From: a virus
Strand: one strand, 5' to 3'
DNA: 33,571 nucleotides
IMG/VR virus record: IMGVR_UViG_3300025897_000038
Location: 1-33,571 of that record
Positions within the stretch are counted from its first letter, which is position 1. Each line of letters opens with the position of its first letter. The notes below the pieces were generated by a model, which made no database searches, was not told where the DNA came from, and saw only the letters and a program-made list of their open reading frames with translations. The position numbers were made by a program, and so were the translations under genes. Positions 1 to 33,571 of this stretch are shown here, piece after piece.

Positions 1-71
1 TATTCTATCTAGCACAAGCATCTGTAGTTGGATTTTATTTTGGCGCACAAGCTTACATGTCAAAGAAATGA
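1..71 (+). CDS. C-terminus of a holin-like small membrane protein (5' end outside window)
   Basis: Reading frame 3 is open from the left edge to a TGA at 69-71, giving the last 22 residues of a protein that ends FYFGAQAYMSKK. The preceding residues are hydrophobic (FYLAQASVVG). A short hydrophobic helix ending in G-F-Y-F-G-A/S-R/Q and a few polar or basic residues is typical of the C-terminus of small phage or gene-transfer-agent proteins described as three-helix holins. That assignment is an inference from very few residues. Its stop overlaps the start of the next gene (ATGA at 68-71), so the two are probably translationally coupled. Confidence 0.45.
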   Translation, partial: FYLAQASVVGFYFGAQAYMSKK

Positions 72-532
72 AAACATATCAACAACTAATCTCTGAATTA
101 TTTGATAAAAAAATAAATTTAAAAGACATGGATATAGATTATGATGAAGAATCAGCAACTTATCACTTTAAAACACCAAAAGGTCAACATATTGAAGTTG
201 AAATAGTTGCTGATAACAATGGTGATTATGAATTTTCTTTTCAAAGTGATTCATCTGAGCCAGATAATCCAACTAGCAAAACAAACCAAGGTCAAGGTGA
301 AGAAATCTTAATCTTCTCAACTGTTCTTCATATTTTTGAAGAATTTCTTAAAATAGAAGATTTTCCTAATTTTTATTTAGAGGCTACATTAAGTGAACAA
401 AACCGTGTAAGTTTATATCGTAAAATGCTTAAATTATTTGTAAAAAAGTATCCTCAGTATCAAGTAACAGAAACAACAAAAAGTCCAAAGGCTATGAGAG
501 GTTTCATTCGATTTGATGTAAGGGTTAAATAA
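68..532 (+). CDS. Putative capsid-targeted internal protein, 154 aa, function unknown
   Basis: The N-terminus MKTYQQLISELFDKK closely resembles the capsid-targeting peptide of T4 internal proteins (MKTYQEFIAE...). It contains I-S-E, which fits the (L/I)xE cleavage rule of the T4 gp21 prohead protease, so cleavage after Glu10 would leave a mature protein of about 144 residues. The rest is acidic in the first half, with a Ser/Asn/Gln-rich linker near residues 60-78. The second half is a mixed alpha/beta region rich in Phe, Leu and Lys and ends in a basic segment (MRGFIRFDVRVK). I recognise no enzymatic motif. The start overlaps the preceding stop by ATGA. The two following genes carry the same type of N-terminus, so this is the first of three putative cargo genes in a row. 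The targeting role is inferred from T4. Confidence 0.72.
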   Translation: MKTYQQLISELFDKKINLKDMDIDYDEESATYHFKTPKGQHIEVEIVADNNGDYEFSFQSDSSEPDNPTSKTNQGQGEEILIFSTVLHIFEEFLKIEDFPNFYLEATLSEQNRVSLYRKMLKLFVKKYPQYQVTETTKSPKAMRGFIRFDVRVK

Positions 533-534
533 AA

Positions 535-1545
535 ATGATTCCATTTAAAGAATTTTTAACAGAAAGAATCCAGTGGCAACGTTCATTATTTGACCATTTG
601 TTTTTAGATCATAATGGTTTACTATATGATGATAATTATTATCATGACCATGAATTAGATAGACGTTATAATTTTCAAAAAGAAGATAATGAAACATTTC
701 AATTACCTCTTGACGTAAGTTTCATAAAAAAACTATCCACTCCAGTACGTCTGGTAGCAGGACATGCTACAGGTATAGGCGGAATTCAAAAATTAAAAGC
801 ACTACAAAATAAAAAATCTAAACAGATATCTGCATTCACTGTTGATAACTATGGAACATTGATTAATGGTGTTTGGGCTGATTCTGTTGGTGGAATTCTT
901 GTGATACTTGATGGTATTGCTGTACTTGGAAATGAATATGATATTGACAGTAGAGTGAATAAAAAAGGTACAAGACTCGTAGACATTAGTACTCAAGGTT
1001 CTATTAACTATTCAAATCATTTCATTGAATATAAAGATCAAGATGGATATAGAGCATACAAAGCGTTGTTAAGAGAGTTGTTGCGTTTCAAACATGGATT
1101 GATAAAAAAGTTACGTGCTACTTATGAAGATAAAAGATTAAAAACTAAAGAGTGTGAAGCAAGTGGAGTAATTGCCAATTGTCCTTACGATATACCAGGC
1201 AATGTTAAACAGAAATATATTAAACAATATATAGGCGGCACTGAAAAAATAATTAAAAGTGACCCCGCATTTCATGAAGCATTTAGTAAACTCATTCTAG
1301 CTTGGCCAATTGAACAGAGTAAAAAATGGAATAAAGGAAGTTCCGATGTTGATTATGATGAGATAGTTGTATCTGATTTCAAAATACTAAAAATATATTA
1401 TACAGAAGATTCTTTATCTGGAATAGATGAGGAACATTTCAAAAAAGTTATTGCGGGTACAATCCCATCTGAAAAAATAGGTCATGAAGATTATGAGAAT
1501 TCACCAAACATTGTTAAAAAATATCTTAAAAGTTTAAAGAAGTAA
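535..1545 (+). CDS. Putative capsid-targeted protein, 336 aa, function unknown
   Basis: The protein begins MIPFKEFLTERIQWQ, a T4-like capsid-targeting peptide with L-T-E as the expected prohead-protease site after residue 10. Beyond it I see no recognised domain. There is a His/Asp/Tyr-rich stretch near residues 20-45 (DDNYYHDHELDRRY), a glycine-rich hydrophobic segment near 110-132 (NGVWADSVGGILVILDGIAV), and a Lys-rich helical second half. The central segment is not convincing as a membrane helix because charged residues surround it closely. The gene starts two bases after the previous stop, and its own TAA shares a base with the next ATG, so the three cargo-like genes form one translational unit. 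It may be an internal virion protein delivered with the DNA; no function can be assigned from sequence. Confidence 0.7.
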   Translation: MIPFKEFLTERIQWQRSLFDHLFLDHNGLLYDDNYYHDHELDRRYNFQKEDNETFQLPLDVSFIKKLSTPVRLVAGHATGIGGIQKLKALQNKKSKQISAFTVDNYGTLINGVWADSVGGILVILDGIAVLGNEYDIDSRVNKKGTRLVDISTQGSINYSNHFIEYKDQDGYRAYKALLRELLRFKHGLIKKLRATYEDKRLKTKECEASGVIANCPYDIPGNVKQKYIKQYIGGTEKIIKSDPAFHEAFSKLILAWPIEQSKKWNKGSSDVDYDEIVVSDFKILKIYYTEDSLSGIDEEHFKKVIAGTIPSEKIGHEDYENSPNIVKKYLKSLKK

Positions 1546-3650
1546 TGAAATCCTTTCGCACATTTTTAACAGAAGCAAGAAGAAATCCCACGTTAAATGT
1601 AAAACAAAGTCCAGTTGATGCTTTAGATGGATATAGAACTGATAAGATGGCCTTTGCTACTTACATAGATGATACTGCAGAGTTTGATAAACTATCAAAA
1701 GATGACACACCTACCGTTATATTGAATACAAAATCAAGATTCAATACACCAAATGGAATTTATACATATCCTATTCCTGTATTGTATACACAATATCTTA
1801 AAGAAGGTGATAAACTTTTTGACCCACCATTTGCTGGTGATAAAGCATACATTGCATTAGTATCACGCAAGAGTGGTGGAAAACATCTAAATCTTGGCAA
1901 TTACAGTAATGCTAAATTTCAGAAAGATAAGAAATTATTAGCACAGGATATTGTTGGTTTCATGAAAAAGAAACATGGAATTAAGAATGAACGTTTGCTG
2001 CATGAGATGGTCAAGGCAATGTATAAGTATGCAGAGACAAATGCCAGAAAGCAAAGTAATGGTGGAAAGATTTGGAACATCACTCGTATGTTAGGATTTC
2101 TATTTTCAGATAAATATTCTGCTACTTGGTCAATGTTAACTGCAATGCTAAAAGAAAATGATGCAGATAAAATAGCAAAGAGTTTATCTGATGATTCAGA
2201 AATAAAATTTGAATTGGACGATGGTACTGATTATGATTCTAAATTTGATAGTGGAAAGAAAGAAGAAAAAAAGAAAGAAGAAAAGAAAGTAGTTGATGAA
2301 TATGTATCAGACTTGAAAGAAGATTCGGACTTGAAGATGGACCCAAATAATACAAAAACTTATCATATATTCCGAGAAGCAAATGGAATAAAAACATATG
2401 AACCTAGTACTAATGTTTGGGCAAAGATTTTAAGAAGAGGGGTAGAAGGTGATAAAAAGTTTTATTATGATTCAGCATACGATAATAAACAAGAAGGAAT
2501 CATTCATCCATCCGAGCCAGTACAAGCAGTATTCTTTTCTAGATTAGGGTATGAAGTTAAAGGTCCTTATTTTAATAAAGACTATAAGATGTCAGACAAA
2601 GAAGAAAAGAGTTCTAAAATTAGTATTATTCAAACACATCTTAAAAGAGGTAAATCTTTTAGAAGTTTGAATAAAGATAAACTTAATATAAAATCAGATA
2701 GTGAGTTTAATAGTGCGCTTCAAGACGCATTGTTGAAAAAAACAAGTGGTATAGCTTTTATTGAAAAAGGATATCTTAAAGATAAACTTCCTCCAATTGT
2801 AGCTAAAGGAATTCTTGAAGTTGATTTAGATTACTACAAATATCTGAAAGATGTAGATGAAAAAGTTATAGTAGCTGCCGTACAAAAGAATATTAGTCCA
2901 TTGGAAGTTGCAAGATTTTTCAATAAGTATGATATAGAAGTATCTGATAGCTTAAAAAAAGTAATTGTGATGAAAAATTATGTAATGATTAAAGCTTTCA
3001 TGGATATGAACCCAAAAGCTGACTTATTACTTTATGCCATTCAGAAAGACCCTACAATGTTAGATATATTTGTTGATGTTGAAGATGATGGTCATAGAGA
3101 ATATCGTAAGATACCAGAAGGAGTTCAAAAGCAAATACCAGCAATAATCAAAGCATACTTTAAACAAAAAAATCATAGACCAGCTACAAAGAAACGTTTG
3201 GCTATGACTGTTCTTGAATATATAGATAAGAAGACAATCAATGAAAAATATGCTGATGAAATTGCGGAAGCTATAAAATATTGGAGTCCGCATGGCTATC
3301 TAGATACACATATGGATGGTGTTCTAAACGATCTAGGCAAAAAGAATGCTTTGAGTCAATCGAATCTAAAACATATTGCAGATGCTGCTGAACATTTATT
3401 TGTAAGCGGACATCTTCCTCAATACAAAGAGGCAACTCCATTTAGCCATGAAGATATACATCGTAGACAAATGGATGAATATAAATTTAAAATTGCATCT
3501 AAACTATTTTATCAACTTCAGGATAAAAAGATAGAAAATGCTGATGTGAATAGAATCAAAAAAGCTTTGCTTAAATACAGAAATGAAAATCAAAATGATT
3601 CCGAATTTATGATGCACACTTGGTCATGGAAAAAGTTTTTAGAAAGTTAA
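1545..3650 (+). CDS. Large putative capsid-targeted protein, 701 aa, function unknown
   Basis: The N-terminus MKSFRTFLTEARRNP has the same targeting pattern as its two upstream neighbours, with L-T-E for prohead-protease cleavage after residue 10. Residues 30-110 contain a compact region with the phrase SRFNTPNGIYTYPIP followed by DPPFAGDKAYIALV. It looks like a folded domain, but I cannot name it. A Lys/Glu-rich linker (about residues 230-250) separates it from a second region. Residues 400-560 are helical with short repeats of the type 'LKxVDEKVIVAAVQKNISP', which suggest a solenoid-like arrangement. At roughly 78 kDa it is similar in scale to T4 Alt, the large enzyme packaged in the T4 head, but I do not see a convincing ADP-ribosyltransferase R-S-E triad. 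Its start overlaps the previous stop by one base. Confidence 0.7.
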   Translation: MKSFRTFLTEARRNPTLNVKQSPVDALDGYRTDKMAFATYIDDTAEFDKLSKDDTPTVILNTKSRFNTPNGIYTYPIPVLYTQYLKEGDKLFDPPFAGDKAYIALVSRKSGGKHLNLGNYSNAKFQKDKKLLAQDIVGFMKKKHGIKNERLLHEMVKAMYKYAETNARKQSNGGKIWNITRMLGFLFSDKYSATWSMLTAMLKENDADKIAKSLSDDSEIKFELDDGTDYDSKFDSGKKEEKKKEEKKVVDEYVSDLKEDSDLKMDPNNTKTYHIFREANGIKTYEPSTNVWAKILRRGVEGDKKFYYDSAYDNKQEGIIHPSEPVQAVFFSRLGYEVKGPYFNKDYKMSDKEEKSSKISIIQTHLKRGKSFRSLNKDKLNIKSDSEFNSALQDALLKKTSGIAFIEKGYLKDKLPPIVAKGILEVDLDYYKYLKDVDEKVIVAAVQKNISPLEVARFFNKYDIEVSDSLKKVIVMKNYVMIKAFMDMNPKADLLLYAIQKDPTMLDIFVDVEDDGHREYRKIPEGVQKQIPAIIKAYFKQKNHRPATKKRLAMTVLEYIDKKTINEKYADEIAEAIKYWSPHGYLDTHMDGVLNDLGKKNALSQSNLKHIADAAEHLFVSGHLPQYKEATPFSHEDIHRRQMDEYKFKIASKLFYQLQDKKIENADVNRIKKALLKYRNENQNDSEFMMHTWSWKKFLES

Positions 3651-3665
3651 TCAAAAGGAGAACAA

Positions 3666-4277
3666 ATGTTAATTAAATTAAAACTTGTTGGAATTTTAAC
3701 AACAAGTTTGATAGCTACATTATTTCTTGGGTCATGTAGAGATTCCCTACCTATAAATGAAACAGAACGTATAGTTGAAATTAAAGATAATCATACAGTA
3801 AATAATCATACAGAAATTATCAAAGATAATCATACTGTTACAGTAACCACTACAACAAATAATACAACAGAATCTACATCCTCCACATCAGATACTTCAG
3901 CAACTTTACCTGCAGAACCAGAAGAAAGTTCTTATATCATGGCATTATATGGAGAAACTTCTAGAGATGTTACAATAGGTGATTGGACGTTAGGAAATCT
4001 ACCGACATTGACTTTATATCTAGAAGGTGTATCTGACAAGCTAGTAATAAATCAAACTGGTGTTTTACCAAGTTTTGATAATTTTACTTCAACTGTAGGT
4101 GGATTTTATAACTATACTTTGAATAAAAATGATATGAAACTTGATGGTGCGAATGTAAATTCAGATAACACATCAGATATTACTCTTTTATATAAAACTA
4201 AATTATATGGATTTGTAAAAGAGGATTTGCAAATCGTTGAACTAAATCCAATTGAAATGACTTTAAAGGTGAAATGA
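3666..4277 (+). CDS. Secreted lipoprotein with Thr/Asn-rich stalk
   Basis: A strong Shine-Dalgarno (AAAGGAGA) precedes the ATG. The first 24 residues form a type II signal peptide: basic start MLIKLKL, a hydrophobic core, then lipobox LGSC with Cys24 as the expected lipidated residue. A low-complexity linker follows, with the repeated unit KDNHTV (residues about 40-60; imperfect DNA repeats at 3783-3801 and 3822-3840) and a run rich in Thr, Asn and Ser. The C-terminal 110 residues look like a beta-rich folded domain. Phage lipoproteins are often moron-type factors that block superinfection or modify the envelope; that role is inference. The protein is too large and not Pro-rich enough for a typical Rz1 spanin. 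The stop overlaps the next start (ATGA). Confidence 0.75.
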   Translation: MLIKLKLVGILTTSLIATLFLGSCRDSLPINETERIVEIKDNHTVNNHTEIIKDNHTVTVTTTTNNTTESTSSTSDTSATLPAEPEESSYIMALYGETSRDVTIGDWTLGNLPTLTLYLEGVSDKLVINQTGVLPSFDNFTSTVGGFYNYTLNKNDMKLDGANVNSDNTSDITLLYKTKLYGFVKEDLQIVELNPIEMTLKVK

Positions 4278-4426
4278 AAATAAAAGAAGACGACCCAGAG
4301 ACACTTTATTATGAAAACAGAAGAATAGGTATGACAGATTATAGATTCAAAGATTTGCCGAATTGGGCAAAGGAAGCTATGATTAAGCAATATAGAGAAG
4401 AAGCGGAACAAAAGAATTATAAATGA
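4274..4426 (+). CDS. Small hypothetical protein, 50 aa
   Basis: This is an open frame from ATG 4274 to TGA 4424-4426, overlapping the preceding stop and the following start by four bases each (ATGA). That is the coupling pattern used throughout this cluster. The product starts MKIKEDDPETLYYENRR and ends EEAEQKNYK; it is charged, soluble and probably helical. It contains D-L-P-N-W-A-K-E-A, a motif seen in several small phage proteins without known function. No cysteine, signal or membrane segment is present. I do not recognise it; the case for a real gene rests on tight coupling and normal codon use. Confidence 0.6.
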   Translation: MKIKEDDPETLYYENRRIGMTDYRFKDLPNWAKEAMIKQYREEAEQKNYK

Positions 4427-4653
4427 AGAATGATGAGCTAAACGAAATAATAAAAGAGTTGCAATCGGCTCCAGAAGTATTTCGTTTAGCAATAAAATTT
4501 TATAACAGTATGCCCAGTGGAAAAAATAAAAAAGAATTAGGTAGATGCATATCAGAAGCAAAAGAAAACTTTAGAATGCTAGATGTGATTCTTGAAGATA
4601 TTCAATGGGATTTAGAAAAAGAAGAAGTTGAAAAATTAATTGACAAAAAATGA
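4423..4653 (+). CDS. Small helical hypothetical protein, 76 aa
   Basis: The start ATG overlaps the TGA of the previous small gene. The product, MKNDELNEIIKELQSAPEVF..., is charged and predicted helical throughout, with a possible short coiled coil at its C-terminus (DVILEDIQWDLEKEEVEKL). There are no enzymatic motifs. It lies eleven bases before the synthetase-like gene, whose Shine-Dalgarno sequence starts at the end of this gene. Function unknown. Confidence 0.6.
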   Translation: MKNDELNEIIKELQSAPEVFRLAIKFYNSMPSGKNKKELGRCISEAKENFRMLDVILEDIQWDLEKEEVEKLIDKK

Positions 4654-4663
4654 AAGGAGAAAA

Positions 4664-5497
4664 ATGACCCAACTAATTGACCCTCTAAAATATACAAACA
4701 CCATAAATTCTTTACGATCTTTTTTTTTAGATAGAGGTTTCGCAGAAGTTCACACTCAAAATCGTTTGAGTATTTTAGCAGCATGTGAAGACCCATTCAA
4801 TGTTGCTACTTATAATTACGCAGGAGAGGTATGGCCTTTACCTCAAACAGGTCAGATGTGGTTAGAACATGAATTATTAAAAAGCCCTTCTTCTGAAGGG
4901 TTTTTTTGTATCAGCACAAGTTATAGACAAGAACCAAATGCAATACCAGGAAGACATGATATTATTTTTCCAATGTTTGAATTTGAATTTCCTGGAACGA
5001 TAGAGGACTTAAAAAATATGGAATATGAATTATGTGAACATCTTGGATTCACCAAACCTACAGAAAAAACATATAAAGAATGGCAAGCTCATTTTAATCT
5101 TAATGAAACAGAGGAATTGAAAGCAGAGCATGAAACTCAAATGGAAAAAGAATTCAATACAACAATGATTACAGATTTTCCAGAATTCACAAGTCCATTT
5201 TGGAATATGAGCAGATATGAAGATGGAGTACACAGCAAGAAAATAGATGTTATCCTTGGTGGTATGGAAACAATTGGTAGTGCCGAACGGAGCACAGATG
5301 TTAAAATGATGAGAGATACTTTCCATACTATAACAAATGGTGAGTATAGTGAATTACTGTACAAGTTATTTGGTAAAGACAGGGTTGAAGCAGAACTAGA
5401 AAAGTTTTTGTCATTTGAATTTTTCCCTAGAGTCGGGGGAGGAATTGGTATGACTAGGATGATTGCTGCTTTGGAAAAATGTAAAATTCTAAAATAA
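4664..5497 (+). CDS. Class II Asp/Asn-tRNA-synthetase-like catalytic domain, stand-alone (277 aa)
   Basis: I chose ATG 4664 over an in-frame ATG at 4640 because AAAGGAGA lies five to ten bases upstream and the conserved protein begins MTQLIDPLKYTNTIN. The protein shows the class II core of the Asp/Asn/Lys synthetase group. A substrate-binding region TGQMWLEHELL lies near residue 60. Motif 2 is YRQE followed by GRHDIIFPMFEFEFPG (about residues 85-107). Motif 3 is GGGIGMTRMIAALE at the C-terminus, with the ATP-binding Arg. The N-terminal OB-fold anticodon domain is absent; full AspRS or AsnRS would be about 430-600 residues. It could be an ammonia-dependent asparagine synthetase-like (AsnA or archaeal AS-AR type) enzyme, or one that aminoacylates something other than tRNA (EpmA-type precedent). 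The reaction cannot be fixed from sequence. A terminator-like hairpin lies inside the gene at 4880-4907. Confidence 0.85.
   Translation: MTQLIDPLKYTNTINSLRSFFLDRGFAEVHTQNRLSILAACEDPFNVATYNYAGEVWPLPQTGQMWLEHELLKSPSSEGFFCISTSYRQEPNAIPGRHDIIFPMFEFEFPGTIEDLKNMEYELCEHLGFTKPTEKTYKEWQAHFNLNETEELKAEHETQMEKEFNTTMITDFPEFTSPFWNMSRYEDGVHSKKIDVILGGMETIGSAERSTDVKMMRDTFHTITNGEYSELLYKLFGKDRVEAELEKFLSFEFFPRVGGGIGMTRMIAALEKCKILK
4880..4907 (+). terminator. Terminator-shaped hairpin inside the synthetase-like coding sequence
   Basis: The DNA reads A-run, GCCCTTC, loop TTCT, GAAGGGT, then T7. This gives a seven-pair stem (one G-U pair) flanked by A and T tracts, which is the textbook form of a bidirectional intrinsic terminator. 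It lies in frame within the synthetase-like gene and encodes KSPSSEGFF, so it may simply be coding constraint. Whether it ends any transcript is unknown. Confidence 0.4.
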
Positions 5498-5509
5498 GAG
5501 TGATTAATT

Positions 5510-5887
5510 ATGAATTTATTTCAAAAGATTGATTTTATAAGCCATTCTGGATTACCATTAACTTGGAAAATTGAATGTGATGGAATTACACCCGATGAAT
5601 GGATTGCTTTAGCACATATTATCAGAGAATATGAACCGAAAAATTGGCAATATGCAATTGGTATTCCTAGAGGTGGAGTTCAGCTTGCTAATAATTTAAA
5701 CAAGTATAGCACAAATAATACAAACGATCCAATATTAATAGTAGATGATGTGTATACAACAGGCAGAAGTTTCAGAGATTTTTCAAAAAATTTTGTAGAT
5801 TCTGAAGTAATTAAATGGTGTGTGTTTGCAAGAAACCCTATTGAAGATGATGTAAAAGCTTTATTCACTATGCCACAAAAAGGTTGA
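5510..5887 (+). CDS. Phosphoribosyltransferase-family protein (type I), 125 aa
   Basis: Residues 75-93 contain ILIVDDVYTTGRS, the PRPP-binding loop of type I phosphoribosyltransferases (hydrophobic strand, two Asp, then TTG-S). Upstream, YAIGIPRGGVQLA (about residues 47-59) matches the pyrophosphate-binding region that ends in a small flexible loop in this fold. At 125 residues the protein is shorter than typical 170-220 residue enzymes; the hood, which sets base specificity, is reduced. It may salvage a nucleobase or act on PRPP in another pathway; the substrate cannot be told. It follows the synthetase-like gene by twelve bases and precedes an exported protein by one base. Fold assignment is firm, function is not. 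Confidence 0.82.
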   Translation: MNLFQKIDFISHSGLPLTWKIECDGITPDEWIALAHIIREYEPKNWQYAIGIPRGGVQLANNLNKYSTNNTNDPILIVDDVYTTGRSFRDFSKNFVDSEVIKWCVFARNPIEDDVKALFTMPQKG

Positions 5888-5888
5888 T

Positions 5889-6218
5889 ATGAAAAAATAT
5901 ATAGTATTGTTAGCGTTATCGTTAACCATGTGTGTTCCAACTGCACCAGCAAAAGAAAGTTGGCCGTTTGAAGAAAAACAAAATTTTATATCAGTATGTT
6001 TTTCACGTATTGCAGCAGACGGTGATTTATTGAAAAAATATTCAACAACTATGTTAAAAAATATTTGTGATTGTACTGCAGATGAGTTAGAAAGAAGTTA
6101 TGATTGGGATACGTTTTCGGAAATAACTCAACCGCCTCTAACAAAAGAGACGGAGAGAAAGTTTTTTATAACTTCATATGAATGTGCATTAGCTGAAAAA
6201 TCAAAAGAGTTTATTTAA
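5889..6218 (+). CDS. Small exported protein with conserved cysteines, 109 aa
   Basis: The N-terminus MKKYIVLLALSLTMCVPTAPAKE is a signal peptide with a probable signal peptidase I site after APA (about residue 21). A Cys at residue 15 is preceded by Met, which does not fit a lipobox well. The mature part is about 88 residues and has four Cys, including ICDC near residues 56-59, so disulfides in the periplasm are likely. It is charged, mixed helical, and ends LAEKSKEFI. I recognise no domain name, although small periplasmic proteins with C-x-C near the middle are common in marine bacteria and their phages. Its TAA and the stop of the convergent nrdB gene lie within the same TTAA at 6215-6218. 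Confidence 0.68.
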   Translation: MKKYIVLLALSLTMCVPTAPAKESWPFEEKQNFISVCFSRIAADGDLLKKYSTTMLKNICDCTADELERSYDWDTFSEITQPPLTKETERKFFITSYECALAEKSKEFI

Positions 6219-7435
6219 GCTACTGCTTCTACAAAGTCATAATTAAATTTACCAATCAAACCACCAACTGTGTATTCAGTAACCTTGCCTTCAAAGAAGT
6301 TGGTGTGGTCTGGTGCATTTAGAATATAATCTAGCCAAGGTAATGGATTTTCTTTAATCTTATAGTTGCCTTTCAAACCAAGTTGAATCAATCTTCGGTC
6401 TGCCATATAACGAATGTACATCTTCATTTCTTCTTGTGTCAGACCTTCCATTTTAGAGAATCCAAATGCACGTTCTATGAACATATCTTCTAGTTCAACT
6501 GCTTTGCGAATCATACTGTAAATCTTTTTCTTAAATATATCATTGACAATTCTAGGATTTTCATTACAGTATGTTCTAAACAATTTTGCCATACCTTGAG
6601 CATGGAGATTTTCATCACGGATTGACCACTCGTTGATCTTTCCAAATCCTTTTAGCTTACCAAATCTTTGAAGATTTAATAACATAGCAAAAGAACTAAA
6701 CAAAACCAATCCTTCATTGATTACAGATTTTGCAATTGCAAGACCTGTGCCTTCCTTAGTATTAACATCAATATCTAACATGTAATCATGCTTCTTTCGC
6801 ATGTGTTCAATTTCTAAGAATGCACTATATTCTGATTCAGGAAATCCTATCGTATCATTGAACAGAGCATACGCTTCCTGATGTATAAATTCCCTCGCCG
6901 CAAAGCTTGCCAACATTTTACGTACTTCATTGTTCTTAAAAATTTTAAGATAATAATTAATGTAATTTTCTCCGACATTCACATCTGATTGTACAAACAA
7001 TGTCAGCACACTACGAATGAAATCTTTTTCACCTTGAGAAAGTTTACCAGATTTCCAATCATGTACATCATCCTCAAGTGATACTTCTTCTGGTATCCAA
7101 TGAATCTTCTCATGATTTTGTGCCATTTCAACTGCCCAGTCATAACGAAATGGTTTGTAAGTCACGGATGGAACTTCCAAACCACCAAATGCTTTTTTCA
7201 AAATCAAATCTTCTTGACTAATCAAATCGGTGTATGTACCGATATGTTTATCATCAATAAAGATTTGCGGAACCGTATTTACTTGCATACCATTAGAAAT
7301 TCTTTGATAGAAGTCTATTCGTTCTTGGTCATCATCCAAAACAATTTCTGTATATTCTAAAGCGTTATTCATAAACCATTCTTTAGCTTTTTGACAATAA
7401 CTACAACCTGTTTTAGAATAAATCTTAATTTCCAT
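6215..7435 (-). CDS. nrdB: Ribonucleotide reductase beta subunit with N-terminal glutaredoxin domain
   Basis: This is a fusion. Residues 1-85 are a glutaredoxin: active site CSYC (Cys11, Cys14) and the cis-proline segment TVPQIFI near 54-60. Residues about 95-406 are the class Ia radical-generating beta subunit. Diiron ligands are visible and correctly spaced: Asp151, Glu182, His185, Glu241, Glu275 and His278, with the radical tyrosine Tyr189 seven residues after Glu182, as in E. coli NrdB (84/115/118/122/204/238/241). The attached glutaredoxin is presumably the electron donor that regenerates the cysteine pair of NrdA, supplying dNTPs for phage DNA. Fusions of this kind are known in some bacteria. 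The gene follows nrdA with an AAGGAG ribosome-binding site overlapping the nrdA stop. The convergent gene ends in the same four bases. Confidence 0.95.
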   Translation of the reverse strand: MEIKIYSKTGCSYCQKAKEWFMNNALEYTEIVLDDDQERIDFYQRISNGMQVNTVPQIFIDDKHIGTYTDLISQEDLILKKAFGGLEVPSVTYKPFRYDWAVEMAQNHEKIHWIPEEVSLEDDVHDWKSGKLSQGEKDFIRSVLTLFVQSDVNVGENYINYYLKIFKNNEVRKMLASFAAREFIHQEAYALFNDTIGFPESEYSAFLEIEHMRKKHDYMLDIDVNTKEGTGLAIAKSVINEGLVLFSSFAMLLNLQRFGKLKGFGKINEWSIRDENLHAQGMAKLFRTYCNENPRIVNDIFKKKIYSMIRKAVELEDMFIERAFGFSKMEGLTQEEMKMYIRYMADRRLIQLGLKGNYKIKENPLPWLDYILNAPDHTNFFEGKVTEYTVGGLIGKFNYDFVEAVA

Positions 7436-7443
7436 TTAACTCC

Positions 7444-9717
7444 TTAACCTTGACAATTTAAACAATCATCTTCCTCTTTTTTAGAAGAAGTTTCCATATA
7501 ATCCGTAAGTGCCACTCGTTCAACCTTTTCAGAAACCGCTTCAACACGATTCTCAGCTTCTGTTCTCAAATAGTACAATGTTTTAAGTTTATTTTTCCAT
7601 GCAAGATAATGAACTTTAGAAAGTCTTGCTTTGTCCATCTTGGCTGGAAAGAATAGATTTACACTTTGTCCTTGCTCAATATATTTTTGTCTATCAGCAG
7701 CATGTTGAATTAATGTTTCTTGATCTAATTCCATAGCAGTTTTATATACGTTCTTTTCATGTTCACTTAAAAACTTCAAGTGTTGAACAGAACCACGATT
7801 CAACATGATGTTTGACCAAGTTGCATCGTTGTTCTTACCATACTTTTCTAATATATCTGAGAGATAAGGATTCTTAATTAGATAAGAACCAATTCTTGAA
7901 CGTTGTGTAAATGTATTTGCGTTGTATGGTTCAATAGAAGGCGAAACTCCCAGTAACATCCCAGAGTTTGCATTTGGTGCTATGGCTGTTAGATGTGCGT
8001 TTCTTCTACCACTACCAATACCATCTAAATATTCACCTTTAATTAATGCAAGTTTTCTGGTTTGTTCTTCCGCTTTTTGTGCAATGTGCGAAAAAATCAT
8101 TTCATTTTGTAATCCGGCATCTTCACTTTCCCAGGCTATGTTATTCTTCTGTAACCATGAATGGAAACCCATTGTACCCAAACCTAATGACCGCTCTCTA
8201 CTTGCTGAATACTTTGCCTTTGCAAGTTGATTAGGTGCATTTTCAATAAAGAATTGTAATACATTATCCAGCATAGTAATCATATCTTCAACAAGTGAAG
8301 TTTCTTTCCATTCATTAAACTTATCTAAATTCAAACTTGATAAACAACAAACTGCTGTTCTGTCTTCATTGGTAGGTAATGTGATTTCTTGACAGAGATT
8401 TGAACTATTAATTTTTAAACCTTTGTCTTTCAGTGGTTGAGGAAGATGTCTGTTAGATTCAGTTATAAAGTGTATATTTGGTTCACCAGTGCGATATCTT
8501 GTCTCAATAATCATTTCCCATAGCTCACGGGCTCTTAGTGTATCCCGCACCGTTTTATCTTCAGGGTCAACTAAATCCCACATCTCATCACGTTCTACTG
8601 CTCTCATGAATTCATCTGTGATATTTACAGAGTGATGAAGATTTAGATTCTTACGGTTAATATCACCCGTTGGTACTCTCATGTTTATAAATTCAATTAT
8701 ATCTGGATGTGATATATCAAGAAATGCACAAAGCGAACCTTTGCGTGTGTTTCCGCAAACAATTGCTCTAAACTTTTGAGAATCACGCACCGCTAGTCTA
8801 CCTTCTGGTACTGTTGCACAATATACAAATCCATCATAATCTGTTTCATATAGAGTAAGTTCACTAACAGGAATAAATCCATCATATGCGCTACGCAATG
8901 TTGTGGCATTTAATCCATCAACAAATGCAATTTTCTTATCACTGTGATTCATCAATTCATCTGCTCTTACTTTTTCTGGTATATCAAACTCATCATAAAC
9001 AACCATTGAGTGATCTGGTGTTACTGTGATACAAATATCTTTATCGTCTGTATAACGTAACATCTTACCTTGATGTTGTTCAACAACAATCTCACTTGGT
9101 TCTACCCATTTGATTACACCATTTTGAAATACTTGTCCAATTTTCATTGATGCATCTAAGTCTTGAAATTCAACCCATCCATGATCTGTAAGTACTAGTG
9201 TGGTAGGAAGATAGCATTTACCTTGCCGATAGGCAATCATATCTGCATCTATTGTATGGAGGAATGGCATTGGTCCAGGAGCTTTATTTGAGACAGAACG
9301 AACTTTGGACCAGTTAGCTCCGATTCCACCTCCTTTTACTGATAACCATCTCACTTCAGTTGAGTGGTCTATAATAGAATCTAAATTGTCTTGAATGTCT
9401 AACAAGAAACAAGAGATTGGCATTGCTTTTGCCTTCTCACCTGGTAATATTGAATTAGATAAAACAGGTGATGCAAACATGAACCAACCTTTTGATACCG
9501 CATCATATATTCTTTGTGCCAAATCTAAATCACCGGCTGAAAAACAAATTGCAGTTCTTGCAAAAGCCTCTTGCGGAGTTTCATTATCACGACAATAAAA
9601 TTGGGTTAACATTCTATTCGCCATTTCTGATAAATTTTCACTTCGGTGTTCACTTATTTCTATTCCATGAAACTCTTTATTATTACCTTGAGGCATTGAA
9701 AGTATCCGGGCACTCAT
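7444..9717 (-). CDS. nrdA: Ribonucleotide reductase alpha subunit with an in-frame mini-intein
   Basis: The precursor is 757 residues; removing the intein (residues 168-323) leaves 601, a compact alpha subunit without an N-terminal ATP-cone. Catalytic residues can be read off: first redox cysteine Cys103 (PISCFLLD), the N-x-C-x-E motif with radical Cys442 (Asn440, Glu444), second redox cysteine Cys457 (AVCCLSSLNL), the Tyr715-Tyr716 radical-transfer pair, and the C-terminal shuttle pair CLNC (Cys752, Cys755). It reduces ribonucleoside diphosphates together with NrdB, encoded just downstream. The ribosome-binding site is GAGAGGAT. Lack of an ATP-cone suggests no dATP feedback through that domain, which would suit a phage. 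The intein interrupts RQGK / TRKGSLCAF, the conserved region corresponding to QGGVRGGA in E. coli NrdA. Confidence 0.95.
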   Translation of the reverse strand: MSARILSMPQGNNKEFHGIEISEHRSENLSEMANRMLTQFYCRDNETPQEAFARTAICFSAGDLDLAQRIYDAVSKGWFMFASPVLSNSILPGEKAKAMPISCFLLDIQDNLDSIIDHSTEVRWLSVKGGGIGANWSKVRSVSNKAPGPMPFLHTIDADMIAYRQGKCYLPTTLVLTDHGWVEFQDLDASMKIGQVFQNGVIKWVEPSEIVVEQHQGKMLRYTDDKDICITVTPDHSMVVYDEFDIPEKVRADELMNHSDKKIAFVDGLNATTLRSAYDGFIPVSELTLYETDYDGFVYCATVPEGRLAVRDSQKFRAIVCGNTRKGSLCAFLDISHPDIIEFINMRVPTGDINRKNLNLHHSVNITDEFMRAVERDEMWDLVDPEDKTVRDTLRARELWEMIIETRYRTGEPNIHFITESNRHLPQPLKDKGLKINSSNLCQEITLPTNEDRTAVCCLSSLNLDKFNEWKETSLVEDMITMLDNVLQFFIENAPNQLAKAKYSASRERSLGLGTMGFHSWLQKNNIAWESEDAGLQNEMIFSHIAQKAEEQTRKLALIKGEYLDGIGSGRRNAHLTAIAPNANSGMLLGVSPSIEPYNANTFTQRSRIGSYLIKNPYLSDILEKYGKNNDATWSNIMLNRGSVQHLKFLSEHEKNVYKTAMELDQETLIQHAADRQKYIEQGQSVNLFFPAKMDKARLSKVHYLAWKNKLKTLYYLRTEAENRVEAVSEKVERVALTDYMETSSKKEEDDCLNCQG
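8749..9216 (-). mobile_element. Mini-intein (156 aa) in NrdA, no homing endonuclease
   Basis: Residues 168-323 of the NrdA precursor interrupt a conserved segment and show Hint-domain splicing features. They begin at Cys1 (CYLPTTLVL), followed by DHGWVEFQDL. Block B has TVTPDHS with the T-x-x-H pattern. The C-terminal part runs YDGFVYCATVP and then IVCGN before Thr+1. The usual penultimate His is Gly, and no block F His is visible; this VP...CGN ending is, to my knowledge, shared with other phage inteins. Block B to the C-terminus is short, so there is no endonuclease domain. Joining K167 to T324 restores the RQGKTRKGSLCAF reading expected of NrdA. It should splice itself out after translation. 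Confidence 0.9.
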
Positions 9718-9829
9718 ATATGCTATCCTCTCGATGTTAAAATGTTGAAAAAAGAATAAACGAATCCATTAAAACGTATTTCTACATTTTTCCTTTATGT
9801 TAAGTTATATGGGTTTAATTAGTAAAAAT

Positions 9830-10033
9830 TTATTTTTTTAGCACACTAACAACTTGAGAGTGTGCAATATAAACTACATTTGCAGTTCCATTTGTATCCT
9901 TGATAACTATACCATTTGTAGTTGATGTCACCTGAACACTTGTATTTTGTATAAGATAGTTACCTCCATTGGTTACAATTTCTAATTTTAAAGGATTACC
10001 CAATGCGGTTACTGCATCCGAATATGTAGACAT
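9830..10033 (-). CDS. Small beta-rich hypothetical protein, 67 aa
   Basis: The product starts MSTYSDAVTALGNPLKLEI and is rich in Thr, Asn, Val and Ile, with alternating hydrophobic residues that suggest a small beta-sheet protein. It ends HSQVVSVLKK. There is no signal peptide or enzymatic motif. The last codons overlap an inverted repeat GCACACT/AGTGTGC (9841-9865), which may be a 3' hairpin. It is separated from nrdA by 112 bases that hold no further gene. Function is unknown; a small structural or decoration role is possible but unsupported. Confidence 0.6.
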   Translation of the reverse strand: MSTYSDAVTALGNPLKLEIVTNGGNYLIQNTSVQVTSTTNGIVIKDTNGTANVVYIAHSQVVSVLKK

Positions 10034-10086
10034 TTATTATAACTCTATGAAAAGTTGTTGTGATTATATTTATCAAATCTAAGATT

Positions 10087-10536
10087 TCAAATTACTTTCA
10101 ATCTTATTCTCAAATCATTCAAACTATAGTTCTCTTTATCCATATCTAGATCTTCAATTTCTTTCATTTTATAGGAAGAAATAGAATGTAATTTTTTCTT
10201 CTTATTATAGTTATAGTTCCGAGATTTTAGGATTGGTTTGAGTACATTAATTATGTTTTCAACTTTACCACCAATAGTATTTTTAGGTGAGGTCTTTAGG
10301 CCGTACTCAATCAATGCCTTTAAATAATTATAAGTCAAATTCAAATTTTTAATCTTATAGATTCTATTTATGTCTGGTGTTGCTATCTTATAAATGTCTT
10401 TGATATCGTCATCATATTCTTTTGAACTATATTTTTCAGCCAGTTCATCAACACCTTTTTGAATTCTACTAAACAATTCAGATGTTCTAAGACCTATGTT
10501 TTCTTCTATCACAGAATATTCTTTGAAACTTTGCAT
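10087..10536 (-). CDS. Putative capsid-targeted protein, 149 aa, function unknown
   Basis: A longer frame begins at 10602, but the internal ATG at 10536 is preferred. It starts one base after the primase stop and gives MQSFKEYSVIEENIG, which matches the capsid-targeting N-terminus seen in six other proteins here (aromatic or Lys at 3-5, acidic cleavage site V-I-E / I-E-E). The remainder is helical with many Lys, Asn and Tyr. It has a Lys-rich patch near residues 107-117 (NYNYNKKKKL) and an acidic stretch after it (MKEIEDLDMDKE). No known domain is visible. The position directly downstream of gp61 suggests co-transcription with replication genes, although the product may be a virion component. 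Start choice is well supported; function is not. Confidence 0.65.
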   Translation of the reverse strand: MQSFKEYSVIEENIGLRTSELFSRIQKGVDELAEKYSSKEYDDDIKDIYKIATPDINRIYKIKNLNLTYNYLKALIEYGLKTSPKNTIGGKVENIINVLKPILKSRNYNYNKKKKLHSISSYKMKEIEDLDMDKENYSLNDLRIRLKVI

Positions 10537-10537
10537 A

Positions 10538-11563
10538 TTAGATTTTCTGCCACATTTTAAGTTGGAAAGTTGCTTGTAATCCTTCAAACGTGAAACGGTC
10601 AATCATTTGTACAATCTGATTTATTGTGAATCCATTTAATATATATTCATTTATATCTTTACCACGCATTGATTCTGGTAATAGGGCTACTTTATATTTA
10701 CGTTCAATCATGTTTGCAATTTTTTTGCCAATTTCTGGATTTCTTGGCTCTCTATCCGCAACAAAAACAAAGTCATAATTTAATTTATCTAGAACTTTAG
10801 AAACATCTGAACCTGCAACTGCAATTGCATTAGGTAAAAACATTGCATCTATCGGACCCTCAACAATATATATCTTTTTGTTTATATTGACATTATGAAA
10901 ATTATATATTTTTGGTGCATTATCATTTAATTTGATTGTTATATATCTTAATCTTGTATTACCTGATAATGCTCTACCTTGAAATGCTACTAATTGTTTT
11001 TTTCCACTATAAAAAGGAATTATAATTCTTTCATCATCATTTCCTGAATAGTTGGGGTCATAATTTTTCCTAACCCAACTTCCAAAAGAATTTACATAGA
11101 ATAATTCTTTTAAATATTTTTCAGGTATTTTTCTTCTTTTTGCATATAATTTAGCAATATGATTTTCATTTAATGAATCAATAGAAGGTGCTTTTATATA
11201 CGAAATTATTTTTTTATCGGAAGGTATTGCCTTTGGTTTTACAGAGTTCATTAGATTATCTGTTCTTCTTTTATCTAAGAAAAGTTCTTTAATATATTCT
11301 GTATGTAATATAGAATTAATTGTTTTTAAAAAGAAAGAAAAATTAGAACTAAAACCACAATTATGGCAAAAATAATTATATAAATTTTCCTTTTCAAAAA
11401 TATACCCTCTTGCTTTTGTTTCGCTTTTTTTACTGTCCCCGCAAATAGGGCAGGAGAAATTAGCTCCGTTTGATTTCCATTTAAAGTTTCTTAGAGTGAG
11501 AGAAAGACGTTGGAGGAATTCTTTTTGAATTGATTTATTCTCTACTAGAGATCGCTTGTTCAT
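10538..11563 (-). CDS. 61: T4 gp61-like DNA primase
   Basis: The N-terminal zinc finger is complete: Cys38, Cys41 (SCPICGDS) and Cys66, Cys69 (FCHNCG), as in T4 gp61. The family phrase 'KARGYIFE' follows the first cysteine pair. The Toprim region has IYIVEGPIDAMFLPNAIAV, with the catalytic Glu, and FVADREPRNPEIGK, corresponding to the VLEGPIDSLF and LDNEPRHPD segments of gp61. The C-terminus GLQATFQLKMWQKI also follows gp61. It makes RNA primers on the lagging strand as part of the primosome with the gp41-like helicase encoded at 16598-17950. The start overlaps the upstream gene by 29 bases. At 341 residues it matches T4 gp61 length. Confidence 0.93.
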   Translation of the reverse strand: MNKRSLVENKSIQKEFLQRLSLTLRNFKWKSNGANFSCPICGDSKKSETKARGYIFEKENLYNYFCHNCGFSSNFSFFLKTINSILHTEYIKELFLDKRRTDNLMNSVKPKAIPSDKKIISYIKAPSIDSLNENHIAKLYAKRRKIPEKYLKELFYVNSFGSWVRKNYDPNYSGNDDERIIIPFYSGKKQLVAFQGRALSGNTRLRYITIKLNDNAPKIYNFHNVNINKKIYIVEGPIDAMFLPNAIAVAGSDVSKVLDKLNYDFVFVADREPRNPEIGKKIANMIERKYKVALLPESMRGKDINEYILNGFTINQIVQMIDRFTFEGLQATFQLKMWQKI

Positions 11564-11906
11564 GTTTTTTAATCAAATTACGAATAAATGTTATAAAATC
11601 ACAATTCACACTTTCAAGTAAGCATGATATTTCTTCATATTTTTGCTTGTTATTTAAATAAATGTTTTCCGCAACATCTAAATTTTCTTTTATTGCAAGC
11701 CATTCTAATAATTTCAAAGTTTTCTGAGATATCTTATCATTTAAATATGCGTCTTCTATTTTTTCTTCAGTTAAATAAGGCATATCATCATTAATTCTTT
11801 GAAATACAGGCCTAATAGTGGGGGTGACTTCTTCAATTTCAACAAGTTTATAATTTAATAAATTTTCTATATCTTTTTTAAATTTTAAAAATGAATGTGT
11901 TTTCAT
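11535..11906 (-). CDS. Hypothetical protein upstream of primase, 123 aa
   Basis: The product starts MKTHSFLKFKKDIENLL and is predicted mostly helical, with a mildly acidic centre (EEKIEDAYLND). The N-terminus only vaguely resembles the capsid-targeting pattern (Lys2, Phe6) and lacks a clear xxE site, so I do not count it in that set. One or two cysteines occur near the C-terminus. The 3' end overlaps primase by 29 bases, implying translational coupling. I recognise no domain. Confidence 0.6.
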   Translation of the reverse strand: MKTHSFLKFKKDIENLLNYKLVEIEEVTPTIRPVFQRINDDMPYLTEEKIEDAYLNDKISQKTLKLLEWLAIKENLDVAENIYLNNKQKYEEISCLLESVNCDFITFIRNLIKKHEQAISSRE

Positions 11907-11911
11907 GAGTT

Positions 11912-12271
11912 TTAGAACAAATAATTAGCATCGGGAGAATTTGGAGATACCCAGCGATTTAAATAGCTAGTAAACTCAGTAGAACCAGGAGGCAAATCTT
12001 TAACAACATTATCTACTTGCGCATCATATTTATCATAACTAGCATCTTCTTCATCAGCCACATTGAAAATATTTTCAAATTCTTCAGGATTCAAGCCGAG
12101 TGACATGGCCACCTCTTTCATAATTTCAAAATCTTTTTCGGAAAAAGGCGCTTTATCTTCATGAATCAATTGAAGATATTCTGTAATATAATTTTTAAAA
12201 ATTTGAATGCCTAGTTCTTTGTCAAGTTCAATTGATTCCATTACATTTAAAAGTGCAGCTAGATGATTCAT
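11912..12271 (-). CDS. Hypothetical acidic helical protein, 119 aa
   Basis: The start codon shares a base with the stop of the Nudix gene (TAATG), with AAGGAG a short distance upstream. The protein is acidic and helical to about residue 90, including the phrase SLGLNPEEFENIFNVADEE. It ends with a Gly/Pro-containing tail (KDLPPGSTEFTSYLNRW). No catalytic motif, signal or membrane segment is seen. It sits between nucleotide-metabolism and primase genes, which suggests early or middle expression; function is unknown. Confidence 0.62.
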   Translation of the reverse strand: MNHLAALLNVMESIELDKELGIQIFKNYITEYLQLIHEDKAPFSEKDFEIMKEVAMSLGLNPEEFENIFNVADEEDASYDKYDAQVDNVVKDLPPGSTEFTSYLNRWVSPNSPDANYLF

Positions 12272-12708
12272 TACTTTACTCCTTGGAAGTAGTTAGAAAA
12301 AATAGAAGATTTTTCAATTTGTCTTAAAACTTTACAAATTGAACGATAATAAAATCTTTCCAAATATTTAAAATTAATATAACGATACCCTGTTATTTCT
12401 AAAGTTTCATTACCATCTTTATCTTCAAAATATGTTGTACATTTCATATTTGAAGTATCTGGTAAATTTTTAGGTGCATATAAAAATAACCACAAATCTT
12501 TGTGTTTTGTATAATCAAAAAAACCCAACTTTATTAAATTTTTTTTATTAACGCTTAATCCAGTTTCTTCTTTTGTTTCACGTATTGCTGCGTCAATAGG
12601 TTCTTCGTTTTTTTCTATTTCTCCTTTTGGTAAATCCCATTTATATGATTTACAACCCAAAACTACTTTTCCATCCGTTATCACTAAACCAGAACTAACT
12701 TTTTTCAT
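12271..12708 (-). CDS. Nudix hydrolase
   Basis: Residues 29-51 form a perfect Nudix box (Gx5Ex7REUxEExGU): Gly29, Glu35, Arg43-Glu44, Glu47-Glu48, Gly50. The preceding KWDLPKGEIE is the usual lead-in. Size (145 aa) is typical of a single Nudix domain. These enzymes hydrolyse nucleoside diphosphates linked to another group; LPKGE with a Trp before it is common in dinucleoside-polyphosphate, mRNA-cap and 8-oxo-dGTP hydrolases, so the substrate stays open. The C-terminal part is rich in Tyr and Arg (RYINFKYLERFYYRS). It overlaps the next gene by one base and is likely part of the replication operon, perhaps cleaning up nucleotide pools or acting on RNA 5' ends. Confidence 0.92.
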   Translation of the reverse strand: MKKVSSGLVITDGKVVLGCKSYKWDLPKGEIEKNEEPIDAAIRETKEETGLSVNKKNLIKLGFFDYTKHKDLWLFLYAPKNLPDTSNMKCTTYFEDKDGNETLEITGYRYINFKYLERFYYRSICKVLRQIEKSSIFSNYFQGVK

Positions 12709-12710
12709 AA

Positions 12711-13850
12711 TTACATTTTAGGTACTAAAAGTTTTAACCAATTAGGATGATTGCTTTTTCTAACCTTTGAAGCAAAAACGATTGCTTCAAAAGACAAATT
12801 ATTAATTAAATTGTCTTTAAATAGACTTCTAATAAATTCTAAAATTTCTTCTGCATGTTGAGCATTAGAAACAAAATTTTGAACATTGACAGGAGTTAAC
12901 AATAATTTACCATCATCGACAAATTTTTCAACATCCATTGTTTTCTTATATTCGTTGTGATGGGGCATCACATATTCTTTATTGGGAATTTTCATTGGAA
13001 CTATGAGATTTATATCCAAAGAACCATCAGAAGGCTCCTTTACAGTATACCCATTATTGAGAGCAAAGTCAAGTAATTCCGTAAAACTAATTGATTTTTT
13101 TCCACTTTCTCCTAATTCTTTTTCAAATTCTTTATTTGCTACCTTCCCCTTTTTCTCTATACGAATGTTTTCAATTTTAACAAATCTCGGCTTTCTATTT
13201 TTAAATATTTGTTTAGCAACTTCAAAACATTTTTCTAAACTTAACCCATCGGTTATTACATCTGCATCTGGTGTAATACTAAAATTCAAATCTTGATTGA
13301 TGATTTCTGTAGACCATTTGTTCCAAAATGAAATACTATCAATTTTGTTTTTACTGTTCTTTGCTTTATTAAATCGCATACAAAATCCGTTATTACCCAC
13401 AAAAAACATTTTACCAAAACGATAATTTTCTCCCTTTCTGTAAAATTTTACTGTGTACTTATTTTCACCAAATTCGTAAATAGATTCACCAAATAATTTA
13501 CTCAATTCTTCTTTATTAATATTCATTGCAAAATCAACGGTAAAGCTTTTTTCTTCCTTTACAAAAGAAGAAGCTTTACCAGAAGGTAGCATATAATCTA
13601 AGAAAGATTTTTTGAGTTTTCTTTTTTTCTTTTTCTTTTTAGAAAAATCATAATAATATCCAGTAGTTGCACCTTCTAAATTAGAATATGTTGCTCCTTT
13701 AAAGGCATCATCTCCGCTTGTCGGTAATCCAGCAGCAGCAACGGTGTTTGGTCCAGATGCGCTTCCTCCTTCTGCTCCACCACCATCTTCTTCATGCACA
13801 AGAAATTTATCTAGCTGATTTTTAAAATTGAAATTTTTAATAAAATTCAT
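12711..13850 (-). CDS. Putative capsid-targeted protein with Gly/Ala linker and poly-Lys tract, 379 aa
   Basis: The N-terminus MNFIKNFNFKNQLDKFLVHE resembles the targeting peptide of the other cargo-like proteins but is longer. L-V-H-E at 17-20 is the likeliest cleavage region, so this is the weakest member of the set. A Gly/Ala/Ser-rich linker (about residues 22-48) is followed by an aromatic patch and a very basic run (KKKKKKRKLKK, about 71-81) that could bind nucleic acid. From about residue 100 on there is a folded alpha/beta region with no motif I recognise. The start overlaps the upstream gene by ATGA. An inverted repeat lies in the coding sequence at 13539-13580. A DNA- or RNA-binding virion protein is a reasonable guess, not a finding. 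Confidence 0.62.
   Translation of the reverse strand: MNFIKNFNFKNQLDKFLVHEEDGGGAEGGSASGPNTVAAAGLPTSGDDAFKGATYSNLEGATTGYYYDFSKKKKKKRKLKKSFLDYMLPSGKASSFVKEEKSFTVDFAMNINKEELSKLFGESIYEFGENKYTVKFYRKGENYRFGKMFFVGNNGFCMRFNKAKNSKNKIDSISFWNKWSTEIINQDLNFSITPDADVITDGLSLEKCFEVAKQIFKNRKPRFVKIENIRIEKKGKVANKEFEKELGESGKKSISFTELLDFALNNGYTVKEPSDGSLDINLIVPMKIPNKEYVMPHHNEYKKTMDVEKFVDDGKLLLTPVNVQNFVSNAQHAEEILEFIRSLFKDNLINNLSFEAIVFASKVRKSNHPNWLKLLVPKM
13539..13580. repeat. Inverted repeat inside a coding sequence
   Basis: GGTAAAGCTT (13539-13548) is repeated in inverted form as AAGCTTTACC (13571-13580). An additional CTTC/GAAG pairing follows after a four-base bulge on one side, and the loop is about ten bases. 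The stem lies in the Lys/Glu/Ser-rich part of the 379-residue protein. It could form an RNA or DNA hairpin; no function is known, and A/T-rich coding bias makes chance possible. Confidence 0.4.
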
Positions 13851-14242
13851 AAGAATATTTTATTTAAGATTTTTTCTAATTCGGTATCAATGAGAATATC
13901 AGACATTATAATTGTATCTTCATTTATTTGAAGTGTACTATTATTATCAATCTTATTTAAATTTAATAAAATAGTTTTTAATTGAGGATAATACATCTTA
14001 TTAATTTTATAAAACAATATTAATGTAGCTGAATTTATTTCTATCTCATTATATATTACAATAAAATGATTTAATAATAAATTAATATTAATATTTTTTG
14101 AATTATCCTTATATTTTTTTAAAAGCCTTTTTATATAAACTATATGTTTTAATAAATTTTTAAATTCTGTTTCTTCTATGTACTTAGATTTAAGTTTACT
14201 AAATGTATAATAATAAAAAGATTCATCTGTTATTTCAATCAT
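13847..14242 (-). CDS. Conserved-type phage hypothetical protein, 131 aa
   Basis: The protein has the pattern YIKRLLKKYKDN then LLLNHFIVIYNEIEINSATLILFYKI, followed by LKTILLNLNKI. I recognise this general pattern ('RLLxKY...LNHxIxxYN...LFYK...LKTxLxxL') from small proteins of T4-like marine phages that have no known function. It is helical, rich in Ile, Leu, Asn and Lys, with no membrane segment long enough to span a bilayer without charges. Codon use here is the most AT-rich of the cluster. It overlaps the downstream gene by ATGA and follows the fibre gene by four bases. Confidence 0.65.
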   Translation of the reverse strand: MIEITDESFYYYTFSKLKSKYIEETEFKNLLKHIVYIKRLLKKYKDNSKNININLLLNHFIVIYNEIEINSATLILFYKINKMYYPQLKTILLNLNKIDNNSTLQINEDTIIMSDILIDTELEKILNKIFL

Positions 14243-14246
14243 TATC

Positions 14247-15437
14247 TCATGTTAAGAATACAGTTTGCCATCCAGCAGGTGTCGCTAATTTTAATGAATA
14301 AGTAGGATTGGGATTGGCAGCATCATAGAATAATATTAAAGTACCTTCATCGTAAGGAGTTGGTGAAGGTAGTGTAGAATGTACTTCCATTTGTAAATTA
14401 GAAACAAACACATGGTCTGTATTTACTGTGTTTCCTGATAAAGAATCCACAACTAAATTATTAGCATCAATTGTATCAATAATAAAAGAATCTGTACTAA
14501 TAGTTTGAGCGGTAATTGCAATTGCATTTACATTATTTGTTTCCACATCAACAGATGTAAGTAAAGTAGAATTTAAATTAGTAATTGTAGCATTGGCTGA
14601 AGTTAAATCTGTTGCGGAAATATTTAAGCTTGTTAATAAATTAGAAACGGTTACATTATTAACAGCATTCAAATTTAAAGTTGTAAGTGTTTGATTTACT
14701 TGTGCATTTGTTACAACATCCAAACTATTAAAATTAGCAACTGTACCGTAAACATTTCCCAAACTTCTAATAAATCCATTAGCAATTACAGAATTATTAG
14801 CAGTAATATCTTCAACAAATGCTGTCTCAGATTTTATACTTTGTGCTCCTGTAATTGAATTTGTTACAACTAAATCTGTACTATTAATTGTATTTGAAGT
14901 TACAACATTACTGATTAAAGAACCATTTGTATTAACATTTCCCGTTGCAGTAATTTTACCACCAACAGTTAAATCTTCACCTACCATAGTATTTTTATTA
15001 AATACTGTATTTGCATTTCCAGTTAAAAGTCCTTCCACTGTAGTATATGCACCAACTTTTAAATATCCACTAAGTTCCATATCGGCAAATGAAGGATTAA
15101 TTAGTCCCAAATGTGCGGTTCCATTTACTACTAAATCATTTGCAACTGTCACATTATTAGCTACTGTTAAATTTCTACCAAGAGATAAATCACCATCTGA
15201 TGCATCAAAATGGAGTTTATTTGTTGCGCTTAGAGTAGTATTAAAAATAACATCCTTACCATCTAATTCTTTACCAACAGTTACTGGTACTGGAACTTGG
15301 TGAAATAATACTTGGGTATTAGTTCTTTGGTTTTTTGGTATAGTGCTAATATCGCTAACAACAACAAATGTAGTATCGTCATTTACTGTATTTGCAAAAG
15401 GTAACTGTGAGATTTTTCTATCGTTTGATGATGCCAT
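14247..15437 (-). CDS. Fibre-like structural protein with repeats, 396 aa
   Basis: After a short N-terminal part (MASSNDRKISQLPFANTVND), residues about 75-330 are a long series of Val/Asn/Thr-rich repeats of about 15-20 residues. Examples are 'NLTVANNVTVANDLVVNG', 'GKITATGNVNTNG' and 'NNVTVSNLLTSLN'. Such repeats form trimeric beta-helix or beta-prism shafts in phage tail fibres and spikes. The last 50 residues (STLPSPTPYDEGTLILFYD ... GWQTVFLT) resemble the short tip or collar-like ends of fibre proteins. It lies away from the main tail-fibre cluster at 27630-31153. The first residues 'KISQLPFA' are seen in several T4-like marine virion proteins. A receptor-binding or whisker-like role is plausible; attachment partners are unknown. 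Confidence 0.75.
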   Translation of the reverse strand: MASSNDRKISQLPFANTVNDDTTFVVVSDISTIPKNQRTNTQVLFHQVPVPVTVGKELDGKDVIFNTTLSATNKLHFDASDGDLSLGRNLTVANNVTVANDLVVNGTAHLGLINPSFADMELSGYLKVGAYTTVEGLLTGNANTVFNKNTMVGEDLTVGGKITATGNVNTNGSLISNVVTSNTINSTDLVVTNSITGAQSIKSETAFVEDITANNSVIANGFIRSLGNVYGTVANFNSLDVVTNAQVNQTLTTLNLNAVNNVTVSNLLTSLNISATDLTSANATITNLNSTLLTSVDVETNNVNAIAITAQTISTDSFIIDTIDANNLVVDSLSGNTVNTDHVFVSNLQMEVHSTLPSPTPYDEGTLILFYDAANPNPTYSLKLATPAGWQTVFLT

Positions 15438-15443
15438 TTTAGA

Positions 15444-15956
15444 TTACCATCTATTTAAATGTTCTGTAATATTAGGATTTATAACAATTTTAGTTCTATT
15501 ATTTTCTTTTTCTTTTTTTTCTTTTGCTTGTTTTTCTTCTTCTTCTTTTTTATCTTTATAAGAAAGTTTTTCGTTTCTTTCTTTATCATTTTCTAAGTAA
15601 TCTATCTCATCTTCAATTTTATCTTCAACTTCATCTGCGTTTAATTCAGAATCAGAATCTACAACATCACTAGAAACATTTTTTAGTGCTTCCTTTTCAG
15701 TATCCGTTTTAGAAATTTTTACTTTTTCTTCATCATTCGCATCAAATTCATCTTTCTTGTTCTCATCGTCTGATGGCTCATCATTTTCTATTTCTTCCGT
15801 TTCTTCAGATGAATTCTCTTCCGCAGAAGGATCTTCTTCTTCTTCGTTCTCCTCATCCTCATCATCTAAAAAAAGGTCTGAATCAACATCATCATCTTTG
15901 GGTTTCTTTTTCTTTTCTAATAAGATACTTGCAACAAATTGATTATAACTTTTCAT
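15444..15956 (-). CDS. Very acidic capsid-targeted protein; candidate prohead core component
   Basis: The N-terminus MKSYNQFVASILLEKKKK fits the capsid-targeting pattern, with L-L-E at residues 12-14 as a prohead-protease site. The rest is extremely acidic: 63 of 170 residues are Asp or Glu, mostly in runs between residues 21 and 140. A Lys/Glu-rich helix and a short C-terminal tail (NPNITEHLNRW) follow. T4 packs small acidic core proteins (gp67, gp68) and internal proteins into the prohead, where they are cleaved by gp21. Composition, size and N-terminus together suggest a similar scaffold or core role, but composition-based comparison cannot prove homology. It ends seven bases before the start of the fibre gene. 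Confidence 0.68.
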   Translation of the reverse strand: MKSYNQFVASILLEKKKKPKDDDVDSDLFLDDEDEENEEEEDPSAEENSSEETEEIENDEPSDDENKKDEFDANDEEKVKISKTDTEKEALKNVSSDVVDSDSELNADEVEDKIEDEIDYLENDKERNEKLSYKDKKEEEEKQAKEKKEKENNRTKIVINPNITEHLNRW

Positions 15957-15960
15957 TTTT

Positions 15961-16587
15961 TTAATTTGTGTTATGATTTCTATATTCTGAATAAAACTTT
16001 AAGATTGTATCTATATTTACCGGTTTATAATTCCATAATTCTATATTTACGTTAAATATAGGAATTGATAAATTATTAATAAATCTTGTTACACCTTTAT
16101 GATCTCTATAGTAAACATACTTATCATTTACTTTATCTACTAAAACAGAACTGTCAGATGTAATAATTAAATTAGATTCTATTATATTTATATGTTCTAA
16201 ATAATTAGTAATATAAATAGATTCATTATTAAATAGCAAGTCTAAGCTGTTCACTGTAGTTACTGATTTATCGTCTACATATTTAGTTAAAGCATCTGTC
16301 TTATTTTTGACAAAAATAATTTTTCCATTCAATTTCTGTAAAATAGAATCAACTTCAATATGAAGTAATTCTCCGACTACAATCACAGTATCTTCTTTCT
16401 CTACATTTTCATTCCAGTAACTCACCAAATCATCATTCATACTTTCAGCATCATCCCAAATTTCTTTTCTCACAATATTTTTTTGTGGGTTGCTATAAAA
16501 TCTTGGTTGTCCAACTACAAAAGTTTGTTTTTGTTTTTTCATAAAATCGCCTGCTGTAGTAAATTTCAATTCTCCTTCATATGACAT
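15961..16587 (-). CDS. Metallophosphoesterase-fold protein that appears catalytically dead
   Basis: The scaffold matches calcineurin-like phosphoesterases of T4-like phages. KNIVRKEIWDDAESMNDDLV (37-56) corresponds to the 'NIIRF..RPF.s.eEMd..Li' segment. 'DTVIVVGELLH' (66-76) matches the 'D.V..lGD' strand, and 'LNGKIIFVKNKTD' (86-98) the 'l.G.k.li.GNHD' strand. The C-terminus FNVNIELWNYKPVNIDTI (178-195) matches the closing 'vNV..d.w.y.Pv.l.ei'. The metal ligands are missing: the D-x-H site is G-Q-P-R-F-Y-S, the GD aspartate is Glu73, and GNHD is K-N-K-T-D. The fold is therefore kept without the active site, suggesting a structural or regulatory protein. It lies between gp41 and the acidic protein. 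Confidence 0.7.
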   Translation of the reverse strand: MSYEGELKFTTAGDFMKKQKQTFVVGQPRFYSNPQKNIVRKEIWDDAESMNDDLVSYWNENVEKEDTVIVVGELLHIEVDSILQKLNGKIIFVKNKTDALTKYVDDKSVTTVNSLDLLFNNESIYITNYLEHINIIESNLIITSDSSVLVDKVNDKYVYYRDHKGVTRFINNLSIPIFNVNIELWNYKPVNIDTILKFYSEYRNHNTN

Positions 16588-16597
16588 ATTTCCTCTT

Positions 16598-17950
16598 TTA
16601 TGTAAAGTCTATATCTACTTTTGGTCTAGAAACAACATTCTCTTTTTTCGTTACTGTTTCTATGATGTCCTCATCTTCTAAATTATATAATCTCATTTTT
16701 TCTCTATCCATACCTATCATAAATTTATTATAATAACTTGGGTCATTATATCTACTTTTCAGTTGTTTAATCATCACCTTCTTTTCCTCAATAAATTCTT
16801 CAGTGACAATAATTGCTGCCATGAAGTCTGCAGTCATGGAGATACCATGCGATTCTGATATATTTTCCAAATCAACATCTGTACTATATTGACCAGATCT
16901 ATTAAACTGATGATTACTAATGATTGGTATTTTTCTTTCAACAGCAAGTCCACGTATTTCTTCTGCAACTGATTTATAATAATTAAAAGAATTTTCGGCA
17001 GATTTAACTCTCGCAGATAAACATATACCAAGATAATCAATAATGATAATATCTGGCACAAAACTTTTCTTTAAATTTAATTCATTCAGTAATGCTCTAA
17101 AATGATTTATATTTACTGAGGCGGGAGGGTATTGTTTGATTTTAAGTTTACCAATTGTTTTTGCACGTATCTTATTAATTTTAGACAAGAAATTATCTTT
17201 ACTTATTGTTGTAATTTCTGACATTTTCATGTTCATTAAGTTGGCATCTATTCTTTTTGCAATCTCTTCTTCAGCAATTTCTAAAGTTACATACAATACA
17301 TTATAACCTTGATGTAGATATGAAGATGCCAAATGACACATAAACAAAGTTTTTCCTGAATTAGTGCCACCTAAAAATAAGTTAAGAGTCCCATCTGTAA
17401 AGCCACCTTTTGTAATTTTATTAAGCATTTCAATATCAAATGGAATTTTGGCTTCTTTTTTATGATAATATTCAAATCTAGATTCTGCATCTTCAACGAA
17501 ATCATGACCAACGTTAGTATCAAATGAAACTGAAAGTGCCTCTTTCAACAACTCAGGAATAGTTCCTTTTTGAACTTTTTTCTTCTCATCAGTAATAATC
17601 GTAATTGATTCACTTACAGCTAGAAAAATTGCTCTTTCTTTACACCATTCTTCTGTGATATCAACTAACCATTCAACTGTCATGTTCTCAGTATCTTGAT
17701 TTATTACTTCATTCCAAAGAGAAATTAAATCTGCTAGTTCTTCATCATTTAATTTAGTATCTTTACTTGCATAATATTCTACTACATTATCTGTTGGTAA
17801 TGTTCCGTATTCAGTAACAAAAGATGAAATATAATTAAATATAGACTTTTCTAATTTTTCTTCAAAATATTCTTGTTTTAGAAATGGAAGAACTTTATTA
17901 ACGTAAGTTTTATTCTTGATTAGGTTGTTTAAAATCAATTTTGTGTTCAT
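16598..17950 (-). CDS. 41: gp41-like replicative DNA helicase (DnaB family)
   Basis: The protein is 450 residues, close to T4 gp41 in length and layout. The N-terminal domain (1-130) is helical. The linker phrase ALSVSFDTNVGHDFVEDAESR (138-158) parallels gp41 'ALSISFDSYVGHDW'. Walker A is GGTNSGKT (194-201), with Lys200. Walker B is IIIIDYLGIC (301-310), with Asp305. 'LEIAEEEIAKRIDANLMN' (223-240) and 'LKSRYNDPSYYNKFMIGMDREK' towards the C-terminus are also gp41 features. It unwinds the fork 5'-3' as a hexamer and recruits the gp61 primase. The start overlaps the upstream small gene by 41 bases. Confidence 0.94.
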   Translation of the reverse strand: MNTKLILNNLIKNKTYVNKVLPFLKQEYFEEKLEKSIFNYISSFVTEYGTLPTDNVVEYYASKDTKLNDEELADLISLWNEVINQDTENMTVEWLVDITEEWCKERAIFLAVSESITIITDEKKKVQKGTIPELLKEALSVSFDTNVGHDFVEDAESRFEYYHKKEAKIPFDIEMLNKITKGGFTDGTLNLFLGGTNSGKTLFMCHLASSYLHQGYNVLYVTLEIAEEEIAKRIDANLMNMKMSEITTISKDNFLSKINKIRAKTIGKLKIKQYPPASVNINHFRALLNELNLKKSFVPDIIIIDYLGICLSARVKSAENSFNYYKSVAEEIRGLAVERKIPIISNHQFNRSGQYSTDVDLENISESHGISMTADFMAAIIVTEEFIEEKKVMIKQLKSRYNDPSYYNKFMIGMDREKMRLYNLEDEDIIETVTKKENVVSRPKVDIDFT

Positions 17951-18281
17951 CTGACTCCAATCTATAAGTATCAGGATGATTAGCTAAAATATCAATTAAA
18001 ATATTTTCAGCTATATTTTCAAATAATTTTTGATCATTTTTTTCAGACTTATAATTCTCGGGAACCATAGATAATTCATATTGAAAATCCATAGTAATTT
18101 CTTCATCTTGAACATCTTCATATTTCTCTACAAATTTTAGTGTGCCATCTTTTGTTTTGTAAGTTAATCTTAGATGTTCAATGCGAAAAACAAAATGTTT
18201 AAACTTACCACTATTAATAAGTATTGCCCATTTTTCATCATTATCTTTAACTATTTTATAATCAATTGATTCTTCTTCCAT
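17910..18281 (-). CDS. Small conserved-type phage protein between uvsX and gp41, 123 aa
   Basis: The product begins MEEESIDYKIVKDNDEKWAIL and has a beta-rich first half (FKHFVFRIEHLRLTYKTKDGTLKF) and a helical C-terminus (LFENIAENILIDILANHP). In T4-like marine phages a small protein of this type commonly sits between the UvsX and gp41 genes; it has no known function. A central 'EITMDFQYELSMVPEN' segment resembles those proteins by memory. It has no enzymatic motif. Its end overlaps the helicase start by 41 bases, implying coupled translation and a possible helicase-loading or replication accessory role, which remains inference. Confidence 0.68.
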   Translation of the reverse strand: MEEESIDYKIVKDNDEKWAILINSGKFKHFVFRIEHLRLTYKTKDGTLKFVEKYEDVQDEEITMDFQYELSMVPENYKSEKNDQKLFENIAENILIDILANHPDTYRLESDEHKIDFKQPNQE

Positions 18282-18289
18282 ATTTTTCC

Positions 18290-19357
18290 TTATTCTTCTA
18301 CAACATCCTCATGTAAATCTTCAAGCGGCTCTTCTTGATAATCACCACCATAAGAAAATTCATCATGAATATATTTGTTAATTTGTTCTAAAACTTCTTG
18401 TGTAAAAAATTCACTTGGATTTTCCATAATTGCTTTTTCATACAATTTTCTTCCATCTTGTACTTCATAACGATTACCAATCTTCTTAAAAACACCTGCT
18501 TTGTCTGCAAACTGTAGAAGACCGTGATACTTATTAATTCCTTTTTTGAAACTTAGATATACTTCAACTAATGTATTCTCTTTTGTAAATCTAGATTTCC
18601 TTGCTCGTACATTAATAAAATTACCGACTTGAACTGTTCCTTCTTTATCTTTACGCTTAGATAAAAATAATACTACATCTGATAAGAATAGTGGACCTTT
18701 ACCACCAGTCATAATCTCTTGTGGATACATTGAACCAATCTCAGAATATACATGATTAGTCATGATGAGTGGTGCTTTTGCTTTTGTGAGTTCAATTTTC
18801 AATGTTCTAATAGCAGACTTGGTGATTCTTGCCTTGGTCATATCCGTCTTGTTTTGTCCACTTATTGCATCTTCATATTCTTTTTCTGTAGAAAGATTAC
18901 CAATTGAATCTAGAATCATAATAAACGGAACTTTCTCATCTTCCGGTAATTCATTATATTCATGTACAAACTTTGTAGCCTCATGGCGAAATTGTTCTAC
19001 AAATCCAATTGGAGCATAGATAAGCCGGTCAGTATCAACTCCACGTTCTTCAAACATTTCAGAAGTGAATGCATTTTCTGTATCATAATATAATACAAAA
19101 CCAGTTGGATAATTATCTAAAAAGTGTTTGGCAATTGATACACAAAAAAATGATTTACCAATACCAGAATCAGATGCAATCGCAATTGTTTTGTTCTTTG
19201 GTAACCCTTTAAAAATATCTGCAGATAAAACCGCATTCAACATATAAGAACCAGTATCAAGAAACTCATCACAATCACCAGCAATACCTTGCTCACCTAC
19301 TATGGTTGCAAGTTCATTCTTCATCATCTTAGCATAGTTTTTAAAAAACTGAGACAT
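18290..19357 (-). CDS. uvsX: UvsX-like RecA-family recombinase
   Basis: Walker A is ASDSGIGKS (61-69), with Lys68. The Walker B strand is in 'VPFIMILDSIGNLS', whose acidic residue follows the hydrophobic strand as in T4 UvsX 'VVVFIDSLGNLAS'. The family phrase 'DMTKARITKSAIRTL' parallels UvsX 'DMTRAKTMKSLFRI', and 'MTGGKGPLFLSDVVLFLSKR' parallels 'MGGGTGPMYSADTVFIIGKR'. The C-terminal tail is acidic (EEPLEDLHEDVVEE), as in UvsX, where it modulates DNA binding. It drives strand exchange for recombination-dependent replication and repair. At 355 residues it is slightly shorter than T4 UvsX. It follows polB with a short gap, and an AAGGAT ribosome-binding site is present. Confidence 0.94.
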   Translation of the reverse strand: MSQFFKNYAKMMKNELATIVGEQGIAGDCDEFLDTGSYMLNAVLSADIFKGLPKNKTIAIASDSGIGKSFFCVSIAKHFLDNYPTGFVLYYDTENAFTSEMFEERGVDTDRLIYAPIGFVEQFRHEATKFVHEYNELPEDEKVPFIMILDSIGNLSTEKEYEDAISGQNKTDMTKARITKSAIRTLKIELTKAKAPLIMTNHVYSEIGSMYPQEIMTGGKGPLFLSDVVLFLSKRKDKEGTVQVGNFINVRARKSRFTKENTLVEVYLSFKKGINKYHGLLQFADKAGVFKKIGNRYEVQDGRKLYEKAIMENPSEFFTQEVLEQINKYIHDEFSYGGDYQEEPLEDLHEDVVEE

Positions 19358-19380
19358 AATAATCCTTCATAAAATATTTG

Positions 19381-21897
19381 TTAGGAAAATAAATCCATCA
19401 AATTAACTGTTTTCTCATAATTCCAATTAGTTGGTTCAAGCATAATTTTTAGAGGGGAGAGAAAAGACCTTTCTAATTGAGCATTATAATCTATTTTTGA
19501 GTGTAAGTCAAGTTCTTTCGGCAGTTTTGATGGGAATGCAATTACATTCTCTTTTGTATAATTTTGTTCAATAAGAAAAATATATTTTGCTTTTGACCCA
19601 TCCTTGATATCTGAGTAGTAATTATCTATTTTTTCTTTTTTTATCCAATAATTATAACTAATTGCGGCTCTTACATGTATTGGACAACCAAGTTTATATT
19701 GATTATTTTCAATATGATATTTATGTATTCCATTTACGGAAGTTGGCAAAGCAATTTCGTCTGGAGCTAAACTATTCCATCTGTTGCGAAATTCATTGAC
19801 ATATTCAATAAGTTCTTCTTCTGTGCCGGTTACAAGAATATTTGCACAATCTGTGAGTGCTTTTCTAGCTGGTGATGGAGTAGAAGATTTAACTGCTTCA
19901 ACACCTGTCATTTTTAACTTGGGTTTGGCATAATCAACTCCTTCCATATGCACAATTGACATGACATATTTTTTCTTAGCTATGAATACTCCACCACCAA
20001 CGGCTTCCATTTTCATGTTAAGAATGGGGTCATGTACATTTAAATACTTATTGAATACATCAATAGCATTATCAATACATTCTGTCAGTTTACTATAACC
20101 AACTTTCTTAACAAATTCATTTTGCTCTTGCTTTGTCTTGTTGGGAACAAACTTATTAACCATTCCACTTAAATCAAAATAGCAAGAATCAGTATCCATA
20201 TAGATTGTATAATCTTTATCTTCAGTTTCAAGCAAACGATTTAGATATTCATTTATAGCTTTCTCTACAAAACGATTAGCGGCTTGACCAGAATAAGTTA
20301 CTGCTTCTGCTAAACGAATGTCATAGAAACGGAAATATTTCAATCCACAAATACCATAGAAAGAGTTAGCGGCTACTTTAGCAACAAGTTGCATGTTAAA
20401 CAAAGCGACTGCTTTCTTCTCTAAGTCTTTGATATCATTAGCACTTGCTCCATTCTTTTTCATTTCTTCTATTGCTTGTTGAGTTTTAATCATCTCTTTT
20501 TTAGAATCAACTCGCAAATCTAACATTCTTTTAATCAGTGCTGGAATAAATCCAGTATGTTTACGTGTAAATCTCGCACCATTTGCAGCAACAGTCACAT
20601 CTTTTTCATATTCATCAGACAAATCTATAGATTGATTGAGTATGGTAGTAACATCAATATCATCACGCATACCAAGAATCGTTTCTGGTGAGATATTAAA
20701 TGTACGAAGAATGTAAGGATACAGTGCAGTGAAGTCAAACGATACCATGAAATCATGTTTACCTACGATTGGATTTTTTACATATGCTCCTTCAAATTTC
20801 TTTGTCTTTTCATTTACAGGCTTTTCAACTGCAGTAACTATTTGATTTTCATACAGATAATTCTGTATAATATTTTCCCAATATCGCATTGGACTAAAGA
20901 TATCTTCATAATTAACTTTAGAAAAATATGCAAGAGTCAGTGCAATTTCCATCAATTTTAATCTATCATCAAGTCTTTCTACAAGTTCAGTATCCTTAAT
21001 GTTATAGTCCATGAAAAGCTCAAAGTCTTTTTCATATAGATCAAATAAGTTATCAAACTCAGAGACATCTTCCTTACGTTCACCAAGTTCTTCTTGTGCA
21101 ATAAAATCAAGTTTATAACTCTCTCGGTTTTTAAATGTGAACTTTTTATAAATGGCAAGATAATCTAACTGAGATATTCCATAAATTTTATATGCAATTT
21201 CTTTGTTGCCAAAATCATTCTTACGTTCAGTTGAAAATACTTTGTGGAAAGGAGAAAGTTTTTTCAAATACTTTTCTCCAAATATCTTTTCAATCCTACG
21301 ACAAATATAAGGAATATCAAAGCTATTTGAATTCCAACCAGAAATCACATCCAACTCACATCTACCCCAAAAGTTTACAAACTCTGATAGAAGTTTCTCT
21401 TCTGAATCATATAGATAAACCACAACATCGTCTTTTTTACTCTTGTATGTGACATTATCATAGGTTAATCCAAAGGCATGTGTGATGCCATGTATACGAA
21501 ATGATATAGCGTTAATCGGATATTTTGCGGCAGCTGGCTCTGGAAATGCACCATCTGTAAATACCTCAATATCTAGATAACCTATATTGATTTGGGATGA
21601 ATCAAAGGAAATGTTTTTTGAAAAGTTTTTTTGTATAAATTCAAATTCTGGTTTAGCATTTCCGCAAATAGTTTCATTTACTACACTAGATGCTTCTTTT
21701 ACTTTTTCTCTTGCTTCACTTACATTACTAACTTCCACACTTTTGTAACGATTACCATATAAGTCTCTGTATTCACCACGTTTACTTTCTATGAACAACT
21801 CAGGAGAAAAAGAAAAATCATTTTGTTTTCTTACACCATTTTCAATATACCTCATGTATATTTTACTACCTACTAATGCCACATTTGTATAAAACAT
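19381..21897 (-). CDS. 43: T4 gp43-like family B DNA polymerase with 3'-5' exonuclease
   Basis: The frame can be extended to 21975 but would run into the tRNA. The ATG at 21897, giving MFYTNVALVGSKIYMRYIENG after a TAAGGT site, matches T4 gp43 and gives 838 residues. Exonuclease motifs are intact: Asp109/Glu111 (YLDIEVFTDG), Asp194 (SFDIPYI) and Asp302 (YNIKDTE). Polymerase motifs are SFDFTALYP with Asp388, KVAANSFYG with Lys507, and YMDTDSCYF with Asp568/Asp570. The protein ends VNLMDLFS, corresponding to the clamp-binding tail of gp43 (SLDFLFG). It replicates the phage genome with proofreading. The sliding clamp, loader and gp32-like genes are outside this window. Confidence 0.96.
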   Translation of the reverse strand: MFYTNVALVGSKIYMRYIENGVRKQNDFSFSPELFIESKRGEYRDLYGNRYKSVEVSNVSEAREKVKEASSVVNETICGNAKPEFEFIQKNFSKNISFDSSQINIGYLDIEVFTDGAFPEPAAAKYPINAISFRIHGITHAFGLTYDNVTYKSKKDDVVVYLYDSEEKLLSEFVNFWGRCELDVISGWNSNSFDIPYICRRIEKIFGEKYLKKLSPFHKVFSTERKNDFGNKEIAYKIYGISQLDYLAIYKKFTFKNRESYKLDFIAQEELGERKEDVSEFDNLFDLYEKDFELFMDYNIKDTELVERLDDRLKLMEIALTLAYFSKVNYEDIFSPMRYWENIIQNYLYENQIVTAVEKPVNEKTKKFEGAYVKNPIVGKHDFMVSFDFTALYPYILRTFNISPETILGMRDDIDVTTILNQSIDLSDEYEKDVTVAANGARFTRKHTGFIPALIKRMLDLRVDSKKEMIKTQQAIEEMKKNGASANDIKDLEKKAVALFNMQLVAKVAANSFYGICGLKYFRFYDIRLAEAVTYSGQAANRFVEKAINEYLNRLLETEDKDYTIYMDTDSCYFDLSGMVNKFVPNKTKQEQNEFVKKVGYSKLTECIDNAIDVFNKYLNVHDPILNMKMEAVGGGVFIAKKKYVMSIVHMEGVDYAKPKLKMTGVEAVKSSTPSPARKALTDCANILVTGTEEELIEYVNEFRNRWNSLAPDEIALPTSVNGIHKYHIENNQYKLGCPIHVRAAISYNYWIKKEKIDNYYSDIKDGSKAKYIFLIEQNYTKENVIAFPSKLPKELDLHSKIDYNAQLERSFLSPLKIMLEPTNWNYEKTVNLMDLFS

Positions 21898-21936
21898 TAA
21901 TACCTTATTGTATATTTTTAGTAAGAAATATGATGA

Positions 21937-22013
21937 TGGTGGACCCCCTCGGACTTGAACCGAGAACCTACACATTATGAGTGTGCCGCTCTAACCTATT
22001 GAGCTAGAGGTCC
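21937..22013 (-). tRNA. tRNA with CAU anticodon (Met, or Ile2 if modified), CCA encoded
   Basis: A complete cloverleaf can be folded on the minus strand. The acceptor is GGACCTC/GGGGTCC, the D arm GCTC...AGAGC contains AGGTT, the anticodon stem is GCACA/TGTGT with loop CTCATAA, and the T arm is CTCGG-TTCAAGT-CCGAG. The gene ends A-CCA. The anticodon is CAT. The first acceptor pair is G-C and the anticodon stem lacks three G-C pairs next to the loop, so it is not an initiator. It could read AUG, or AUA if the host modifies C34 to lysidine. It lies just upstream of polB. Confidence 0.93.
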
Positions 22014-22047
22014 GTTTTCACTATTATATCACATTCACAAACAAATG

Positions 22048-22167
22048 TCAATCATTTTCTCTATCATATTTTTCTAAATGTTTCACAAATAATTTTCTTC
22101 CTAGAAAATATAATCCGATAGCGGCAATTGAAAATATAAAAATATAAAAGAATATCCATTTTTCCAT
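22048..22167 (-). CDS. Small single-span membrane protein, 39 aa
   Basis: The frame runs from ATG 22167, one base after the stop of the upstream gene, to TGA 22048-22050. Residues about 4-22 form one hydrophobic helix (WIFFYIFIFSIAAIGLYFL), followed by a basic and acidic tail (GRKLFVKHLEKYDREND). A positively charged cytoplasmic tail after the helix predicts an N-out, C-in orientation. No strong Shine-Dalgarno is seen; coupling to the upstream stop may serve instead. Function is unknown; small phage membrane proteins act in lysis control, exclusion or membrane remodelling. Confidence 0.55.
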   Translation of the reverse strand: MEKWIFFYIFIFSIAAIGLYFLGRKLFVKHLEKYDREND

Positions 22168-22168
22168 A

Positions 22169-22456
22169 TTATCCCAATATCAAGTCTTTTTCTTTCTCAC
22201 TTGAAACATCAATAGGCGCTACTACGGTATGTGTTTGATTAAAACTTTCCGATATATTAGTATGAAGTTTTTCATAATCAGTCATCATTGATTCTATACT
22301 AGTATAATGAAATTTAAAATACTCAATGTTTGTGTGAAAGATAATGTATATTCCATCTTTATCTGCGTGTGGTTCAAATCCATAAAGGTAATCTATATTG
22401 ATAACCTTTTCCCATGTTCGCTCTTTATCAATAATTGCGGTCAAACGATGTATCAT
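22169..22456 (-). CDS. Hypothetical protein, 95 aa
   Basis: The product starts MIHRLTAIIDKERTWEKVIN and is mixed alpha/beta, with Tyr/His/Phe-rich strands (GIYIIFHTNIEYFKFHY) and an acidic C-terminus. There is no recognised domain, signal or membrane helix. It lies between two small membrane protein genes, six bases downstream of one and one base upstream of the other. Function unknown. Confidence 0.58.
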   Translation of the reverse strand: MIHRLTAIIDKERTWEKVINIDYLYGFEPHADKDGIYIIFHTNIEYFKFHYTSIESMMTDYEKLHTNISESFNQTHTVVAPIDVSSEKEKDLILG

Positions 22457-22462
22457 AATTCC

Positions 22463-22759
22463 TCAGTGTAAGATCATTTCGGATTCATCATGAGCTACTG
22501 GTGCCCAGAAGCTATGAGTTTGGTATGCTGCTGTCAAATAACCAGCAGCAAATATAAGAATGTATATTAAAGTTGTTTTTAAATTTTTAACTAATCCGCC
22601 TTTACCCCGATTTTTTTTATAAGCAATCCACATCCACCAGAATCCTCCAATTGTAAGTACTACAGCAATTATGATGATGATAGGATGATTTGTGAGCGCA
22701 AGACCAGAAGTTCCAAAAACAAGTAATAATAAACCGTTAATATAACAAGCAGGACACAT
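22463..22759 (-). CDS. Small membrane protein with N-terminal CPAC, 98 aa
   Basis: The protein starts MCPACYINGLLLLVFG, with a C-x-x-C motif at the extreme N-terminus. Three hydrophobic segments follow: about residues 8-23, 27-48 (PIIIIIAVVLTIGGFWWMWI) and 63-78 (TTLIYILIFAAGYLTAA). A Lys/Arg-rich loop (KKNRGKGGLVKN) separates the last two. This basic loop predicts a cytoplasmic location. The C-terminal part is polar and contains a His and acidic residues (VAHDESEMILH). The CPAC could bind a metal or form a disulfide. I do not know its function; similar three-span proteins starting with MCPAC occur in marine bacteria, so host origin is possible. Confidence 0.62.
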   Translation of the reverse strand: MCPACYINGLLLLVFGTSGLALTNHPIIIIIAVVLTIGGFWWMWIAYKKNRGKGGLVKNLKTTLIYILIFAAGYLTAAYQTHSFWAPVAHDESEMILH

Positions 22760-22780
22760 ATTTCCTTCATTGATTAAACG

Positions 22781-24109
22781 TTAATTAAAAAGTTGCATTA
22801 AATTTACTTTATTTTCTTGAATAAAATTTTCACCAAAAGTCCAAATTGGTTCTGTATAATGTCCATTTAGATATCTCACAACATTCATATTTTGAGATAA
22901 TTGAAAACCAGCAATACCAACAAATTTATCCTGATACCTATCAACCATTGGATCACAAATACATTTACGATTCACACGTACATCAGTTCCTACATCTGTA
23001 ATATTAATCATAGTTGTTTTTGATTTTGGTATCAATTCGTCAAGTATCATATAGAGAAAATTTGTAAGCCATTTATCATCTGTATTATATCTTTTCCAAG
23101 ATTGATTATCCTCGTTTTTAGAATCTTTTCCATATAATTCTTTATTAAAATATGGAGGAGATGAAAATGTCAGATCTATATTTGGAATTTCTTTATAATT
23201 AATATCTTCAGCAGGTAAACAATAAATTTTTACATTTTTAATTCCATGTAATTCAAAAAAGTTTTCATGTTCTACAATCTTAGGATTATCATTACCCAAC
23301 CATTTTTCATATGTATAAGCCATTTTTTTGTAAATCTCATACATTTCTAAATTAGGGTCTGTGCCTATATAAGTTTTTTTATTAGAAAGATAAAATCCAG
23401 TTAATCTATCTCCCCAACCACTTGATATATCAAATATTGACTCTCCTTTAACAATATTATAAATGTTTTTAGAAGTGTTCACATTGAATTGTGCGGCAAC
23501 TTGACCTGCATAACCAAAAGCTTTTTTAAGTTTTTTCTCATTTAAATTATCAATACCCACTCTACGAATACAATCCATTAATCTAGACATACCATGTTCA
23601 GTTGTCCAAAGAAATGTAGGACTTTCTCTATTTGTAATCTCACATTTCATTCTCTCATTTTCAGCAAAATAATTTGATATTTTATTTGCGGTGATATGTT
23701 GAGGAAAAAATCCCATACTCCAATTATCATAATCATGTTCATATTGAGTATTTCTATTTCCTGATAACCGATGAATTAATGGTTTATCCAGGTCATAATG
23801 ATGTACAAAGGGTGCTACTGTGCTATTTTTAAATTTAAAAAATAGTCTACGAATAGAATATTCACTTTCATTAGCATTGGGTAATGGTAATTTCTTATTA
23901 AGTAAAAAATACATAAGAGTAGAATATAATTCTACTTCATCTTTACCTTCTTTATAATCTTTCCAATTCTGGATATTGGGAAATCCCCTATCATCTACAC
24001 TATTTTCAATATATTTTAAAATAGTATTATTAGGGGATTTCCATACAGACTCAATTTTTTGGCGAAATGTAGTTTCGCCAGGTTTCATGAATTGATTTCG
24101 TAGTGCCAT
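22781..24109 (-). CDS. DNA methyltransferase-like protein with probable clamp-binding tail
   Basis: Residues 224-252 (SIFDISSGWGDRLTGFYL ... YIGTDP) form the AdoMet-binding loop. SSPPYF at 316-321 is motif IV of N6-adenine/N4-cytosine methyltransferases. The N-terminal 200 residues are an unassigned helical domain. The protein ends KVNLMQLFN, nearly identical to the VNLMDLFS end of the polymerase, so it may bind the sliding clamp and modify newly made DNA. The 5' end overlaps thyX; an alternative start at 24088 would give the ATGA coupling common here and a protein seven residues shorter. A long inverted repeat lies in the coding sequence (23979-24042). The modified base and target site are unknown; RNA as substrate is not excluded. 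Confidence 0.82.
   Translation of the reverse strand: MALRNQFMKPGETTFRQKIESVWKSPNNTILKYIENSVDDRGFPNIQNWKDYKEGKDEVELYSTLMYFLLNKKLPLPNANESEYSIRRLFFKFKNSTVAPFVHHYDLDKPLIHRLSGNRNTQYEHDYDNWSMGFFPQHITANKISNYFAENERMKCEITNRESPTFLWTTEHGMSRLMDCIRRVGIDNLNEKKLKKAFGYAGQVAAQFNVNTSKNIYNIVKGESIFDISSGWGDRLTGFYLSNKKTYIGTDPNLEMYEIYKKMAYTYEKWLGNDNPKIVEHENFFELHGIKNVKIYCLPAEDINYKEIPNIDLTFSSPPYFNKELYGKDSKNEDNQSWKRYNTDDKWLTNFLYMILDELIPKSKTTMINITDVGTDVRVNRKCICDPMVDRYQDKFVGIAGFQLSQNMNVVRYLNGHYTEPIWTFGENFIQENKVNLMQLFN
23979..24042. repeat. 64-bp nested stem-loop inside the methyltransferase gene
   Basis: The outer arms are GGAAATCCCCTA (23979-23990) and TAGGGGATTTCC (24031-24042), a perfect 12-bp inverted repeat. Within the 40-bp spacer, ACTATTTT (23998-24005) and AAAATAGT (24018-24025) are a perfect 8-bp inverted repeat in register. 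Together they would fold as one long hairpin with an internal loop. It lies in codons of the N-terminal region (WKSPNN and RGFPN are the encoded ends). The G/C run in the outer arm is unusual for this A/T-rich sequence. Confidence 0.55.
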
Positions 24110-24963
24110 ATTGATTTTTCAATTGCCTTTCTTTGCTGAAAGAAATTACGAAAGTTTGAAGAATTTGATTCCCTCTCAGATTCATCATTAAATGCTCTCG
24201 CTTGATGTTCAAATGGTGATAGATGCATTGGTTCTGAACCAACTAATCTTTCGGCCAACTTAACATCATTATCATAATTAGACATACTATTATCATGGTT
24301 CGCATAAGAACTTCTAGCACATCTTGCAGCCGAGCATACGATAGCTTGGTCTGCTGTCAACATCTTGCCATTATTATCTTTATATGCCATATCCTTATCA
24401 TCAGATGTAATTCTAACAACATATGGCACATGCCAATCATTCTTTTTCAATTGAACTGATGTACTGTTATCCATTTCATACACCATTTCCTCAACAATTT
24501 TTCTCACATCTTCTTGTGCATCATCATGTACTCTAAGCTCGGCAATTTCTTTCAAAGCATTTGCTTCAACAGTAATTGTCTCTTCAACCCAAACATATGG
24601 TTCTAAAATCCGATTGGCTACTTCCTTATGTATCTTTAATGTTTCCATCATCCAATGGAATAAACATGCTATCTTGGATGAAAGTTTCCATACTTTCTCA
24701 CCATAAAATTTACTTAAAAAAGTAGGTGGTCCTGCTTGCATTCCTTTTTTCTTAGTTCCAAACTTAACCGGAATATAAGGGTCATTCAAAACTTCTTCCC
24801 TATACTTATGTGTAGGGATTGCTCTTGAACTTTTCACAGAATGAGATGCAGCACGATGTCTTAAAAGTTCAGAATGAATTAGTCTACCATATCGTACATT
24901 AAACGTCAACAATCTTTCGCCAGTTGGTAGTGAACTATCCTGAACAATCTTAGCTTTTATCAT
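24085..24963 (-). CDS. thyX: FAD-dependent thymidylate synthase ThyX
   Basis: The ThyX signature is present as RHRAASHSVKSSR (35-47): Arg35-His36-Arg37, Ser40, Ser45 and Arg47. The Asn-Glu of the classical motif is replaced by Ser-Val, close to the RHRxxSRNAASSRA form seen in several phage and marine enzymes. A later HLSPFEHQA segment (near residues 246-254) is another ThyX feature. At 292 residues it is longer than the usual 210-260. It makes dTMP from dUMP using FAD, NADPH and methylenetetrahydrofolate, which suits an AT-rich genome. It overlaps the RuvC-like gene by 14 bases and the methyltransferase by about 25, so the three are co-translated. Confidence 0.9.
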   Translation of the reverse strand: MIKAKIVQDSSLPTGERLLTFNVRYGRLIHSELLRHRAASHSVKSSRAIPTHKYREEVLNDPYIPVKFGTKKKGMQAGPPTFLSKFYGEKVWKLSSKIACLFHWMMETLKIHKEVANRILEPYVWVEETITVEANALKEIAELRVHDDAQEDVRKIVEEMVYEMDNSTSVQLKKNDWHVPYVVRITSDDKDMAYKDNNGKMLTADQAIVCSAARCARSSYANHDNSMSNYDNDVKLAERLVGSEPMHLSPFEHQARAFNDESERESNSSNFRNFFQQRKAIEKSIWHYEINS

Positions 24964-25534
24964 ACGTTACCGTAAAAGAGTTAGCAATAAAAAAACTGTC
25001 TACTATATCAGTAAGCGGAGCAAGTAGATGCTTTTCTGTTGTCAAAACATTTATCCATTCCGAATTGTGTAAACTAGTATTTATTTCTAAAAATTTTTCC
25101 AGCATTTGAAATTTATTTGCGTTACCTTTGCCAGTTGCTAACTTTTTTACTTGTGTTGGTGCTATAATTAAGGGGTTAACTTTCTGATTTGAAAGGTATA
25201 ATTTAAAAATGCCAGTTGCTTCACCGATATCAAATATTCTACCCTTTGCGCCCATAGAATATCCTTCAAGCATTATAACATATTTTTTGTGAATGTCAAG
25301 TTTATTTTTTATTACTTCACTTAATTTCATAGCATTCTCTGAAAAACGAACCGAATTGTTTGTTGATTCAGATGATTCCGAAAACGTTATGTTATCGGGA
25401 AAAGCAATCTTTTTTAAACTTGGTTTTGAGTGTAGAAAATAGAATTCACAGTTTTCAAATAAATGTTTTTCTTTTGTATTCCAAAAGCAAATACAAGGAC
25501 TGCTAATGGAAAAATCAATACCTATGTGTAACAT
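24950..25534 (-). CDS. RuvC-like Holliday-junction resolvase
   Basis: ATG 25534 is preferred over 25549 because AGGAGC lies just upstream and the fold begins MLHIGIDFS. The RNase H-type acidic residues are visible: Asp7 in GIDFS, Glu90 in VIMLEGYS, and Asp176/Asp179 in LTDIVDSFFIA. Between them lie GRIFDIGEATGIF and APTQVKKLATGKGNANK, matching the RuvC-family segments around the second and third acidic residues. At 194 residues it is a normal single-domain size. It would resolve branched DNA before packaging, a role filled in T4 by the unrelated gp49. Overlap with thyX suggests coupled expression. Confidence 0.82.
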   Translation of the reverse strand: MLHIGIDFSISSPCICFWNTKEKHLFENCEFYFLHSKPSLKKIAFPDNITFSESSESTNNSVRFSENAMKLSEVIKNKLDIHKKYVIMLEGYSMGAKGRIFDIGEATGIFKLYLSNQKVNPLIIAPTQVKKLATGKGNANKFQMLEKFLEINTSLHNSEWINVLTTEKHLLAPLTDIVDSFFIANSFTVTYDKS

Positions 25535-25584
25535 AATGCTCCTAAACAATAATCTTTGTGATTACTTATTTAGGAGCAATGAAA

Positions 25585-25869
25585 TCAACTATCTTTAGTT
25601 TTCTTGTTGTCTACAAAGTCTTGAAATTGTTTTGCAACTGAAAGAATCTGGTCAACACCTGGATAGGATTTGCAATATTTTTCAAGATTCTCGGTTGTTT
25701 GTTGAAACATTTTCATTCCTTGTTCTTCATTCTTCTTCATCACTTCTTCAGCTAAATGAAATTGTCTTTCAATAGCACTTTGTTGCATATTGTACATTGA
25801 CTCAACATACTCTTTTGCGGTATTCAAAAGTTCTTGTCTGATTTGAAATGGATTTTTTGCATCTGTCAT
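25585..25869 (-). CDS. Small coiled-coil-like hypothetical protein, 94 aa
   Basis: A longer frame begins at 25953, but ATG 25869 follows CAGGTTAAT and gives MTDAKNPFQIRQELLNTAKEY, a start I associate with small helical proteins of T4-like marine phages. The protein is helical throughout, with Gln, Glu and Met in regular spacing (MQQSAIERQFHLAEEVMKK), suggesting a coiled coil; overall size and composition resemble phasin-like proteins. The tail is VAKQFQDFVDNKKTKDS. No catalytic motif. Function unknown; multimer formation is likely. Confidence 0.62.
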   Translation of the reverse strand: MTDAKNPFQIRQELLNTAKEYVESMYNMQQSAIERQFHLAEEVMKKNEEQGMKMFQQTTENLEKYCKSYPGVDQILSVAKQFQDFVDNKKTKDS

Positions 25870-25903
25870 ATTAACCTGTGTGTGTTGTGTGTTAAAATTA
25901 TAA

Positions 25904-26197
25904 TTAGTAGCTAACGCCAATTTTTTTATGAGAATGTTCTTCTTCCCAAGCACGTTGTCTTCTCTCTAAATCTTCATGACTAGTTGCCATAGCAAAATAA
26001 TTTTCCATCCTTTGCTGCTCAGTGAGAAAGAAACTTTTGAAAAAACTTTTTAAAAATTGTAATCTACTTTTGTGATGTTCGCTTTTGCGATTTTCTAGGA
26101 AGTTATTGTAAGCGTATTCAAAATCTCTTTTGTATTCAGATTTAAAATAGCTTTTTAATTCTTGGTCGGTTTCCCATTGTAGCATATTGGTGTACAT
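25904..26197 (-). CDS. Small protein with DUF3563-like C-terminus, 97 aa
   Basis: The ATG at 26197 follows AGGAGATAGG. The C-terminal part FAMATSHEDLERRQRAWEEE (residues about 69-88) resembles the DUF3563 pattern 'YLAqAtDlxDLErRmR', found in small proteobacterial proteins of unknown role. The N-terminal half is charged, aromatic and helical (SEYKRDFEYAYNNFLENRK), followed by a Phe-rich amphipathic segment (LQFLKSFFKSFFL). It precedes the coiled-coil gene in the same direction. A host-derived small regulator is possible but unproven. Confidence 0.62.
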   Translation of the reverse strand: MYTNMLQWETDQELKSYFKSEYKRDFEYAYNNFLENRKSEHHKSRLQFLKSFFKSFFLTEQQRMENYFAMATSHEDLERRQRAWEEEHSHKKIGVSY

Positions 26198-26242
26198 CCT
26201 ATCTCCTGTGTGTGTATGTGATGTATATGTGATGTATTGAAT

Positions 26243-26262
26243 GGTGCTTCCGAAGAAGCACC
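26243..26262 (-). terminator. Hairpin terminator candidate after hsp20
   Basis: GGTGCTTC/GAAGCACC forms an 8-bp perfect stem. On the minus strand the loop is TTCG, a very stable tetraloop common in phage terminators. It lies 20 bases beyond the hsp20 stop and before the next gene. A long U-run does not follow, so it may act as an mRNA 3'-end stabiliser or partial terminator rather than a full stop. Confidence 0.6.
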
Positions 26263-26281
26263 GCTGTATATATAAAATATA

Positions 26282-26767
26282 TTAGGCGATAAGTTTCTTC
26301 ACATTGTCAATGACTCTTGAAACAACATCAGAACTCTCTCCTAATTCAATTTTTATCGGCTTATCTTCTTCCGGTATTTCATGCTCAAGTGCAACGTATA
26401 GCATTCCATCTTTCATATCCGCTGCAAGAACTTTCATGTTCTCACCTAATGCAAAAGACTTTTTAAAAGAACGATTAGCGATACCACGATATACAAAACC
26501 ATCATCATTCTTTTCTTCTTTCTTGCCTTCTACAATTAGATAATTCTTTTCTCTGGTTATATTTACCTCATCACGATTGAAGCCAGCAACGGCCATTTCA
26601 ATAAGATATGAATTATCTCTTTTGCGAATATTATGTGGGGGAAAACTGGTAGTTGTTGATGTGGAGAAAGCTTGATCATCAAAGATTTGTTCCATACGGT
26701 CAAACAAATCTACAGTATGACGAAAAACTCGGTCCAGGTCATTGGTTGAATAGCGAGTTAAAAACAT
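26282..26767 (-). CDS. Small heat-shock protein (Hsp20/alpha-crystallin)
   Basis: The alpha-crystallin domain spans residues about 42-140: the start 'FPPHNIRKRDNSYLIEMAVAGF', then VEGKKEEKNDDGFVYRGIANRSFKKSFALGEN and 'ADMKDGMLYVALEHE', ending with the I-x-I/V-type tail 'PIKIELGES'. The N-terminus MFLTRYSTNDLDRVFRHTVD resembles IbpA-type proteins. It holds unfolded proteins without ATP and, in phages, may help capsid assembly or protect the host during infection. The ribosome-binding site is a perfect AAGGAGG. The 270-bp region upstream contains five hairpins, the last of which can pair with this site. A TTCG hairpin follows the stop. Confidence 0.95.
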   Translation of the reverse strand: MFLTRYSTNDLDRVFRHTVDLFDRMEQIFDDQAFSTSTTTSFPPHNIRKRDNSYLIEMAVAGFNRDEVNITREKNYLIVEGKKEEKNDDGFVYRGIANRSFKKSFALGENMKVLAADMKDGMLYVALEHEIPEEDKPIKIELGESSDVVSRVIDNVKKLIA

Positions 26768-26771
26768 AATG

Positions 26772-26917
26772 CCTCCTTAAAAAGCGAGATTATATTGCGC
26801 AGCTTGCGCCTTAATATAACGCAATCCCCAAATGGGCGATTGCTTTTTAAACCAATTCTCTAGTGAATTGGCTGAGAAGGCTCTTCTGCCTTCTCTAAAC
26901 TATTTAGATAGTTTTTA
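26772..26917 (-). promoter_or_regulatory. Multi-hairpin hsp20 leader; candidate RNA thermometer
   Basis: Read toward hsp20, the hairpins are: AAACTA/TAGTTT (26898-26915); GAGAAGGC/GCCTTCTC (26875-26896); CCAATTC/GAATTGG (26853-26872); GCAATC-CCC/GGG-GATTGC with one bulge (26822-26844), which has a five-T run on its plus-strand side; and TTATATT-GCGC/GCGC-AATATAA with a three-base bulge (26791-26820). Just before the start, GCTTTTTAAGGAGGC (26772-26786) can fold so that GCUUU pairs with GAGGC, covering the Shine-Dalgarno with weak U-G and U-A pairs. The rest of the 26768-27038 gap shows no convincing gene. Structured leaders that melt with heat control hsp20 genes in bacteria (ROSE, fourU); applying that here is inference. 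Confidence 0.5.
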
Positions 26918-27038
26918 TTTAATTTTTCTTTAATTAATTTTATACTAACAAGAGTAATGCCAAATGCCATTCCTCCAAAATAAAAAATTATAAAATACTC
27001 ATTCATAAGATACCATAATTTTTAATAAATGTCAAGAG

Positions 27039-27608
27039 TTATTTTTTATAAATCGGCCAATGTTCAAATATAATAAATTCTTCTGGATCACTTCTACCTT
27101 TATCATAATCTGCATTATGATTGTGTTTGGGTTTTGGTATAAATCCACTTTCAATATTCGTAGGCAACTCTCTTAATTCTTTTCTATATTTTTTTAAATC
27201 CTCACTTACAACAACAGCATCTTCTACACATTTTAAAACTTCAATATCAGATTTATATAATCTGATGTCTCTACTCGCACGTAAAAACATCATTGGGTCA
27301 TCTTGTAAATGTGGCGGAGTTTCTACTTCATGTTCTATCACATCTGAAGAATGCATTGTAGTATCTTGAATTGCTACTTCATTTACTAAAGGTTTTATAG
27401 GTTCTTCGTATATCCAAGAAGTACCATTTTCATCTAATTTAGCAGGCATACAATCTGCTAATTTATCAATGTTCGGTTCTTCAATGTCTATAGCGTCAGC
27501 GGGAATAACATATCTTTTATTGTCTTTAGGGTCTTTAAAACAGTTAATTGTTTCTACATAATAACCATCTTTATTTACAATACAAAATTTTTTTGATTCT
27601 TCATTCAT
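27039..27608 (-). CDS. Probable tail-fibre assembly chaperone, 189 aa
   Basis: The protein sits directly downstream of three collar-domain fibre genes. Its N-terminal half (KFCIVNKDGYYVETINCF ... YVIPADAI ... NGTSWIYEEP) resembles fibre-assembly chaperones that begin with a beta-rich region. The C-terminal part has 'LRASRDIRLYKSDIEVLK' followed by 'LKKYRKELRELPTNIES', matching the 'RxxRLxxSDW...YRxxLRDLP' pattern of phage tail-assembly chaperone domains (Phage_tail_APC-like). The usual Trp after SD is replaced by Ile-Glu. Such proteins help fibre trimers fold and are not in the virion. The final 30 residues are His/Asn/Lys-rich. Position and C-terminal motif support the call; the N-terminal half is less certain. 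Confidence 0.75.
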   Translation of the reverse strand: MNEESKKFCIVNKDGYYVETINCFKDPKDNKRYVIPADAIDIEEPNIDKLADCMPAKLDENGTSWIYEEPIKPLVNEVAIQDTTMHSSDVIEHEVETPPHLQDDPMMFLRASRDIRLYKSDIEVLKCVEDAVVVSEDLKKYRKELRELPTNIESGFIPKPKHNHNADYDKGRSDPEEFIIFEHWPIYKK

Positions 27609-27629
27609 AATTTACACCTATTTAAATTA

Positions 27630-29318
27630 TTAATATTTAATATACAATTTCAATGCTATATTATTCGGTCTAGTATCTCCATCACCATAATCATTTACTT
27701 GAAGAAAACTATGAGAGTGGTCTCCGGCTTCTCTAGTCGGGCTGCCTCCAGAATAAGCAGTGGTAAAGTTTCCTGTTGAACCTTGGTCCGTTTCTTTTAT
27801 TGTTTGATTAAACATTTCATATATTCTTGTATAATAATGAAATGATGCTCTCTTTTGTCTTACATTTTGATAAGTAGGTACAGGTACATTAACACATTGC
27901 CTCCCCACGAAAGGTACATTAACACATACTTGACTATTAACATAATAAAGTATCGTTCTCTCCTGTTGACCAGTATAGTAAGCATAATAATAAGTATAAG
28001 ATTGAGTTTCATTTTTTTGATTCGGGTACACTTTATTATATCCAATATAAGATGTGTATGAATTATAATTTGTATCTCTATTAGGACCCCCATTCAATAC
28101 AGGACCTTTATCAATATTTCCATCAGTGCGAGAATCATATTGATAGGTTTCTATATTTGCATGAACGTGTTTAATATATGCAGAATACCTATTATTATAT
28201 GAATTGTATCTTTTTAATTGTTGATTTCCTCTGTATTCGCCCGATGCTTCTGCAGCAAAACTACCGTTTGGACTGAAACTCCCAACGTAACCCCCCGGCC
28301 ATTGCTGTACAGAACCTGAACCTATATCAGAACGCCATAATTCCTCTGAAGAACTATAAAAACTAAGGTTTTCTCCTTGTGAAAATAACCTTGATGGTAC
28401 ATAGGTCCAATTATTACTGTAATATAAATAGCTTTCATTTTTTGGAGTTAAGTCGTCACTTACATCAGTTTTAAATTGATATGTATTGCGAGAACTATTA
28501 CCTAAATCGTGGTCTAAATCTCCATCAGTTGACCCAAACTTGTTAGTAGAATTTATTCTATCTCCATCAAAACGAACTAAATTTTTTCCTTCATGATGAT
28601 GTTGTTTAACATTAGATACTTCTTCATTAAATATTTGTAAAGCTGGAATATTTAAATTTTGTCTTGTTAATTTTGTTGAGTCTGTATTATCTGGTGAATA
28701 TCTGTTTGAACCAGGACCTGTGTTATCTGGATTATAACATCTTACAAAATATCCCCTCACCTCAGGAATTGAAAATTCTAAACCTGTTGGGAGATTTTCT
28801 CCTGCTTCTCCAGATGCTTTAACATTATTTTTTATAAGAGAAACACCCCAAGATGATAATATTTCATAAAGTTTTGTGTACTTAGTTGATAATCTTGTTG
28901 CGGGGTCTGTACCTATAAATGCCATTTTGCGTTGACCATTACATTCTAACCAACCATCAGGATCTACTAATTCACCTGTTTTTCTTTCTGTATATGCAAA
29001 ATATTGTAAAGTACCAGCAGGAATAATAGGCAATCCAGAATCAGAAATACCATCTTGTATTCGCATATCACTAAACATTCTTGGCTTTGCATAACTGTAT
29101 CTGTCTTCAAATACAGCAAATTGTCCTTTAGAGGGTTCAAAAAGTTCTCTTTCTGGCTTATAATTATTTAATATAAGTGTTTTGTGATCTATTAGTGAAG
29201 TTGCCATCGCTTTTAGTCTTTGTATATCCAATTTGGATGTATCTAAAAGCTGTCGTTTTCTGTCAACTGCAGTTGACCTATTAGAAAAGTAATCAGGGGG
29301 TATGGGTATTCTACTCAT
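27630..29318 (-). CDS. Tail-fibre/collar-domain adhesin, 562 aa
   Basis: After an N-terminal attachment-like region (residues 1-95), a collar domain lies at about 96-200: AGTLQYFAYTERKTG, DGWLECNGQRK, then EVRGYFVRCYNPDN (the 'lPDxRGyFvR' signature). The second half (about 210-540) is rich in Tyr, Asn, Ser and Gly. It carries an imperfect repeat with cysteines (QVCVNVPF/RQCVNVPVP) and a Tyr-rich segment (TQSYTYYYAYYTGQQER). The end, DTRPNNIALKLYIKY, matches the collar-fibre ending 'TRPxNxxxxxxIKY'. It should form trimers for host recognition. It is preceded by a TATAAATA element inside the upstream gene and is the largest of three paralogues in a row. Confidence 0.87.
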   Translation of the reverse strand: MSRIPIPPDYFSNRSTAVDRKRQLLDTSKLDIQRLKAMATSLIDHKTLILNNYKPERELFEPSKGQFAVFEDRYSYAKPRMFSDMRIQDGISDSGLPIIPAGTLQYFAYTERKTGELVDPDGWLECNGQRKMAFIGTDPATRLSTKYTKLYEILSSWGVSLIKNNVKASGEAGENLPTGLEFSIPEVRGYFVRCYNPDNTGPGSNRYSPDNTDSTKLTRQNLNIPALQIFNEEVSNVKQHHHEGKNLVRFDGDRINSTNKFGSTDGDLDHDLGNSSRNTYQFKTDVSDDLTPKNESYLYYSNNWTYVPSRLFSQGENLSFYSSSEELWRSDIGSGSVQQWPGGYVGSFSPNGSFAAEASGEYRGNQQLKRYNSYNNRYSAYIKHVHANIETYQYDSRTDGNIDKGPVLNGGPNRDTNYNSYTSYIGYNKVYPNQKNETQSYTYYYAYYTGQQERTILYYVNSQVCVNVPFVGRQCVNVPVPTYQNVRQKRASFHYYTRIYEMFNQTIKETDQGSTGNFTTAYSGGSPTREAGDHSHSFLQVNDYGDGDTRPNNIALKLYIKY

Positions 29319-29321
29319 TTC

Positions 29322-30119
29322 TTAATATTTTATAAGTGTTGGAAATGTAATATTTATAGGTCTTACTTCATTATTATTTGTATCTGTAACGGATGAGGGA
29401 AGTACCGAAATATCATGGTTGTGTACATTAGTATTAGCAGTTTCTGATACTCTACCACCTAATATAATATTAGAACTCACTGATTGAGGTACTGGATTAT
29501 TAAATCCATCATATCCTGAATTATGAAATGAACGTGACCGAAAAACTGTAGTTGACTGCCGTAAAGTTCCCGAATTATCCCAACCTGTGTAATAATGAGA
29601 ATGTCCTCCATTATCTTCCAGTTCTATAAAATGTGAATGTTTTACCACACTATCACCTTGATATCCTGAAATTCCCGAAACACTGGGGTCACTAGTACAT
29701 CTTAAAAAATATCCACGATAATCTGGTATTTGAAATTGGTCTGTTGTTAAATTTTGATCATTATTATAAGTATCACCAATTGCTGAATATAATGCATTAT
29801 ATACAGATTTTTCAAGAATTGTTCCATCACAAAATAACCAACCATCGGGTATTTCAAAATAAGGATAAGTCACTAATTTTTTAGTTAACATATGACAAAC
29901 AGTTCCAGGTGGGGGAACTGAAAGACCTCCTCCTGTTGAACCATCATGAACCCGAAAATCTGCTATTATTTCAGCATTGTCATCTACTGTGATTACCATT
30001 GAACCAGCAACAGATATTCTCTTTTTTGTGTCATCATTAGAACGTGAGAATCTAAAAGCACCTGAAGTTACTTTTTGGATCGTTAAAATTGATTCTCTAT
30101 ATTGTGCCGATACTGCCAT
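29322..30119 (-). CDS. Tail-fibre/collar-domain protein, 265 aa
   Basis: The collar domain is at about 80-150: PPGTVCHMLTKKLV, IPDGWLFCDGTILEKS, a G-D-T-Y-N loop and FQIPDYRGYFLRCTSDP. His-rich loops follow (HSHFIELEDNGGHSHYY), as in short tail fibres where His binds metal in the trimer core. The end is VRPINITFPTLIKY. The N-terminal 70 residues (MAVSAQYRESILTIQKVTSGA) differ from its two neighbours and would attach it to the tail or to another fibre. It is the shortest of the three paralogues and lies in the middle. Function as receptor-binding tip or short fibre is likely. Confidence 0.87.
   Translation of the reverse strand: MAVSAQYRESILTIQKVTSGAFRFSRSNDDTKKRISVAGSMVITVDDNAEIIADFRVHDGSTGGGLSVPPPGTVCHMLTKKLVTYPYFEIPDGWLFCDGTILEKSVYNALYSAIGDTYNNDQNLTTDQFQIPDYRGYFLRCTSDPSVSGISGYQGDSVVKHSHFIELEDNGGHSHYYTGWDNSGTLRQSTTVFRSRSFHNSGYDGFNNPVPQSVSSNIILGGRVSETANTNVHNHDISVLPSSVTDTNNNEVRPINITFPTLIKY
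29351..29358 (-). promoter_or_regulatory. TATAAATA element, T4-type late promoter candidate
   Basis: On the minus strand TATAAATA, the T4 late-promoter consensus, lies 33 bases before the start of the 562-residue fibre gene, inside the end of the preceding gene. The spacing allows a leader of about 20 bases. Chance occurrence is possible in A/T-rich DNA; the gene is a plausible late gene. Confidence 0.45.
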
Positions 30120-30136
30120 ATTTCTTTACTTTATTT

Positions 30137-31153
30137 TTAGTATTTTATACAAACCATAACTTGATAAGTTTTTGGTCTTGTTTCATTTGCCGATTGATTA
30201 CCTTCAAAATCAACTGTTTTATGCTCTGTATCAGAATAAGAAGTTCCATATCCTAACCACCCAAAGTGTCTATGATAACCTGCCGGATCTGTTAGCATAG
30301 TTCTTGCCCCAAATGTTGCCCAATGTTGTTTTCCTGAAGCTGGATCAACGTTACCTGCTGTGTTTATACCAAGCTGAGTTCCGCCTGTGGCATCTAAACA
30401 ACCTTCATACTCATGAACATGATTTCCCGATACACTCACTGTATTTGCTGTATGTGAATGTATGCTGAATCTACTATCTTGTTTAGAACCCCATGTTCTT
30501 ATTCCATCTTCTGTATCTAATTCTTCACCAAATTCATCATATGTTACATTTGTTTCATAATCTGGTAAAGGATGTTGATTGCTTCCTGTATTATATTTTA
30601 TTCCCGGATTATGATTTCTTATATAGAAACCTCGTAAATCAGGTATTTTAAACACCAACTCTCCCACATCACTTTGTGAAAATCCATATGAACTATAATT
30701 ACTATTAGTTAATACAACGCAATTATCTTCACCTCCCCAATATTGTCCTCCAACTACAACACCATTAACAATTTGTGAGCCTCCTGCGTAATCTGAATTT
30801 CTCATTTTTTCATACAATTCAAAATATAATTTAGCCATTACCCAAGCACCGTTACAGAATAAATAACCATCTGGCTGAGATGTTCCAGCATAATAAATTA
30901 ATGAACCCACATTATGTAGAGGTAATGTTTTATAAACCTGTCTATTATAATTTTGTTGTGGGTCTGCGGTATTTGCATAACTTATTGTGTACTGTTCGTT
31001 TGTAATTATTCTTACGTCTCCTCCTATTGCACCAGCATCATTTACAGACAACATGATTTCACCACGATTACCATCATAATCAATTGATTCTAATTTTGTC
31101 TGTTTTGTTGTTAACAACGTAGTTGGTTTCTGGATTTCTTGTCTTCTAGCCAT
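30137..31153 (-). CDS. Tail-fibre/collar-domain protein, 338 aa
   Basis: The protein begins MARRQEIQKPTTLLTTKQTK. Residues about 80-200 hold the collar domain (GSLIYYAGTSQPDGYLFCNG, then VFKIPDLRGFYIRNHNPG). A His-containing loop (FSIHSHTANTVSVSGNHVHEYEG) and an ending 'NETRPKTYQVMVCIKY' follow, again the TRP...IKY signature. It is the first gene of the fibre cluster read from its start side. The AAAGGA ribosome-binding site precedes an ATG in GGATTTATAAATGG. Its three-gene arrangement with two diverged paralogues suggests combination or alternation of receptor tips. Confidence 0.86.
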   Translation of the reverse strand: MARRQEIQKPTTLLTTKQTKLESIDYDGNRGEIMLSVNDAGAIGGDVRIITNEQYTISYANTADPQQNYNRQVYKTLPLHNVGSLIYYAGTSQPDGYLFCNGAWVMAKLYFELYEKMRNSDYAGGSQIVNGVVVGGQYWGGEDNCVVLTNSNYSSYGFSQSDVGELVFKIPDLRGFYIRNHNPGIKYNTGSNQHPLPDYETNVTYDEFGEELDTEDGIRTWGSKQDSRFSIHSHTANTVSVSGNHVHEYEGCLDATGGTQLGINTAGNVDPASGKQHWATFGARTMLTDPAGYHRHFGWLGYGTSYSDTEHKTVDFEGNQSANETRPKTYQVMVCIKY

Positions 31154-31176
31154 TTATAAATCCTTTAATTTTGACA

Positions 31177-31184
31177 TATAAATA
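31177..31184 (+). promoter_or_regulatory. TATAAATA element upstream of the plus-strand orphan gene
   Basis: TATAAATA lies on the plus strand in the divergent region between the fibre gene (31153) and the plus-strand gene starting at 31244. The distance to the start codon is about 60 bases. It has the T4 late-promoter consensus, but the surrounding DNA is nearly all A/T, so this is weak. Confidence 0.32.
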
Positions 31185-31243
31185 TATTCATCTTCTTATT
31201 ATTTATTTGATTTTTGAATAACTTTATTATATAAACAGGTCTT

Positions 31244-31564
31244 ATGATTTTAATTGAAATTAATGAAATATTATTTAATTTTGCAAATGCACATGTTATA
31301 CAATTTGTTAAAGATAAGTTAATGGTTTATTTTGATAAAGATAACATATTGCAATTAGAAAATCATGAAGATTTTGATATTTCAAATTTTGAAGATTTTT
31401 TTGTTAAATTGAATGTTTCAGACACTGAGACTATTTATATTAACAAATTTACTTTTATGTATTTGAAAAATAAAAAAGAAATTTTAAATTTTAAATTTGT
31501 AGAAAATTTTGAATTTGAAATAGACACTAGTTATGAATACGTAATTGAACGATTTCAAATATAA
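31244..31564 (+). CDS. Plus-strand orphan hypothetical protein, 106 aa
   Basis: It is the only plus-strand gene in the right half of the window, placed between the fibre cluster and the ligase fusion. The protein, starting MILIEINEILFNFANAHVIQ, is rich in Phe, Ile, Asn, Asp and Glu and lacks Cys, Trp, Pro and Gly. This composition fits a very AT-rich gene. It has alternating Phe/Glu/Asn that could form beta strands (KFVENFEFEIDTSYEYV). AGGT precedes the ATG. Its end overlaps the convergent ligase gene by ten bases. No domain recognised; its low GC suggests it could be fast-evolving. Confidence 0.58.
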   Translation: MILIEINEILFNFANAHVIQFVKDKLMVYFDKDNILQLENHEDFDISNFEDFFVKLNVSDTETIYINKFTFMYLKNKKEILNFKFVENFEFEIDTSYEYVIERFQI

Positions 31565-33132
31565 TAATTTTCCCATTTATCAATATTTTTAAGAGCAAGG
31601 GGATGTACAATTTTTCTTAAAGTTTGTATATCATTGCTCTTTAAAGCTTCTTCTGCCTTACTTGCAGAAATATCTTCTCTTTTTCCTGCATCATATACAT
31701 CTAAAATAGCATCACTGTTTCTGCTTTGCAATTGTTTTTTATAATCATTTTTTCTATCTGGTCCTGAAACATAAGCAACAATAGGATTTCTAGTTTTTCT
31801 TTCCAGAGAAACTATATTTCCTGTAGTTGAAATAAAAAATTCAATATCTTTTCCTTTAAAGATTTCTTTAAGAATTTTTTTATTTTCTTCAGAAAGTAAA
31901 ATATCTCTACTTCCCGTTACTAACATAACAGAAACTCCTTTATATTTTTTCAATGCATATTCAATCATATTTACATGTTCTTTTGTAATGATTCTAAATT
32001 TACCCACAACACCTGCCCATCCATGTAACATTTTTTCATATTTTGTTTTTACCGTTAAATGTAAATCTTCTTTTATTTGATGGTCATTTTTCTTTGTGTG
32101 TAAATCTTTTGGAAGTTTTCTTTTATGTACTGCTTGTGATATTTGTATCATTACATCATGGTGAGAGCCTGAAGTATCAACTATCTTTAAAATATCATCT
32201 GCAATAGTTCTTAATTCGCTATAGTATGCATTTTGTTCATCTTTGTCCATATTGTAGCGTTGCTTAATCAATTGTCTGGCTTCTTTATCATGTTGATCTG
32301 ACTGTAACATCTTATACATTTTGTTAGTAGACTTATTTCTCATCACAATACCTTCAATTCTTCCACCATATGCACTAGGTATTGTTAAAAATAAATCTTT
32401 AATTACCTCATAAGCATGTTTCCAATTTTCTCTTTGATATGCTTCTACTATTTCTTTTTTATGTTTATTGATTGCTTTTATTAAATTTGGATTTATTGCT
32501 CCACGTTTAAAATCATCAAATGTTTGCAAGTTTCCATCAAACATTTTAGAAGGTAAATCTAATTTCAATATATCTGCATAGTGTTGATTTAATTTTTGAT
32601 TTAATTTAGTTTCTTTTGTGTATAATCTAAAATCATTTTTAGAATCTATCTTTGCATTGTGTGCATAACCTATTAAAATCATTCCATGATTATGCTCATA
32701 GTCTCTAGTGAGAGTAGGCTTCTTCATTAGAAATTCAATAAAAAATTCTGTGTTTGTTGGGATTTCTTTTGCGGCTTTATGAACTTTCTTTAGATGGTCA
32801 AATACTAATTTATATTGAGATACACCAATACCATGCTCTTTTGCTTTTTTAGGAGTAACAGATTTAAATTCTCCAGCATGTAATATATTATTCTTGTATG
32901 CAACAATCCAATTATTTGTGAAGTCTTTAGCATCATAAGGCTTATCATTTCTGAATATAGTTAACTTAACTCCATCCATTTTTTCTTCAATGGTATATTC
33001 ACTTTGAAACATTTCATGTTCTTTATTTGCAAATACTTTATCTGCATTTGGAATAGAAATGTCCAACATTTCTCCAGACTTTGCTTCAACTATATAATCT
33101 CTTCTTACGAAGAATGATTTAAAAGACATCAT
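31555..33132 (-). CDS. Capsid-targeted ligase-fold / HIGH-nucleotidyltransferase-fold fusion
   Basis: Three parts are visible. (a) An N-terminal targeting-type peptide, MMSFKSFFVRRDYIVEAKSG, with I-V-E. (b) Residues 45-290 contain the motifs of DNA/RNA ligases and capping enzymes: motif I EKMDG with Lys51 as the likely AMP-accepting residue, motif III FFIEFL (130-135), motif IV EGIVMR (260-265) and motif V YKML with Lys274. (c) Residues 365-525 resemble HIGH-type nucleotidyltransferases: VVGKFRIITKEHVNMIE (G-x-F and His386 correspond to G-R-F...GH, first His lost) and ISASKAEEALKSNDIQTLRKI (488-508), which matches the 'IS.(T/S)KAR.A....D...F' end. RNA is the more likely ligase substrate, but DNA is not excluded. 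The ATG pair at 33132/33129 leaves the exact start open; it overlaps the upstream gene. Confidence 0.75.
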   Translation of the reverse strand: MMSFKSFFVRRDYIVEAKSGEMLDISIPNADKVFANKEHEMFQSEYTIEEKMDGVKLTIFRNDKPYDAKDFTNNWIVAYKNNILHAGEFKSVTPKKAKEHGIGVSQYKLVFDHLKKVHKAAKEIPTNTEFFIEFLMKKPTLTRDYEHNHGMILIGYAHNAKIDSKNDFRLYTKETKLNQKLNQHYADILKLDLPSKMFDGNLQTFDDFKRGAINPNLIKAINKHKKEIVEAYQRENWKHAYEVIKDLFLTIPSAYGGRIEGIVMRNKSTNKMYKMLQSDQHDKEARQLIKQRYNMDKDEQNAYYSELRTIADDILKIVDTSGSHHDVMIQISQAVHKRKLPKDLHTKKNDHQIKEDLHLTVKTKYEKMLHGWAGVVGKFRIITKEHVNMIEYALKKYKGVSVMLVTGSRDILLSEENKKILKEIFKGKDIEFFISTTGNIVSLERKTRNPIVAYVSGPDRKNDYKKQLQSRNSDAILDVYDAGKREDISASKAEEALKSNDIQTLRKIVHPLALKNIDKWENYYI

Positions 33133-33571
33133 GCTTCAACCTTTACTGTTTTATAATTCTCATAGTAGGTTTGGATTTGTTCTTCATATCCATTATAAAT
33201 TGGTTTTAGATATGGAAACTTTTTAACCAATGCTTCTACAATTTGCATTTTAATTTTTCGGTCACCTTCTGGATTATTCTTCTCAAATCCTTGCGCACCT
33301 TTTCCAAATAAACTTTTGTCAAGCAGAAACATAAAGGCTTTTTTCATTAAATCATCTTCTACTTTATATTTTTTAATCAATGCTAATAAGCCTGCAAAAC
33401 TATGAAACTTTTCTATATCAGATTTTGTAGGTTGCTGTTTGAAAATCATTGTGAACATTGTGGGGATATCAGTATGATACTTACTTGACTTTGTATCAAC
33501 TTCTCTAAAGGCGGGCTTACCATCTACAAATACTTGATTACCTTTTGAATCAAGTGCTGGTGTGTACTTCT
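33129..33571 (-). CDS. Hypothetical protein, C-terminal ~146 aa (5' end outside window)
   Basis: The frame stays open from its stop at 33129 to the right edge; the ATG at 33458 is internal, because in-frame codons continue upstream (KYTPALDSKGNQVFVDGKPA). The visible part has a short beta-like segment, then helices (IEKFHSFAGLLALIKKYKVE), a Gly/Lys loop (LFGKGAQGFEKNNPEGDRK) and a Tyr-rich tail ending VKVEA. I recognise no family. Its stop overlaps the start of the ligase fusion, so it is co-translated with it and may work in the same process. Whether it also has a targeting N-terminus cannot be seen here. Confidence 0.65.
   Translation of the reverse strand, partial: KYTPALDSKGNQVFVDGKPAFREVDTKSSKYHTDIPTMFTMIFKQQPTKSDIEKFHSFAGLLALIKKYKVEDDLMKKAFMFLLDKSLFGKGAQGFEKNNPEGDRKIKMQIVEALVKKFPYLKPIYNGYEEQIQTYYENYKTVKVEA

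Follow-up and report, generated by a model that had tools for sequence, protein, structure and literature searches.

We propose that an hsp20 gene carried by a marine T4-like phage is preceded by a late-transcribed, five-hairpin, ROSE-like RNA thermometer that gates the translation of Hsp20, a reading to which we assign a probability of roughly 0.78. The leader was found in a stretch of 33,571 nucleotides (IMG/VR record IMGVR_UViG_3300025897_000038, positions 1 to 33,571; hereafter, the window); its neighbours on the minus strand are a tail-fibre-assembly-like gene that ends at 27039 and hsp20 itself, with its start codon at 26767-26765. Sequence comparison with relatives established the structure of the leader, the register of the pairing over its Shine-Dalgarno (SD) sequence, its conservation and its restriction to hsp20, and the temperature response that we ascribe to it would, by analogy, be that of the ROSE family.

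The hsp20 leader and its hairpins

The product of the gene matched small heat shock protein profiles (Pfam PF00011, E 6.5e-19; PHROG 432 Hsp20, E 1.4e-36). Its neighbours, which include genes for a family-B DNA polymerase, UvsX, a DnaB-like helicase, a RuvC-like resolvase, tail collar proteins and ribonucleotide reductase, indicate a T4-like phage that is distant from cultured ones; the DNA polymerase is 41% identical to that of Synechococcus phage S-SM2, and a blastn search of 25500-27700 against phages gave no match. Two related loci, L001 and L002, have leaders identical or near-identical to that of the window, and the rest of the window clade consists of L003, L004, L094 and L104, whose Hsp20 proteins are 82%, 75%, 72% and 59% identical to the window's, respectively. 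Elsewhere in the window, the small subunit of ribonucleotide reductase (6215-7435, minus strand) carries an N-terminal thioredoxin/glutaredoxin-like domain (PHROG 22 over residues 1-71, PHROG 86 over residues 80-393). On the 3' side of hsp20 (26198-26281, minus strand) there is a strong UUCG-capped hairpin, GGTGCTTCTTCGGAAGCACC, which lies 26-45 bases past the stop codon, lacks a T run and is a possible 3' end or processing site.

The leader folds into four strong RNA hairpins and one weak hairpin over the SD, and its features, with the gene and two putative promoters, are as follows.

26282-26767, minus strand: hsp20, encoding a small heat shock protein of 161 aa, start codon 26767-26765; the putatively regulated gene
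26778-26772, minus strand: Shine-Dalgarno sequence AAGGAGG
26773-26788, minus strand: candidate ROSE-type thermosensor hairpin, formed by CUC (26788-26786), bulged G26785, CUU (26784-26782), a UUU loop and AAGGAG (26778-26773)
26787-26783, minus strand: UCGCU motif, facing AGGA (26777-26774)
26789-26820, minus strand: hairpin D, an extra stem between helper hairpin and thermosensor, from the fold and covariation
26821-26843, minus strand: hairpin C, the conserved helper hairpin GCAAUC[G]CCC-AUUU-GGGGAUUGC, with a bulged G of its own
26851-26872, minus strand: hairpin A', additional, from the fold; found in the window and the near-identical L001 and L002 only
26874-26895, minus strand: hairpin B, a perfect 8-bp stem (GAGAAGGC/GCCTTCTC) at the predicted 5' end of the late transcript
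26901-26908, minus strand: candidate T4-type late promoter TCTAAATA, predicted +1 at G26895, inside the inverted repeat 26898-26915
27007-27035, minus strand: second promoter, sigma-70-like (TTGACA-N17-TATCTT, 10 of 12), a possible early promoter

These hairpins are real and far above chance. Perfect stems of at least 6 bp number four in 26772-26917 against 0.48 expected from dinucleotide shuffles, none of 500 of which reached four, and five such stems fall in the 130 nt where they are most crowded in the window, a segment that includes this leader, compared with a maximum of four in 40 shuffles of the window. The RNA from 26765 to 26897 (minus strand) folds at -50.8 kcal/mol against -30.3 ± 3.8 kcal/mol in shuffles (z = -5.4; 0 of 200). 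All five inverted repeats listed in an earlier note on this DNA are present to within 1 base, as is the sequence GCTTTTTAAGGAGGC that it described beside them. Its picture of five tandem hairpins held in part: the repeats exist, but the one at 26898-26915 is not conserved and is better read as the late promoter, and the one at 26851-26872 is private to near-identical copies.

Hairpin C is the counterpart of the GAUGCC...GGGUC hairpin of Rfam ROSE_3 in alignments of relatives; the L104 leader aligns with ROSE_3 weakly but in register. Hairpin D occurs in the window, L003, L004 and L094; it is an insertion, being absent from L104. Hairpin A' is missing in L003, L004, L094 and L104, and the site of hairpin B is occupied in L003, L004 and L094 by a stem with a different sequence. 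The window thus has an enlarged ROSE-like leader and L104 a near-standard one with one extra 5' stem. A hydrophobic small ORF of ~48 aa (27005-26859, minus strand; MNEYFIIFYFGGMAFGITLVSIKLI...), placed between the sigma-70-like site and the hairpins, overlaps both the candidate late promoter and two of the hairpins (B and A'), and a shorter counterpart (MTLTEYFALFYLAGVFTGMLLYTYRIFIKKW) lies in the same place in L003.

Shine-Dalgarno pairing and the ROSE-like class

The earlier note saw that GCUUU can pair with GAGGC over the SD, and for the window by itself this is indeed the local pairing of lowest energy, but this register is rejected by the clade consensus and by covariation among phage leaders. 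The consensus fold of the window, L003, L004, L094 and L104 (RNAalifold) gave CUC[G]CUU/AAGGAG with one bulged G, and G26785 is unpaired in it. In this structure 96.7% of cells were paired across the five leaders, a share that dropped to at most 49% when the partners were slid by 1-3 columns. Pairs with double changes numbered six against 2.3 in shuffles (0 of 500), and all were in hairpin C, where four of ten pairs carry compensatory double changes, and hairpin D, where two pairs changed on both sides. The stems are thus kept in relatives through compensatory changes.

Covariation over a broader set supports the same register. Among 154 distinct phage leaders, the pair at -2/+5 was Watson-Crick in 70 (36.7 expected) and the first inner pair in 97 (78.8 expected), levels reached by none of 2000 shuffles, although the shuffles used for covariation ignore relatedness and the figures are not probabilities. 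The neighbouring, shifted registers showed no covariation, and the pairs flanking the bulged G covaried in the ROSE register only. Shared descent is an unlikely cause, because 68 cellular leaders gave the same ROSE-register covariation, including A-U and G-C swaps at -1/+4. Pair counts over the diverse phage leaders came from a script anchored on the core, a MAFFT alignment being too ragged to model. The UYGCU/AGGA core is the most invariant part of the leader family and the 5' stem is less so; since the 154-leader set was selected for U-Y-G-C-U/A-G-G-A, invariance of the core within it proves nothing, whereas the flanking pairs were unselected. A fourU thermometer was considered and rejected: only in the window could the U run at 26783-26779 form such a helix, by G-U pairs, and the sequence at this place in L003 and L004 is UUAAU.

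ROSE elements are defined by a U(U/C)GCU motif facing the SD, a bulged G, non-canonical pairs and two to four hairpins with the SD in the terminal one; their one to three upstream hairpins are stable, and the elements open upon warming (PMC3669281, PMC11342760, PMC11182007). The window leader has U(U/C)GCU opposite the SD in its 3'-proximal hairpin, an imperfect helix with a bulged G, a position in the 5' UTR of a small heat-shock gene, and stable hairpins (B, A', C and D) upstream of the SD hairpin, which makes five in all against a published maximum of four; in L104 there are three. The earlier suggestion of a thermometer-type hsp20 leader whose last hairpin masks the ribosome-binding site is therefore supported by UCGCU opposite AGGA, the bulged G, the helper hairpin and the specificity for hsp20, and it can be narrowed to a ROSE-like leader.

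In Rfam searches at the gathering cut-off, the window and 17 loci returned tRNAs only, and the Rfam ROSE families did not match the window leader even at E 10, where only unrelated chance matches appeared. Relatives came closer. Six hsp20 leaders matched ROSE_3 at E 1e-4 to 3e-7 and one matched Rfam ROSE at 2e-5, and the L026 leader aligned end to end with ROSE_3 (E 4.7e-6 against the whole library). Rfam ROSE scores of relatives reached at most 34.9 bits against a gathering cut-off of 43, with L104 at 16 bits (E 0.26). Being below the cut-off, the window leader is ROSE-like only and not a member of Rfam ROSE.

The closest known systems are the bacterial ROSE elements (B. japonicum ROSE1, E. 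coli ibpA and Pseudomonas ibpA; Rfam ROSE RF00435 and ROSE_3 RF02523), with which the window shares U(U/C)GCU opposite AGGA, the bulged G, a stable upstream helper hairpin and the hsp20 gene; the core of the E. coli ibpA leader, CUCGCU...AGGAG, is the same letter for letter. Unlike these, the window element sits in a lytic T4-like phage, has a predicted phage late promoter instead of a sigma-32 promoter, and has five hairpins, since one or two additional stems precede or separate the two that are usual, and the Rfam models miss it. The two-hairpin ROSE of Pseudomonas ibpA, a GC-rich first hairpin plus a short thermosensor near the start codon (PMC3669281), is built like the majority of the other phage leaders in this study; the window clade differs from it in hairpin D and other insertions, and the phage helper hairpin has its own bulged G (UGCC...GGGU). 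The cyanobacterial hsp17 thermometer, which is relevant to cyanophage hosts, likewise precedes a small heat-shock gene but is described as a single hairpin with a 1x3 bulge and not of the UYGCU/AGGA type of the cyanophage genes in this study (PMC4477652).

Folding of the leader with ViennaRNA predicted an SD that is mostly paired from 10 to 55 °C, rather than free at all temperatures, with pairing of ~0.88-1.0 at 10 °C and 0.44-0.93 at 55 °C and no sharp melt. The cost of opening the SD fell from 8.4 kcal/mol at 10 °C to 4.1 kcal/mol at 42 °C (2.9 to 2.5 in the E. coli ibpA control), but this temperature series cannot decide the question because the proven E. coli ibpA thermometer shows no melting in the same calculation, which uses a nearest-neighbour energy model without the relevant non-canonical pairs. 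In some relatives (L026, Melnitz) the prediction left most of the SD unpaired. Compared with many other phages, the window clade seems to have a more stable SD hairpin, which may therefore switch at a high temperature or need the ribosome to open it. The phage may also simply have kept the leader along with a gene acquired from bacteria.

A putative late promoter and possible modes of control

Upstream of the hairpins, TCTAAATA agrees with the T4 late promoter TATAAATA at seven of eight positions and with the CTAAATA variant of the T4-like phage Aeh1, which begins at -12 (the T4 octamer spans -13 to -6; PMC1524935). The start predicted from it, G26895, coincides with the first base of hairpin B, just as the starts predicted in L003 and L004 coincide with the first bases of their B stems. 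The inverted repeat around the promoter (26898-26915, AACTATCTAAATAGTTT) was rejected as an RNA hairpin: it is a palindrome in the window only, and L003 and L004 retain CTAAATAGTTTT and lose the palindrome. With CTAAATA at its centre, it is better read as the late promoter.

This arrangement recurs among phages. Of 151 phage hsp20 leaders, 45 contain TATAAATA, where 2.6 would be expected. A late-promoter-like octamer was recognised in 74 leaders, and most of these have their predicted start at the foot of the first hairpin or only a few bases away from it, some stems having been extended upstream by the fold. This coincidence, together with the enrichment of the octamer, suggests a leader tailored to late transcription from the phage's own promoter, a fusion seemingly peculiar to phages, and we infer that hsp20 is transcribed late from the predicted start. 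A promoter scan found as many promoter-like sites in the leader region as in shuffles. In the gap from the hairpins to hsp20, where a transcription start would have spoken against a thermometer, it detected no sigma-70-like site on the minus strand. TTGACA-type promoters, like that at 27007-27035, also lie upstream of the leader in L003, L004, L094 and L104.

We infer further that the hairpins form in the cell and that the leader opens with temperature. In the mechanism we propose, the T4-type late promoter (CTAAATA, 26907-26901) would start the hsp20 mRNA at about G26895, and the transcript would open with the stable hairpin B, continue with the stable hairpins A', C and D, and reach a last, weak hairpin in which UCGCU is imperfectly paired with the SD AGGA around the bulged G. 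In the cold, this SD hairpin would bar ribosomes from hsp20. On warming, it would be the first to open, with the other hairpins still closed, and Hsp20 could then be made at once from pre-existing mRNA.

The leader could instead be mainly a protein-binding autoregulatory site, at which phage Hsp20 blocks its own translation until it is titrated by unfolded proteins, the hairpins sensing aggregation rather than, or besides, temperature. E. coli IbpA sets the precedent: it binds its own ROSE-bearing 5' UTR and represses itself, for which it needs R93 and an aromatic residue at position 34, and repression is lost in K98A (PMC10474464). Arginine is found at the position of R93 in 170 of 178 ROSE-bearing phage Hsp20 proteins (R99 in the window) and Y or F at the position of residue 34 in all of them (F42 in the window), and the conserved stable hairpins could serve as a binding site. 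At the position of K98, however, most phage proteins carry S, T or A (S in the window), and R93 is equally kept in 12 phage Hsp20 proteins without a ROSE core, so that its conservation is untied to the leader. We consider autoregulation unlikely as the main role, but both kinds of control can operate side by side, and in E. coli they do.

Less probable again is that the hairpins chiefly stabilise the late hsp20 mRNA through a 5'-terminal stem and that pairing of the SD is incidental. The predicted late start, which in most of the 74 leaders lies at or beside the foot of the first hairpin, would suit a 5'-protecting stem, and the stable hairpin of pseudomonal ROSE elements may act likewise (PMC3669281), but it is the core and not the 5' stem that varies least, the flanks of the core covary, and the element is restricted to hsp20 instead of recurring at late genes in general. 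Hairpin B probably has such a stabilising role in addition to the thermometer, not instead of it, and both alternatives that the earlier note named, protein binding and 5'-end stability, may apply as well. We give very little credence to the repeats being terminators or DNA sites for a regulator, with no role in the mRNA. Palindromes can bind dimers, and the plus strand reads GCAATC...GATTGC followed by TTTTT; a terminator scan nevertheless found none, compensatory changes keep the RNA stems, and the position of the element is fixed relative to the start codon. In cyanophage S-PM2, the hsp20 core (AAACTCGCTTAAATA) has been listed as a predicted Pho box, yet it was not bound by PhoB and the gene showed no phosphate response (PMC10976474), which agrees with an RNA element.

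Distribution among phages and meaning

The motif UYGCU-N(1-12)-AGGA stands just before the start codon of 155 of 167 distinct viral-contig hsp20 genes, a proportion inflated by the few distinct genes among 29 stretches that were pre-selected for the motif; many viral survey loci were first found by protein similarity and not by their leader. The core was also present at all 12 loci from named phage records, 11 of them genuine (11 of 11 cultured phages), and before 68 of 77 bacterial hsp20 genes. Before other genes it was seen in 21 of 2347 cases, 13 of which are unflagged hsp20 by their listed peptides, leaving about 8 in 2,334. The 12 viral genes without the core (L136, L140, L151, L152, L156, L158, L160, L161, L165, L170, L182 and L255) are mostly plain-SD genes without such a leader; L170 is instead cut off at the contig end. 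In L136, L140, L151, L152, L158, L161, L165 and L182, a plain SD lies close behind the upstream gene, and these loci offer a natural contrast group.

Searches by pattern and by structure led back to hsp20. The pattern of the clade's SD hairpin alone (TCGCTTNNTAAGGAGGCNWTATG) occurred in 29 stretches among 2.9 million viral contigs, and the 30-residue frames downstream of all 29 resemble Hsp20 N-termini. A covariance model (R1) built from the window clade alone, with matches taken at E up to 1, gave 35 matches in 275 kb, namely the window and 34 leaders (56 other loci were searched), and all 34 end at the hsp20 start. Over whole records, its single match was the hsp20 leader in the window, L004, L094, L104, L011, P-TIM68, HTVC115P and S-RIM12; in S-CRM01 it found the hsp20 leader and one weaker second match, and in the P-HM2, Melnitz-3 and S-SRM01 records it found no match, though their leaders carry the motif by eye. 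An alignment of all 23 Hsp20 had no stretch conserved enough for a search, and smaller alignments worked.

In a search of open-access papers, we found none linking ROSE elements or thermometers with phage hsp20. The phage thermometers described there are of the fourU kind (SPbeta blyA, PMC10586365; a Caudoviricetes sigma-70 gene, PMC11182007); they too are RNA thermometers in phage genomes, but they have four U opposite the SD, belong to other genes and are single cases. A ROSE core before about nine in ten of the phage hsp20 copies checked thus seems not to have been reported before, and what appears new here is a widespread phage ROSE-like set and its enlarged architecture in the window clade. 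More tentatively, and with the balance slightly against it, phages may own a ROSE class in which elements of two to five hairpins sit directly on a late promoter across T4-like and pelagiphage lineages (cyanophages, pelagiphages, methylophages and the window clade). The late mRNA would begin at the first hairpin, and host heat, or misfolded virion protein titrating Hsp20 off the leader, would switch on the chaperone during assembly.

The hsp20 gene is a core gene of marine T4-like cyanophages, and its role in infection has only been guessed at ('scaffolding', PMC3037559). A thermometer before nearly all phage hsp20 genes would imply that phages need Hsp20 on demand, by temperature or by protein damage, and that control by the leader has been retained despite strong selection for compact genomes. 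It would also provide a testable link from ocean warming and heat waves to phage infection, in the cultured S-PM2 and its relatives, P-HM2, HTVC115P and Melnitz. The phage leaders, which come from cold as well as warm waters, also form an extensive natural collection of ROSE variants that could show how such RNAs set their melting point.

Several records deserve separate mention. In Prochlorococcus phage P-HM2 (PHM2_147), the annotated hsp20 start is upstream of and inside the ROSE-like leader; its motif, TCGCTATAATAGGAG, has a start codon directly after it, which suggests that the true start is ~70 bases further down. The hsp20 gene of S-SRM01 is annotated in the same way. The Campylobacter phage A11a record (MG065691, 73506-75056, 'unverified') contains an hsp20 gene and a leader core identical to that of E. 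coli ibpA (TTCTCGCTGATTTCAGGAGCTATTGATTATG); this gene is probably bacterial DNA within a phage record, and the same may hold for two Salmonella 'phage' matches (H35, H36). A MAG contig of Synechococcus sp. CPC35 carries hsp20 with a phage-like ROSE leader (TTGCTAAAAACAGGAGG) and may be phage DNA binned with its host.
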